64,000 nucleotides of DNA from an uncultured Thermomicrobiales bacterium (lineage in GTDB: Bacteria > Chloroflexota > Chloroflexia > Thermomicrobiales > UBA6265), in assembly GCA_902806335.1 (NCBI GenBank), contig CADCWG010000131.1, positions 16,129-80,128 on the forward strand, written 5' to 3'. The notes beneath the pieces were generated by a model that had not been told where the DNA came from, searched no databases, and saw only the letters and a program-made list of their open reading frames with translations. Shown in pieces: positions 1-64,000 of the stretch. Positions within the stretch are counted from its first letter, which is position 1. Each line of letters begins with the position of its first letter. A program made the position numbers and the translations under genes.

Positions 1-459
1 GTCCAGCTGCTCGGGTGACGCCATCCCCGGCATCCGTCCCTCGACGGGATGACCCATCCAGGCCATCGGCGGCTCCGTGCCGGTCGCCGGGAGACCCCAT
101 GCCTCCAGCCATCCGTCCATGGTGCCGAGTTCGGCCTGCTGCGTCAGCGCGATGTCGGTCGCGAAGAGGCGCAGGTCCTCGTCGGTCGTGGTCCGCTGGA
201 CGGTCATCGCCATCTCGACCGCCTGGGCATGGTGGCTCGACATGTCGCGCAGGAACCCCGCTTCCGCCGAGTCGTCACCGGGGTGGCGCGGCCACGCTGC
301 CCAGGCAGACCCCACCACGGCGCCGAGCGCGACAGCGAGCAGGAGCAGCGCGATGCCGGCCCGGCGGCGTCCCAGCCCGCCCAGCCACCCGCGCTCAGAC
401 CCGCGACGCCCGGTGACAGCCCCGCCGGCCGGCGGGCGGGCAACCGACTCGCCGGTCAC
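1..459 (-). CDS. DUF305 family protein, C-terminus truncated by window edge
   Basis: Reverse-strand reading from GTG at 459: VTGESVARPP...GIALLLLAVALGAVVGSAWAAW...FLRDMSSHHAQAVEMAMTVQRTTTDEDLRLFATDIALTQQAELGTMDGWL; N-terminal TM plus 'M..HH.QA..MA' motif typical of DUF305. Open to window start. Confidence 0.8.
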   Translation of the reverse strand, partial: MTGESVARPPAGGAVTGRRGSERGWLGGLGRRRAGIALLLLAVALGAVVGSAWAAWPRHPGDDSAEAGFLRDMSSHHAQAVEMAMTVQRTTTDEDLRLFATDIALTQQAELGTMDGWLEAWGLPATGTEPPMAWMGHPVEGRMPGMASPEQLD

Positions 460-494
460 GGTGAGCTGACTCCCAACACGCGCGGTCCCTGGCA

Positions 495-1277
495 CTACCC
501 GGTCGCGACGGTGATGCCGTTCGTGCAGATTCCGCGCGGCTCGGGAGCGTCGGCGGATCGCCGGTACTCGCGAACGAAGGCGTCCAGGCCCGGATCGTCC
601 GCGCCGTCGAGCGTCAACTGACGGTTCCACGCCGACGCGATGACCGGCGCCCGCTGGTCAGGGTAGGGGCTGACCAGAATGTAGGACTGCTCCTCGGCCA
701 GGCTGCGGAGCTCGGCGATCTGGTCCGCCGGGAGGGTGGGCAGGTACGTGATCCAGACCGCACCGTGCTCCAGCGAGTGCACCGCGTGCCAGTTCGCCAC
801 CGGCCGGTCGTAGTAGCCGCAGTTCTGCCAGGCGTTGTTGTGGACCCCGCCGACGGGCGGCGTCTCGGTGTAGGTCACCGGACCGTCCTGGTGCTGCTGA
901 CCAGCGTAGGTGAAGGAGACGGTGTCCTCCAGCTGCTGGTCTCCCTGCCAGACCTGGTATCGGTTGTACCCGACGAAGACCAGGCCCAGGACCGCGATCG
1001 TGGCGAGGGCAACGTAGGCCCAGCGGCGGATCATCCGCTGCCGCCGTTGCCGCTCGGCGAGATGGATGCGCTCCTCTCGCCGCCGGTCGACCAGGTCGGC
1101 CCGCCGCTCCCGCCGGCCGGCGGGGACCGCGGCCGGCTGCGACGCCGCCGGTCTGGCGCCGCTGCCCGCGCCGCTGCCCGCGCCGACGCCCGTCCGAGCA
1201 CGACGAGCGGTGGTCTCTCCGACCGGGTCGGTCCCGCCGGCGGCCGTCGTCGCGTTTCGCCTGCTCGCCTTCGCCAT
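495..1277 (-). CDS. DUF3105 domain membrane-anchored protein
   Basis: MAKASRR...; basic N-terminus, one TM (WAYVALATIAVLGLVFVGY), then PPVGGVHNNAWQNCGYYDRPV..HSLEHGAVWITY typical of DUF3105. The listed ORF extends upstream to 1709; start placed at internal ATG 1277. Confidence 0.8.
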   Translation of the reverse strand: MAKASRRNATTAAGGTDPVGETTARRARTGVGAGSGAGSGARPAASQPAAVPAGRRERRADLVDRRREERIHLAERQRRQRMIRRWAYVALATIAVLGLVFVGYNRYQVWQGDQQLEDTVSFTYAGQQHQDGPVTYTETPPVGGVHNNAWQNCGYYDRPVANWHAVHSLEHGAVWITYLPTLPADQIAELRSLAEEQSYILVSPYPDQRAPVIASAWNRQLTLDGADDPGLDAFVREYRRSADAPEPRGICTNGITVATG

Positions 1278-1681
1278 CTGGGCGGTACTCCTCCGTAGCT
1301 CCGTGGTCTGTCTCACCGTGCCCGCCCTGCGCGTGCATGGCGGTGCGGCGTGGCCCGATGCCCCGGGCAGGCATGCCCGAGCGGCCCGTACCGGTTCCCT
1401 TTCGTTAGCGTGGCGAATGGTACCACCGCACCACGGCGCGCCCGCCGCAACGTCGGTGACCCGGTGCCCGACCCGCGCTCGCAGCCTCGGCGCGAGATCG
1501 CGATCGTCCGCCGGGTCCCCTCGTCCTACACTTGGGAACCTGGTCCCACCATGCGACGTCTCGATCACCGAGTGTCGGAGCGATCGGGGGGCCTCGTTGT
1601 CCTTCCTCACCGGCACCGGATGCTGGGTCGAATCGCGCCTCGCCTGCCTGGGTCCGTACGTCGAACGAGAGGAGTCCACCG

Positions 1682-3730
1682 TTGCCTCGCGCGCGCTCCA
1701 CGTTTCCACGCCGGCTAAAGACCAAACGAGAGGCGGCTGCCCGTCACCTGCTCGTCGGGTTCTGCCTGCTGGCGATCCTCGCCAACTCGGCCCCGACAGC
1801 CTCCGCCCAGGAGAAGGGCGACGGCGGCGTCGTTCGCCTCAGCGGCGACATTGCCCTGACCGACCCGCTGATCGTGGAGGACCCGAACGAGCCCTTCGCG
1901 CTGCTCGCGAACATCGACGCCTTCATCACGGGCGATTTTGAGCGGACGCTCGAGAGCGGCGAGCAGGTCCTTGGGCCCATCACCGGGTCGCTTGACGACG
2001 CCAGCTACACCCTCCAACTCCCCGCGCAGCCCACCGGCGCGAGCGTCGATGCCACACCGGGGGACGATGAAGACTCCGCGGTCTCCGTGTTCGCCGTGGA
2101 CGTCGCCTGGAACCTGATCGGCGACACCTTCCTGGAGGACCGGGAGTTCCCCAGCGTTCAGCCGTATCTGTCGACCCTCTCGTTCGACCCAGAGACGTAC
2201 AACATCAACGGTGGGCGGTTGATCGTCTGGGCGGACAAGCCGGCGACCTTCCCATCTGGACTCGGCGAAGACGGGTTGCTCTTCTCTTCGGATGACCCGG
2301 TGGACCGGGTCGAATCCGGCTGGACTGTCGTCGACCTGGGCGAGGCCGGCGGTCAGGCCCGACGAGGTCAGGAGGACCAGGGATTCGACTTCCTCCGCGA
2401 ACTTGAGGTCGAGGCCGACATCATCGCGGGTGACACCGGCCACACCGATTACGCCGACCTCTCCTTCACCGACGCGTTCGACGAGCTGGCCGAGGACCTG
2501 GCCGAGCAGTACGTGTTCTTCGGCTTCAAGGACTTCGAGCTCGACCCGATCGTCGAGGAGTACCGGCCTCTGATCGAGGCGGCCGAGGAAGACGACGACG
2601 CCGAGGCGTTTCAGCTGGCGATCAAGCGGTTCTCGCTCGAGTTCGGCGACGGCCACGTCGGGGCGACCACGCCCGACGTCCTGATCGAGGAGGCGTACGG
2701 CGGCGACTATGGACTCCGGCTCGGCGAGACCGACGATGGCGAGGTGATCGTCGCCGACATCCTCGGCGGCGGCGCGGCGGAGGAGGCCGGGATCGAGGTC
2801 GGAGCGACCATCACCGAGTGGGGTGGCGAGCCGGTCGACGACGCGATCGACGCCCAGCCGCTGCTCAACGGCGAGTCGGCGGCCTTCGGCGCGCGCCTGC
2901 AGCGCATCCGCCTGCTGCCGCGGACGACCGTGGGCACCGAGGTCGAGGTCACCTTCGTCAACCCGAAGGGCGACGAGGAGACCGCCGAGCTGACCGCCCA
3001 GCAGGGGGAGCCGATCGGGCGGCCGTACCTCAGCCCCGGCTCGACGGTCGCGGAGCAGCCGGTCTCGTCGCGGCTCCTCCCGTCCGGTGTCGGGTACATC
3101 CGTGTCAGCTCCTTCAGCGCCGACAACAACCTCGCGGTCGACGCATGGGAACTGGCGATCTCGCAGCTGATCGAGGCCGACGCCAGGGCCCTGATCGTCG
3201 ACGTCCGCGGCAATGGCGGCGGCCGGATCGTGGTCGCCAACTACTTCGCCGGGACCTTCATCGACGAGGAGTTGGTCCTCGGCGAGTACGCGTACCCCAA
3301 CGGCAACGGCGAGCTCGTCGGGGTGGGGTCGGACGTCGTCACCCCGTCCCCGGTCCAGTGGGACCGACCGGTGGCCGTGCTCGTCGATGACGGGTGCGCC
3401 AGTGCCTGCGAGTACTTCTCCGCCGCCGTTGCCGCCGCCGACGAGGCGAACCTCGTCGTCGGCTCCACGCCGTCCGCCGGCGTCTACGCCGGGATCGCGC
3501 CCTGGACGCTGCCCGCCGACACCTACTTCCAGGCCTCGGTCGTCGCCTTCACGGTCGACGACGAGGTGTTCCTGGAGGGCGAGGGCGTCCAACCGACCCT
3601 GGACGTTCCGGTCACCGAGGAGAGCATCCTCTCGCCCGACGACGAGGTCCTGTCCTCGGCGGACGAGGCGCTGCTCGAGGTGGTCGAGGAGACGGAGGGC
3701 GAGGCGACGCCGGAGACGGACGAGACCTAG
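1682..3730 (+). CDS. Secreted S41-family peptidase with PDZ domain (copy 1)
   Basis: TTG start at 1682 followed by signal peptide (HLLVGFCLLAILANSAPTASAQ); FGDGHVGAT, PDZ-like segment (ILGGGAAEEAGIEVGATITEWGGEPV), GYIRVSSF, DVRGNGGG, CASACEYF motifs of S41. Confidence 0.82.
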   Translation: MPRARSTFPRRLKTKREAAARHLLVGFCLLAILANSAPTASAQEKGDGGVVRLSGDIALTDPLIVEDPNEPFALLANIDAFITGDFERTLESGEQVLGPITGSLDDASYTLQLPAQPTGASVDATPGDDEDSAVSVFAVDVAWNLIGDTFLEDREFPSVQPYLSTLSFDPETYNINGGRLIVWADKPATFPSGLGEDGLLFSSDDPVDRVESGWTVVDLGEAGGQARRGQEDQGFDFLRELEVEADIIAGDTGHTDYADLSFTDAFDELAEDLAEQYVFFGFKDFELDPIVEEYRPLIEAAEEDDDAEAFQLAIKRFSLEFGDGHVGATTPDVLIEEAYGGDYGLRLGETDDGEVIVADILGGGAAEEAGIEVGATITEWGGEPVDDAIDAQPLLNGESAAFGARLQRIRLLPRTTVGTEVEVTFVNPKGDEETAELTAQQGEPIGRPYLSPGSTVAEQPVSSRLLPSGVGYIRVSSFSADNNLAVDAWELAISQLIEADARALIVDVRGNGGGRIVVANYFAGTFIDEELVLGEYAYPNGNGELVGVGSDVVTPSPVQWDRPVAVLVDDGCASACEYFSAAVAAADEANLVVGSTPSAGVYAGIAPWTLPADTYFQASVVAFTVDDEVFLEGEGVQPTLDVPVTEESILSPDDEVLSSADEALLEVVEETEGEATPETDET

Positions 3731-4082
3731 TTCCCGTCGACCGTGCCTCGCCGGTCGAACCACGGCACGCCCTGCCCCCGCGGGCATCCGGGCGGTCGAG
3801 GTGCCGCCTCGAACGGTAGACGTCCTCTCGGAGGCAAGGCAAGACAGACCGCCAGGGCCACGCTCCGACGCCCGGTCGCCCCGCCTTTCCCCCCGGAGGA
3901 AGCGGTGGCGACCTGGCGTCGTTACCTGTCCTCCGGTGCTCGGGTACTATGCCTGTCCGGCCCTCCGGCCCGGCCGACACGCCAGAGGTGGGCGAGTCGG
4001 CGGCGAGTCCGTATGGCGACGACCACGCGACCGGGAGGACCGGTCCGCGCCGAGCGTCGCCGAGTGCAAGGGGACCAGCACC

Positions 4083-6164
4083 GTGCCGACACCGCGCCGC
4101 CGCCCCGGGTTCGGGTCCTCCCGGGCCGCCCTGTCGCTCCTCGTCTCGTTGCTCGTCGTCGGGTCTTTCGTCACCGTCCGCGCCCCGACCGTCGCCCAGC
4201 AGAGCGACGGCGTGACCACGCTGACCGGGTCCGTCACCATCGCCTCACCGTTCCAGTTGCAGATCTCGACCGAGCCCTACATCTCGCTGTACGACATGAC
4301 GGCCTTCGTCGAGCGTGACCTCGACCTCGAGGCGCCGCCCGAGAGCTACGTCACCGCGAACCTCGAGGGCGACCTCCTCGAGGGCGCCACCTTCGCCCTG
4401 TCGCTACCGATCGCCCCCAAGGGCAACCTCAACGACGTGGACGGCGGCAGCCCCGGCGATGGGGTTCAGGTCTATTCCATCGAGTTCCTAAGCAACTACT
4501 TCGGTGACCCGTTCCCGGGACCCGGGGAGGCCGGGGCATGGGGCACCAGCCAGACGTCCCTGGTCGTCGGCCCCCCGCCCTTTGAGGTCACCGGCGGCCA
4601 GGTCGTCGTCTGGGCGCCCGACGACGAGCAGGAGTTCTCGGCAGGCTTCGGGGAGGACGGCCTCTTCCTCACCGAGGACGACCCGGTCGAGCCGGTTGAG
4701 ACTGGCTGGACGGTCGTCGACCTCAACAGCGAGCCGTTCGAGCGCGTGCGCGACGCCGAAGTCGAGATCGCCATCAACGAGGGCGACGACGGCTTCACCG
4801 ACCTGGGCGACCAGTCGTTCACCGACGCCTTCGACGCCCTCGTCGACGAGCTCGAGGTCCGGTACGCCTTCAACGGCGTCAAGAACCCCGACTGGGACCA
4901 GGTCCGCGAAGAGCTCCGCCCGCGAGTCGAGGAGGCGGAGCGCAACGACGACCTTGTCGCCTTCAACGAGGTCATCGTCGACTTCACACTTCTGTTCGAG
5001 GACGGTCACGTCGGCGCGTCGATCGACCCGTCCATCATCCAGGAGCGGATCGGCGGGCGGCTCGGGATGCGCCTGGCGGAGACGGAGGACGGCGAGTTCA
5101 TCGTCATCTCGGTGAGCCCGGGGCTGGCGGCCGCCGAGGCCGGCATCGAGCGCGGCGCGGTCGTGTCGGAGTGGAACGGCGAGCCCGTCGATGCCGCCGT
5201 CGACGCGGTCGAGCTCATCTTCCCGGAGTCGACCCCGTTCCGGCGCCGCCTCAGCCAGATCGAGTTCCTGACCCGCGGCGCCGTCGGCGACCAGGTCTCG
5301 GTCTCCTTCTCCAATCCGGACGGCGAGGAGCAGACGGCCGACCTGACTCTGACCGAAGACGTCGAGGGGGCCGATGTCGCGGCCAACACCGCCCTCGTCT
5401 TCGGGGCGGAGAATCCGGCCCAGCTGCCGGTTGACGCGGGCGTCACCCCGAACGGGCTGGGCTACATCCGCGTCAACACCTTCAGCGCCAGCCCGGTGAT
5501 GATGGCCAGCGCCTGGGAGCAGGCGCTCAACACCCTGGTCGGGCTGGGCGCGCCGGCCCTGGTGGTCGACGTGCGGGCGAACGGCGGCGGGGCGGGCAAC
5601 ATCCCGCTCTACTTCGCGGGGAGCTTCTACGACGAGCCGTTCGAGCTCGATCGTAACCTCTACGCCGACGAGAACGGCGAGTTCGTGGACATCGGCGGCG
5701 ACGAGGTCCTGCCCTCCCCCGTGCAGTGGGACCAGCCGGTCGCGGTCCTGGTCGACAAGGACTGCGCGAGCGCCTGCGAGATCTTCGCCGCGGCGATGGC
5801 AGAGGACGAGGACCACCTGATCGTCGGCTACACGCCGTCGGCGGGTATCGAGGCCGGCGTCTTCCAGTGGAACCTGCCGGGCGACATCTACTTCCAGGCG
5901 TCGATCATCCGCCTCGAGCGCGACGGCGAGATCTTCGTTGAGGGACAGGGCGTGCCGCCCAACGTCGAGGTCCCGGCTACCGCCGAGAACCTGCTCAGCG
6001 AGGAGGACGTCGTGCTCGCCGCGGCCGAGGAAGCGCTCGGCGAGGCGGTGGGAGAGACCCAGGACGACGGGGAGGCCCCGGCCGAAGCCACCTCGGAAGC
6101 CTCTCCGGAGGGCACGCCCGAGGCCGAGGCCTCTCCGGAGAACATCGAGCCCGAAGGCCCGTAG
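4083..6164 (+). CDS. Secreted S41-family peptidase with PDZ domain (copy 2, paralog of upstream gene)
   Basis: GTG at 4083 then signal peptide; FEDGHVGAS, PDZ-like segment, GYIRVNTF, DVRANGGGAG, CASACEIF; colinear similarity with 1682..3730. Confidence 0.82.
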   Translation: MPTPRRRPGFGSSRAALSLLVSLLVVGSFVTVRAPTVAQQSDGVTTLTGSVTIASPFQLQISTEPYISLYDMTAFVERDLDLEAPPESYVTANLEGDLLEGATFALSLPIAPKGNLNDVDGGSPGDGVQVYSIEFLSNYFGDPFPGPGEAGAWGTSQTSLVVGPPPFEVTGGQVVVWAPDDEQEFSAGFGEDGLFLTEDDPVEPVETGWTVVDLNSEPFERVRDAEVEIAINEGDDGFTDLGDQSFTDAFDALVDELEVRYAFNGVKNPDWDQVREELRPRVEEAERNDDLVAFNEVIVDFTLLFEDGHVGASIDPSIIQERIGGRLGMRLAETEDGEFIVISVSPGLAAAEAGIERGAVVSEWNGEPVDAAVDAVELIFPESTPFRRRLSQIEFLTRGAVGDQVSVSFSNPDGEEQTADLTLTEDVEGADVAANTALVFGAENPAQLPVDAGVTPNGLGYIRVNTFSASPVMMASAWEQALNTLVGLGAPALVVDVRANGGGAGNIPLYFAGSFYDEPFELDRNLYADENGEFVDIGGDEVLPSPVQWDQPVAVLVDKDCASACEIFAAAMAEDEDHLIVGYTPSAGIEAGVFQWNLPGDIYFQASIIRLERDGEIFVEGQGVPPNVEVPATAENLLSEEDVVLAAAEEALGEAVGETQDDGEAPAEATSEASPEGTPEAEASPENIEPEGP

Positions 6165-6190
6165 GGGAAACCCTCCTCAGGCCGAGCGAC

Positions 6191-6235
6191 GCAACGGGAA
6201 GGCCCGCCGCAAATTGCGGCGGGCCTTCCCGTTGC
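6191..6235. terminator. Bidirectional hairpin terminator between convergent genes
   Basis: Perfect 22-bp arms gcaacgggaaggcccgccgcaa / ttgcggcgggccttcccgttgc around a single central base; lies between the S41 gene (+) and glyQS (-). Confidence 0.75.
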
Positions 6236-6460
6236 GACCGCGAGACCCGTGACGGGCACCAGGGGTTGTGCGCTAAGACGACGTCCTCAACTCGCGTCTT
6301 CAACGGCATCCGGGCGGTCTTGGGAGCGTCGCCGGGCGGGTCCGAGCCCCCTTCAGCCGACTCCGGGCTCAAGCCTCCGGGCTCGGGGCTCTGGGCCTGC
6401 CCGGTGCGGGCCAAGCCGCCCGCGCCTCCCGCATCACCACCGACCAGAGGGGCCCGTAGC

Positions 6461-7936
6461 TCAGGCGAGCCTGCCGCGCAGGAACGCCGGGACCTCGTCG
6501 AGGGCCAGCCGATGCTGCTCCGTGGTGTCCCGGTCGCGGACCGTCACCGCCCGGTCCTCGAGGGTCTCGTAGTCGACCGTGAAGCAGAACGGGGTGCCGA
6601 CTTCGTCCTGGCGGCGGTATCGCTTGCCGATGTTGCCCGTCTCGTCGTAGTCGACGAGGACGCCGGTCTCGTCCTCGAGCCGCGCGAAGAGGTCCCGCGC
6701 CACCTCGGTCAGCTCCGGCTTGCGCATCAGGGGCAGCACGGCCGCCTTGTAGGGGGCGACCCGGGGATGGAGGCGAAGGAGAACCCGGGTGTCCGCCTTG
6801 CCGTTGACGTCGACCGTCTGCTCCTCGTCGTAGGCGTCGAGCAGCAAGGTGAGCACAGTCCGGTCGACGCCGAAGGTCGGCTCGATCACGTGCGGCAGGA
6901 AGCGCTGGCCCGTCGGCTGGTCGAAGTAGGTCAGGTCCTCGCCGCTGTACTCCTGGTGCCGGGCCAGGTCGAAGTCGGTGCGGTTCGCGAGCCCGTAGAG
7001 CTCCTTCCAGCCCATCGGCCCGGGGAAGCGGTACTCGATGTCGACGGTCCGCGAGGAGTAGTGGGAGAGCTCCTCCGGGTCGTGCTCCCGCACCCGGCAG
7101 TGCTCTTCCCGCAGCCCGATCAGCGCCAGCCACGCCCGCATCGACGCGAGCCAGGCGTCGAACGCCGCGGCGCCCTCCTCCGGGCGCACGAAGTACTCGA
7201 TCTCCATCTGCTCGAACTCGAGGAGGCGGAAGATGAAGTTGCCCGGCGTGATCTCGTTGCGGAACGCCTTGCCGATCTGGGCGACGCCGAACGGCAGCTT
7301 CTGGCGCGAGGTCGCCATGATGTTCTTGAACTGGACGAAGATCGCCTGCGCGGTCTCCGGCCGCAGGTAGGTCACCGTGCCGGTCTCCTCGACCGGCCCG
7401 AGGGTCGTCCGGAACATCATGTTGAACTGCCGGGCGTCCGTCAGCGTCCGGTTGCCGCAGTTCGGGCAGGGCAGGTTCGCCTCGGCCAGGATCGCCGTCA
7501 GCTCCTCCGGCGACTTGCCGTCGACGTGCCGGCCGAGCTTCTCCTCGATCAGGTGGTCGGCCCGGAATCGGCTCTTGCAGGTGCGGCAGTCGACGAGCGG
7601 GTCGTTGAAGTTGACGACGTGCCCGGAGGCCTCCCAGACCCGGGGATGCATCAGGATTCCGGCGTCGAGGCCGACCATGTCCCGCCGGCGCTGGACGAAC
7701 GTCCGCCACCAGAGCTGCTTGACGTTGTTCTTGAGCTCGACCCCGAGCGGCCCGTAGTCCCAGGTGTTGGCCAGGCCCCCGTAGATGTCGGAGCCGGGAA
7801 AGACGAAGCCGCGCCGCTTGCAGAGGGCGACGACCTTCTCCATGCTCGCCGCGCGGGTCGGCGCGGCGCTCGGCGGGGCGGTCGGCGGGGCGTCGGGAGA
7901 CTGGACGGTCTCGGTCTTGATCTCGGTCTCGGGCAC
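6461..7936 (-). CDS. glyQS: Glycyl-tRNA synthetase (alpha2 type)
   Basis: [68 protein letters not shown]-like C-terminal anticodon domain; class II aaRS motifs. Confidence 0.95.
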
Positions 7937-8052
7937 GGGGAAGCTCCGATCACCTTTGGGAATACGACGGCGGACGCGGCGCGTCCATGCGCCAGGACGG
8001 TTCGCCCTGCCCGCCCGGGTCCGCGGTGCTGGCCAACCGACAGACGCCTTCG

Positions 8053-9030
8053 TCAGTCCTCTGCCTCTACGTAGACGGAGGCGGTGGCAGCCGCGGCGAC
8101 GTCGGCTGACGAGTACGGCGGCGGGGTCAGGGCCGGCCGGGCGCCATTGCCGCCGAGAAGTTGCCGGTAGACCTGGGTGGTCGAGATGCTGACGTGCCCC
8201 AGCATCTGCTGGACATGGCGCAGCTCGGCGCCGCGGGTCAGCGCGTGGGTGGCGAAGGAGTGGCGCAGGGTGTGGGGCGTGACGTCGTCGATCCCCGCCC
8301 GCTGGGCGTACGACTTCAGGATCAGCCAGAACCCCTGCCGGGTCAGCCGGTTACCCCGGTGGTTGAGGAAGAGCGCCGGGTCGTCGCCGATCGCCAGCGA
8401 GGGTCGGCCACCGTCGAGGTAACCCCGGAGCGTGGCGGCGGCCCGCGCGGTCAGCGGGACCGTCCGCTCCCGACCCGCCTTGCCGGCACAGCGGACGGTG
8501 TCGTGCTCCAGGTCCACGTCGTCGACCCCGAGGGCGACCAACTCGCTGACCCGCATGCCGGTGGCGTAGAGCACCTCGAGCATCGCGCGGTCGCGGAGCG
8601 CCTCGGGCCGGTCGACCTCACCGCTGCGGTTAGGCCGCCCCGGCTGCGCCAGGAGACGATCGATCTCGTCGGGGGTGATCGCCCGCGGGACGTACTTGTC
8701 AACCTTGGGGGCGGCCATGTTGGCGGCCGGGTCGACCCGCATCGTGCCCTCTTCGAGCAGGAAGGCGCAGAACGACTTGATCGCCGCCGTCTTCCGGGCC
8801 ACCGTCGAGGACGCGTAGGCGCGCTCACGCAGGTACAGGAGGTAGCGGGTGAGGTGCCCGTCGCCCAGCTCCGGCCAGGCCGACACCGCGGCCAGGCGAT
8901 CGGTCGCCGGCGGCGACTGGAGGTAGGCGACGAACTGGTTGAGGTCGTTCCGATAGGCGGCGATCGTGTTCGGCGAGAACCCCCGCTCCATCCCCAGGAC
9001 CCGCAGGAACCGCCCGATGCTTCCGTCCAT
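8053..9030 (-). CDS. Tyrosine recombinase, XerC/XerD family
   Basis: N-terminal SAM-like core-binding domain; [34 protein letters not shown] catalytic R-H-R-H-Y motifs. Start at ATG 9030 ([11 protein letters not shown]). Confidence 0.9.
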
Positions 9031-9128
9031 GACCCCTCCGTCTTGCCACCGACGTGGCGCGCCCTCTGGCATGAATGGGGCGGGATCGATTCGCGTCCCG
9101 CGTCGTGCTGACCTGGCGTTAGCCGGCG

Positions 9129-10292
9129 TTAGCCGAGGGAAGCCGGCGCGGATCGGGCCGCGTGGAGGGCCTCGACGACCGGCGTGTAGGGAAGCCCGAA
9201 CGCCTCCGCCACGCCCTGGTGGGTGACCGCGCCCCCGAGGGTATTGATCCCCTGCGCGAGCGCGGGATCGCGGGCGACCGCGCCGTCAAGCCCGTAGTCC
9301 GCCAACTCCAGCCCGTAGGGCAGCGTCACGTTGGCCAGCGCGAGGGTGCTGGTCCGCGGGACCGCGCCGGGCATGTTCGTCACGCAGTAGTGGATGACCC
9401 CGTCGACGAGGAAGACGGGATCGCTGTGGGACGTCGGGCGGGCAGTCTCGATGCAGCCGCCCTGGTCGATCGCGACGTCGATCACGACCGACCCCGGCCG
9501 CATCGCGCCGACCATCTCCCGCGTCACGAGCTTGGGCGCCTTGGCCCCGGCGATCAGCACGCCGCCGATCACCAGGTCGGCCGCCGCCACCGCCTCGCCG
9601 ACGTTCTGCCGGTTCGAGGCCCGGGTGATCAGGCGTCCCCCGAGCACGTGGTCGAGGTAGCGCAGCCGCTCGACGTTGCGATCGAAGATCGAGACGCTCG
9701 CGCCGAGCCCGAGGGCCATCTGGGCGGCGTTGGAGCCGACGACCCCGCCGCCGATCACGACCACCTCCGCGGGCGGCACCCCGGGGACGCCGCCGAGCAG
9801 CGTGCCGCGGCCGCCCTGCGTCCGCTCCAGGTAATGGGCACCGACCTGGATCGCCATTCGCCCGGCGACCTCGCTCATCGGGGTCAGGAGGGGGAGGAGC
9901 CCCGAGGCGCCCGCGGCGCTGACCGGAACCTGGACCGTCTCGTAGGCCACCGCCGTAACCCTGTTCGCAACGAGCGCCCGCGTCAACGGCTCCGCCGCGG
10001 CGAGGTGGAGGAAGGTGAAGAGGATCTGACCCGGGCGCAGAAGGGAGAACTCTTCCGCGAGCGGTTCCTTTACCTTGGCGACCATATCGGCCTGGAGGAA
10101 CGCATCGGCGTGCGAGTCGACGAGATCGGCGCCCGCCGCCGCGTACTCCGCGTCGGCGAACCCGCTGCCGACGCCCGCCCCCCGCTCGACCAGGACGCGG
10201 TGACCGTGGGCGACGTACTCCCCCACCCCGGCCGGCGTCGTTGAGACCCGGTGCTCACGGTCCTTGATCTCGCGGGGTACCCCGACGATCAT
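9129..10292 (-). CDS. ald: Alanine dehydrogenase
   Basis: MIVGVPREIKDREHRVSTTPAGV, MVAKVKEPLAEE, GGGVVGSNAAQMALGLGASV Rossmann motif, VDVAIDQGGCIETARPTSHSDPVF. Confidence 0.95.
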   Translation of the reverse strand: MIVGVPREIKDREHRVSTTPAGVGEYVAHGHRVLVERGAGVGSGFADAEYAAAGADLVDSHADAFLQADMVAKVKEPLAEEFSLLRPGQILFTFLHLAAAEPLTRALVANRVTAVAYETVQVPVSAAGASGLLPLLTPMSEVAGRMAIQVGAHYLERTQGGRGTLLGGVPGVPPAEVVVIGGGVVGSNAAQMALGLGASVSIFDRNVERLRYLDHVLGGRLITRASNRQNVGEAVAAADLVIGGVLIAGAKAPKLVTREMVGAMRPGSVVIDVAIDQGGCIETARPTSHSDPVFLVDGVIHYCVTNMPGAVPRTSTLALANVTLPYGLELADYGLDGAVARDPALAQGINTLGGAVTHQGVAEAFGLPYTPVVEALHAARSAPASLG

Positions 10293-10733
10293 CCGGTCGT
10301 GCCCCTCCGCTACGCGCAACGTCGCATGCCGGCCACGGGCTCGGCAGCGGCCGGTGACAGCCTCCGCCGCTCCCCCTCGCCGCCCTCGGCCGGGCCGGTC
10401 GTTCTAGAGCGGCGGCAGTCTAACATACATAATGCGAATCTCCCGCGCCGGTCGGCCCCGGGAGAGCCGCCGAGCTTCCGCTGGTGTCGAGTGTACGTAC
10501 ACCTCGGTCGTTCTGACAAGTAGCGCTCGTCGGTCTTGGACTGGGCCGGGGGGCGGCCGCGACCGACGCCCATTGCGTCACCACCCGTCGGTGCGTACCA
10601 TTGCCGCACCGGGGCCTGTTTACGAGCACGCGACCGCGCGTCGGCCCGGCCGGCGCTCGGCCCCGCTCGCCACGGCCCTCAGGACGGCGCCCCTCCCCCC
10701 TCCCGCCGGCGCCTCGCCCGGGGTTCCCTTCCC

Positions 10734-12332
10734 TTGAGCGGTCTCTACATCATCCCGATCCTGGCCGTCCTGATCCTGATCCACGAGATCGGGCACTACG
10801 CCTCCGCCCGGCTCTGCGGCGTCAAGGTCGAAGAGTTCGGTATCGGCATCCCCCCACGGGTCAAAGGCTGGACCCGGAACGGGGTGATCTGGTCGATCAA
10901 CGCCATCCCCTTCGGCGGCTTCGTGCGCGTCAAGGGCGAGGACGGCGCCGACATGGACCCGGGGTCCATGAACACGAAGTCGCCCGCCCAGCGGGCCTTC
11001 TTCCTCGCCGCCGGCTCGGCGATGAACGTGCTGCTCGCCATCGTCCTGATGTTCGTCCTCGTCGGGGCGCTGGGCGTCTCCAACACCAACACCTACGTCA
11101 ACGACGTCCGGCCCGGCAGCCCCGCCGAGGCCGCCGGTTGGCGGCCGGGCGACCGGATCGTCGCCACCGACGGCGACGAGGTGGAGTCGGTCGACGACCT
11201 GGTCGCCCGGACCGGCGACTCCGCCGGGCGGCGGGTGACCTTCACCCTCGAGCGCGACGGCCAGCGCTTCGACTCGACGGTCGTCCCGCGCGAGGACCCG
11301 CCCGCCGGGGAAGGCGCCACCGGCATCGTGCTCAGCGAGGCCACCGAGGCCCACGTCGACGTCGACCGTGTCGAATCGGGCTCCGTGGCCGCCGTGGCCG
11401 GCCTCGCCGCGGGCGATCGGATCACGGCCGTCGCCGGCCAGCCCGTCGACGACGAGTTCGCGGTGGCCGAGGGCCTTCGGCGCGCCCAGGGCTCGACGGT
11501 CGCGCTCACCGTCGAGCGCGACGACGCGACGCGCGACGTCACGCTGCCCGTGCCGATCCAGGGTCTCGAGCTGACGGAGATCGGCTTCGACACCCCCGCC
11601 TTCAAGGCCGGCTGGGTCCCCGCGGAGAGCGGCACGATCCGGCTCCTGACCATCGACGGCCAGCCGATCCTCGATGCCACCGACCTCGCCACCGCGGCCA
11701 GGGCACACGCTGGGACTACGGTCTCCGCGATCATCCAGCGGGGCGACGCCCGGATTGGCACCGACCTCGCGGTGCCCCAGCTTCCGGCCGGCGCCACCGA
11801 CACCGACGTCGCCGAGGCGATCGGGATCGTCGAGGGCCGGATGCCGTCCGTCTACGACGCGGTCGGCATCGCGCCCGACGTCGTCCCGATCTACGACCGG
11901 GTCTCCCCGAGCCGGATCATCCCGGTGGGCTTCCAGCAGGCGTGGGAGCAGACCCGGGCGATGATCGACGGCCTCGTCACCCTCCTCACCGGGGGCGCCG
12001 ACCTGAACCAGCTCGCCGGGCCGATCGGCATGGGCCAGATCACCTCCGAAGCGCTCGCCGCCAGTCCCCTCCCCACCTGGGCGGTCCTGACCCAGCTCTC
12101 GATCCTGCTCTCGCTCAACCTGGCGGTGCTCAACCTGCTGCCGCTCCCGGCCCTCGACGGCGGCCGGCTGTTCTTCGTCCTGATCGAGCTCCTCCGCGGC
12201 GGGCGGCGGATCGCCCCGGAGAAGGAAGGCGTCGTCCACTTCGTCGGCCTGGTCGTCCTGCTGGGCGTGATGTTCGTGATCGCCTTCGCCGACGTCCGCC
12301 GGATCCTCGACGGCGGGTCGTTCTTCCAGTAG
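10734..12332 (+). CDS. rseP: RIP metalloprotease RseP / site-2 protease with PDZ domains
   Basis: LSGLYIIPILAVLILIHEIGHYASARLCG (HExxH), repeated PDZ segments, C-terminal NLLPLPALDGGRLFF (S2P NPxPxLDG-like). TTG start 10734 inferred. Confidence 0.9.
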   Translation: MSGLYIIPILAVLILIHEIGHYASARLCGVKVEEFGIGIPPRVKGWTRNGVIWSINAIPFGGFVRVKGEDGADMDPGSMNTKSPAQRAFFLAAGSAMNVLLAIVLMFVLVGALGVSNTNTYVNDVRPGSPAEAAGWRPGDRIVATDGDEVESVDDLVARTGDSAGRRVTFTLERDGQRFDSTVVPREDPPAGEGATGIVLSEATEAHVDVDRVESGSVAAVAGLAAGDRITAVAGQPVDDEFAVAEGLRRAQGSTVALTVERDDATRDVTLPVPIQGLELTEIGFDTPAFKAGWVPAESGTIRLLTIDGQPILDATDLATAARAHAGTTVSAIIQRGDARIGTDLAVPQLPAGATDTDVAEAIGIVEGRMPSVYDAVGIAPDVVPIYDRVSPSRIIPVGFQQAWEQTRAMIDGLVTLLTGGADLNQLAGPIGMGQITSEALAASPLPTWAVLTQLSILLSLNLAVLNLLPLPALDGGRLFFVLIELLRGGRRIAPEKEGVVHFVGLVVLLGVMFVIAFADVRRILDGGSFFQ

Positions 12333-12448
12333 GCACCCCGTCGGACTCGAACCCCCGCGCTGCACCCCGGCGGAGCGGGCCCGACCGGTGCCTCCGTCGC
12401 CCGCCGGGTCGTAGGGGGCCGATCACGGTCGATGCCGTGTGGGGGCCG

Positions 12449-12483
12449 ACGGCCAGGCGCCGCGCCGACCGGCGCCTGGCCGT
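12449..12483 (+). terminator. Hairpin downstream of rseP, upstream of ispG
   Basis: 13-bp perfect arms acggccaggcgcc / ggcgcctggccgt with 9-nt loop; no T-tract. Confidence 0.45.
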
Positions 12484-12586
12484 AGCCCGGCCGGGCCGTG
12501 CCGTGGCGGGCGCGACGTAGAATAGGGACAGCATCCGTTCCGCCCGCGCCCCGACCCCTACCCCCCCTACCCCAGGAGCCTCAGCG

Positions 12587-13768
12587 ATGTCTCTCGTCGC
12601 GCCTCGCCGCAAGACCCGCGTCCTCGATGTCGGCGGTGTCAAGATCGGCGGCGACAACCCGATCGTCGTCCAGTCGATGGCCACCGCCGACACCCGCGAC
12701 CCGGTCGCGACCCTCGCCCAGATCCGCGACCTCGCCGAGGCCGGGTGCGAGATCGTCCGGATCGCCGTGCCCGACCGCAAGGCCGCCGCGGCGCTGCCCG
12801 AGATCGTCCCCCACTCGCCCGTCCCCCTGATCGCCGATATCCACTTCGAGCACACCCTCGCGCTGAAGGCGCTCGACGCCGGGATCCACGGCCTGCGCCT
12901 CAACCCGGGCAACATCCGCAAGGCGGAGGATGTTCGGGAAGTGGTCCGCAAGGCGAAGGATCGGCGGACCCCGATCCGGATCGGGGTCAACTTCGGCAGC
13001 GTCGCGCCGATGACCGAGGACTTCGTCGACGAGATGGCCCAGCGCGGCGCCAGCCAGCTCGAGCTGCGCGCCGAGTGGCTCGTCCGGTCGGCGCTCGGGC
13101 ACATCCGAATCCTCGAGGACCTGGACTTCTTCGACATCAAGGTCAGCCTCAAGGCGTTCGAGGTGCCGGTCCTGCTCGAGGCGTACCAGCGCTTCGCCCG
13201 CCTCGACAACGACTACCCCCTGCACCTGGGAGTCACGGAGGCCGGTACGCCGCGGGCGGGCAGCGTCCGCTCCGCGGTGGGCATCGGCACGCTGCTCGCC
13301 CTCGGCATCGGCGACACGATCCGGGTCTCGCTGACGACCGATCCGAAGGAAGAGGTCTTCGTCGCCTACGAGATCCTCAAGAGCCTGGAGCTGCGCACCA
13401 AGGGCGCGACGATGATCGCCTGTCCGACCTGCGGGCGGGTCGAGGTCGACCTCTTCAAGCTCGCGAACCAGGTCGACGACTACCTCGCGACGGTGGTGGA
13501 ACCGATCCGGGTGGCCGTCATGGGTTGCGTGGTCAACGGTCCCGGCGAGGCCCGCGACGCCGACGTCGGCCTCGCCGCCGGCAACAGCAAGGGGGTCATC
13601 TTCCGCAAGGGCAAGATCGTGAAGACGGTCGCCGAGGCGGACATGCTCGATGCCCTCAAGGCCGAGATCGACCAGGTGATCGAGGACCGCCGCAACGGGA
13701 TCATCGACGAGGGCCCCGACGAGACGATGGGGCGCTACAAGCCGACGCTGACCCTGACGGCCGTCTAG
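12587..13768 (+). CDS. ispG: 4-hydroxy-3-methylbut-2-en-1-yl diphosphate synthase
   Basis: VGGVKIGGDNPIVVQSMATADTRD, IADIHFEHTLAL, ACPTCGRVEVDLFKL...GCVVNGPGEARDADVGLA (Fe-S ligands). Confidence 0.96.
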   Translation: MSLVAPRRKTRVLDVGGVKIGGDNPIVVQSMATADTRDPVATLAQIRDLAEAGCEIVRIAVPDRKAAAALPEIVPHSPVPLIADIHFEHTLALKALDAGIHGLRLNPGNIRKAEDVREVVRKAKDRRTPIRIGVNFGSVAPMTEDFVDEMAQRGASQLELRAEWLVRSALGHIRILEDLDFFDIKVSLKAFEVPVLLEAYQRFARLDNDYPLHLGVTEAGTPRAGSVRSAVGIGTLLALGIGDTIRVSLTTDPKEEVFVAYEILKSLELRTKGATMIACPTCGRVEVDLFKLANQVDDYLATVVEPIRVAVMGCVVNGPGEARDADVGLAAGNSKGVIFRKGKIVKTVAEADMLDALKAEIDQVIEDRRNGIIDEGPDETMGRYKPTLTLTAV

Positions 13769-13975
13769 GCCCCGGCGACCGTCTCGGGCACCATCTCGCC
13801 CGTGCTTCCTGTGCTCGGCGCCCGCGGCGGCGGACCTCGCCGGGGTGTCGCTTCCGACGGTGTGGACGGGGACTGCTCACGGCCGGGCCGAGGCGATGCG
13901 GCGTCTGGGGACAGGACCGCAGCCCGTGGCTGTGGCAGGCCCGGCCCGACGCCGTAGCCGAAGATCGTTCAAACA

Positions 13976-14005
13976 TTCACAAAGTCCGCAGCGCCCGGGT
14001 ATACT
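13976..14005 (+). promoter_or_regulatory. Candidate sigma70-type promoter for the substrate-binding-protein operon
   Basis: TTCACA (13976-13981), 18-nt spacer, TATACT (14000-14005), 80 nt upstream of the ATG at 14085; unusually AT-rich for the window. Confidence 0.45.
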
Positions 14006-14084
14006 CTTGCCTAGGAGCGGCCCGCGCCGTGGCGCGCGGCGATCGGACTCGCGGCGTGAGGAATGCTCGGAAAGCTGGCGACCG

Positions 14085-15245
14085 ATGACACGCACGGGTA
14101 GTCGGTACGTGGTGATAGCCCTCGTCCTGGTGCTCGCGGCGATGGCGCCCGTCCCCAACGTCGGCGCCGCCGGACAGGTCGTCGCCGCCGGCGCCCTCGC
14201 CCAGGGACCGGCGGATGCCTGTGCCCCGCTGGTCGAGCGTCGGCCCGCCACGCCCCGGCCGGCATCGTCGCCCGTGACCGCCGGCCTCGCGGACCCCGCG
14301 CCCGCGCCCGCCGAACGGACGTCGGTGACGGTCGGGTTCGTTCCGATCTCGATCTACGCGCCCCTCTTCGTCGCCTTCGAGAAGGGCTACTACGCGGACG
14401 AGGGTCTCGACGTGACCCTGGAGCCGCTCGCGGGCGGTAGCGACCTGATCACGCTGACCGCCAACGGCGAGTTCGACGTCGCCGCCGCGGGCGCCGGGCC
14501 GGCCTTCTGGAACGCGATGGCCCTCGACCTCCCGGTCACGGTCGTCGCCCCGGGCCACGCCGAGGGGTCTCCGGTCGCCACCCCGCTGATGATCTCCCGG
14601 GAAGCGTGCGAGTCCGGGGCGATCACCCGGGTCGCCGACCTGCGCGGCAAGCGCGTCTCGGTCAACGCCCCCGGCGCCACCGAGTTCTGGCTCGGACGGG
14701 CGCTGGCGACCGATGGCCTGACGATCGACGACGTCGACGAGCAGTTCCTCGCCTTTCCCGAGGCCGTCGCCGCCCTCGCCTCCGGCGCGATCGACGCCGC
14801 GATGGTCGGGGAGCCGCTGGCGACCCAGGCCGAGCAGCAGGGGATCGCCAGCCGCCTGCTTGACGACTTCCCCGTCCAGGACGTCCAGCCGACCACGGTG
14901 ATCGCCAACGACGGGTTCCTCGCGGACCACCCCGACGCGGCGAACGGCTTCGCGGTCGCCTACCTGCGGGCCGTCCGCGACCTGTCCGGTGCCGGCTTCA
15001 AGGCGCCGGAGAACCTGGCGATCATCGAGCGCTACACGGGGGTGCCCGCGGATCTGGTCGCCGAGGCGGTCCAGCCCGTCTTCGTCCCGAACGGCGTCAT
15101 TGACCTGGCCAGCCTCGGGGAGCTCCAGACCTTCTTCCGCGGTCGGGGGCAACTCGAGTACGAGACCGACATCGACCCCGGGACGATCGTCGACCTCCGC
15201 TACATGGACGCCGCGCTGGCGCGGCTCGGTCCCTACGCGTCGTAG
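14085..15245 (+). CDS. ABC transporter substrate-binding protein, NMT1/THI5-like (nitrate/sulfonate/pyrimidine-precursor class)
   Basis: Signal peptide MTRTGSRYVVIALVLVLAAMAPVPNVGA; TVGFVPISIYAPLFVAFEKGYYADEGLDVTLEPLAGGSDLITLTANGEFDVAAAG. Confidence 0.88.
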   Translation: MTRTGSRYVVIALVLVLAAMAPVPNVGAAGQVVAAGALAQGPADACAPLVERRPATPRPASSPVTAGLADPAPAPAERTSVTVGFVPISIYAPLFVAFEKGYYADEGLDVTLEPLAGGSDLITLTANGEFDVAAAGAGPAFWNAMALDLPVTVVAPGHAEGSPVATPLMISREACESGAITRVADLRGKRVSVNAPGATEFWLGRALATDGLTIDDVDEQFLAFPEAVAALASGAIDAAMVGEPLATQAEQQGIASRLLDDFPVQDVQPTTVIANDGFLADHPDAANGFAVAYLRAVRDLSGAGFKAPENLAIIERYTGVPADLVAEAVQPVFVPNGVIDLASLGELQTFFRGRGQLEYETDIDPGTIVDLRYMDAALARLGPYAS

Positions 15246-15297
15246 GCCCGCGAGCGACCGGCGAGCACGGCCGCTCGCGGGCCAGGATGGATTCGTC

Positions 15298-16185
15298 ATG
15301 GCGGCCCTCGCGCCGGTCCGACCACAGACACCGCTCCCGGCGCGCCCGGTCGCGCCGGCCGCGCCGGTGGCCACCCCCCGCGCGCTGGCCGGCGGGCAGA
15401 TTGTGGCGACGGGGTTGGGCCGCCGGTTCGAGGTGGCCGATGGGTGGGTCGACGCGATCCGAGACGTCGACCTCGCCGTCGCCCCCGGCGAGTTCTGCGT
15501 GCTCGTCGGGCCATCGGGCTGCGGCAAGACGACGCTGCTGCGGATCCTCGCCGGGCTCGACCGGCCGACGTCCGGCACGCTGGACCTGGCCGGCCCGGCG
15601 GGCGGTCCCCCGCGGAACGCGATGGTGTTCCAGGGCCGCTCCGTCTTCCCCTGGCTGACCGTTCGCGCCAATGTCGAGTACGGCCTCAAGCTGCGCGGGG
15701 TCGGGCGCCGAGAGCGGCGGGCGGTCTCTGACCGCCTGCTGGAGACGGTCGGGCTGGCCGGGTTCGCCCGCACCTACCCCCACCAGCTCTCCGGGGGGAT
15801 GCGCCAGCGCGTCGCCATCGCGCGGGCGCTCGCCGTCGACCCCGACATCCTGCTGATGGACGAGCCGTTCGGCGCCCTCGACGAGCAGACGCGGTACCTG
15901 CTCCAGGACGAACTGCTGCGGATCTGGGAATCCACGGGGAAGACGGTGGTGTTCATCACCCACTCGATCGACGAGGCGATCACCCTGGCCGACACGATCG
16001 TCGTGATGGGCGCGCGCCCGGGAACCGTGAAGGCGACCATCCCCGTGCCGTTCTCCCGTCCCCGCGGTCTCGCCCAGGTCCGGTCGGACCCGGCGTCGGC
16101 GCGCATCTTCGAGCAGGTCTGGGGTCTCCTCCGCGACGAAGTCCGCGACGCCCGTGCGGCTCGCGGCCCGGTCGTCCTCCGATGA
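15298..16185 (+). CDS. ABC transporter ATP-binding protein (SsuB/TauB-like)
   Basis: GPSGCGKTTLLRILAGL (Walker A), LSGGMRQRVAIARALAVDPDILLMDEPFGALD (signature and Walker B). Confidence 0.93.
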   Translation: MAALAPVRPQTPLPARPVAPAAPVATPRALAGGQIVATGLGRRFEVADGWVDAIRDVDLAVAPGEFCVLVGPSGCGKTTLLRILAGLDRPTSGTLDLAGPAGGPPRNAMVFQGRSVFPWLTVRANVEYGLKLRGVGRRERRAVSDRLLETVGLAGFARTYPHQLSGGMRQRVAIARALAVDPDILLMDEPFGALDEQTRYLLQDELLRIWESTGKTVVFITHSIDEAITLADTIVVMGARPGTVKATIPVPFSRPRGLAQVRSDPASARIFEQVWGLLRDEVRDARAARGPVVLR

Positions 16186-17060
16186 ACGCGCTCCGCACAC
16201 CCCGCGAGGTCCCCGGCTCGGCGCCCGGCAGGGGGCCGGCAACGGTTCGCCTCGATCCCACCCCGGTCCGTCCGCGGGGCGCCCGCCGCGGACGCCTCTC
16301 GCGCCGTCTGCAGGGCGTCGTCCTCTCGCTATTCGGCCCGATCGTCCTGCTCGGCGCGTGGGAAGCGCTCTCTCGCACCGCCACGATCGACCCGCGGTTC
16401 TGGCCGGCACCGTCGTCGCTCGTCGCCACGGCTCGGGACCTCGTCGTCGAAGACGGACTGCTCCACGACGTGCGGCTCAGCCTCGTCCGTGTCCTGGGGG
16501 GGTTCGCGCTGGGCGCGATCCCCGGCGTGGCGCTCGGCCTCGCGATGGGGCTGTCGTGGCCGGTGCGGGCCTTGATCATGCCGCTCGCGTCCACGATCTA
16601 TGCGCTGCCAAAGATCGCCCTCCTGCCGCTCGTGATCATCGCCCTCGGGCTCGGCGAGGCGTCGAAGCTGGCAATCGTCGCGATTTCGATCTTCTTCCTG
16701 GTCGTGCTCAACACGATGGGCGGCGTGCTGGCGATCGACCGGTCGTACCGGGACGTCGCGCGCAACCTCGGCGCGAGCCGGCTCGAGGTCTTCGTCACGG
16801 TGGCCCTCCCTGGTGCCCTGCCGGCGATCTTCACCGGCCTCCGGCTGGCGCTCGGCTTCGCCCTGACCGTGATCGTCGGGACGGAGTTCCTCTCGTCGCG
16901 GGACGGCGGGATCGGCGACCTGATCTGGCAGAGCTACCAGACCCTGGCGATCCAGAAGATGTTCGTCGGCCTGTTCGCGACCGCCATCCTGGGATGGGCG
17001 CTGACGGCAGCGCTCGATCTGGTCGAGCGCCTGGTCATCCCCTGGCGGCAGGTCGACTGA
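16182..17060 (+). CDS. ABC transporter permease (SsuC/TauC-like)
   Basis: Polytopic; IALGLGEASKLAIVAISIFFLVVLNTMGGVLAIDRSYRDVARNLGASRLEVFVTVALPGALPAIFTGLRLALG (EAA loop); overlaps ATPase stop by 4 nt. Confidence 0.92.
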   Translation: MNALRTPREVPGSAPGRGPATVRLDPTPVRPRGARRGRLSRRLQGVVLSLFGPIVLLGAWEALSRTATIDPRFWPAPSSLVATARDLVVEDGLLHDVRLSLVRVLGGFALGAIPGVALGLAMGLSWPVRALIMPLASTIYALPKIALLPLVIIALGLGEASKLAIVAISIFFLVVLNTMGGVLAIDRSYRDVARNLGASRLEVFVTVALPGALPAIFTGLRLALGFALTVIVGTEFLSSRDGGIGDLIWQSYQTLAIQKMFVGLFATAILGWALTAALDLVERLVIPWRQVD

Positions 17061-17146
17061 TCGGAGCCGAGTACGGGACAGCGCTGGCCAGCTGGGTGCA
17101 AGCAGGCGCCACCTGGAACGCGACGGCGACGGAGGAGGTCTGACGG

Positions 17147-18118
17147 GTGGACGCAGGAGGGCGTGGGCTAGCCGGGCAGCGGTTACTTAATCGTGGCGCC
17201 TCCCGGCCCTCGGCGCCCGGCCGGGTCGCCGTCTGGCTCAAGGCGGTCCGCGTCTTCTCGTTCACCGCCTCGGTGGTGCCGATCCTCGTGGGGAGCGCCG
17301 TCGCCAGCTATCACGGCGCCGTCTCGCTGCCGTTGAGCCTGGCGATGCTCCTGGCATCGGTCGCCTGCCACGCCGGCTGCAACCTGGCCAACGACTACCA
17401 CGACCACCAGCGGGGTACCGACACGGCCGAGTCGCTCGGGCCGAGCGGGGTGATCCAGAGCGGGCTACTCTCGGCAGAGCGGGTTCGGACCGGGATGCTC
17501 GTCGCGTTTGGCACCGCCAGCGCACTTGGCCTCAGCATCGTCGCGGCGACCGGGTGGCAGATCCTGGTTCTGGCGCTCGCGTGCCTCGCCGCCGCCTACT
17601 TCTACACGGGAGGACCGAGGCCGCTGGCCTACATTGCGCTTGGCGAGGTGACGGTCTTCCTGGCGATGGGACCGGCGATGGTCGTTGGTAGCGCCTATGT
17701 GCTGACGGGTCGGGTCACCACGGTCGCCCTGCTGGCCTCCCTCCCGGTCGGACTCCTGGTGGCCGCGATCCTCCATGCCAATAACGTCCGCGACATGGAC
17801 CTCGACCGCGCCGCCGGCAAGGTCACGGTGGCGACCTGGCGCGGCCGTGGGTTCGCGAACGCCGAGTTCGCGGCGCTGGTCGGCCTCGCCTATCCGACGA
17901 CCCTGTCGCTGGTCGTCGTCGACCGTGGCCTCTGGCCGGCGCTGCTCCCGCTTGCCACCGGGCCGTTCGCCGTCGGGCTCATTCGGTCGCTGGTGGGAGC
18001 GACGACACCCCAGGGGCTGAACAAGGCGCTCCGCGAGACCGCCCGGCTGCACTTCCGCTTCGGACTCCTGCTCGCCGTGGGCCTGCTCCTGGCCACTGCC
18101 ATCGGTGAGCTCGGGTGA
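17147..18118 (+). CDS. UbiA-superfamily prenyltransferase, MenA-like
   Basis: NLANDYHDHQRGTDTAESLGPSGVIQSGLLS (NDxxDxxxD-like) and HANNVRDMDLDRAAGKVTVA (second Asp motif); multiple TMs. Confidence 0.85.
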   Translation: MDAGGRGLAGQRLLNRGASRPSAPGRVAVWLKAVRVFSFTASVVPILVGSAVASYHGAVSLPLSLAMLLASVACHAGCNLANDYHDHQRGTDTAESLGPSGVIQSGLLSAERVRTGMLVAFGTASALGLSIVAATGWQILVLALACLAAAYFYTGGPRPLAYIALGEVTVFLAMGPAMVVGSAYVLTGRVTTVALLASLPVGLLVAAILHANNVRDMDLDRAAGKVTVATWRGRGFANAEFAALVGLAYPTTLSLVVVDRGLWPALLPLATGPFAVGLIRSLVGATTPQGLNKALRETARLHFRFGLLLAVGLLLATAIGELG

Positions 18119-18292
18119 ACGGCAAGACTCGGACTGCCGCTTCGTCTCGCGAGGTGCCGACGGATTGGTGGCGTTCCTCGGTCGATATGTTGCCCGATCG
18201 GCATCGAGTTGGTCTCTGGTGGAAGGGCTCGACGACGTGTCCATCCTGACGGCTATCGGGCGCGGGCGGCCCTTTCCCATCGGGGTGTCGCG

Positions 18293-19138
18293 GTGAGGCG
18301 GACGCGAGTCGGCGTGGTCTCGGGCGCCATCGGTCTCGCGGCCGTCTCCTGCGGGCTGCTCGCGCATGCCCGCCACATCGCCCCCTACCGACCCGTCGTC
18401 CAACGGATAGCGCTGCCGCTCCCGCCCGGTCACGGCCACCTCGCGGAGCTGACCATCGGGTTCCTCTCCGACACGCATGTCGGCCCGTCGTTCTCCATCG
18501 TCGACCTCGCTCGGGCGTGTCACCTGCTGGCGAGCGTGCGTCCCGATCTCGTCCTTCTCGGCGGCGACTACGTCTCGGAGACGACCCGGTACATTGATGA
18601 GGCGGCGCCCCTCCTCGCCACGCTGGTCCGGAGGGCGCCACTCGGCGGGTATGCCGTGCTCGGCAACCACGACATGCACCGCCGTGGCGAACCGGTCGCG
18701 GCGGCCCTCCGGTCCTGCGGGATCCCGGTGCTCCGTGACCGCGCCGCCCGCGTCGACACCGGGCGTAGTTCGCTCTGGGTCGTCGGCATCGACGAGACCC
18801 TGATCGCCCGCGGCGACCCCGCCCAAGCGTTCGCGGCGGTTCCACCCGGCGCCGCGGCCCTCGCGCTGTGGCACGAACCCGACCGAGCGGCCGAGGCCGC
18901 CCGCCGCGGGGCGTTCGCCCAGCTCTCCGGGCACACCCATGGCGGCCAGATCCGGCTGCCCCGGATCGGCGCCCTCGTCGTCCCGCCCCACGGTCGCCGG
19001 TTCGTGATCGGGCTCAACCACGCGGATGGGATGCCGGTCTACACGTCTCGGGGCGCCGGCGTCTACCGCCCGCCGCTGCGGTTCAACTGCCCGCCCGAGG
19101 TCACCCTCTTCACGTTGACCGCCGGAGGCGCCGATTAA
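18293..19138 (+). CDS. Metallophosphoesterase, YkuE/YaeI type
   Basis: FLSDTHVGPSFSI, DLVLLGGDYVSE, VLGNHDMHR, LSGHTHGGQIRLP metal-binding motifs; N-terminal TM. Confidence 0.9.
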   Translation: MRRTRVGVVSGAIGLAAVSCGLLAHARHIAPYRPVVQRIALPLPPGHGHLAELTIGFLSDTHVGPSFSIVDLARACHLLASVRPDLVLLGGDYVSETTRYIDEAAPLLATLVRRAPLGGYAVLGNHDMHRRGEPVAAALRSCGIPVLRDRAARVDTGRSSLWVVGIDETLIARGDPAQAFAAVPPGAAALALWHEPDRAAEAARRGAFAQLSGHTHGGQIRLPRIGALVVPPHGRRFVIGLNHADGMPVYTSRGAGVYRPPLRFNCPPEVTLFTLTAGGAD

Positions 19139-19821
19139 CCGGGCTCGACCTCAGGGAGCGACCGTGCTGCCCGGCGTCCATGGCCGGGTGGCTGTGGATA
19201 TGGAGGCGAGCCTGCCAACCTGACAGGCGTGATCGCCAGTCGGTGGGCTGCGCCCGATCTCAGCCAGCGGCTCGCCTTCTCAACCGATGAGCGAGGGTTC
19301 CGGTTTCACAGCGTCCGCGTGATCGCCGCACGGTGATTCCCCGCTGCCACAGGCACGAAGTGAACACCCGCGGTTCTCCGTTGCCCGTCAAGAGCCAGCC
19401 GGCCTCTGGCTGGGCGCCGGAGCTCGGGTCCAGATCGGGGTGGGCCCGGACATCACCCCGCCACCGATGCCTCTTTCGCTCGCACAGCGTCCCTGAGACG
19501 AGATGCAGCTGTTCGTTGTCTGTATGGGGGACGCAGTCGGCGCCGCCCGCCCAACGCAAACCGGTGGAGCTTGGGACCGGCTTGACAAGACCGCCCCCAG
19601 CGAGCCGATCACCCCGCCACTCGGCGCCGTGCCATGGACGAAACTGTCAGAGTCACGGGCCTCGGTCCCGCCTCGCGCGCCGTAGGCTCACCCTCCGAGC
19701 GCCTGCTCGGCGACCATCGCTCCACCCGGCGGGACGCGGCCACGCCGGTGCGGTGGGCGAGATCGAAGCCACGGACAGGTGCGAAGCCCGGTCCAGACAC
19801 TGGCATGTGATCGACTCAGCC

Positions 19822-20400
19822 TCAGACACGGCTCCACTGATCTGAGGGCAGCGACTCGATGTCCCGCGCTACCACGGACAGGTCCTCGCCGAACTGGTGG
19901 CCGCCCTCGTCGAACGCGCGGACCGTCGCTTGCGGCAGCGCCCGCGCGTTGAGCGTAAGGTGGTCGAACGGCACGGTCGCGTCGTCGCGGCAGTGGTAGA
20001 GGTAGACGGGCGTCCCCGCCGGGAGACGGGCGGCGAACCCGGGTGGCAGCGCCAGTTCCTCGTAGCCCTCGTACCGCCAACCTTCCCCGCCCCAGAACGG
20101 ACACGCGACCAGGAACGCGCCGGCGATGGCCTTCTCGTCGTCCCGTTCGCTCAGCCACTTCATGAGCACCGACGCCCCGACCGAATGGCCGACGATCGCT
20201 ACCGGTCCTGCCGCGTCGGCCAGTTCCTGCTCGATCTGTCGCCGCCACTGCTCGTAGGGCGCGTCGTCTTCGTCCGGCATCGCGGGATAGCGGACCTCGA
20301 AGCGCGACCCGAGGGAACGTCGGAGACTCTCGGCCAGCCGTTTGTCCTCGTCGTACGCGCCGCGCCCCGCGCCCTGGATGAACAGGACGTGCCCTGCCAT
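19822..20400 (-). CDS. Small alpha/beta hydrolase (RBBP9/YdeN-like)
   Basis: MAGHVLFIQGAGRGAYDED, VAIVGHSVGASVLMKWL (GHSxG), CRDDATVPFDH, EGGHQFG. Confidence 0.82.
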   Translation of the reverse strand: MAGHVLFIQGAGRGAYDEDKRLAESLRRSLGSRFEVRYPAMPDEDDAPYEQWRRQIEQELADAAGPVAIVGHSVGASVLMKWLSERDDEKAIAGAFLVACPFWGGEGWRYEGYEELALPPGFAARLPAGTPVYLYHCRDDATVPFDHLTLNARALPQATVRAFDEGGHQFGEDLSVVARDIESLPSDQWSRV

Positions 20401-20597
20401 GGCGCCTCCCTTCCGGTTCCACTTGAACCTGCTATGTCCGTCGTCGACGACCGAGACCAGCCGATCGCGCACCAGGCGGACGAAGGCCGCGACATTCGCG
20501 CCGGCCGAGGTCGGGGCGGCCCTCCGTCGACGCGGGCCGGTCGCGGGAAGCCCGCGGCCCGGGCCAAGCGGTATCCCGCGCCCCAGCGCCGGGACGG

Positions 20598-20846
20598 CTA
20601 GCTGGTGCCTCGCTCTGCCTGCGGCACATCGACGACGTCGAGGCAGATGCCGTGGATGGCCACGAACGTCCTCCCCTCGTCGGTCACGCCGGTCGGGTAC
20701 GGCTGGCAGGTCGCGTTTCCACGGCTCAAGCCCAAGGAGTCCATGACGGGCTCTACCGTGGAGGTCCGGGCACGAAGCTGGATGGGACCCCGCCAGGCGA
20801 AGCCCCGGTGGTGACGCGGATCTCGCCTACTCAGGTGAGTCGGCAA
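20598..20846 (-). CDS. Hypothetical small protein
   Basis: ORF with balanced composition ...HHRGFAWRGPIQLRARTSTVEPVMDSLGLSRGNATCQPYPTGVTDEGRTFVAIHGICLDVVDVPQAERGTS; start uncertain (ATG at 20744 also possible). Confidence 0.35.
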   Translation of the reverse strand: MPTHLSRRDPRHHRGFAWRGPIQLRARTSTVEPVMDSLGLSRGNATCQPYPTGVTDEGRTFVAIHGICLDVVDVPQAERGTS

Positions 20847-20880
20847 CGGCCCCGCCCCTGATGGGGCGGGGCCGTTGCCG
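20841..20880 (-). terminator. Strong hairpin terminator downstream of the large secreted-protein gene
   Basis: Perfect 18-bp arms cggcaacggccccgcccc / ggggcggggccgttgccg, tgat loop; 25 nt past the stop of 20905..24408. Confidence 0.7.
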
Positions 20881-20904
20881 GATCTCGGTCGGATGCCTGA
20901 GGCG

Positions 20905-23900
20905 CTATGCCCCCTGGCGCGTGTACAGGTACAGGCCCGGGTCCCGGAAGTCGTCGCCCAGCAGCACGTCGGGCGTCTCCTGACCGACCGGACCGTAGAG
21001 GGTCACGAAGCCGTTCTCGGTGGTGCCGCGGGGCACCCAGACGGCGACGAGCACGTAGCGGGCGCCAAGCAGGACGAGATCGGGGTTGAGGCCGGCTTGC
21101 TCGGCCTGCTCCGCCACCTCGGCCGTGGGCTCGGTGATCTCGCCTTCGGGCACGTACTCGCCGATCACCTCGGCGTCGACGCGCTTGCCGTAGATCCGGT
21201 CCGGCTGGGTGCTCTCCGGGTCGGCGACGTTGAGGATCACGGTAACGCTCGAGTAGACGGAAGGCAGGAACGCCGCACCCCGGCTGTAGCGAACGTCTCC
21301 GGCGCTCACCTGCTGAGCGGTGATGCCGACCGAGAACTCGACCGTGAACGTCACGCCCGCCTCGTAGCGGAAGAGGAAAGGCTGACCGGCCGGCGCGTTC
21401 TCGACCCGCAGGATCAGCACCTCGTTCTGCGGCGCGGTGGAGCTGCTCAGCGCCGTGAACGCTCCCACACACCCGACGCGGGTCAGCTCGCCGGCTTCCA
21501 CAGGGTCGGTCACGATGGCCACCCGGTTGTATGACACACCGCCGAGCTGGATCCGCTGCGGCAGGTTGGCCGGGAACCCGTCCGCCGCGTACTCGCCGAT
21601 GTCGCCGCCGCACGTCCGGATGGCCACGGTCGCGGCGGCGGCCGGCGGCGCGCCCGTCGGCAGTGTGATGACGATCGCGGGGCCCTGCCGGCGCGGCGTT
21701 GCCGTCGGGCTGTCCGGCGCGGCGGTTGGCTGGTTGCCGTCGGCGGCGACAGGGGTCGCCGTGACGGGAGCGGACGTCGGCTCACCGCCCTGGCCCGGCG
21801 TGGTGGGCGCCTGGGTCGCGGCCGGCGCCTGAGTGGCGGCCGGCGCCTGAGTGGCGGCCGCTTGAGTCGCCGGGACCTGCGTCGCGGCCGTCGTCGCGGC
21901 CGGCTGTGTTGCAGTGGTCTGCGTCGCAGCCGCTTCACCGGTGGGCGCCGCCGGCGCCGTACCTTCACCGGTCGGGCAGTCCTCCGGCCCGTCCACGCCG
22001 ATCACGTCGCGGAAGCCGTCCCGCTCGTGCTGCTCGTGGGCCGACACCGCGTTGCGGTTCACCTCGATGTACTCGTAGCGGTTGGTCGCGGACCCGGTGA
22101 CGTGGCAGATACCGACGCGGTCGTTGTCGTTCCCCGGCTCGGTGGTGGGCTGTTGGTCGGCGGCAACGGTTTCGGTCTCGGTCGCCGGGACGGATGTCTC
22201 CGTGGGCGCTAGGGTCGCCGTCGCCAGGACCGCGGTTACCGTCGGGGTTTCGGTGGGCACGGCCGTCTCGGTTGGCGCCTCGGTGGGCACCGCCGTCTCG
22301 GTCGGCGCCTCCGTCGGTACCGGGGTCTCGGTCGGCGCCTCGGTCGGGACGGGGGTCTCCGTGGGCACCGGCGTCTCCGTCGGAGCCGGGGTGGGTGACG
22401 CGGTGGGTTCCGGCGTCTCCGTGGGAACGGGGGTCTCGGTGGGCGCCGGAGTAGGCGACGCGGTCGGTTCCGGCGTGGCCGTCTCCGTCGGTTCCGGCGT
22501 GGCCGTCTCCGTCGGAGCTGGGGTCTCGGTCGGCTCTGGCGTCGCGGTCTCGGTTGGCGCGGGCGTCTCTGTGGGCGCCGGGGTCTCCGTAGGCGCGGCC
22601 GTCTCGGTCGGGATCGCGGTAGCCGTGGCAGCCACGGTCGGCGACGCTGCCTCGGTCGGCTCGACCCCGCCGGTCACCGCGAATCGGAGCACCAGCGTAT
22701 CGATCCGGACGAACACCTCGGTGAAGGGCGGCTCGGCAGTCCCGGGGTCGGCGAAGACCGGGAACGGACCAGCGCAGCCGACCTTCGTCAGCCCTTCGGG
22801 GTCGACCTGCCCCGTCACGTCGTTGTCGAACGTCAGCGTCTGGTCGCCGAAGGGGACGTCCCCGCCGAGCTGGGGCGGGACGTTGTCGGCACCAAGCTGC
22901 ACAAAGCGGAGCAGGCCGTCGGGCACGGCCGCAAACAGCTCGGGGTAGGGCTCTGCCGTGCCCTGGTCCGCGAAGACGGACGCTTCCTCGCCGTTCAGGT
23001 TGATGGTGAAGTTGATCTGCTCCAGGTTGTCCTCGGTGAGGTCGGGTTCCAGCCCCGCGAACCCGTAGGTCGCGCCCTGGATCTGGAGCTGGCTCTGGTT
23101 GAAGACGATCCCGGCCGCTTCGGCCAGACATGCCTCGTCGGTCCCCACCTGCGTGGGGAGATACCGGGCGACCGGCCCGGTTCCGACGACGGCGAACACC
23201 CGATCGGGACCGGAGCCGGCGCCGTAGAGGGTGGCGTCGCCGTCGCTGCCAATCTCGGAGAGGGCACCGGCGTCGATCGGCAGGGCGCGATCAAAGACGT
23301 ACTGCTCGTCATTGGCGGTCACCGAGACCGGGTACCCCTCGGGCAGCCCGGGCGCCACCGCCGCGCCGGATTCGTCCGGAGCTTCCGTTGCGTCGGCGGC
23401 CTCGGTCGGCGTCTCCGCGGTCGGTGATTCGTCGTCGCCGTCCTGCTCCGTCGCCTCGCCGGTCGCCTCGGCGGTCTCGTCGCCTTCCTCGGTCGCGGCC
23501 GCTGTGCCCTCCTCAGTCGCGGCCTCCGTGCCTTCCTCGGTCGCCTCGGTGCCCGCTTCCGTGGCCTGGGCGTCGGCTTCCTCCCCGGCGGGAGCATCGG
23601 ACGCCGTCAGCTGGACGGCGGCGTCGTTGGCGACGAGCACGGTCACCTGCGTGAACGGCCCGTCTTCCTCTCCGTCGGGGGCGTAGGCCGCGAAGGGGCC
23701 GGCACAGCCGACCTTCGTCAGACCGGCGGTGTCGACATCGGCTGTCTGGGCTCCGGAGAGGACCTGGTCGCCGAACGGAACGTCGCCGGCCAGGGCGGTC
23801 GGGACACCGTCGTCAACCAACACGAACCGGTACAGTCCGGCGGGTACCTCGGTAAAGAGTTCGGCCGGCTGGCCCCCGGCGTCCGCCTCGATGAAGATCG

Positions 23901-24408
23901 TGGCCGGGTCGGCACCGAGCTGCCCCGTGCCGGCTTCGGTCAGGATGTCGGTCGTCAGGTCCGGCTCGATGCCGGCGAAGGCGTACGACGCTTGGCCACC
24001 TTCGGCCGTGTCCAACGAGAGGAGCGCGAGGTCGATCTCGTCGGCGGGACAGGGGTTGTCGGGCGCGCCGACGTTCGTGGGCAGATACCGGCCGAGTTCA
24101 TCCTCGGATCGGTTGGGGACCGACACCAGGACCCGCTCGAAGCCGCCCGCCGGCGCCGCGTAGATCTGGACTTCTCCGTCCCGCTGGAGGACCTCCAGGT
24201 CCTGGCGCTCGCCCGGCACGACCCGGTCGAAGATGTACTGGGTGTCGTCGACCGTGACGGCCGGCGGATAGTCCTGCCCCCCCTGGCCCCGACCCTGGGC
24301 GACTGACACGGCCGCCGCCGGCCCGGCGGCGCCGGCCACGAGCGATCCAAGGAGGGCCACGACCGCCATCAGGCGCGGCACCCCAGCCTTACCGGTTCCC
24401 ATCGCCAT
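20905..24408 (-). CDS. Large secreted repeat protein of unknown function
   Basis: ATG 24408 with signal peptide (MAVVALLGSLVAGAAGPAAAVSVAQ); two ~200-aa repeated domains plus a third partial copy sharing G(L/E)LT(K/R)VGC(A/V)G(P/A)F; PTETP and ATQAPA linkers; ICHVTGSATNRYEYIEVNRNAVSAHEQH module. Confidence 0.85.
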   Translation of the reverse strand: MAMGTGKAGVPRLMAVVALLGSLVAGAAGPAAAVSVAQGRGQGGQDYPPAVTVDDTQYIFDRVVPGERQDLEVLQRDGEVQIYAAPAGGFERVLVSVPNRSEDELGRYLPTNVGAPDNPCPADEIDLALLSLDTAEGGQASYAFAGIEPDLTTDILTEAGTGQLGADPATIFIEADAGGQPAELFTEVPAGLYRFVLVDDGVPTALAGDVPFGDQVLSGAQTADVDTAGLTKVGCAGPFAAYAPDGEEDGPFTQVTVLVANDAAVQLTASDAPAGEEADAQATEAGTEATEEGTEAATEEGTAAATEEGDETAEATGEATEQDGDDESPTAETPTEAADATEAPDESGAAVAPGLPEGYPVSVTANDEQYVFDRALPIDAGALSEIGSDGDATLYGAGSGPDRVFAVVGTGPVARYLPTQVGTDEACLAEAAGIVFNQSQLQIQGATYGFAGLEPDLTEDNLEQINFTINLNGEEASVFADQGTAEPYPELFAAVPDGLLRFVQLGADNVPPQLGGDVPFGDQTLTFDNDVTGQVDPEGLTKVGCAGPFPVFADPGTAEPPFTEVFVRIDTLVLRFAVTGGVEPTEAASPTVAATATAIPTETAAPTETPAPTETPAPTETATPEPTETPAPTETATPEPTETATPEPTASPTPAPTETPVPTETPEPTASPTPAPTETPVPTETPVPTEAPTETPVPTEAPTETAVPTEAPTETAVPTETPTVTAVLATATLAPTETSVPATETETVAADQQPTTEPGNDNDRVGICHVTGSATNRYEYIEVNRNAVSAHEQHERDGFRDVIGVDGPEDCPTGEGTAPAAPTGEAAATQTTATQPAATTAATQVPATQAAATQAPAATQAPAATQAPTTPGQGGEPTSAPVTATPVAADGNQPTAAPDSPTATPRRQGPAIVITLPTGAPPAAAATVAIRTCGGDIGEYAADGFPANLPQRIQLGGVSYNRVAIVTDPVEAGELTRVGCVGAFTALSSSTAPQNEVLILRVENAPAGQPFLFRYEAGVTFTVEFSVGITAQQVSAGDVRYSRGAAFLPSVYSSVTVILNVADPESTQPDRIYGKRVDAEVIGEYVPEGEITEPTAEVAEQAEQAGLNPDLVLLGARYVLVAVWVPRGTTENGFVTLYGPVGQETPDVLLGDDFRDPGLYLYTRQGA
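21811..21863 (-). repeat. 18-nt coding tandem repeat (QAPAAT linker)
   Basis: ctgggtcgcggccggcgc / ctgagtggcggccggcgc / ctgagtggcggccgcttg. Confidence 0.7.
22175..22670 (-). repeat. Low-complexity coding repeat (PTETP/EPTAT linker)
   Basis: Long run of PTETPAPTETATPEPTETP... in the encoded protein; DNA consists of near-identical 6/18/36-nt units such as 'gtctcggtcggcgcc' variants. Confidence 0.85.
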
Positions 24409-24807
24409 CGATGTCCCCTCCGATGTCCCCGGCCTTCGCCACGCTGCCGGCGTCAGCCCCAACCCGCTCCGCCGCGGTCCCAGGCGTCGAGGAAACCACG
24501 CTCCCCACCGCCACCGACCGCTGCCGCTCCCACCCCGAGCGAGGTGCCAAGATGGGGGAGCGTCACGGGCCGGTGTTGACGTCGCCACGATGAGCATTTT
24601 GCGCGCCATACGCAACCGGTGTCGCTGTGGAGGAATGTCAAATCAATTCGTAGTCGCCAGGGAGGAGGTGAGGCGAGGGCCATCGGGGCACGCTTCGTGC
24701 TCGCCGCGGTCCGCCGAGGCACCCGCGACTGAGAGCGTCGCGAGCTCGGTGCTGGCCGCCACCGGGCCGACGCCGGTCCGGACGTTCGGGACTCAGGGGG
24801 GAACTCG

Positions 24808-26076
24808 ATGGCAAGACCGTCACGGCCACTCGCGTCAGCGTCACGACTGATCGCGCTGACCCTGCTGCTGGCGATCGTCGGGGCCGCGTTCGGGCTCCGC
24901 GCGCCGGCGGCAGACGCTCAGGAACCCGCCGCGAACGCTCAGCCCGCCGGCCAGTCCGTGAACGTGGAGTTGATCCTCGACTCTTCAGGTTCGATGGCCG
25001 GCCCGGTCGCTCCCGGCCAGCCGCGCAGGATCGACGCGGCGAAGCAGGTCCTGAACGAGGTCGTCGAAGTCATCCCCGAAGACCGGCCCGAGCTCAACGT
25101 CGGGTTCCGCGTCTTCGGCCTCGGCACCAACACCGAGGCCGGCCGAGCGGAGAGTTGCCAGACCTCCGAGCTCCGTCTCCCCATCGAGGGCGTGAACAAG
25201 GAAGGGCTTCGCGACCAAGTCGCGCAGTACCAGCCCGCCGGCTGGACGCCGATCGCACTCTCCCTCCAGCGGGCGGCCGAGGACTTCGAAGCATTTCCGG
25301 CCGAGGAAGGCGTCACGAACGCCGTGATCCTGGTCACCGACGGCCTCGAGACGTGCTCGGCCGACGTCGACGATCAGGAAGCGAACAACCGTGCCGCCTG
25401 CGACGCCGCCCAGGCGCTCGCCGACAGCCCGGGCTCCCCCACGGTCTACGTGATCGGCCTTGGGCTGAACCAGGACGAGCTCGAAGTCACCCGCTGCATC
25501 GCCGACCTGACCGGCGGCCAGCTCCTCGGCGCCCTGAGCGTGGAGGAACTCCGCGTCGCGCTCTTCACGTTCCTGGAGCAGGTCCAGGTCGTCGCGACGA
25601 CCGGCTCGTTCGAGGTCGAGTCGATCGGCGGTCTCTTCCCGGCCGTGACGCTCGTCGGCGGCACCGGCGCGACCGACGCCAATCCGCAGGGTGAAGAGAT
25701 CCGGTTCCAGATCGACCCCGCGACCGGCATCAACCGGATCGACGACATCCCGGTTGGCGTCTACGAGGCCAGCTTCCCCTACCCGAGCGGCGAAGTTAAG
25801 ACCCTGAGCATCAATATCGAAGCCAACCGCCTGACCACCCTCCGCGGCAGCATCCTGATGCTCCCGCAGGGGACCGGCGAGATCTACGCGATCCGCGACC
25901 AGGCCGGCGTCCTGGTTTGGCAGGATCAGCTGGAGCAGGGCACCAAGATCTGGGTGCTACCCGACCAGTACTCGATCGACATCCTCGAGGTGGTCGGGAC
26001 CCCGATCCTCCTCTACGCGAGGGTCCAGACCCTCCCGGGCCAGACGACGACCATCGAGGTGTTCGTCTCCGGCTAA
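24808..26076 (+). CDS. Secreted von Willebrand factor A domain protein
   Basis: Signal peptide then VNVELILDSSGSMAG (DxSxS MIDAS), AGWTPIALSLQRAAEDF (MIDAS Thr), VILVTDGLETCSADVD; C-terminal beta-rich domain. Confidence 0.88.
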   Translation: MARPSRPLASASRLIALTLLLAIVGAAFGLRAPAADAQEPAANAQPAGQSVNVELILDSSGSMAGPVAPGQPRRIDAAKQVLNEVVEVIPEDRPELNVGFRVFGLGTNTEAGRAESCQTSELRLPIEGVNKEGLRDQVAQYQPAGWTPIALSLQRAAEDFEAFPAEEGVTNAVILVTDGLETCSADVDDQEANNRAACDAAQALADSPGSPTVYVIGLGLNQDELEVTRCIADLTGGQLLGALSVEELRVALFTFLEQVQVVATTGSFEVESIGGLFPAVTLVGGTGATDANPQGEEIRFQIDPATGINRIDDIPVGVYEASFPYPSGEVKTLSINIEANRLTTLRGSILMLPQGTGEIYAIRDQAGVLVWQDQLEQGTKIWVLPDQYSIDILEVVGTPILLYARVQTLPGQTTTIEVFVSG

Positions 26077-26131
26077 CGCGCGGCTGGCGGCGCGGCATCT
26101 GTCGCGCCGCCCCAACCTGACCGACGCGCGG

Positions 26132-26164
26132 CGGCGGGGCACGGCGTGATGCCGTGCCCCGCCG
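26132..26164 (+). terminator. Hairpin terminator downstream of VWA gene
   Basis: 14-bp perfect arms cggcggggcacggc / gccgtgccccgccg with gtgat loop. Confidence 0.65.
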
Positions 26165-26200
26165 TCGGTCTCAGCCCATCAGACGACGAGGCAGGCCGCC

Positions 26201-26977
26201 ATGGGCGTCATCGGGATCACGACGAACACGTCCGACACGAGTGCGGATGAGCCGCCTGTCTGGGTGGATATCCTTGAGCCCGGTCTGGATCTGGTCTTCG
26301 TCGGCTTCAACCCCTCGCTCGTGGCCTGGCGCACCGGCCACTACTACGCGAACCCCGGCAACCGCTTCTACCATCTCCTCTGGGAGAGCGGACTGACGCC
26401 ACGCCTGCTTGGCCCCGCCGAGGACCGAACGCTTCCCGCCTACGGGATCGGCGTGACCGACCTTGTCGGCCGCCCCTCCGCAGGCATCGACGACCTGCCC
26501 CGAGAGGAGTTCGTGGCCGGAGCGAACCCGACACTCGCTCGGCTGCGGGCCGCGGCTCCCCGCGCCGTCTGCTGCAACGGCCTCGGGGTCCACCGTGCCC
26601 TCGTCGGTCGGTCCGCCAGCGGCCTCGGGCGGCAACCGCACGGTCTCCCCGACCTGCCATCGGCCGCGCTGTTCGTGGTTCCGTCCTCCAGTGGGCGATG
26701 CAACGGCCGCGCCGCGGAGCGCCTGCTCGCGTGGCGGGACGTGGCGGCTTTCCTCGGTCGCCACCCTGCTCCGGAGATCGTCGCGAGCGGCAGGGCCATG
26801 GCACGAGGTCGTGTGGGAGCCGATGGCTCGCCCCACCTGGGTCGGTTGCGCGGCCCTGGTCAGGGTGCCATCCTCCCCGAATACCAGACCGGGCCGGACG
26901 GCGATCCGTCCGGCCCGTCGCACGCCTATCACGGCCGGCGCCAGCGCCGAGCGGAGGGTCCTTCTCGTGGTCTCTAA
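26201..26977 (+). CDS. mug: Mismatch-specific uracil/thymine-DNA glycosylase (Mug/TDG family)
   Basis: LVFVGFNPSLVAWRTGHYYANPGNRFYHLLWESGLTPRLL, YGIGVTDLVGRPSAGIDDLPREEF, LFVVPSSSGRCN; ~70-aa non-homologous-looking C-terminal tail. Confidence 0.83.
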   Translation: MGVIGITTNTSDTSADEPPVWVDILEPGLDLVFVGFNPSLVAWRTGHYYANPGNRFYHLLWESGLTPRLLGPAEDRTLPAYGIGVTDLVGRPSAGIDDLPREEFVAGANPTLARLRAAAPRAVCCNGLGVHRALVGRSASGLGRQPHGLPDLPSAALFVVPSSSGRCNGRAAERLLAWRDVAAFLGRHPAPEIVASGRAMARGRVGADGSPHLGRLRGPGQGAILPEYQTGPDGDPSGPSHAYHGRRQRRAEGPSRGL

Positions 26978-28106
26978 TCCAACCGCGTCCGCACAGGATG
27001 CCGCCTCGGACGCCGCGTCGAACGACGGCAAGCTCCGCGTCGGTGTCATCGGCTGCGGCGCCGGCGTCTTCCACCTCGAGGGATACCAGGAAGAGCCTCG
27101 CGCGAAGGTGGTCGCCCTCGCCGGGCTCGACACCGATCGCTGCCAGTCGCTCTCGGCCCGCTTCGACATCCCGGCCGTCTACCGCGAGTACCAGGAGTTG
27201 CTCGCCGACCCTTCGATCGACGCCGTCAGCGTCGCGGTCCCCAACCACCTCCACCTTCCGGTCGTCACCGCGGCGGTCGAGGCCGGCAAGCACGTCCTTG
27301 TCGAGAAGCCGCTGGCCCGGACTGCCGCCGAGGGCGAGCAGATGGTCGCCGCCGCGCGCAAGGCGGAGCGGATCCTCGCCATCTGCTTCAACCGCCGCTA
27401 CCGGCACGACGTCCAGCTTGTCCACGACCAGATCCAGGCGGGCGGCTTCGGGCGGATCTACTACGCCAAGGCGTTCTGGATGCGCCGGAGCGGGATCCCC
27501 GGCCTCGGCACCTGGTTCACCCGGAAGGAGCAGGCCGGCGGCGGTCCGCTGATCGACCTCGGGGTCCATGTCCTCGACATGGCGCTCTGGGCGATGGGGA
27601 ATCCCGAGGTGACCGCCGTCAGCGCGGCGACCTTCGCCGAGATCGGGACCCAGGGCAAGGGCAACTGGCCGGGACGGGTCTCACGCCAGGCGGTCGGGCT
27701 GGAATACGAAGTCGAGGACCTCGCGACGGCGTTCATCCGGATGGCCGACGGCGCCGTGCTCCACCTCGAGACGAGCTGGGCCGCCTACACCGGCGCCGGC
27801 GACGACTTCGGGATCACCCTGATGGGAAGCCAGGGTGGCGCGGAGATCTTCTCCAAGGATTACGCGCTAACCGGCACCCTGAAGACGTTCGGCGACTTCC
27901 AGGGGGTGGCGGTCGACGGCGCGCCGCGGCTGGTCAAGCTGAACGGCCACGCGGAGGTCATCAAGCGATTCGTGACCAGCATCCTGGAGGGCGGTCCCGT
28001 CAGCCCGAGCGGCGAGGAGGGCGTCGACCGCGCCCGCCTCGTCGACGCCATCTACCGTTCGGCGGAACTCGGCCGCGAGATCCAGATCTCGGAACTGACC
28101 GTCTAG
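26967..28106 (+). CDS. Gfo/Idh/MocA family oxidoreductase
   Basis: LRVGVIGCGAGVFHLEGYQ Rossmann fold, HVLVEKPLARTAAEGEQM (EKP motif), GGPLIDLGVHVLDMALW. GTG start 26967 inferred. Confidence 0.9.
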   Translation: MVSNPTASAQDAASDAASNDGKLRVGVIGCGAGVFHLEGYQEEPRAKVVALAGLDTDRCQSLSARFDIPAVYREYQELLADPSIDAVSVAVPNHLHLPVVTAAVEAGKHVLVEKPLARTAAEGEQMVAAARKAERILAICFNRRYRHDVQLVHDQIQAGGFGRIYYAKAFWMRRSGIPGLGTWFTRKEQAGGGPLIDLGVHVLDMALWAMGNPEVTAVSAATFAEIGTQGKGNWPGRVSRQAVGLEYEVEDLATAFIRMADGAVLHLETSWAAYTGAGDDFGITLMGSQGGAEIFSKDYALTGTLKTFGDFQGVAVDGAPRLVKLNGHAEVIKRFVTSILEGGPVSPSGEEGVDRARLVDAIYRSAELGREIQISELTV

Positions 28107-28172
28107 GCGACGGTCGGACCGGACGACCAAGGGAGTGCCCATCCCACTCCCCCAGCAGGAACGGAGTTCCCC

Positions 28173-28898
28173 GTGGCCAATCCCATCCGCGCCACCGTCT
28201 GGAACGAGTACCGTCACGAGCAGCAGAGCGACGAGATCGCGGCGATCTATCCCGAGGGTATCCACGGCGCGATCGCCGCTGGGCTGCGGGAGCAGGCGGG
28301 CATCACCGTCCGCACCGCGACCCTGGACGAGCCGGACCACGGCCTGAGTGACGACGTGCTCGCCGAGACCGATGTCCTGCTCTGGTGGGGCCACAAGGCG
28401 CACGGCGAGGTCAGCGACGACGTCGTCGAGCGCGTCCACCGGCGGGTGCTCGACGGCATGGGCCTGCTCGTCCTCCACTCCGCCCACTACTCCAAGATCT
28501 TCCAGCGCCTGATGGGCACGACCTGCAACCTGAAATGGCGCGAGGCCGACGACGCGGAGCGGCTCTGGGTCGTGGCGCCGGGCCACCCCATCGTCGAAGG
28601 CATTGGTGAGTCGATCCGGCTCGACCGCGAGGAGATGTACGGGGAGCACTTCGACATCCCGGAGCCGGACACCCTCGTCTTCGTGTCGTGGTTCACGGGC
28701 GGGGAAGTCTTCCGATCGGGCGCCTGCTACGCGCGGGGTGCGGGCAAGGTCTTCTACTTCCGCCCGGGCCACGAGACCTATCCGACCTACTTCAACCCGG
28801 AGATCCGGCGGGTCCTGGGGAACGCGGTCCGCTGGGCGGCCCCGGTCGAGCGGCCCGCGCGAACCTTCGGGAACACCCGTCCGGTCGAGGGGAGCTAG
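28173..28898 (+). CDS. ThuA domain protein (trehalose utilisation-type)
   Basis: [81 protein letters not shown]. Confidence 0.88.
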
Positions 28899-29022
28899 CG
28901 GCGAGCCAGACCACGACCGAGCCGGCGGGATCCCGGTCTAACGGGGGCGCAGTTCCGCACGCCGGCCGGTCTGCCGCCACGGCGTGGGGTCGCGCGGATC
29001 CCTCCACGACGGGGACCCCGAG

Positions 29023-30387
29023 ATGCCGACGCTGCTGGTCAAGAACGCGGATCTGCTCGTCACGATGGACGACGCGGACACCCGGATCCCCGGCGGTGGG
29101 GTCTTCGTGGACGGCGCGGCGATAAGCCACGTCGGCCCCACCGCGTCCCTGCCCGCGATGGCCGACACGGTCATCGACGCCGGGGGCATGGTGGTGCTGC
29201 CCGGGCTCGTCAACACCCACCACCACTTCGTGCAGTCGCTGACCCGAGCCGTCCCCGCCGCCCAGGACGCCCCGCTCTTCGGCTGGCTGACGACGCTCTA
29301 CCCGGTCTGGCGGAATCTGACGCCGGAGGCGCTGGCGGTCAGCGCTCGGGTGGCGATCGCCGAACTGATGCGCTCCGGCTGCACGACCACCAGCGACCAC
29401 ACCTACCTCTGGCCGAACGGGAGCCGGCTCGACGACCAGATCGAGGCCGCCGAGGAGATGGGAGTCCGCTTCCACGCCGCACGCGGCTCGATGTCCGTCG
29501 GCGAGTCGAGAGGGGGATTGCCGCCGGACGACGTCTGCGAGGACGAGGCGGCGATCCTGCGCGACTCCCGCCGGGTGATCGAGTCCTTCCACGACCCGAC
29601 GCCCCTGTCGATGCGCCGGGTCGTGCTGGCGCCCTGCTCGCCCTTCTCGGTCTCGCCCGACCTGATGCGGGAGAGCGTCGCCCTCGCCCGCGCCTACGGC
29701 GTCCACAGCCACACCCACCTGGCCGAGACGCGGGACGAGGAGATGTACTGTCAGGAGACCTTCGGCCGGACTCCCGTCGAACTCGCCGAGGATCTCGGCT
29801 GGACCGGCCCCGACGTCTGGCACGCCCACCTCGTCCACGCCGGACCGGACGAGGTCGCCCGGCTCGGACGGACGACGACCGGCGTCGCCCATTGCCCGTC
29901 TTCGAACATGCGCCTCGGGTCGGGCATCGCCCCCCTCCGCTCCTGGCTGGCGGCCGGGTGTCGGGTCGGTCTCGGGGTCGACGGCTCGGCATCCAACGAC
30001 GCCGGTCACCTGCTGACCGAGGCGCGGATGGCGCTCCTGCTCCAGCGCGTCGGCGGCGACGCGGCCGCGCTCTCCGCCACCGAGGCAGTTCGCCTCGCGA
30101 CCCGGGGCGGGGCGGCCACCCTTGGCCGCGACGACATCGGCCAGCTGGCCCCGGGGATGGCCGCGGACCTGGTCGGGTTTCGCCTCGACGACCTCGGCCT
30201 CGCCGGCGGAGCCGTCCACGACCCGCTCGCCTCGCTCGTCTTCTGCCGTCCCCCGGACGTCGACCTGAGCGTGATCAATGGGCGCGTTCGGATCGCGAGC
30301 GGCAACTTCGTCGACATTGACCTGGGGCCACTCGTCGAACGCCACAACAGGATCGCGCGGGCACTGCTGCGGGACGAGCACCCGTGA
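29023..30387 (+). CDS. Amidohydrolase, 8-oxoguanine deaminase / AtzB-TrzN-like subgroup
   Basis: GLVNTHHHFVQSLTR (HxH), SHTHLAETRDEE, HAHLVHAGPDEV, GLGVDGSASND; C-terminal PGMAADLVGFRLD. Confidence 0.87.
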   Translation: MPTLLVKNADLLVTMDDADTRIPGGGVFVDGAAISHVGPTASLPAMADTVIDAGGMVVLPGLVNTHHHFVQSLTRAVPAAQDAPLFGWLTTLYPVWRNLTPEALAVSARVAIAELMRSGCTTTSDHTYLWPNGSRLDDQIEAAEEMGVRFHAARGSMSVGESRGGLPPDDVCEDEAAILRDSRRVIESFHDPTPLSMRRVVLAPCSPFSVSPDLMRESVALARAYGVHSHTHLAETRDEEMYCQETFGRTPVELAEDLGWTGPDVWHAHLVHAGPDEVARLGRTTTGVAHCPSSNMRLGSGIAPLRSWLAAGCRVGLGVDGSASNDAGHLLTEARMALLLQRVGGDAAALSATEAVRLATRGGAATLGRDDIGQLAPGMAADLVGFRLDDLGLAGGAVHDPLASLVFCRPPDVDLSVINGRVRIASGNFVDIDLGPLVERHNRIARALLRDEHP

Positions 30388-30908
30388 CCCGTCCGTGCGG
30401 AACGGGACGATGCCGTTGCGGGCGCGGGCCGGCGCCCATCTCGTGACCGCTCCTCGACACCTCTTGGAGATCTCGCTCGACACAGTGGCCGGGCCAGGAC
30501 GCCGCGGTTGCTTTCCGAGCCCGAATGTCGGATCGACCCGAGAACGTCCTGGCGTCGCCTCAGGCGGACGCCAACGTGGGCTCCGCGATAGCCGTAACCC
30601 GACCGCTTCCCCGGCGCGCGCGACCGTCCACGAAGCAGGTCACGGGTCCAGCAGAGCCCGGGGACGACCGCCACCGACACTGCTATCCGCCGCGGCGTGC
30701 TCGCTCTATCCCGTGCGGCATGGCGCCTCGATGCCGAGGCACGAGATTTCGGACCAGACCGTTGGCAGCTCAGCGGGCCGGTTGCTTGCTACCACGACCC
30801 ACATCTGAGAGCAGCTAGACGTTGTCGCGTGCTACGCAGCAGGCATCGGCCAACACGGAATACTCTCTGGTCTACCTGCGTTCACCGCGAGGTTCAACGG
30901 GGCCAGTG

Positions 30909-32564
30909 CTAATCCTCCGGCGACGCGGAGATAGCCCCGACCATTCCCAGGTCCGCTGACGCGCCGGAGGGGGAACCGGTGAGGCGTTCATGCCGCGGCC
31001 GGAGGACGAACTGCTCGATGTCCTCCAGCTGTTGCCGGAACCAACTCGCGACGTCGTCCTGCTCTACGATGCGGCGGAGGCGATCGGCGCGGCGCCGACG
31101 CTCGGACAGCGGCATCGTGACCGCCTCGTAGATCGCCTGTGCCGTCCCCTCGACGTCGGCCGGCGCGACCATCAGCGCGTCGTCCCCGAGCTGGATCGCG
31201 GCCCCGGCACCTTCGGAGAGGATCAGGACCCCGTTGCGCTCGTTCAGGAGTGCTCCCTCTTTGGCGACCAGGTTCATCCCGTCGATGATCGAGTTGACCA
31301 GCAGCACGTCGTACCACTTCATGGCCGCGAGCGCCCGGGGGTAGTTCTCCCCCATGATCATGTGGATCGGTTGCCAGCCCGTCTCGACGTTCGCGTAACG
31401 GGCGTTGATCCGCCCGACGACGGCGCTCACGTCGTCGAGGTAATCGCGGTACTCCTCGACGTCCATCCGCGACGGGACCGTGATCGCGACGAAGTTGATC
31501 CGGCCCTGAAAGTCCGGATGGGCCTCGAGGAACCGGTCGAAGGCCTGGAACCCGCGGACGATGTTCTTGCTCGGCTCGGCGCGGTCGACGCGGAGCACGG
31601 TGAACTCGTTCCAGTGGTTCGGCAGGTAGCGGTCGTGGCTCCGGGCGTCCTTGCCGTACGCCGACCTCCGTACGGTCGCGGTGTCGATCGAGATCGGGTA
31701 GGAGCGGACCTCGATCCGCCGCCCCTGGTACCGCACGCCGCAGTCGCCGTAGTCGACCTGCACGCCCGGCACGTACGCCTCGCAGGTGTACATGAAGCTG
31801 CGGGCGTGGGCCGGCGTCTGGAAGCCGATCACGTCGTTGCCCAGCATCCCCTCGAGGATCGCCCGCCGCATCGCCAGCGGCAGGAGCCGCCAGTAGTCCG
31901 GGTCCGGCCACGGGATGTGCACGAAGTGCTGCAGAATCGCCCCGGGCCGCCGCTCTCGGATGAAGCCCGGGCAGAGGTAGAGGTGGTAGTCCTGGAGCAT
32001 GATGATCGGCTCGTCGGCGACCTGGTCGCAGGCGGCCAGGATCTCGTCGGCGAAGAGCCGGTTGACGACGACGTACCCCTCGTTCCAGGCGGTCCAGGTC
32101 TCGGCGGTGATGTCCGGCGAGCGCGGCGTGTCCCAGAGATAGTGCTGCAGGAACCAGAGCAGCGGGTTGCTGATCTCGTTGTAGTAGCGGCGGTAGCTGG
32201 CGGCGTCGGGCACGACGAACCGGAGCCGAAACTCCGGCTTCTCCCCGACCGGGCTGATCAGCCCCTCCCCGCGCTCCTGGGCGAGGGCGGCCCGTGCGCG
32301 GTCGCCCTCCGTCATCGCCGCCGCGATCCAGATCGGCTGCCGATCCCGGGCGATCGCGCTGACGGCGGTGACCACCCCGCCGCTGCCCTTGCGGGACGTG
32401 AACTGGCCGTTCTCGTCGACGGAGAACGTGACCGGGCCGCGGTTGGATGCCACGATCAGCGTGCGACCGGCGACCCGGCCGTCTTCAGGTCCGGGGCGGG
32501 CGCCGGACGGCGAGGGCGGGGGGACCGGCGTTGGGGAGCTCGCCACGGTCGTGTTCCTCCTCAT
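30909..32564 (-). CDS. otsA: Alpha,alpha-trehalose-phosphate synthase (GT20)
   Basis: LIVASNRGPVTFSVDENGQFTSRKGSGGVVTAV, IMLQDYHLYLCPGFIRERRP, VLRVDRAEPSKNIVRGFQAFDRFLE, NSIIDGMNLVAKEGALLN. Start ATG 32564. Confidence 0.92.
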   Translation of the reverse strand: MRRNTTVASSPTPVPPPSPSGARPGPEDGRVAGRTLIVASNRGPVTFSVDENGQFTSRKGSGGVVTAVSAIARDRQPIWIAAAMTEGDRARAALAQERGEGLISPVGEKPEFRLRFVVPDAASYRRYYNEISNPLLWFLQHYLWDTPRSPDITAETWTAWNEGYVVVNRLFADEILAACDQVADEPIIMLQDYHLYLCPGFIRERRPGAILQHFVHIPWPDPDYWRLLPLAMRRAILEGMLGNDVIGFQTPAHARSFMYTCEAYVPGVQVDYGDCGVRYQGRRIEVRSYPISIDTATVRRSAYGKDARSHDRYLPNHWNEFTVLRVDRAEPSKNIVRGFQAFDRFLEAHPDFQGRINFVAITVPSRMDVEEYRDYLDDVSAVVGRINARYANVETGWQPIHMIMGENYPRALAAMKWYDVLLVNSIIDGMNLVAKEGALLNERNGVLILSEGAGAAIQLGDDALMVAPADVEGTAQAIYEAVTMPLSERRRRADRLRRIVEQDDVASWFRQQLEDIEQFVLRPRHERLTGSPSGASADLGMVGAISASPED

Positions 32565-32919
32565 TGCCGTCGCCCCGATGGTCCGTCCGAGGACGCGCGC
32601 GGCGGTCGATCGAGCGGCACCGATCCCCGCGGGAGCCGGCGCCTGGCGGGCGCCCATTGTGCCCGATCCGGCGCGCGGCCGGAAGCACCGGGGGTGGACG
32701 CGACGCCGCCGAACCGCGGACCCGCGGGGCCGATGGTCGTCCAAGATGATGTACCATCTCGCGGACGCGGGACACCCGGGCCTCTCTGACGGCGCCTGCC
32801 GTCGCGTTGGGAGGGGCCCGGGCACGGCGGTGATCGCCCCCGGCTACCAATTCGCCGCCTTGGGACGCCGCCGCGGGGCGTCGGACCTCGGCGCGACGGC
32901 AGGGGAGGAACCGCGGGCC

Positions 32920-33303
32920 ATGGCAGCGATGCAGACGCCCACGGAAGACGGCTACATTCCGCAGCCGCAGGCCGGCCAGGGAGAACGTCGCTGCCCCTGG
33001 TGCGGCAGCGACGATGTCCGGTTGACTTCGCGGGGGTACACCGGTCCGACCGACGAGGTCGACCAGTACTTCACGTGCGGCAACTGCCGGAAGACCACCT
33101 ACGAGCTGGTCGCGAAGACGGCCCGCGAGATGCGCCTCGGCCGCTTCCGGGCCGGCGGTCTGTACAAGGACCCCACCAGTCAGGACCGGTATCAGATCAG
33201 CCGCGTCCTCAAGGTTGGCGTCAACGAGTTTCTGATCTACCTCAAGCCGCTGGTCGAGGGCGAGGACGAGGCTGCGTTCGCGGGACGAGCGTCCGGCGCC
33301 TGA
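32920..33303 (+). CDS. Small zinc-ribbon protein of unknown function
   Basis: MAAMQTPTEDGYIPQPQAGQGERRCPWCGSDDVRLTSRG...DQYFTCGNCRKTTYELVAKTAREMRLGRF; CxxC-x(n)-CxxC. Confidence 0.75.
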   Translation: MAAMQTPTEDGYIPQPQAGQGERRCPWCGSDDVRLTSRGYTGPTDEVDQYFTCGNCRKTTYELVAKTAREMRLGRFRAGGLYKDPTSQDRYQISRVLKVGVNEFLIYLKPLVEGEDEAAFAGRASGA

Positions 33304-33474
33304 CGCTCGCGGGTGAGCCCCTCCGTCTCCCGCTCGTCCAGCGCGCGGTACCCACCAGGTACCACGCGGGTCTGCCTTTTCCCTTGCCGCTCCCGTGAGC
33401 CGAATCTGCGCGTCGACCGGGGGCGGTGCCCTTCCCCGGGGATCACGGCGTCGCCGGGAGTCCAGGGATGGGGG

Positions 33475-33506
33475 ACGCGAGCGACGAACCCTCCCGTCGC
33501 TCGCGT
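33475..33506. terminator. Hairpin between convergent genes
   Basis: 11-bp perfect arms acgcgagcgac / gtcgctcgcgt with 10-nt loop, between 33303 (+) and 33546 (-). Confidence 0.5.
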
Positions 33507-33545
33507 GTCCAATGCCTGGCGCCTGGCGGTCACGACGGACCCGGT

Positions 33546-34622
33546 CTAGTCCGAGCCGGGCGCCACAAGCTTCTCCGTCCCCGGATCCCACCGCCAGAGG
33601 GGCGCGCCGAGCGCGAGGTGGACGCCGCCCAGCCACCGGTCGGGCGGACTCAGCGTCGCCCAGTCGAGCCGGCCGGCGAGCACATCGGCGCCGGTCTGGG
33701 TCAGCTCCAGCGCCGGTCCGTCGAACAGCGGCGTCCCGTCTTCCTCCCGCGCCGGCCGCGGGGCGACGAACGCGCCTCCGTCGGCGAGCCGCAGCAGCGG
33801 CTGGCTACCGCCGGCGAGCCGCTCGAGGTGCCACCAGAACGCGAGGTCTCCCATGAAGGGCGTCGCCTCGAGGTCCTGGACGGCGAGGAACAGTTGGACC
33901 GGTGCCAGCGGCCCATCGGCGAGGACCCGCAGTGTCAGGGTCTCTGTCATCGAGAGGCCGGTATCGGCCGCGGGGAACTGGGCGAGATGCCGGCGAAGCG
34001 CCGGGGCGAGGAACGGCAGAGCGCTCGTGTCCTCCCCCAGGAAGCGTTCGATCTCCGTGGGGTCCGACGCCCGGAATGCCTGCCACGCCCGCCGCGCCAG
34101 GCGGCAGTGGTCCATGCCGATCTCGGAGCGGGTCGGAAACAGCCCGGAGAGTTGATCCGCGTCCAGCTGACCGAGGCCATGGAACGGCTCGATGCCGGGG
34201 TAGCGGTCGGCCGTCACCAGTGAGATCCGGAGCTTCTCGGGTCCACGCGCGCCGAACCGGTCGAGGATCTGGATGAGCTGGAGCTGGTCGTGGAGGTCGT
34301 GCTCGAACCAGAGCACGAGCTCGTCGCGGAGCCGCGGAACGAACGACAGGATCGAGTCTCGCTTCGCCAGGTCGGCGCGAGCCGCCAGATAGGGCATCCA
34401 CCCTCGCTCGTCGAGGAAGCGGGCGCGAGCCGCGCCAAGATTGACCAGCGAGAGGTCGGGCGGCACCGGGCCCTCGCTGAGGACGTCCCGCCAGACGAGC
34501 ACCTCGCCCCGGATGTCTGTCTCGGCGAGAAGGTCGGCGACGACATCGCCGTTGGCGACGTGCAGCGTTTTCTCGAGGTCGGGGTCGTTCGGATCGGGAA
34601 GCGTCGGTCGTTGCATCGGCAT
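33546..34622 (-). CDS. DUF1835 domain-containing protein
   Basis: LHVANGDVVADLLAETDIRGEVLVWRDVLSEGPVP...LVLWFEHDLHDQLQLIQILDRF characteristic of DUF1835. Confidence 0.82.
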   Translation of the reverse strand: MPMQRPTLPDPNDPDLEKTLHVANGDVVADLLAETDIRGEVLVWRDVLSEGPVPPDLSLVNLGAARARFLDERGWMPYLAARADLAKRDSILSFVPRLRDELVLWFEHDLHDQLQLIQILDRFGARGPEKLRISLVTADRYPGIEPFHGLGQLDADQLSGLFPTRSEIGMDHCRLARRAWQAFRASDPTEIERFLGEDTSALPFLAPALRRHLAQFPAADTGLSMTETLTLRVLADGPLAPVQLFLAVQDLEATPFMGDLAFWWHLERLAGGSQPLLRLADGGAFVAPRPAREEDGTPLFDGPALELTQTGADVLAGRLDWATLSPPDRWLGGVHLALGAPLWRWDPGTEKLVAPGSD

Positions 34623-34878
34623 GGTGGGCCCCTCGTGGCGCGTCCCGGTTAGGCGCCGCGTACGGCACCGGCCAAGGATAGCGGATGGCTTGCGCTGACC
34701 CCGTCTGCGCGGCGCCGGGAGTCGTCACGGCCCTTGGCCTATACTTTCTGCTCGCAAGGTTGTTCGCACCGCTATTTGGACCGGGCACCTCGAGTGCCTC
34801 GCCCTTGGCCGCCGGGCACGACCTCTCGTCGCGTCCTCTCCCGACGGCCGGCTTCTGCGCTAACCGTCTACTCGCCAG

Positions 34879-36558
<1,680 letters not shown>

Positions 36559-36787
36559 TCCTCTCCCGCCCAGCCTGGCCGCCCTGGCCCGCTCGGTCCC
36601 CGGCGGGCCACCAGCATCGCGGCTCGCCCGCTCGGAGGTTGCTCGTGCGCCCCGCGCCCCGCGCCCCACGCCCCGCGCAGTCGTGGCCCTTGACAGACCC
36701 AAGGTAGATGCACCGGATGGGCCGATCGACCACACCACCGGGTCCCGGCGGGACGCCCTGTGTCCCTCCCAGCCGGGTCCGCCCTTG

Positions 36788-38239
36788 ATGCAGCCCCATG
36801 GCGGTCACAACCCCGCGCGCGAACTCGCTGTTGCCTGGCTGCTGATGGCGGGCCCGACGGTCGGCTTTGCCCTCCGGTACCCCCTCGCGGGCAACGGTGA
36901 TCGCCTGACCGACCTCGGTCTCCTCGCCGACTACGGCGTCGTGGAGTTCCTCGGCTTCGTCGTCGGTCTCGTCGCCTTCTTCGCCGGCTACGCCCTCGGC
37001 GTCCGGGCGGTCCGGCGGCTGCCCGCGGGACGGTCGCTGCCATTGGTGCTCGGCGGGGGGGCGGCCCTGGCCGCACCGATGGTCCTGATGTACCCCGTCA
37101 GCGCCATCGACGTCTTCATCTACGCGGTCCGCTCCCGGCTCTGGACGACCTACGGGGAGAACCCGAGCGCGGCGTTGCCCATCGACTACTGGGACGGCGA
37201 CCCGTTCATGCGCCTCGCCTCCCCGGAATGGGCAGACGACACCTCCCCCTACGGTCCCCTCTGGAACCTGGTAGCCGCCCCGGTCACGCTCGTCGCTGGG
37301 GACCAACCGGGCCTCGCCGTGCTCGGGTTCAAGATCCTGGCGGCGGCGGCCGCGGTGGCCTGCGCCTGGGTGATCGCCCGGACCCTGGCCGAACTCCGTC
37401 CCAACGACGCCGCGGTCGGCGCGCTGCTCTTTCTCTGGAATCCCGTGGTCCTCTGGGAAGGCGTCGCCAACGGCCACAACGATGTCGTGGTGATGCTCCT
37501 CGTCTTGCTCGCGCTGCTCGCCTGGGCGAGACGCTACGACGCGGTGGTCCTGCCGCTGCTGCTGGCCGGCGGGCTCGTCAAGTACGTCCCGCTCCTGCTG
37601 CTGCCGCTGGCCGCGGTCGCGCTCGTCCGCCGCGTCGCGACGCTCGAGGACGGGATCCGCTTGGCGGCACGCACGCTCGCGCTCGCGCTCGCCGTGCTCG
37701 TCGTGGCGTTCTTTCCCTTCTACGATCTCGAGGCGGTCCGGGACAGCGCCGCCCGCCAGGGCGACATCTTCCTCACGTCGCCGGCCGCCGTGGCGCTCGA
37801 CCTGCTCGCCCGCTGGGCACCCGGCGTCGACGGCGAGCGGGTCGTCGCCACCGTCGGGCAGGGGATCGTCCTCTGCGCGCTCGGTTGGCACCTCGCGGCG
37901 GTGTGGCGGCGGCCGGATCGGCTGCCACGCGCCGTCTTCGAGGTCCTCTTCGCCCTGGTCCTGGTCGGCACCTTCAACTTCCGTCCCTGGTACCTGATCT
38001 GGCCGGTCGCCGCCGCGGCCCTGCTGCCGCTGGGCTTCCCGGCGCTGCGCGTGGCGAGCTGGACGGCGGGCGCCCTCGCCGGCTACGGCGTCTTCATCTG
38101 GGTGTGGCACTGGTGGCCGGTCGACTTCCCGACGATCCAGCGGGTCGCCGTCGCCCTGATGTTCTCAGGGGCCGTCGTGACGACGGCAACGGAGATCCTG
38201 CGCGCCCGGCGAGCGCCAATTGCTCCGGTTCCGCCGTAG
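36788..38239 (+). CDS. Polytopic GT-C-type glycosyltransferase (GT87/mannosyltransferase-like)
   Basis: Many TMs; YPVSAIDVFIYAVRSRLWTTYGENP, LLFLWNPVVLWEGVANGHNDVVVMLLVLLAL, GGLVKYVPLLLLPLA, FNFRPWYLIWPVAA. Confidence 0.75.
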   Translation: MQPHGGHNPARELAVAWLLMAGPTVGFALRYPLAGNGDRLTDLGLLADYGVVEFLGFVVGLVAFFAGYALGVRAVRRLPAGRSLPLVLGGGAALAAPMVLMYPVSAIDVFIYAVRSRLWTTYGENPSAALPIDYWDGDPFMRLASPEWADDTSPYGPLWNLVAAPVTLVAGDQPGLAVLGFKILAAAAAVACAWVIARTLAELRPNDAAVGALLFLWNPVVLWEGVANGHNDVVVMLLVLLALLAWARRYDAVVLPLLLAGGLVKYVPLLLLPLAAVALVRRVATLEDGIRLAARTLALALAVLVVAFFPFYDLEAVRDSAARQGDIFLTSPAAVALDLLARWAPGVDGERVVATVGQGIVLCALGWHLAAVWRRPDRLPRAVFEVLFALVLVGTFNFRPWYLIWPVAAAALLPLGFPALRVASWTAGALAGYGVFIWVWHWWPVDFPTIQRVAVALMFSGAVVTTATEILRARRAPIAPVPP

Positions 38240-38692
38240 GCTTCCCGGTGCCCCCCCGGCGGCCCTATCGCCGATCCCCTATCGCCGTCCGTGCGCTCGG
38301 TTCGACGGTGTGCCTCAACGGGGCGGGCGCAACCTCGATCATTCGGGAATGCCCGAGGGGGGCATACGAGCGCACGGCGGCGAGCCGGCCAGTTCTAGGG
38401 CCCCCAGGTGATCGCTTGAGAGATTGGGGGGTCGGTCGTCCCCGCGCCCGGCCGGGGCAAGAACCGACCTCCGGTGCGAGTCCTGCTTCCACCCCGTCCA
38501 GCGACGCGCCGAGGATCATCCGGACCCCGTACTGGCCAGCCCAGCGGGCGAGATCGATGCGCCCTGTGCGGGACTCGCCGACCGTAGGCCGGGACCGGCC
38601 TCCGCTAGGGTTCGCGGCGATGACCTCGTGACCCCTGGTTAGGGATCTGCGTTGCCTATGCGACCGCCGCCAACCAGAGCGAGACGCGCCAC

Positions 38693-40420
38693 GTGGGACG
38701 AATGACAGCGCCGAATCGAGCGAGCTTCCCTTACCCTGAGACGGAGCGGACCACCTTCGCCAGCCGGTCGGCTCTGGGCCGGGCCGCACCGTCACGGCTC
38801 CTCAAGCGCCCCGAGCGCCTCCCGCGGACCAGCACGACGGTCCGGCGCCTTCCGAGCAGGGACCGATGGCGGCTCCTGAGAGACGACACGTCCTTCCCGG
38901 AGCGACCGCCGCGCCTGCTTGGGTCCGCCGCGGACGAACCTGCCACCGTCACGATCCCACTCCCCGGCCGCCGGATCGTGGTCGGTGAGTGGATGGTGCT
39001 CGCCGCCGTCGTCGTCCTCGCCGCGGTGTTGCGCTTCGCGCGCCTGGGCGACATCCCCGGCAACATTACGGCCGACGAGGCCGACAACCTGCGGGTGATC
39101 TTCCGCATCCAGGAGTCGGGGGAGCCGGGCTTCTTCGGGTTCGACTGGAAGCCGGCGCCGGCGTTCAGCATGTACCTCTTTGACGCGTTCATGGTGGTCT
39201 TCGGCGACACCCCCTTCGGCCTCCGGTCGGCTTCGGCGGTCTTGGGCTCGGCCGCGCTGGTCCCGTTCTTCGCCATCGCGCGCCGGACCGTCTCGTTCCC
39301 CGCCGCGCTCGCCGCCACGGTGCTGCTGGGCACCAACCGCTGGTACCTTCACTTCTCGCGCTCCGGTTGGGAGAACGTGCACGTCGCGGCATTCGCCCTG
39401 CTCGCGGCCTGGGCCCTCCTCGTCGGGCTGGAGCGCGCGCAGCTGCGGTGGTTCTCGCTCGCCGGGGTCGCGGCGACGCTCGGGCTCTACGGCTACTTCG
39501 CCGGCCGGCTGATCCTGCCCGCGCTGGTCCTCTACGCGCCGATCGCCTGGTGGGCGGTCCAGCGTCGCCGTCGGCGCGTGCTGCACGGGAATTCGGGACC
39601 ACGCCCAACGACGACCTACGGCCTCCACGGCCGGCGCCGGGGCCGACGGGCCCTGATCGGCGTTGCCCTCCTCGTCCTGGTCGCCGTCGGCCTCGCCCTG
39701 CCGCAGCTGATCGAGGTGCGGGAACGCTGGGACTACTTCAACCAGCGGTCAAGCAACGTGAGCGTCTTGAACCAGCCTCGCCCGTTCCAGGGCGAGGACG
39801 ACGCGCTGGGAATCGTGCTCGGGCAGCTCCGGCGGAACCTCTCCGGTTACGTCCTCCTTGATGGGGAGCTGTTCAACAACGGGCGGTACGGCGCGCCCCA
39901 GACGCCGCCGTACGACCGGTTCACCATGACCCTGACCGTGATCGGCTTCGTCCTCGCCGTCCGTCGCTGGCGGATCGCCACGCTCTGGGCGGCCCTCCTC
40001 GCTGTCCCCTTCGTCGGCACGCAGGTCTTCACCGCGCCCACGCCGGACCTCGCCCGCGCGACGGTGTTCGCCCCGTTCCCGTACCTCTTCGCGGCGCTCA
40101 CCATCGACGCGGGATTCCGCCTCGTCGGCAGGCGACACAGGGCCGCTGCCTACGCTGTCCTGGTCGCTGCCGTCGCGATCGTGGCCACCACTCACGTGGT
40201 GCATTACTTCCGGTGGATCAACACGGAGGGCGCGCTGACCGCGCGTCGGCCCGCGGTCGAGCTCGAGGACTACCGCGTCTGGGAGCGGGCGGTCCGCTGC
40301 GACTTCCGCGGGCGGGGCCCGGGGCCTCGAAGCCAGCCGTGGGACGAGCGTCGCGATGTGGAGGTCGCGGTCGGCCCCGTACTCCCGGCGGACGACCCTC
40401 GCTACTGCGACGTGGACTGA
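38693..40420 (+). CDS. GT39-type membrane glycosyltransferase
   Basis: LAAVLRFARLGDIPGNITADEADNLR (loop DE), polytopic, NRWYLHFSRSGWENVHVAAFALLAAWAL; ~100-aa basic N-terminus. Start uncertain. Confidence 0.78.
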   Translation: MGRMTAPNRASFPYPETERTTFASRSALGRAAPSRLLKRPERLPRTSTTVRRLPSRDRWRLLRDDTSFPERPPRLLGSAADEPATVTIPLPGRRIVVGEWMVLAAVVVLAAVLRFARLGDIPGNITADEADNLRVIFRIQESGEPGFFGFDWKPAPAFSMYLFDAFMVVFGDTPFGLRSASAVLGSAALVPFFAIARRTVSFPAALAATVLLGTNRWYLHFSRSGWENVHVAAFALLAAWALLVGLERAQLRWFSLAGVAATLGLYGYFAGRLILPALVLYAPIAWWAVQRRRRRVLHGNSGPRPTTTYGLHGRRRGRRALIGVALLVLVAVGLALPQLIEVRERWDYFNQRSSNVSVLNQPRPFQGEDDALGIVLGQLRRNLSGYVLLDGELFNNGRYGAPQTPPYDRFTMTLTVIGFVLAVRRWRIATLWAALLAVPFVGTQVFTAPTPDLARATVFAPFPYLFAALTIDAGFRLVGRRHRAAAYAVLVAAVAIVATTHVVHYFRWINTEGALTARRPAVELEDYRVWERAVRCDFRGRGPGPRSQPWDERRDVEVAVGPVLPADDPRYCDVD

Positions 40421-40602
40421 GAACGCCGCCGTCGGCGGCCTCCGGGCGTGACGTTCGGCAGCGACACGCCACGGACCGCCGCGCGAGCGGGGCTCGACCG
40501 GAACCCTGGATGCGCGGACGACGAGAGCCGCGCCCGTGCTAGAGTTGGCCACCCATCGTTCCTCGATTCACGCCGAGTCGCACCGTCGCCGGAGAGTCCC
40601 GC

Positions 40603-42720
40603 GTGCCCGACGAGTCGTCCCTCGACCACTCGACATCGACCTCGCAGTCGCCCGGCGAGGTGGTCGCACGGAGGGCGGGGGAAGTCCCGGCACTCCGGTC
40701 GGCAGCCACCCGCCCCGGCGGCCCACTGCCGGCAGCAGCGATCCAAGCCCCATCGGCGCGGTCGACCCGACGGGACTCCGCCCGGAGGGCACCGGCGTCG
40801 CGCCCGTCGGCGCCGAGCCCGCTGTCCTCGCTGTGGGGCCCGACGTCGATCTCGGACGACGTGGTCCTGCTGCGCGCCGCCCGCGCCGCCCGGGGCCGCG
40901 CGCCCTGGGGTGGCGGCGTGCCGGTCCTGGAGACGCCGGGCGGAAGGTCAAGCCACCGCGCCAGGGGTCGGTTTCCAACCGCGATCCCGGGGGCCGTCCG
41001 CCAGAAGGCCCAGGGTGCCCGCGGACGGCGCCCCGTCCGAACGGCGGCCTTCGCCATCCCGAAGACCGAGACGGTCACTCGCCTCGTCGAGCTGGCGAGT
41101 CTGGCGGCCGTGTTGGTCGTGGCGGCGCAGCTCCGCTTCCAGGATCTGCGCCAGGCCTGGCCCGGCGTCCACGGCGACGAGGGCATCATCGGGATGCTCG
41201 CGCAGAGCGTTCGACGCGGCGAGAGCATCGGCGTCTACAACCCCCAGGCGCTCGGGCAACCGACGGCGCCGATCTTCGCCGACGCCCTCATGATGCGGCT
41301 GCTCGGACCGGGGATCGACAGCGTGCGCGCGACCTCGGCCACCTTCGGGCTGCTCGGGGTGGTAGCTCTCTGGCTCGTCGCGCGGAGGAACTTCGGCGCC
41401 CGCACCGCGCTGATCGCCGTCGCCCTGATGGGGCTGCTCCACTGGCAGCTCCACTTCTCCCGCGTCGGCTACCCGGTCATCGCCTGGCCGCTGGTGGCCA
41501 CGCTCACCGCCGGGGCGGTGATGGAGGCCCTCCGCGGCGGCGGTCTCCGCTGGTGGGCAACGGCCGGGGGTCTCACCGCGGCCGGCGTCTACGTCTACAA
41601 CGCCCATTCGATGTTCGTCGCGATCCTTGCCCTCTTCGCCACCTTCTGGCTGCTCGGACCGGTCGCCTTCCTCCCAGTCGCGAGCGGGCTCGCCTACCTT
41701 CTGGCGCCCGGCGCCGCGACGGCCGTCCTCGCCGTCGCGACCCTCGTCGCGGCGCTCGCGCTCGAGCGAAACACCGTGCGCGCCTACGCGACCCGGATCG
41801 GGGCGGCCCTCGCCGGATTTGGTCTCGTGATCTTCCCCATGGCGCGCTACGCCCTGGACCCGGCGAACGGTTACTTCAACAGCCAGGAAGGGCGCCTGAT
41901 CACGCGGCAGCCGGACTGGCTTGCGGCCGGCACCGACGAGCGGTTTCGTATCCTCAGGGAACGCTATGTCGACTTCTGGCGCAGCCTCCTTCTGGACGGC
42001 GGCTACGATGGGGTCGACGGAGCCGGCGTGACGCCGATGGTGCCGGCCCTGCTCGCCCTGATCGGCCTCGTCGGCATCGCGATGGCGGTGCGGCGGCGTC
42101 ATCCCCTCGCGGCGCTGGGCGCGATGATCCTGCTCCTCGCCCCGATCGCGGCGGTGATCACCAGGGACGGGTCCTACCGCCGGACCCTCGTCATGGCGCC
42201 GTTCTTCGCCCTGTTCGCGGCGATCGGGCTGTCGGACGGCGTGGCGCTCGCGGCCCGGCTCCGGCCCCCGCTCCGCATCGCCGCGTCGGCCGTCCTGGCG
42301 GCCGTCGCGGTCCTCGCCGTGGATGACAACCTCGACAATGCCAGAGCCTCGTTCGCCTCGCCGCTCCAGCGGTTCACCTTTTGCCTGGAGATCACGGACG
42401 CGTCGTACTTCCTGGACGGCCTTCCTCCCGATTCATACGTCTACTTCTATTCAGCTCGGTGGTCGATCGACTACGAGACGCGGCGGTTCGTCGCCCCGGA
42501 CGCCCGGGGGGAAGACCGCTCGGAGGAGTTCGGCGAGCCGAACGGCGGGTACAACGTCACCGCCGACCCGGCGGACGGCCGACCGATCTTCGTCTTCATC
42601 GGCGAGTACATCGAGCGTTCGCTGCCAGAGGTCGAGGCCCGCTACCCCGGCGGCCAGGTCGTCCAGGGCGGCCCGCCCGACGCCCCGACCTTCGTGGCGT
42701 ACCTCCCGCCCGGGCCGTAG
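40603..42720 (+). CDS. GT39-type membrane glycosyltransferase (paralog of upstream gene)
   Basis: VAAQLRFQDLRQAWPGVHGDEGIIGMLAQS (DE loop), LHWQLHFSRVGYPVIAWPLVATLTAG; long Arg/Pro-rich N-terminus; C-terminal soluble domain. Confidence 0.78.
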   Translation: MPDESSLDHSTSTSQSPGEVVARRAGEVPALRSAATRPGGPLPAAAIQAPSARSTRRDSARRAPASRPSAPSPLSSLWGPTSISDDVVLLRAARAARGRAPWGGGVPVLETPGGRSSHRARGRFPTAIPGAVRQKAQGARGRRPVRTAAFAIPKTETVTRLVELASLAAVLVVAAQLRFQDLRQAWPGVHGDEGIIGMLAQSVRRGESIGVYNPQALGQPTAPIFADALMMRLLGPGIDSVRATSATFGLLGVVALWLVARRNFGARTALIAVALMGLLHWQLHFSRVGYPVIAWPLVATLTAGAVMEALRGGGLRWWATAGGLTAAGVYVYNAHSMFVAILALFATFWLLGPVAFLPVASGLAYLLAPGAATAVLAVATLVAALALERNTVRAYATRIGAALAGFGLVIFPMARYALDPANGYFNSQEGRLITRQPDWLAAGTDERFRILRERYVDFWRSLLLDGGYDGVDGAGVTPMVPALLALIGLVGIAMAVRRRHPLAALGAMILLLAPIAAVITRDGSYRRTLVMAPFFALFAAIGLSDGVALAARLRPPLRIAASAVLAAVAVLAVDDNLDNARASFASPLQRFTFCLEITDASYFLDGLPPDSYVYFYSARWSIDYETRRFVAPDARGEDRSEEFGEPNGGYNVTADPADGRPIFVFIGEYIERSLPEVEARYPGGQVVQGGPPDAPTFVAYLPPGP

Positions 42721-42747
42721 GGCCAGGGCGGGCCGTAGGGCCAGGGC
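42712..42747. repeat. 18-bp tandem duplication spanning a stop codon
   Basis: gggccgtagggccagggc repeated exactly twice; the first copy contains the TAG stop of 40603..42720. Confidence 0.9.
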
Positions 42748-42790
42748 GGGCTTCCCGGCGCGGGCGTACTCCGCGATGGGAGCCGGCGGC

Positions 42791-45511
42791 TCAGGCCGGC
42801 GCGGGGGCCGGCCCGGCGACGCCGACCGCCAGCCGCTCCGGGTCGAGGTGCCGCTGGGCGGCCTCGAGGAGCTCGTCGCGGGTCAGCGCCCGGATGATCC
42901 CGGGGTAGCGGTCCAGGTAGTCGAGCCCGAGCCCGAAGTGCTCGATGCTGAGGAGCGTCGCCGCGACCCCGTCGTTGCTCTCGAGGGCGAGCGGCAGCAC
43001 GCCCGTCAGGTAGCTCTGGGCGTCGGCGAGTTCCTCCTCCTCAACCGGCTCCTGCCGCAGTCGCAGCACCTCGTCGGTGATGCTCGCGATGGCTTGGTCC
43101 ACGTCCTTCGGGTCGACCCCGGCGCGTGCCACCCACGTTCCGAGGTCGCGCCCGGTCTCGAGCCCGCTGTAGACGTAGTAGGCCAGCCCCTGCCGGTCGC
43201 GGACGCTCGCGCCGAGGCGGCCCATCAGCCCGAGCCGACCGAGGATCAGGTTCGCCGTGTCGAGCGCGTAGTAGGCGGGGTGCGACCGTGCCACCGTCGG
43301 GAAGCCGATCGCGATGTCGGCCTGGCTCTTGCCGGCCAGTGACCGGGCCTCGCGCACCGTGGTTGCCGGGCCGGCCACCGGTGGCGGCGGCGACAGCGGG
43401 TCGGCCGGCGCGTCCCAGCCGCCGAAGCGGTCATGCAGCAGCTCCGCCGCCGACATCAGGTTGAGCACGCCACCGACCACCGCGACGGTGGTCACGCGGG
43501 GCCCGTAGCGGGTCGCGTGGTAGGCGACGAGGTCGTCGCGGGTGATCGTGCTGACGGTCTCGGCCTCCCCCGCCACGCGCCGCCGGTAGGGGTGCCCATC
43601 CGGGTAGAGCAGCTCGCGGAGCGTCCGATCGGCCACCGCCTGGGTGTTGTCGTCCGCCTCCCGGATGCCGGCCAGGATCTCCCGCCGCACCTTCTCCAGC
43701 TCGTCGGCCGGGAAGTCGGGGCGCAGCAGCACGTCGGCCGCGAGGTCGAGCATCGCCGGCAGGTCCTCGCGGAGGCAGCGTACCGCGAGGTCGACCGACA
43801 GCCGACCGGCGTCGACCGACAGCGTCGCGCCGAGGCCGTCGGTCAGCTCGTTCAAGGCCTCGAAGGTCCTGCCGGCCTGACCCCGCGGCAGCATCCAGGC
43901 CGTGAAGGCCGCCAGGCCGGCCTTCTCCGCGGGCTCGGCGAGGGCACCGGCCTCGACCCGGATCCGGACGACGGCGACGGGGTCGTCCGGCCGCGCCTGC
44001 CCGAGCACGACGACCCCGTTCGGCAGCTCGACGCGCTCGAACGGCGCCCGCCTCGACCCCGTGGCGGCGGGCGCCGGGGCGGCGAGGTCCTCGCCGGCGG
44101 TCGCGGGAGATGGGACGGTCTCGGGCCGATCGTCCCAGCCCGCCCGGACGGTCCCGCCATAGATCGACCAATACCGACCGGGCCCGGGCAGCGCGGCCGC
44201 TACTCGCTGGTCGCCTTCCGCCGCGGCCCCGTCGCCTGACGGCTCGAGCCAGCCGACGGTCCGCGACTCTGGCGTCAGGTAGGTCCGGGCGACCCGCTGG
44301 ATGTCGTCAGGCGTGACGGCGGAGAGTTCGTCGACAAGTGCGTCGGCGCGGCGGTAAGAATCGACCACCTCCATCTGGCCGAGCCAGAACGCCTGGTTGG
44401 TGACCCCTGCCGAGGAGTAGACGTACTGGGCACGGACCTGCTTTAGCGCCCGCGCCAGTTCCTCCTCGGGAACGGTCTCGTCGCGCAGACGCGCGAGCTC
44501 GGCGTCGACCGCGGCCTCGATCCGGCCGAGCTCGACTCCCGGCAGGGCGGTGACGGCGACGCCGAAGAGCCCCGCGTCGAGCGTCAGGTCGAAGTCCGAC
44601 CCAGCGCCGCGGGCTAGACCGCCGGCCACCAGCGCCCGGTAGAAGCGGGCCGAGCGCCCCATCGGCCCTCCCCCGGCCAGGCCCATCCCCTTGCCGCCCG
44701 AGAGGACCGCGTCCGCTACGAGCAGCGGAACACTGTCCGGGTGCCGGGCGTCCGGTGCCTTGAAGGCCATCCGCAGATAGGCCGTGGGGGCCGGCTGACG
44801 GAGGACGACGCGACGCTCGCCGCGTTGAGGTGGCTCCACCGCCCGCACTGGCGCGGCGGGCTCGCCCGGCGCGATCTGTCCGAAGGCGCGATCGATTCGG
44901 CCGAACAGCTCGTCGGCGTCGAAGTCGCCGACCGCGACGACGAACGCGTTCCGCGGGTGGTAGTGCCGCCGGTAGTGGGCGTAGAGGTCGTCCCGGGTGA
45001 TCGACCGCAGGTCGGCCTCGTGCCCGATCACCATGTGGCCGTAGGGGTGGGCGCGGAAGGCGACGCCAAAGACCTCTTCCAGCAGCCGGTACGACGGTCC
45101 GTTCTCGGCCCCCTGGCGCTCGGAGAGGATCACCGTCCGCTCCGACTCCGTCTCCTCGGGGTCGAACAGCGAGTTCGTCATCCGGTCGGACTCGACCGCG
45201 AGCGAGAGCTCCAGCCGGTCCACCGGCAGCGTCTCGAAGTAGGCGGTCCAGTCGTTCGAGGTCAGCGCGTTGAGGGTGCCACCGTTCTTCGAGACGTCGC
45301 GGAAGATCGCCCCCTTGGCCAGCGACGGGGTCCCCTTGAACTGCATGTGCTCGACCCAGTGCGAGATCCCGGTCAGGCCCGGCACCTCGTTCCGGCTGCC
45401 GACGCGATACCACACCCAGAACGAGGCGATCGGCGCGTCGTGCGCCTCGCGCAGCAGCACCTGAAGGCCATTGTCGAGGGTCCGCACAGAGACGGGCGAG
45501 CGGGAGACCAT
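42791..45511 (-). CDS. M16-family zinc peptidase, fused two-domain form
   Basis: VRTLDNGLQVLLREAHDAPIASFWVWYRVGSRNEVPGLTGISHWVEHMQFKGT (HxxEH), then a second M16 half VELPNGVVVLGQARPDDPVAVVRIRVEAGALAEPAEKAGLAAFTAWMLPRG without HxxEH. Confidence 0.9.
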   Translation of the reverse strand: MVSRSPVSVRTLDNGLQVLLREAHDAPIASFWVWYRVGSRNEVPGLTGISHWVEHMQFKGTPSLAKGAIFRDVSKNGGTLNALTSNDWTAYFETLPVDRLELSLAVESDRMTNSLFDPEETESERTVILSERQGAENGPSYRLLEEVFGVAFRAHPYGHMVIGHEADLRSITRDDLYAHYRRHYHPRNAFVVAVGDFDADELFGRIDRAFGQIAPGEPAAPVRAVEPPQRGERRVVLRQPAPTAYLRMAFKAPDARHPDSVPLLVADAVLSGGKGMGLAGGGPMGRSARFYRALVAGGLARGAGSDFDLTLDAGLFGVAVTALPGVELGRIEAAVDAELARLRDETVPEEELARALKQVRAQYVYSSAGVTNQAFWLGQMEVVDSYRRADALVDELSAVTPDDIQRVARTYLTPESRTVGWLEPSGDGAAAEGDQRVAAALPGPGRYWSIYGGTVRAGWDDRPETVPSPATAGEDLAAPAPAATGSRRAPFERVELPNGVVVLGQARPDDPVAVVRIRVEAGALAEPAEKAGLAAFTAWMLPRGQAGRTFEALNELTDGLGATLSVDAGRLSVDLAVRCLREDLPAMLDLAADVLLRPDFPADELEKVRREILAGIREADDNTQAVADRTLRELLYPDGHPYRRRVAGEAETVSTITRDDLVAYHATRYGPRVTTVAVVGGVLNLMSAAELLHDRFGGWDAPADPLSPPPPVAGPATTVREARSLAGKSQADIAIGFPTVARSHPAYYALDTANLILGRLGLMGRLGASVRDRQGLAYYVYSGLETGRDLGTWVARAGVDPKDVDQAIASITDEVLRLRQEPVEEEELADAQSYLTGVLPLALESNDGVAATLLSIEHFGLGLDYLDRYPGIIRALTRDELLEAAQRHLDPERLAVGVAGPAPAPA

Positions 45512-45762
45512 CGGGGGGATCGTCCTTTCGGTCGCGCGGAGTAGCCAGAGGGCGCTGGACCGGTGCCCACCGTGGCCACGGTCGGGCGTTGGCACGCGGC
45601 GGCCACGGGGGAGCCGGTCGGCTTCCACTTCGGGCGCCGACGTCGGCCAGCACGATACCAGCGGGACGCACCGGCGTGCTCAAGCCTCCGCGGTCGCGGG
45701 GGCAGCGACGCCAGTCGCCCGGGGCGGGCGGCCAGTGACAACGGCGGGCGCGGTTGTCTTCC

Positions 45763-46785
45763 CTACGCGACCGAGCGCCTGCGACCGGCGAGGCGGCTCT
45801 GGAGCACCACCACGACGAGCAGGAAGAGCCCGCGAATGACCTGCTGCCAGTAGGGGTCGAGGCTCTCAAAGTTGAGCATGTTGATGATCGCCCCGAGCAG
45901 CAGCACGCCGACCAGGGTCGTCCAGACCGAGCCCAGCCCGCCGGTGAGCAGGGTACCGCCGACGACGACCGCCGCGATCGCCGAGAGCTCCCAACCGACC
46001 GCCTCGTTCGGGTTGCCGGCGAACGTCTGGGCGGCCAGGATCGCCCCGGCCAGGCCGGCCAGGCCGCCGCTCAGCGCGTAGACCGCGACGATCGTCCGCG
46101 ACACCGGGAGGCCGGCGAGCCGGGCCGCCTCCTCGTTGCCGCCGAACGCCAGCACGTGGCGGCCGAACCGCGTCAGGTTGAGCACCACCGATCCGGCCAC
46201 GAACGCAACTGCCGCGATCGCGGCGGGGAGCGGCACCCGGCCGAGGTTGCGGGAGCTCAGCTCGATGAACCCGTTGGTGAAGGCGTCGGTCGAGAGGCTG
46301 ACCGTGGCGTTGCCGGAGAGGATCAGCGCCAGACCCCGCCCGGCGAGCAGCGTCGCCAGCGTGACGATGAACGGTTGGATCCGGAACGCGGCGATCAGCC
46401 CGCCGTTGAGCAGCCCGACCGCGACGCCGGCCAGCACCGCGCCCCCGATCGCCACCCAGACGCCTTCCCCGCTCAGGCGGGCGGCGAGGACGCTCCCGAT
46501 CACGGCCACCGCGCCGACCGAGAGGTCGATGCCCCCGGTCATGATCACGAACGTCATGCCGAGCGCGATCAGGGCGAACATGGCGTTGTAGCGCAGGGCC
46601 TCGGTGAGGTTGTACGACCCGGTAAAGCCGTTGTCGCCGTAGCGCCACCAGCCGAACAGCAGCGTCAGCCCGAGGGCGAGGATCGCCCCCTGGCGCTGGA
46701 CCAGGCTGCCGAGCTGCGCCCGCCGGTCGGCCTGAGCGTCGGCTCTCGGTTCGCTCGCGGGCAGGGGCGGCGCGGTCGCGGCCAT
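45763..46785 (-). CDS. Sugar ABC transporter permease (RbsC-like)
   Basis: ALGMTFVIMTGGIDLSVGAVAVIGSVLAARL, NLTRFGRHVLAFGGNEEAARLAGLPV, TLLTGGLGSVWTTLVGVLLLGAIINMLN. Confidence 0.92.
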   Translation of the reverse strand: MAATAPPLPASEPRADAQADRRAQLGSLVQRQGAILALGLTLLFGWWRYGDNGFTGSYNLTEALRYNAMFALIALGMTFVIMTGGIDLSVGAVAVIGSVLAARLSGEGVWVAIGGAVLAGVAVGLLNGGLIAAFRIQPFIVTLATLLAGRGLALILSGNATVSLSTDAFTNGFIELSSRNLGRVPLPAAIAAVAFVAGSVVLNLTRFGRHVLAFGGNEEAARLAGLPVSRTIVAVYALSGGLAGLAGAILAAQTFAGNPNEAVGWELSAIAAVVVGGTLLTGGLGSVWTTLVGVLLLGAIINMLNFESLDPYWQQVIRGLFLLVVVVLQSRLAGRRRSVA

Positions 46786-46911
46786 CGGGACTCCTCGGAT
46801 CCGTCGCAACGGCGTGGTTATCTCGTCGTCGGCAGGAGGTCGAGCGGGCGGCACCCGGGGGACGCCTCGCCGATGCGGGAACTGGGCGGGGGAAGCGCGA
46901 TCCGGCGAGGG

Positions 46912-47982
46912 CTAGGACCCGCGCCGGCGCTGGAGCAGCACGGCCACCACGATCGCGCCCGCGGTGACCACCCGCGCCACCGCGTCCGAGGCCCCCTCGG
47001 TCAGCAGCGTGTAGCGGATCAGCTGGATGGTCAGCGCCCCGATCAACGTCCCGAGCACGCTCGCCCGGCCGCCGGTCAGGACCGTGCCGCCGACCGCCAC
47101 CGCGGCGATCGCGTCCAGCTCCCGGTTGAGGCCGACCCGGTTCGCGTCCGACGCGGAGTTGATCGCGATCTCGACCAGCCCGGCCAGCCCGGCGAGGAGC
47201 CCGCTGATGGCGTAGACCGCCAGCTTCACCCTCCTCACCGGCACCCCGGCAAGGCGCGCCGCCTGCTCGTTGCCACCGATCGCCAGCACGTAGCGCCCGA
47301 ACGTGGTCACGCGCATCGCCCAGGCAGCGACGGCGACGACGGCCAGCGCGAGCAGCGCCTGGAACGGCACGCCGAACGGTCGGCCGAGACCGATGTACTG
47401 CCAGTCGGGCTCCCGGAAGCTCTTCAGCTCGCCGTCGGTGATGACCTGGGCGATCCCGCGGCCGGCGATGAACAGGACCAGCGTCGCGATGATCGGCTGG
47501 ATGCCGAACCCGGTGACCAGCGCCCCGTTGCCGAGGCCGAACGCGCCGGCCACCAGGATCGGGATCGCAATCGCGAGCGCCCCACCCAGGTACGGGATAT
47601 CCCACGGCGCACGGGTGCTGAGGAGGATCATCGCGGCCACCGACCCGGCGATCGCCATCAGCGCCCCGACGGAGAGGTCGATCCCGCCCGTGGCGATGAC
47701 CAACGTCATTCCGACCCCGACGATCACGATCGTCGCGACCTGGGTCGCGTTGATGTTGAACGCCTGGCGGGTCAGGAACGCGTCGGCGTTGAAGACGACG
47801 TTGTAGAGGATCAGGAGCACCAGGGCACCGAGTCCCGCGGACGCGCGGCGGGCGCCCCCCAGGAGACCGTCCCGCAGGCCTGCGCGCCGGTCGGGTAGGT
47901 CCGGCGCGGCCGGCGTCGACGATCCGGGCGACGGGCCGGGACCCGACGGCATGCCCCCGTGGATCGGTCGCGCGTTCGCCAT
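46912..47982 (-). CDS. Sugar ABC transporter permease (RbsC-like, second paralog)
   Basis: GVGMTLVIATGGIDLSVGALMAIAGSVAAMI, TFGRYVLAIGGNEQAARLAGVPV. Confidence 0.92.
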   Translation of the reverse strand: MANARPIHGGMPSGPGPSPGSSTPAAPDLPDRRAGLRDGLLGGARRASAGLGALVLLILYNVVFNADAFLTRQAFNINATQVATIVIVGVGMTLVIATGGIDLSVGALMAIAGSVAAMILLSTRAPWDIPYLGGALAIAIPILVAGAFGLGNGALVTGFGIQPIIATLVLFIAGRGIAQVITDGELKSFREPDWQYIGLGRPFGVPFQALLALAVVAVAAWAMRVTTFGRYVLAIGGNEQAARLAGVPVRRVKLAVYAISGLLAGLAGLVEIAINSASDANRVGLNRELDAIAAVAVGGTVLTGGRASVLGTLIGALTIQLIRYTLLTEGASDAVARVVTAGAIVVAVLLQRRRGS

Positions 47983-47985
47983 CGC

Positions 47986-49623
47986 CTACGCCGATCCCCC
48001 GCCGACAGCCGCCGGCACGCCGACGCCCGCCGCCGCTTGTCCGTCGCCCGCCGCCGCCTGCCCTTCACCCTGAGCCATCGCGGCGAGGATGGTGTCCTGG
48101 TCGGCCTCGGCGTGACTCAGCTCGGCCACCGTCCGGCCGTCGCGGAGCACCACTACCCGGTCGCCGCCCTCGGTCAGCTCCTCGATCTCGGAGGAGATCA
48201 TCAGCACCCCGAGCCCGCCGTCGGCCAGCTCGTCGACCAGCGCCTGGATCTCGGCCTTCGCGCCGACGTCGATCCCCCGCGTCGGCTCGTCAAGGATCAG
48301 CAGCTTTGGGTCGAGGCAGAGCCAGCGGGCGAGGAGGACCTTCTGCTGGTTTCCGCCCGACAGCTCCCGGATCGGCTGGTCCGGTCCGGCCGTCTTGATC
48401 CCGAGCCGGGCGATGAAGCGGTCGACGATCTCGCGCTGGCGGTCGTGGTCGACGATCCCGTGGCGCGCCAGCACCGGCAGCGCCGCGAGGGTCAGGTTCT
48501 CCCGCACCGAAAGGTGCGGCACGATCCCCTCGACCTTGCGGTCCTCCGAGCAGAAGCCGATACCGGCGCGGATGGCGTCGCCTGGTCCACGGAAGTGGGT
48601 CGGCTGGCCGCCGAAGCGGACCTCGCCGCGCTCGATCTGGTCCGCGCCGAAGACCACCCGGGCGACCTCGGTCCGCCCCGAGCCGAGCAGACCGGCGAGA
48701 CCGACGATCTCGCCCTCGCGAACGGCGACCGTCGCCCCCTGGAGCGCCCGCCCGCGCTCGATGTGGTCGACCTCGAGCAGCGCCCGTCCGCTACCCGCGC
48801 GCCGCCCGGCATCGCGGAAGCCGGTCTGACCTTCCCGCCGGACCTCGCCCAGCTCCTTGCCGAGCATCCGCGCGACCAGCTCCAGCTTGCCGATCTCGGC
48901 CATCGGCCGCTCGTCGACGGTGACCCCGTCGCGCATGATCGTGACGCGGTCGCAGACGGCGTAGAGCTCGTCGAGCCGGTGGGTGATGAAGAGCACCGAG
49001 ACGCCGTCCGCCTTGAGGCCGCGGATCACATTGAAGAGCGTCTCGACCTCGCGGTCGTCGAGCGACGAGGTCGGCTCGTCCATCACGACCAGCTTGCTGT
49101 CGAAGGAGACCGCGCGGGCGATCGCGACCATCTGCTGCAGCGCGACATTGAGCTCCAGCAGCGGCCGGGTGACGTCGATCCGGATGCCGAGCCTGGCGAG
49201 CAGCGCCCGCGCGTCGCGGTTCATCTTCCGCCAGTTGATCAGGCCGAAGGAGCGCGGCTCGCGACCCATGAAGATGTTCTCGGCGACGGAGCGGTAGGGG
49301 ACGAGGTTGATCTCCTGGTAGATCGTGGAGACGCCACCGACCTGCGCCGCCTGCGGCGAGCGGAAGTCGATCGGCCGCCCGTCGAAGACGACCGTCCCGC
49401 CGTCGCGCCGGTGGGCGCCGGTCAGGATCCGGACCAGGGTGCTCTTGCCGGCGCCGTTCTGCCCGACGAGCGCGTGGACCTCGCCCCGCCCGACGCGCAG
49501 CGACGCCCCCGAGAGCGCGACCACGCCCGGGAAGGACTTCGTCACGCCCTCCATCACCAGGAGGGGCGTCGACGGGTCGGCGGTGGGGGTCGCGGCGATG
49601 GCCGCGGGCGGGGCGCTGGCCAC
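47986..49623 (-). CDS. Sugar ABC transporter ATP-binding protein (RbsA-like, duplicated ATPase)
   Basis: GQNGAGKSTLVRILTGAH, LNVALQQMVAIARAVSFDSKLVVMDEPTSSL; second half GLLGSGRTEVARVVFG, LSGGNQQKVLLARWLCLDPKLLILDEPTRGID. Confidence 0.94.
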   Translation of the reverse strand: MASAPPAAIAATPTADPSTPLLVMEGVTKSFPGVVALSGASLRVGRGEVHALVGQNGAGKSTLVRILTGAHRRDGGTVVFDGRPIDFRSPQAAQVGGVSTIYQEINLVPYRSVAENIFMGREPRSFGLINWRKMNRDARALLARLGIRIDVTRPLLELNVALQQMVAIARAVSFDSKLVVMDEPTSSLDDREVETLFNVIRGLKADGVSVLFITHRLDELYAVCDRVTIMRDGVTVDERPMAEIGKLELVARMLGKELGEVRREGQTGFRDAGRRAGSGRALLEVDHIERGRALQGATVAVREGEIVGLAGLLGSGRTEVARVVFGADQIERGEVRFGGQPTHFRGPGDAIRAGIGFCSEDRKVEGIVPHLSVRENLTLAALPVLARHGIVDHDRQREIVDRFIARLGIKTAGPDQPIRELSGGNQQKVLLARWLCLDPKLLILDEPTRGIDVGAKAEIQALVDELADGGLGVLMISSEIEELTEGGDRVVVLRDGRTVAELSHAEADQDTILAAMAQGEGQAAAGDGQAAAGVGVPAAVGGGSA

Positions 49624-49729
49624 GGCGGCTCCTCCGTCAAGTCGTCCCGATACCTACGAGAACCGCGGGTACGGCGGCGGGGCAACCCGGAGGTCGCCCC
49701 GCCGTGACCGTAGCGTGTTGGACGAGCGC

Positions 49730-50779
49730 CTAGTAGGCGTTCGCGATCTCCTGCGCCGCGTTGGTGGCGTCGAAGAACTTGTCCGGGTTGATGATCTTGG
49801 GCGCGATCTGCTCGCCCGCGGCGTACGCGGCGAGGGTCTCGAACGCCTTCGGGCCGAAGCGCGGGTTGCACTCGACCGTCGCGGCCATCTTGCCGTCGAT
49901 GATCGCCTGCAGCGCATCGCGTGAGCCGTCCACCGAGACGATGATCACGTCCTTGCCCGGCACCTTGCCCTGGGCCTCGAGCGCGAGGATCGCGCCGATC
50001 GCCATCTCGTCGTTGTGCGCGTAGACCGCAGTCGCGGTCGGGTTCGCGGCGTAGAGGGTCTCGAACGTCTGCCGCCCGAGGTCGCGCGCGAAGTCACCGG
50101 TCTGGGAGGCGACGATCTGCATGTTCGGGAAGCCAGCCGACGCCGCCGGGGTGCCGAGGTGGTCGGCGTTGTTGTAGGTGCCCGCCAGGTAGTCCCGGAA
50201 GCCCTTCTGGCGGTCGATGGCCGGCGAGGACCCGGTTGTGCCCTCGAGCTCGATGATCTGGGCGGTCCCGTTGGTGACACGGGCCAGGAACTCGGCCGCC
50301 CGGGCACCTTCCTGGACGAAGTCCGAGCCGATGAAGCAGACGTACTCCTCACCCGGCCGGGCGATCTCCTCGTTGACGTTGCGGTCGAGGAGGATGACCG
50401 GGATGCCGGCCGCCTTCGCCTTCACGCAGGCCTGGGCCAGCGGGTCCTCGGTGCTCGGCGCGAGGAAGATCAGATCCACCCGCTGCGCGATCATCGAGTC
50501 GACATCGGAGATCTGCTTGGCGTCGGAGCCGTCCGCGTTGGTGTAGATCAGCTCGTGCCCGAGCCGCTGCGCCTCCGAGCGCATGCTCTCGGTCTGCGCG
50601 ATCCGCCAGGGGTTGTTCTCCTCGACCTGGGCGAAGCCGACCTTGTAGTTCGGCTTCTGGGCGAGGGGCGGCGGGGCGGCGAAGGTCGTGCGGGCGATGC
50701 GCGGGGCGAAGGCGGCGACGCCGGCCCCGGCGACGGCCACCTTGATCAGGTTACGACGCGACAGCTCGCGGTCCAACAC
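49730..50779 (-). CDS. Sugar-binding periplasmic protein (RbsB-like)
   Basis: SRRNLIKVAVAGAGVAAFAPRIA (TAT-like), NYKVGFAQVEENNPWRIAQTESMRSEAQRLGHELIYTNADGSDAKQISDVDSMIAQRVDLIFLAPSTEDPL. Confidence 0.92.
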   Translation of the reverse strand: MLDRELSRRNLIKVAVAGAGVAAFAPRIARTTFAAPPPLAQKPNYKVGFAQVEENNPWRIAQTESMRSEAQRLGHELIYTNADGSDAKQISDVDSMIAQRVDLIFLAPSTEDPLAQACVKAKAAGIPVILLDRNVNEEIARPGEEYVCFIGSDFVQEGARAAEFLARVTNGTAQIIELEGTTGSSPAIDRQKGFRDYLAGTYNNADHLGTPAASAGFPNMQIVASQTGDFARDLGRQTFETLYAANPTATAVYAHNDEMAIGAILALEAQGKVPGKDVIIVSVDGSRDALQAIIDGKMAATVECNPRFGPKAFETLAAYAAGEQIAPKIINPDKFFDATNAAQEIANAY

Positions 50780-51200
50780 GGTCCACTTCTCCTCACGACG
50801 ACGTGGGACACCGGTCCCGGTACGCGCGGGGCGCCGTCGCCCCGTCTACCCATCCCGACTGCGCGACGCGAGCCCCGCCGGGCGCCTAATGGGCGTCGAG
50901 CGGACAGCACGGGTTCGGCCTCGGAGACAGTTCGCTGGCGATTGTCGGGCTCGGCCGGCAGGATCGTCAAGCTTCCCCCGAACGGCCTCCCCCGATGGGA
51001 ACCCGGCGGGCCGGTCGCCTCGCCGAGGTCCTCCCGGCGGGCGTTGACGGCAGCGTCGACGGCACTAAACTGCCGCGCGGCAGGACCTCTGGCGGCGCCC
51101 TTGCCCGTCGGGGCCACCCCAGAGCCCGACGGTTGCTCCGCCCGGGCACCGGGAACAATCGCCGACGCGGCACATTCGACGATCCACGGCGGGGGACTCC

Positions 51201-52373
51201 TTGCGAATCACCGACGTCACCACCATCAAGCTCCACTACGACATGCCCGTGCCGATGGCCGACGCCATCCACTACATGCCGGCCCGCCCGACCCTGCTGG
51301 TCCAGGTCCACACCGACGGTGGCCTCGTCGGCCTCGGCGAGGCGGCCGCCTACGGCGGGGCGCTCGCCAGCACCGAGGCGGTGATCCTCAACGAGCTGCG
51401 CGACACCCTGCTCGGTGAGGACCCGTTTACCGTCGAGCGCCTCTGGGCGAAGATGGCCACCCGCTCCCACCAGCGCGGCCGCAGCGGCATGCTGATGATG
51501 GCGATCAGCGGCATCGACATCGCGCTCTGGGACATCATCGGCCAGGCGACGAAGACGCCGCTCTACCGCCTCCTCGGCGGCTACCGCGACGAGGTCACCG
51601 CCTACGCCTCGGCCGGCTTCTACGCCCGCGACAAGGGCGTCGCCGACCTCGCCGAGGAGGTGGGCACCTACGCCTCGCGCGGCTTCAAGCACGTCAAGAT
51701 CAAGGTCGGCCGCAACCCCGAGGTCCTGCTCAACCCGCTCCACGCGATGCAGGCCCACGACTACGCGACGGTCTCCCTCGAGGAGGACGCCGAGCGGGTC
51801 CGCGCCGCTCGGGCGGCCGTCGGCCCCAGGGTCGGGCTCGCGATCGACGCCAACAACGCCTGGACGCCGTCGATCGCCCTCGAGTTCATGCAGGGCGTCG
51901 GCGAGGCCAGGATCTCCTGGCTCGAGGAACCGGTCTCGACCGACGACCTCGACGGCAGCGCCGACGTGGCGCGGACGCTCGCGACGCCCGTCGCCGGCTA
52001 CGAGACCGAGACGGGGCTGCCGGGCTTCCGCGACTTGATCGCCCGCCGCGCCGTCGACATCGTCCAGCCCGACGTGATCTGGACCGGCGGCATCACGGAG
52101 TGCCGCAAGGTCGCGGCGCTCGCCCAGGCCGCCGGCCTGCCGGTCATCCCGCACGTCTTCTCGTCGGCCGTGAGCACGGCCGCGAACATCCACCTGATCG
52201 CCTCGATCCCTAACGCCGGCCTGCTCGAGTTCGACCAGAACCCGAACCCGCTCCGCGACGAACTCTTCGAGGAGCCCTTCACCGTCTCGCCGGACGGCAC
52301 CGTCTCCCTTCCCGACCGCCCCGGTCTCGGGGTAACGCTGCGTCAGGACACCGTGGACCGCTACCGGGTCTAG
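51201..52373 (+). CDS. Mandelate racemase/muconate lactonizing enzyme family protein
   Basis: MRITDVTTIKLHYDMPVPMADAIHYMPARPTLLVQVHTDGGLVGLGEAAAYGG, FKHVKIKVGRNP, LAIDANNAWTP, WLEEPVSTDD, DIVQPDVIWTGGITEC. Confidence 0.92.
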   Translation: MRITDVTTIKLHYDMPVPMADAIHYMPARPTLLVQVHTDGGLVGLGEAAAYGGALASTEAVILNELRDTLLGEDPFTVERLWAKMATRSHQRGRSGMLMMAISGIDIALWDIIGQATKTPLYRLLGGYRDEVTAYASAGFYARDKGVADLAEEVGTYASRGFKHVKIKVGRNPEVLLNPLHAMQAHDYATVSLEEDAERVRAARAAVGPRVGLAIDANNAWTPSIALEFMQGVGEARISWLEEPVSTDDLDGSADVARTLATPVAGYETETGLPGFRDLIARRAVDIVQPDVIWTGGITECRKVAALAQAAGLPVIPHVFSSAVSTAANIHLIASIPNAGLLEFDQNPNPLRDELFEEPFTVSPDGTVSLPDRPGLGVTLRQDTVDRYRV

Positions 52374-52496
52374 CGGTCAACCCTCGCGCTGTGCCTACAA
52401 TCGCGCACGACACCGAAGCACCCGCGTCACACCCCGTCACGGCAGACTGACGGCTAACGGCTGAGCGCTGACAGCGAAGACCTCCGGAGGAGAGCG

Positions 52497-53282
52497 ATGC
52501 GGCTCCAGGGCAAGGTGGCAATCGTCACGGGCGCGGCGCAGGGGATCGGCCGGGCGATCGCCCTCGCCTACGCCCGCGAGGGGGCGAGCGTGGTCGTCGC
52601 CGACATGAACGCCGACGGTGCCCGGGGCGTCGCCGACGAGATCGCGGCGCTCGGCGGCCCGGCCGGAGCGGCCCCGTTCCAGATCGACGTCCGCGACAAG
52701 GACCGGGCCGAGGCGATGGTCGCGGCGGCCGTCGCCGACTTTGGCGGCCTGGATATCCTCGTCAACAACGCCGGGCTGCTCGAGATCAGGCCCTTCTTCG
52801 ACACGGACGAGGCGCTCTGGGACAAGATGTTCGACGTCAACTGCAAGGGCCTGCTCTGGTGCTCCCAGGCCGCCGCCCGGCGGATGGTCGAGCAGGGCCG
52901 GGGCGGCAAGATCATCAACCTCGCCTCCCAGGCCGGGCGGCGGGGCGAAGCGCTGGTGCTCGCCTACTGCGCCAGCAAGGCCTGCGTGATCAACATGACC
53001 CAGTCGATGGCGCTCGCGCTGGCGCCGCACAAGATCAACGTCAACGCCATCTCGCCGGGCGTCGTGGACACGGCGGCGTGGGTCAAGCTCGACCAGCAGT
53101 TCGCCGACCTGCTCGGCATGGAGCCGGGCGAGCCGAAGCGCACGTTCACGGCGTCGATCCCCCTCGGCCGGATCGAGCAGCCCGAGGACCTGACCGGGAT
53201 GGCGATCTTCCTCGCCTCCGCCGAGTCGGACTACATCACCCAGCAGACCTACAACGTCGACGGCGGCAACTGGCCGAGCTGA
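52497..53282 (+). CDS. Short-chain dehydrogenase/reductase (sugar alcohol/3-oxoacyl reductase-like)
   Basis: VAIVTGAAQGIGRAIALAYAREGASVVVADMNADG (TGxxxGxG), LVNNAGLLE, YCASKACVINMTQSMALALAPHKINVNAISPGVVDT (YxxxK). Confidence 0.94.
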   Translation: MRLQGKVAIVTGAAQGIGRAIALAYAREGASVVVADMNADGARGVADEIAALGGPAGAAPFQIDVRDKDRAEAMVAAAVADFGGLDILVNNAGLLEIRPFFDTDEALWDKMFDVNCKGLLWCSQAAARRMVEQGRGGKIINLASQAGRRGEALVLAYCASKACVINMTQSMALALAPHKINVNAISPGVVDTAAWVKLDQQFADLLGMEPGEPKRTFTASIPLGRIEQPEDLTGMAIFLASAESDYITQQTYNVDGGNWPS

Positions 53283-54176
53283 CCAAGAATCGGGTCCACG
53301 CCACCTGCCTGGTCAACTCCGGTCGCGTTCACCGCTCGCGATCACGGGTTCGGAGACGCGGGCCGGGCCACCCCCATCACGGGGCGGCCGGCCGCATCGG
53401 GTGAGGCTGAAGGTTCAGAAGCCGCGCGGTTCCATCGGTCCAGTCCCGACGGGACGCCCGACCGGTCGTTGGGCCAGGTCCCGCTCGGACAGGACCTGGA
53501 CCTGTTCGATCGACGCCACGCCTCCCACGGGGTCCCGCCTCGGTACGGGTCGACTGACTACGGGCAGCGGCGACGGCAGACGTCTCCGCGCGCGGCGGAC
53601 CGGGCGCAGCGGCATCGGTCCCCGGGAGCTCTTCTCCATGACCCTCTCCTTCGTGGAGACGGCGAGCCACGCCGCGTCGCGCGGCTCGTCCCTGCGACGG
53701 ATCAATCGTATTACGTCAATGCAAGACGGGTGCCCGGCTGGCGCGACCGTCGCCGCGGCAGCGGGCCGTCGGCGTACCGGACGGGCAGCACGCTGCACCC
53801 GTTGGGGCGAACACGGGGCGTGCCCATGTCGGGAACCGTCGGACGCCATCAGGGGACTCGCCCGACGTCCCGGTCGTGTCCGCACGCCGGCGACGTTGGA
53901 CGGCGGAGCGCCTAGACGGGCACGTCCGCCTGCGGACCGGCCGGCCAAAGCCCGGGTGACCACCCGGATTCCGTACAACGCCGGCGGACCGACGACCTCT
54001 GTCCGAGGAGTGCCGATCATCCGTCCCGGGTGCGCTATGTCTAATCGAACCAGAACCAGAACCGGGTAGCACCGCACCGACCGCGGCCACGGTGGCCGCC
54101 GCTGGGCGTACAATCGGCCGCCGATAGCCCGCGGATCACCGGCTACCCAACCCCAACCGTCGCTGAGGAGACGTCC

Positions 54177-54551
54177 GTGCAGATCGACCCGAGCCCGGCC
54201 TACGACCACCGCCTCGCGGAGCGGGTCGTCACCTACCTCCAGACCAAGGACGTCACCCTCTTCCCCTTCACCGCCCGCTTCGACGCCGAGCGCCGCCGGG
54301 CCTTCATCCGGGACCTGCGGGAGGGGCTCTCCGACCTCACGGACAGCGGCAGCGCCCGCAAGACCTCCGCGTCGGGCTTCATCATGCGCGACCAGCGCCT
54401 GCGCCAGGTCATCGAGGAGTGGGCGGCGGCCGGCGGCGGCTGGCCGCGGGGTGCCGACCCCCGCGACGACGACACCGCCCTCGGGGCCGTCTCCGACGAG
54501 GACGCGGCACCCTTCTCCCCCACCAACTCGCCGACGCGCCCGAGTCGCTAG
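54177..54551 (+). CDS. Hypothetical protein
   Basis: MQIDPSPAYDHRLAERVVTYLQTKDVTLFPFTARFDAERRRAFIRDLREGLSDLTDSGSARKTSASGFIMRDQRLRQVIEEWAAAGGGW; protein-like helical composition, no recognised family. Confidence 0.65.
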   Translation: MQIDPSPAYDHRLAERVVTYLQTKDVTLFPFTARFDAERRRAFIRDLREGLSDLTDSGSARKTSASGFIMRDQRLRQVIEEWAAAGGGWPRGADPRDDDTALGAVSDEDAAPFSPTNSPTRPSR

Positions 54552-55232
54552 GCTCGCTACGGTCTCGGTGAACGCGAGCGGGTCAGGCGCAGCCAATCGC
54601 CGGCGCCTGGACTGACCCGCCGTCGACCGAGGCACCATTGGCCTTTGGGCTCCCGCACGCCTGTGGCCGTAAGTCGTCGGCCAAGTTGTCGTGTGCCGTC
54701 GGCCTGGCCGTGTAGGTTGACGCCCAGATGTCTAATGGCAGGATCGGAGGCGTGCCGATGGCCCCCCTTCTGGGGCTAGCCCTGAGGCCTGGGACGAACC
54801 CGTCGACCATTCCGCCAGGCGAGGCCCCGACGTTCCCGAGGGAGCCATGCCGCCCGCAACCTGGGCAATCGCTTGGGCTTCGCCCGGCGGGCTCGCAGCC
54901 GGTTTGGTGCCCGGTTTCGACTCCAGATGATCGCTGACGCTCCGCTCGGCGGGAATGCAGCCGGCGTGAGCCGAACTCGCCCTGAACCCGGGGTTTGTAC
55001 CGGGTAGGCCCGGCCGCGGGCACGCGTCCGATCCCGCCCGCGAGCAACCGGATTCGGTGTGAACCCGGGACTTGCTCGGGTGCACTTGGCGATGGGCACG
55101 CCCGCCGACTACGACCGACCAACCGGATCCGGTAGCTGGCGGCGCCCAGCGCTTGGCATTGCCAGGCCGGGTGCCCCTGCCCGCTGACATCATCCAGCCG
55201 GTGAGAACGGTCCGCCGCGAAGGGTCCGTTGG

Positions 55233-56375
55233 CTACGCCGGCGTGAGCAGACGCGTCAGGGCGAGGTGCGGGTGGGGCGCCGCGTCCGCGTCGAGTGCCA
55301 GCGCCACCAGATCCTGACCGATGGCGGGGGCGAACTTGAACCCGTGCCCCGAGAAGCCGGCGCCAAGCGCGACCTGCGGGTGCTCCGGGTGGCGGTCCAC
55401 GACGAAGTCGGTGTCCGGGGTCATCGTGTAGAGGCAGACGGTCCGCCGCGTGACGGTCGGACGGAGCCCGCGCAGCAGGCGGCTGGCGGCGGCGTAGATC
55501 GGCGCCGCCTCCTCATCCCGCGCCTCCCGGTCCACCGTCTCCGGGTCGCTCGGCTGCCCCCCAGAGTGCTCGGCGACCTTGAGTCCGGCCTCGCCGCAGG
55601 CGATCGGAAAGCCGTAGATCTCGCCGGCGTCCGAGGCGGCGATCCAGACCGGGAACCGGGTCTCGTCGTAGGGCGCCGGGTCGTCGACCGCGAACCACCA
55701 GACAGTCTTGCGGAGCACCGTCAGCGGCAGGCCCAGCCCGGCGAGCATCGGACCCGCCCAGGCGCCGGCGGTGACGATCAGGCGGTCGGCGGTGTAGGTA
55801 CCCCGGTCGGTCTCGACTACGACCCCGTCGCCGTCGGTCCGCCACGACCGCGCGGGCTCGTGCTCCCGGATCGTGACCCCGAGGCCGCGTGCCGCCTGGC
55901 CCATCGCCCGGAGCGCCGGCTCGACCTCGAGGAACCCCGCCCGCGGGTCGAAGCACGCCTCGTACTCGTCGGGCACCGTCCACGCCGCGAACCGCCGGCG
56001 GACCTCGGCGCCGTCGAGCCACTCGAACGGGCTGCCCCACTCCTCGGCCGACCGGCGGGCGGCCCGCGCGTGGTCGTACCCCGGCGCGGCAAGGTCCAGG
56101 CACCCGATCCGGTGCAGGAGCTTCGTCCCGGTCTCGGCCTCGAGCGCCACCCACAGGTCGTCCGCCCGGCGGACGATCGGCACGTAGGTGGGAGACTCGG
56201 CGTAGGCGTGGCGGATGATCCGCGTCTGCCCGCCGTGGCTGCCGAGGGCGTGGACGTGGCCGAACTGCTCGAGCACGAGCGCCCGGACGCCCCGCTTGCC
56301 CAGCTCCCAGGCGGCGCCCGACCCCATGGTCCCGCCGCCGAGCACGATCACCTCGTAGTAGGACGACGGGACCAT
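55233..56375 (-). CDS. FAD-dependent oxidase, monomeric sarcosine oxidase / N-methyl-L-tryptophan oxidase family
   Basis: YYEVIVLGGGTMGSGAAWELGKRGVRALVLEQFGHVHALGSHGGQTRIIRHAYAESPTYVPI; VVDRHPEHPQVALGAGFSGHGFKFAPAIGQ. Confidence 0.93.
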   Translation of the reverse strand: MVPSSYYEVIVLGGGTMGSGAAWELGKRGVRALVLEQFGHVHALGSHGGQTRIIRHAYAESPTYVPIVRRADDLWVALEAETGTKLLHRIGCLDLAAPGYDHARAARRSAEEWGSPFEWLDGAEVRRRFAAWTVPDEYEACFDPRAGFLEVEPALRAMGQAARGLGVTIREHEPARSWRTDGDGVVVETDRGTYTADRLIVTAGAWAGPMLAGLGLPLTVLRKTVWWFAVDDPAPYDETRFPVWIAASDAGEIYGFPIACGEAGLKVAEHSGGQPSDPETVDREARDEEAAPIYAAASRLLRGLRPTVTRRTVCLYTMTPDTDFVVDRHPEHPQVALGAGFSGHGFKFAPAIGQDLVALALDADAAPHPHLALTRLLTPA

Positions 56376-56620
56376 GACGTACCTCCGGGCGGCGTGTCTC
56401 CGCGATTGGCCTGGTTGGGACCCCGGTTATACCAGGGATCGTCGCGGGTCCGCGGGGCCGACCATTCCCCGCATGTCTCGACCCCGCGGCAAACCACCGC
56501 CGGTCATTCGCGACCGCTCGTTTGAGGTCTCGCGGCCGCTCATCGGAGTCTCGCCGGCGAAGGGCCTGGACCGTCAGCCGTTGGCCCTACCCGTCAACGC
56601 GGCTGTGCACCGAGCGTCGG

Positions 56621-57565
56621 CTAGCCACCCCGTGCCGCGAGAAAGGCCCGGACTTCGTCGGCCGTCGGTGCGGCATCGTGGGCGCCCGCTCGGGTCACCG
56701 CCAGCGCACCGGCCGCGTTCGCCAACCGGAGGGCAGACCCCAGCGACTCACCGCGTGCCAGCTCTGCGGCCAGAATCCCGGCGAGCGCGTCGCCGGCGCC
56801 GAGCGTCGCCACCACGCCGACCGGCCAGCCCGGGACCGCGTGGGAGTCGTCGCGCTCGACCGCCACGAGTCCGTCGGGGCCGAGGGTCACCACCACCGCG
56901 GCGCACCCGTAGCGGCGGCGGATCACCGTCGCCGCGTCACGGGCCGCCACCACCCCGTCCACGCGCTGCCCGGCGAGCGCGGCGGCCTCGCCGGCGTTGG
57001 CGAGCAGCACGTCCGCCGCGCGCAGCAGTCCCTCGACCGGAGCCAGGTCGGCCGGGACTGGCGCGGCGCTCAGCACCACCGTCGCCCCGGCGGCCCGCGC
57101 CAACTCCGCGGCGCGAAGTGATGCGGCGGACGGGATCTCGAGCTGGAGCAGCAGCACGGCGGCGCGGGCGAAGAGGTCGTCGGCCGCCGCCAGGTCGGCC
57201 CCGTCGAGCCGTGCGGCGGCACCGGGCACGATCACAGACGCGTAGTCGTTCCCCTCGCCGACGAGCACCGTGCTCGCGCCGGTCGGGTGGATCGGATCGA
57301 CCGACACGCGGTCGACCGCGACCCCCGCCTCGGTCATCGCCGCCAGGAGCTGACGGCCGAAGACGTCGTCGCCCACCCGCGCCACGAGCGCCGAGCGGAC
57401 CCCGGCCCGGGCCGCCGCCACCGCCTGGTTGCCGCCCTTCCCGCCCGGGTGGACTGCGAAGTCGTGCCCGGGGAGCGTCTCTCCCCGTCGCGGCAGCCGG
57501 TCGGCGTTGGCGACGAGGTCGACGTGGACGCTGCCGACCGTGACGACGAGCGGCGGCCCGTCCAT
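56621..57565 (-). CDS. rbsK: Ribokinase / PfkB-family sugar kinase
   Basis: VTVGSVHVDLVANADRLPRRGETLPGHDFAVHPGGKGGNQAVAAARAG, VVATLGAGDALAGILAAELARG (GAGD). Confidence 0.9.
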   Translation of the reverse strand: MDGPPLVVTVGSVHVDLVANADRLPRRGETLPGHDFAVHPGGKGGNQAVAAARAGVRSALVARVGDDVFGRQLLAAMTEAGVAVDRVSVDPIHPTGASTVLVGEGNDYASVIVPGAAARLDGADLAAADDLFARAAVLLLQLEIPSAASLRAAELARAAGATVVLSAAPVPADLAPVEGLLRAADVLLANAGEAAALAGQRVDGVVAARDAATVIRRRYGCAAVVVTLGPDGLVAVERDDSHAVPGWPVGVVATLGAGDALAGILAAELARGESLGSALRLANAAGALAVTRAGAHDAAPTADEVRAFLAARGG

Positions 57566-57683
57566 CACGCCTCCTCGTCGCGGGCTCATCTTCGTCGTCC
57601 GCCCACGTCCGACGGCGATCGTTCGCCGGCCTCACCACGGGGTCGTGCCGCACCCAGGCGGACCGACGACCGGGACGGTCCGC

Positions 57684-58658
57684 TCACGTCGATGCCGCGA
57701 ACCGGTCGAGCCCCCCGCTCGCCAGTCCGACGAGGCGCCCGACGGCCATCGCGTCCTGCGCCTCCTGGGCCGCGGCGAGGGCGTCGATGTCGAGCCGACC
57801 CAGGGCGGCCAGGGCCCGTTGCACCCAGGCGATGTTTGCCGCGCACTCCGCGACCGGGTGCTCACGGACGGGAAACGTGTCGAAGTAGATCGTCCCCTCG
57901 TAGCCGCCGCGACGAAGCTGCCACAGCACCTCCAGGGTGGTCGTCGGGTGGACGCGACCGACCGCCAGGCCATCGTCGCCGCGACCGTACCCCTCGTTGA
58001 GGTGGACGCCGAACAGCTTGCGCTCCCGCAGCGCCAGCGCGGCCGACGCACCCGGGTGCTCGCCGGCCATCAGCGCGTGGCAGACGTCGAGCGTGACGCC
58101 GAAGTTCGCCAGGCCGACCTCCCGCACCGCGAGCAAGGCGTCGCCCATGCTCCGGATCAGCGCGAACCGGCGAGGCTCGGTCGGCTTGTACTCCACGCTG
58201 ACGCGGATGGCCGGGTCGTGCTCGGCCACTCGGCGAAAGCCGAGAAGCTCGCGCTCCCAGAGCCGGCTGTAGTCGACCTGGAAGGGGTAGTCGAAGCCGT
58301 CGTCGGCCATCCAGAGGACCACGTGGCCGGCGCCGAGCGCCGCTGCCTGGTCGACGGCCTCCAGGGCGATCCGGATCGCCCGCTCGCGCGTCGCCTCCCT
58401 GGGGCTCGTGAAGGCCCCGTCCGCGAACTCGGCGCCCTCGTACCGCAGGTTGATCCCGGTCGGCCGCAGGCCCGAATCGGCGATCGCCGTTCGGAGCTCC
58501 AACTCGGGTTGTGTGGTGAAGTGCTGGGGGTAGTTGAGCTCCACCGCGTTGAGGCCGGGAACGGTCGCCGCAGCGCGGAGCAGCCCAGGGGCATGGGGTC
58601 CCTCGGCCACCGGCTTGAACGAGTTGAGCCGCGTCGCGAACCGCCACGGCTTCGGCAT
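57684..58658 (-). CDS. Sugar phosphate isomerase/epimerase (xylose isomerase-like TIM barrel)
   Basis: VELNYPQHFT, ALGAGHVVLWMADDGFDYPFQVDYSRLWERELLGF, VSVEYKPTEPRRF, FGVTLDVCHALMAGEHPG, GVHLNEGYGRGDDGLAVG. Confidence 0.88.
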   Translation of the reverse strand: MPKPWRFATRLNSFKPVAEGPHAPGLLRAAATVPGLNAVELNYPQHFTTQPELELRTAIADSGLRPTGINLRYEGAEFADGAFTSPREATRERAIRIALEAVDQAAALGAGHVVLWMADDGFDYPFQVDYSRLWERELLGFRRVAEHDPAIRVSVEYKPTEPRRFALIRSMGDALLAVREVGLANFGVTLDVCHALMAGEHPGASAALALRERKLFGVHLNEGYGRGDDGLAVGRVHPTTTLEVLWQLRRGGYEGTIYFDTFPVREHPVAECAANIAWVQRALAALGRLDIDALAAAQEAQDAMAVGRLVGLASGGLDRFAAST

Positions 58659-58828
58659 CCTCGCCCCTCCGTCCAGGCCGCCTTCGCCCGACTCGCTCAC
58701 GCCGACGCTCTCCCGTCCCGCCGTTGTCGGTCGCCCTTGCCGCCAATTGCCAGGACATGGCCCCACTCGGACGCCATCCCAGGCACGCCCGTTGGCCGGC
58801 CCATCATGCCGTATCGGCCGGCTATCTG

Positions 58829-58856
58829 TTGACAGTCGGCCCAGCCCCGATATCCT
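58829..58856 (+). promoter_or_regulatory. Candidate sigma70-type promoter for the CUT1 importer operon
   Basis: TTGACA (58829-58834), 16-nt spacer, TATCCT (58851-58856), ~100 nt upstream of GTG 58958. Confidence 0.5.
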
Positions 58857-58957
58857 GCCAGCGCCCATGGGGACGGGCGGCGCCGCAGCCGTCCGGACGA
58901 CCCCGGTCGACGGGTCCGTGCGACGATCGCACGCGCCAGCGCGAGGAGAAGCGAACC

Positions 58958-60622
58958 GTGTCCACCGACGGCGTTGGGACCCCGGGACCGCAGCCACACC
59001 GCCCCGCATCCGTCAGCCGCCCGCTCAGCCGGCGAGGCGTGCTCAAGGCCGCGACCGGCGCCGCGGCCGCCTTCTACGCCACCGGCGTCCCCGGCAAGGC
59101 TTACCGGCGGGCGATCGCGCAGGACGACCCACGGACTCAGCTGCTCGCCGAGAGCGACCCGGAGAGGGCCGGCGCCCTCGCGCTCAAGACCACCAAGGAG
59201 GGAGCCTTCGCCGGCCAGACGGTCCGCTTCCAGGGGCTGAGCAACGCCGGGTTCCACGTCAACGTCTTTCGCCCGTTCGCCAGGGCCTGGGAGGAGAAGA
59301 CCGGGGCGACCGTCGAGTGGATCGAGGTCACCCAGGCCGAGAGCTTCCAGAAGATGTACCAGGCGATCAGTTCGGACACGGTCGCCTTCGACGTGCTGGA
59401 GGCGTCGGGTGGCTGGGAGGGCGACCTCCTCGGCGGCGGCCACTGTGTGGCGATGCCGGCCGAGTACCTCGAGGGCGCGAACTACGATCTGAAGGACGTG
59501 GTGCCGTACCTCCAGTCGCCGACCCGGACCTGGGACGGGGTGACCTACGGCGCCTCGATCGACGGCGACATGCACCACTTCAACTACCGGCGCGACGTCT
59601 TCGCCGACGCCGACCTGGCGGCGGAGTGGACCGCCGCCGGCGGCGAGGGGCAGTTCGGGCCGCCGACCACCTGGCAGCAGGTCCAGGCCTACTCCCAGTT
59701 CTTCCAGGGCAAGGAGTTCGACGGGCAGCCCCTCTACGGGATCCTCGATTCCCTGGCCCCGTCGGGTGGCGTCGGCCACTACTTCTTCAACAGCCGCGCC
59801 AGCGCCTACGCCAAGTACCCGGGCGACCCGGCCTTCTTCTTCGATCCCGACATGACGCCACGGATCAACAGCCCGGCCTTCGTCCGCGCGCTCGAGGACA
59901 TGGTCGCCGCCCTGCCGGCGGCGCCGCCGGATCAGACCAACGCCGAGCTGCTCCGCAACCTCGACAACTTCCTCGCCGGCACCGGCACCATGTGCCACTG
60001 GTGGGCCGACATCGGCTCCAACGTCTACACGAACGACAGCAGCCTGGTCCAGGGCAAGGTCGGCTACAGCGTCCTGCCCGGCTCGCCGGACGTCTACAAC
60101 CCGCAGACGGGCCAGTTCGAGACCCTGCCGGAGCCGAACTTCGCCCCCTACCTGGCCTTCCTCGGCTGGGGGCTCTACGTGATGAACGAGGCCGACCAGA
60201 ACGGCGTCGCCGCCGCCGCCTGGGACCTCGTCGACCACCTCACCGGGCGGGACGCCTCGCTCTGGATGAACATCTACCCGTCGGGCATGAACCCGTGGCG
60301 GGAGAGCCACTTCAACGCCGCCGACTGGGTCCAGACCGGCTTCCCCCAGGAGGAGGCCCAGCAGTACCTCGACTCGATCCGCGACTCCTACAACCACCCG
60401 AACCGGATCGTGGACCTCCGCATCCCCGGCCAGGGCCAGTACTTCGAGGCCGCCGAAGCCGCCTGGACCCGGGCGATCACCGGCGAGGTTAGCGCGCAGC
60501 AGGCGCTCGACGACGCCGCGACGCGATGGAACGAGATCACCGACACGCTCGGCCGCGAGCGCCAGGTCGAGCTCTACCAGGCCTCGCTGGGCGGCGGGGG
60601 CGCGGCGACCCCGACCGCCTGA
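58958..60622 (+). CDS. Extracellular sugar-binding protein, family 1, TAT-exported
   Basis: SRPLSRRGVLKAATGAAAAFYATGVPG (RR signal); GATVEWIEVTQAESFQKMYQAISSDTVAFDVLEASGGWEGDL; C-terminal QQALDDAATRWNEITDTLGRERQVELYQASL. Confidence 0.9.
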   Translation: MSTDGVGTPGPQPHRPASVSRPLSRRGVLKAATGAAAAFYATGVPGKAYRRAIAQDDPRTQLLAESDPERAGALALKTTKEGAFAGQTVRFQGLSNAGFHVNVFRPFARAWEEKTGATVEWIEVTQAESFQKMYQAISSDTVAFDVLEASGGWEGDLLGGGHCVAMPAEYLEGANYDLKDVVPYLQSPTRTWDGVTYGASIDGDMHHFNYRRDVFADADLAAEWTAAGGEGQFGPPTTWQQVQAYSQFFQGKEFDGQPLYGILDSLAPSGGVGHYFFNSRASAYAKYPGDPAFFFDPDMTPRINSPAFVRALEDMVAALPAAPPDQTNAELLRNLDNFLAGTGTMCHWWADIGSNVYTNDSSLVQGKVGYSVLPGSPDVYNPQTGQFETLPEPNFAPYLAFLGWGLYVMNEADQNGVAAAAWDLVDHLTGRDASLWMNIYPSGMNPWRESHFNAADWVQTGFPQEEAQQYLDSIRDSYNHPNRIVDLRIPGQGQYFEAAEAAWTRAITGEVSAQQALDDAATRWNEITDTLGRERQVELYQASLGGGGAATPTA

Positions 60623-60705
60623 CGCCATGGCGCGGCAGTGGGGGCCGAGGTTCGGCCCCCGCCGCCACGCCGCCCGACCCCTGCGCGCCGCCGATCGTCT
60701 CCGGG

Positions 60706-61683
60706 ATGATGCCGATGGCCAACGACGCGCTCCGACCGGACACGGCGCGACCGCTGGTCGGTCGGTCGCCGGCGCCCAGGGTAGGTCGGCGTCCCGGGGG
60801 CGGCATCCCCGGCCAGGGGCGACAGCCGCTGGTCTTTTTGCTCCCCGCGGTTCTCGTCACGCTGGCCGTGGTGATCTTCCCGACCCTCTTCGGGCTCTAC
60901 GTCAGCTTCACCGACTGGCAGCTCAACGACCCCGGCGGGCGGCAGTTCAACGGGATCGAGAACTTCCGGCGCATCTTCCAGGACGGCCGGTTCTGGAACG
61001 CGCTGCGCAACAACTTCGTCTTCGTCGGCCTCGGGGTCCCGCTCCAGTACGTGCTCGCCCTCGGCCTGGCGCTGCTGCTCAACCAGGACATCGTCGGCCG
61101 CCGCTTCTTCCGCGTGGTCTTCCTGCTGCCGTTCATGATGAGCCCCGTCGCGGCCGGCTGGATGCTCGGGCGTTCGATCTTCGACGCCCAGCGGGGTCCC
61201 CTCGCCGACCTCCTGACGTGGCTCGGGGTCGAGCGGATCGTCTTCTTCGAGACCGGCCGCCGGGCCGTCGCGTCCCTGCTCGTGATCGACGCCTGGTACT
61301 CGATCCCGTTCATGCTGGTGATGCTGCTGGCGGGGCTCCAGGCCCTCCCCGGCGAGGTCTTCGAGGCGGCCAAGATCGACGGCGCCACCGGCTGGCAGCT
61401 GTTCCGGGACATGACCTTCCCGCTGCTCCTGCCGGTCAGCCTGACCGCGGTCGTCCTGCGGGCGGTCTTCGAGTTCAAGGTGATCGACATCATCCTCGTC
61501 GTCACCGGCGGCGGTCCCGGCGACGCGTCGGAGACCCTCACGGCGTACATCTACAAGCGGGGCGTCTCCGGCCTCGACGTGGGGTACGCCACGGCGATGT
61601 CGCAGATCTTCCTGCTCGTGGTGATCGTGACGATCACGCTGCTCCTGGCGACGGTCGGACGGAAGGTGCGCGAGACGGTCTGA
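60706..61683 (+). CDS. Sugar ABC transporter permease (MalF/UgpA-like)
   Basis: QPLVFLLPAVLVTLAVVIFPTLFGLYVSFTDWQL, EVFEAAKIDGATGWQLFRDMTFPLLLPVSLTAVVLRAV (EAA). Confidence 0.93.
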   Translation: MMPMANDALRPDTARPLVGRSPAPRVGRRPGGGIPGQGRQPLVFLLPAVLVTLAVVIFPTLFGLYVSFTDWQLNDPGGRQFNGIENFRRIFQDGRFWNALRNNFVFVGLGVPLQYVLALGLALLLNQDIVGRRFFRVVFLLPFMMSPVAAGWMLGRSIFDAQRGPLADLLTWLGVERIVFFETGRRAVASLLVIDAWYSIPFMLVMLLAGLQALPGEVFEAAKIDGATGWQLFRDMTFPLLLPVSLTAVVLRAVFEFKVIDIILVVTGGGPGDASETLTAYIYKRGVSGLDVGYATAMSQIFLLVVIVTITLLLATVGRKVRETV

Positions 61684-61734
61684 CCCTCCGGTCGCCGCGG
61701 GCGAGGGGAGCGTCGTGAGCGGGACGGTGGACCC

Positions 61735-62658
61735 ATGGCGGTCGCGATCCGAGGGACGAGGGCGAATCGCGGGACACGGCCGGCGGCGAGCGGCATCGCC
61801 GCCCGCCGGGCGCGCCACGTCACCGGACGGACGCTGACCTATGCCGTTCTCCTCTTCTGGGCCTTCATCTGCCTCTTCCCGATCTACTGGACGATCAGCA
61901 CCTCGTTCAAGGACCAGGTCGCGGTGCTCCGCGGGCCGGAGTACATCCCCTGGCTCCAGTACCAGCCGTCCTCGATCGGGTGGGACTCGGTCCTCCAGGG
62001 CGACAACCGCGACATCTTCATCCGCAATGCCCGCAATAGCCTCCTCATCAGCCTCGCGTCCTCGGCCCTCGCGGTGGTCCTCGGGGCACTGGCCGGCTAC
62101 GGCCTGACCCGCTTCCGCTACAAGTTCGGCCGGATGGGCAACAAAGACATCTCGTTCTGGTTCCTCTCCCAGCTGATCCTGCCGCCCGCCGCCGTCGTGA
62201 TGCCGATCCTGATCCTCTACCGGGAGCTCCACCTCCTCGACACCCAGATCGGTCTGATCGTGCTCTACACCGTCGTCAACCTGCCGATCGTGGTCTGGAT
62301 CACCCGCGACCAGTTCAACGCGATCCCGGTCGAACTGGAGCAGGCGGCGCTGGTCGACGGCGCCTCGCTCTTCGGCGCGTTCTTCAAGATCGTGCTCCCG
62401 ATCGCGACACCTGGGCTGGTCGCCGCGTTCATCCTCTCCACGATCCTGGCCTGGAACGAGTACTTCTTCGCCACGGTCCTGACCGCCACCAACGCCGTCA
62501 CCCTGCCCTGGTTGGTCGGCGCCCAGGTCAGCTCCCAGGGGGCCAAGTGGTGGGCAATGGCGGCGATCGCGACGGCGGCGATCCTGCCGCTGACCATCGT
62601 CGGCGTCTTCCTCGAGCGGTACATCGTCCGCGGCCTCACCGCCGGTGCGGTCAAGTAG
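61735..62658 (+). CDS. Sugar ABC transporter permease (MalG/UgpE-like)
   Basis: FICLFPIYWTISTSFKD, VELEQAALVDGASLFGAFFKIVLPIATPGLVAAFILSTILAWNEYFFATVLT. Confidence 0.93.
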   Translation: MAVAIRGTRANRGTRPAASGIAARRARHVTGRTLTYAVLLFWAFICLFPIYWTISTSFKDQVAVLRGPEYIPWLQYQPSSIGWDSVLQGDNRDIFIRNARNSLLISLASSALAVVLGALAGYGLTRFRYKFGRMGNKDISFWFLSQLILPPAAVVMPILILYRELHLLDTQIGLIVLYTVVNLPIVVWITRDQFNAIPVELEQAALVDGASLFGAFFKIVLPIATPGLVAAFILSTILAWNEYFFATVLTATNAVTLPWLVGAQVSSQGAKWWAMAAIATAAILPLTIVGVFLERYIVRGLTAGAVK

Positions 62659-62890
62659 GCAAGGACGTCCCCGGAACCGCCCCCCAGACAGTCACTGCCC
62701 GCCGAGCACCCGCGGGTCCGCACGGCCGGCCCTACCGCCCGGGGGTCTTCGTCGGGGCCGAGGCGCCGCGAGCGGAGTGACGCGAGCCGCCCGAGATGGC
62801 GCGCGGGCGACCGGTCACCGTGGCGACCCAGTTGCGTTGCTGGCCCCGGCGGTCCCGGCGGAGGGGCCGAGCAGCGATGAGGGACCACAG

Positions 62891-63145
62891 ATGACCCAGC
62901 ACCACGAGTCGGCCAAGGGCGAGCAGGACTTCAACCGGCTCAGTGACGAGGAGCGCCACAACCTGCCGGCCGCCGGCCAGGCTGGGCTCTCCAAGGGCGG
63001 TACCCGCGAGAGCCCCGAGGATGACGGCCACCGCCCGGAGGTCACCGATTACCGCCCGGGGCCGTCGGTCGACCACCCGAGCCGCGACAACGCGATCATC
63101 CGGGACACGGTCGGCCAGGCCGAGGACGAGCTCGACGGCGTCTAG
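62891..63145 (+). CDS. Small hydrophilic acidic protein, probably disordered
   Basis: MTQHHESAKGEQDFNRLSDEERHNLPAAGQAGLSKGGTRESPEDDGHRPEVTDYRPGPSVDHPSRDNAIIRDTVGQAEDELDGV. Confidence 0.55.
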   Translation: MTQHHESAKGEQDFNRLSDEERHNLPAAGQAGLSKGGTRESPEDDGHRPEVTDYRPGPSVDHPSRDNAIIRDTVGQAEDELDGV

Positions 63146-63241
63146 GGGATGGCCGCGTCGGCCTACCTGCCGGGCGAGAGCCAACCATGACGCTGCCCGG
63201 GGAGTCGGCCCTGAAGGGCCTGACCACGCGAGGGAGAGCCG

Positions 63242-63478
63242 ATGACCAGGGAGGAACCGGGTTCGCCCGAGGTGGAGCAAGTCGACGAGCCCCGCGGGCT
63301 CGGCCGCCTCGTCGAGAGCGCCGTCCCCGCCGAGGTCCGCGAGGAGCACCGGAAGGGCGAGGCCGACGCCGAGGTGGAGGAGGCGTCGGAAGAGTCGTTC
63401 CCGGGGAGCGACCCTCCCGGGTACGCCGACGGCCGCGCCGAGGAGACGGGGGTCGACCCCTCGACGCCGTCTTCCTGA
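63242..63478 (+). CDS. Small acidic protein with 'ESFPxSDPP' motif
   Basis: MTREEPGSPEVEQVDEPRGLGRLVESAVPAEVREEHRKGEADAEVEEASEESFPGSDPPGYADGRAEETG; motif resembles a recurrent ASxESFPASDPPxW tail in small bacterial proteins. Confidence 0.6.
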   Translation: MTREEPGSPEVEQVDEPRGLGRLVESAVPAEVREEHRKGEADAEVEEASEESFPGSDPPGYADGRAEETGVDPSTPSS

Positions 63479-63686
63479 CCGTCAACCCCACGGTAGCGAC
63501 CGTCCCGGCCGGCGCACCCTGGGCCCAGCGGGGTCGTGGTCGGCGGGGTGCCGTCCACGCGCCGTCCGACTTGCGGACCGGTCGCCCCTGGCCCGCACCC
63601 GCGGAATGCGGGTTCAGATCCGCGTCGTCGCGCTTCCGCCGGCAGCCTCCCCTACCCAGACCAGGCGGGCCCGGCGGGCCGCACGC

Positions 63687-64000
63687 TCAGTCGTCGACGC
63701 GCCAGAGCGATCGGGTGTCGAGCGTCGGCCAGAGGACGTTCTGGGCGAAGCCGCGGACGTCCGGGCGCGTCACGACCAGCGTCTGGGGGAAACCCAGCCA
63801 GAGTCCGAAGAGGTCCTCGTTGGTCTCCTCCTGGAGACGACTGAGCGCGTCCCGCTGGGCGTCGAGGTCCTCCGGGTCGGCGGCGAAGTGGTCGGCGATT
63901 GCCGCGTCCACCTCGGGATTGGCGTACCCACCGGGGTTCCAGCCCTGGACGTTGATCCTGGGATCGAAGGCCGAGCCGTAGAGGTCGAAGTCGGTGAACC
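63687..64000 (-). CDS. ABC transporter substrate-binding protein family 5 (peptide/nickel type), C-terminal fragment at window edge
   Basis: Reverse-strand reading FTDFDLYGSAFDPRINVQGWNPGGYANPEVDAAIADHFAADPEDLDAQRDALSRLQEETNEDLFGLWLGFPQTLVVTRPDVRGFAQNVLWPTLDTRSLW; open to window end. Confidence 0.8.
   Translation of the reverse strand, partial: FTDFDLYGSAFDPRINVQGWNPGGYANPEVDAAIADHFAADPEDLDAQRDALSRLQEETNEDLFGLWLGFPQTLVVTRPDVRGFAQNVLWPTLDTRSLWRVDD

Follow-up and report, generated by a model that had tools for sequence, protein, structure and literature searches.

A predicted exported repeat protein encoded head-to-head with a secreted von Willebrand A protein in Thermomicrobiales-type Chloroflexota

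The window, a stretch of 64,000 nucleotides from the genome of an uncultured Thermomicrobiales bacterium, carries on its minus strand a large gene for a protein built of repeats; a second gene, which diverges from the first, codes for a secreted von Willebrand A (VWA) protein (Table 1). The frame of the repeat protein is open from 24642 to 20905, and its ATG at 24408 is followed by VALLGSLVAGAAGPAAA, judged by eye to be a Sec-type signal sequence. The first-pass annotation had likewise described a large secreted protein, and the motifs it quoted are present where it placed them. The modules of the protein are under strong purifying selection: between the congeneric loci L028 and L030, dN/dS is 0.07 and 0.05 in the modules, 0.11 in the C-terminal domain and 0.19 in the linker; the pair L039/L040 gives 0.15 and 0.12. 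All are approximate values, since they were obtained by the Nei-Gojobori method at a dS of 0.7–1.7. The ratios of 0.05–0.11 in the folded parts of the first pair show that the gene is real.

Table 1. Features of the repeat-protein locus and its divergent neighbor (positions in the window)
Feature	Position	Strand	Remarks
Repeat-protein gene	20905..24408	-	1167 aa, ATG start; N-terminal Sec-type signal sequence judged by eye
Module 1	23626..24270	-	three units: 24270-24073, 24015-23812, 23793-23602
Acidic T/E/A-rich linker separating the modules	23335..23601	-	read from translation
Module 2	22681..23334	-	units 23334-23149, 23097-22891, 22869-22672; pLDDT 91.5, pTM 0.87
Pro/Thr-rich stalk, (PTETP)n	22120..22671	-	
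Insert RVGICHVTGS...AHEQHERDGF...EDC, own Cys pair	21967..22119	-	absent from other members read
Second stalk, Pro/Thr/Ala/Gln-rich	21628..21966	-	
C-terminal domain, 240 aa, conserved	20908..21627	-	first unit is of the third type (21564-21358); pLDDT 91.7
Two probable divergent units of the C-terminal domain	about 21309-21133 and 21093-20911	-	
Divergent partner, secreted von Willebrand A protein, 422 aa	24808..26076	+	MIDAS motif (DSSGS ... T ... D) intact

Over 217 aligned residues, modules 1 and 2 are 42% identical (E 6e-41), which bears out the earlier reading of two near-complete copies. That reading had also proposed a repeat domain of ~200 aa; the repetition stands, and the repeating unit is of ~65 aa, with three such units making up the block. 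When the family alignment of the module was cut into thirds and these were compared as profiles over ~60 columns, unit 1 matched unit 2 (P 1.2e-5) and unit 3 (P 2.8e-7), and unit 2 matched unit 3 (P 9.1e-7), with scores of 30–39 against a maximum of ~9 in thirty column shuffles per pair. As judged from these profile comparisons, each ~215-aa module is a tandem of three ~65-aa units. Outside its training set, the unit profile recovers a lone unit in L033 (101-166), pairs of units in L029 and L032, and further triplets in L033, L039 and L040; because relatives thus have the unit alone, doubled or tripled, it is the unit, and not just the 200-aa block, that was duplicated. In a tree of the modules, one cluster unites the first modules from the window, L031, L028 and L030, and another the second modules from the window, L031 and L027, indicating that this duplication predates those genera. 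In L034, the two modules cluster with each other.

All complete modules examined have a cysteine just ahead of unit 2 and another in the GC motif of unit 3; in each C-terminal domain, one lies at the start and a second in that same motif. Additional cysteines occur in a few modules. The mature protein of the window has exactly eight, in four local pairs (two in each module, two in the C-terminal domain and two in the insert). The pattern is as expected if the protein is exported and oxidised and each domain has a single disulfide; in the modules this bond would join the cysteine before unit 2 to that of the LTKVGC motif in unit 3, the equivalent pair being available in the C-terminal domain.

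The C-terminal region had been taken at first for a truncated or divergent third copy, which it is not: it is a complete, conserved domain of 240 aa, present in nearly all relatives. Only its first 40–65 residues align with the module copies (E 5e-4 to 0.002), while the family profile picks up the region with an E-value of 3e-9, and a profile-profile comparison of unit 3 with its first 74 aa gives a probability of 97.8% and a P of 6.5e-12. By these alignments the domain is seen to start with the seventh unit of the protein. Its two later parts match the unit with P of 1e-3 to 4e-3 and scores of 17.6–20.4 against shuffle maxima of 11.9–17.5, and in the structure model described below they have a unit-like strand order with one strand absent; they are probably two more, divergent units. 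The chain ends inside the conserved domain (...GLYLYTRQGA).

Between the stalks lies the insert, ICHVTGS...AVSAHEQHERDGF...C, with a CH...H..H motif and its own cysteine pair. It has no counterpart in Pfam and is possibly a metal-binding micro-domain; two relatives have similar pieces in proteins other than this one, G018 in two of them and G010. At the same site, L030 (9783-13082, aa 626-760) and L037 carry a different domain of ~130 aa with the signature KRFCEAD/NANC, again without a Pfam match; the stalk takes exchangeable inserts.

None of the libraries searched contains this domain, whereas the architecture around it is of a familiar kind. At curated cut-offs, the whole protein matches nothing in Pfam, NCBIfam, PHROGs or PADLOC, nor does Pfam match any sequence in the alignment of the module or in that of the C-terminal domain; the module and both profiles produced chance matches only against the sequences of the PDB, a phage collection searched with the whole protein and a plasmid collection searched with module 2 gave no match, and we found no description of the repeat protein or of its pairing with VWA in the literature searched. 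The initial impression of a domain without a named family is therefore upheld at these thresholds. A scan for promoters and terminators and a search of Rfam yielded nothing informative. The weak Pfam matches to DUF4803 and HUTI fall below their cut-offs, as does Caud_bapl16_3rd (PF20953; cut-off 27 bits), which reaches 20.5 bits in one fragment and less than 14 in two more, and does not match the protein of the window. In layout, the protein resembles the modular, adhesin-like stalk proteins, which, like it, combine a signal for export with repeats of folded modules, linkers of low complexity and a mosaic insert that is not the same from species to species; it differs from them in that its modules match no known domain family. 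It also differs in that no LPXTG motif, SLH domain, lipobox or C-terminal membrane helix is visible that could serve as an anchor; the translation has no wall-anchoring motif and no Pfam SLH match, so that it does not qualify as an LPXTG/SLH-type wall-anchored adhesin.

Structure models were obtained with AlphaFold2 from alignments restricted to the window and related loci (16 sequences for module 2 and 14 for the C-terminal domain). Both are confidently all-beta (module 2, pLDDT 91.5, pTM 0.87; C-terminal domain, pLDDT 91.7, pTM 0.79). Each unit of the module is modeled as six short strands, readable as three hairpins, in an order that is alike among units. A Foldseek comparison with 350,542 PDB chains returned nothing better than an E-value of 0.087 for the module and 0.065 for the C-terminal domain, with TM at most 0.2 in either case, and for the module nothing among viral models was better than 0.027. 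The predicted fold is unmatched among the solved structures searched. The commonest name among the weak matches of the module, a lead only, was Spindlin, a eukaryotic chromatin reader that likewise packs three all-beta, Tudor-like units of 60–70 aa into ~200 aa; unlike Spindlin, the repeat protein is exported, bacterial and without sequence match, and Spin-Ssty membership is contradicted by the lack of a Pfam match at E 1 and by Foldseek values of E >=0.087, probability 0.08 and TM ~0.13, with none of the weak matches superposing. The weak matches of the C-terminal domain included β-propellers (PROPPINs, WD40, olfactomedin), which are also all-beta repeats; propellers, however, have four to eight blades and not three units, and with no sequence match, an E-value of 0.13 at best and TM at most 0.2 the protein cannot be assigned to them.

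The module or the C-terminal domain is present in 19 of 32 genomes searched from the window's own family, Thermomicrobiales-type Chloroflexota, apparently as a single repeat gene per genome, which in some is split over contigs. It was not found in 160 other genomes of the class, nor in samples of 349 and 399 genomes from the rest of the phylum, outside the family. An alignment-based scan of 85,462 species, which rests on two short conserved patterns and may miss distant relatives, detected 13 loci, all in Chloroflexota (several labelled Thermomicrobiales and one Sphaerobacteraceae); a single-protein scan of genome contigs gave no matches.

The divergent partner is a VWA protein by both sequence match (PF00092, 27.4 bits against a cut-off of 23.8) and the MIDAS residues DxSxS, T and D, which are conserved in 13 of 13 aligned partners; VWA domains (PF00092, PF13519) are lacking in the repeat protein. 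The two genes are head-to-head in the window, in 12 relatives with enough flank and also in G026, and the pair is found in all 13 relatives with flank, in at least four genomic contexts. In L027, L028, L030, L033 and L034 the surrounding genes are common with the window, and the adjacency may there reflect nothing more than synteny; other neighbors surround the pair in L032, L035 and L038, where it is still intact. Across the 32 genomes, 18 have both genes, one the repeat gene only, three the VWA gene only and ten neither (Fisher P 4e-5, a value that overstates independence because these genomes are related by descent and many of them incomplete). The single repeat gene without VWA belongs to an incomplete genome, G011. 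G004, G005 and G016 have the VWA gene in its usual context and no detectable repeat gene, which indicates that VWA is not always dependent on the repeat protein and that the latter was either gained beside VWA or lost there. At the corresponding loci L104, L105 and L106 (G005, G004 and G016), VWA lies between genes for a metallophosphatase and a Gfo/Idh oxidoreductase, and these are natural empty sites.

On this basis, we give roughly even chances to the proposal that the repeat protein is an exported, stalk-type modular protein that acts with the VWA protein in adhesion or in assembly of the envelope or matrix. Its all-beta modules, each predicted to be one rigid body pinned by one disulfide, would be held apart by the acidic and Pro/Thr-rich linkers, and the protein would stand outside the cell, or on its surface, as a stalk that cooperates there with the VWA protein encoded head-to-head with it. 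MIDAS sites of integrin-type VWA domains bind acidic residues, and since they generally do so, the VWA metal site may grip an acidic side chain of the repeat protein, a plausible candidate being the Glu of AGxExDLT, a motif of unit 2 in which this residue is invariant. The pair might thereby mediate adhesion or help to build the envelope or matrix.

It is possible, if doubtful, that the repeat protein is instead a stand-alone structural or matrix component, such as a spacer or envelope filler, and that its VWA neighbor does separate work and stays close because of shared regulation. Units that are acidic and vary in number, as structural spacers do, would suit such a role, as would the three genomes that keep VWA by itself, whereas the survival of the head-to-head arrangement through changes in the surrounding genes and the nearly complete lack of repeat genes without VWA speak against it. 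Quite improbable, in our estimation, is that the protein is no adhesin but a scavenger or sensor, with modules that capture a glycan, metal, peptide or other ligand, either soluble or polymeric: the charged residues D15, R16, R57, E96, E132 and R143 are invariant in the compact, all-beta module 2, but where the context changes, no gene for a transporter or sensor was seen to accompany the repeat gene, and no known ligand-binding family or fold is matched. That the frame is a chance or antisense reading, a by-product of high GC, can practically be dismissed, for although other frames also hold long spurious ORFs over the same stretch, the selection test (dN/dS 0.05–0.15) refutes it, and homologues in 19 genomes and the confident models speak against it.

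The adhesion or assembly proposal also has a bolder form, which we consider unlikely: that the 65-aa unit represents a fold, or else a closed three-unit arrangement, that is new and was born in one Thermomicrobiales-type lineage, and that with the MIDAS-bearing VWA protein it forms an undescribed two-component extracellular adhesion system.

Unit and module would together amount to a new protein domain whose boundaries are clean and whose cysteines are conserved; its model is confident and unlike solved structures, which makes it a good target for structure determination. The VWA protein, as a concrete partner, offers a testable idea of how these little-studied, mostly uncultivated Chloroflexota meet surfaces or each other. 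Since it is confined to one lineage, the domain was either born there or has diverged very fast.

The C-terminal ~150 aa of the VWA protein (aa 265-422) are conserved among the partners and match no family, and some genomes contain second VWA matches that do not cover this region. Just downstream of the VWA gene in L035 (2867-4384, minus strand) is encoded an apparently secreted Pro/Thr-rich protein with repeated domains of the type AEDWQGGxYxxDxxYYGRPWxALYG.
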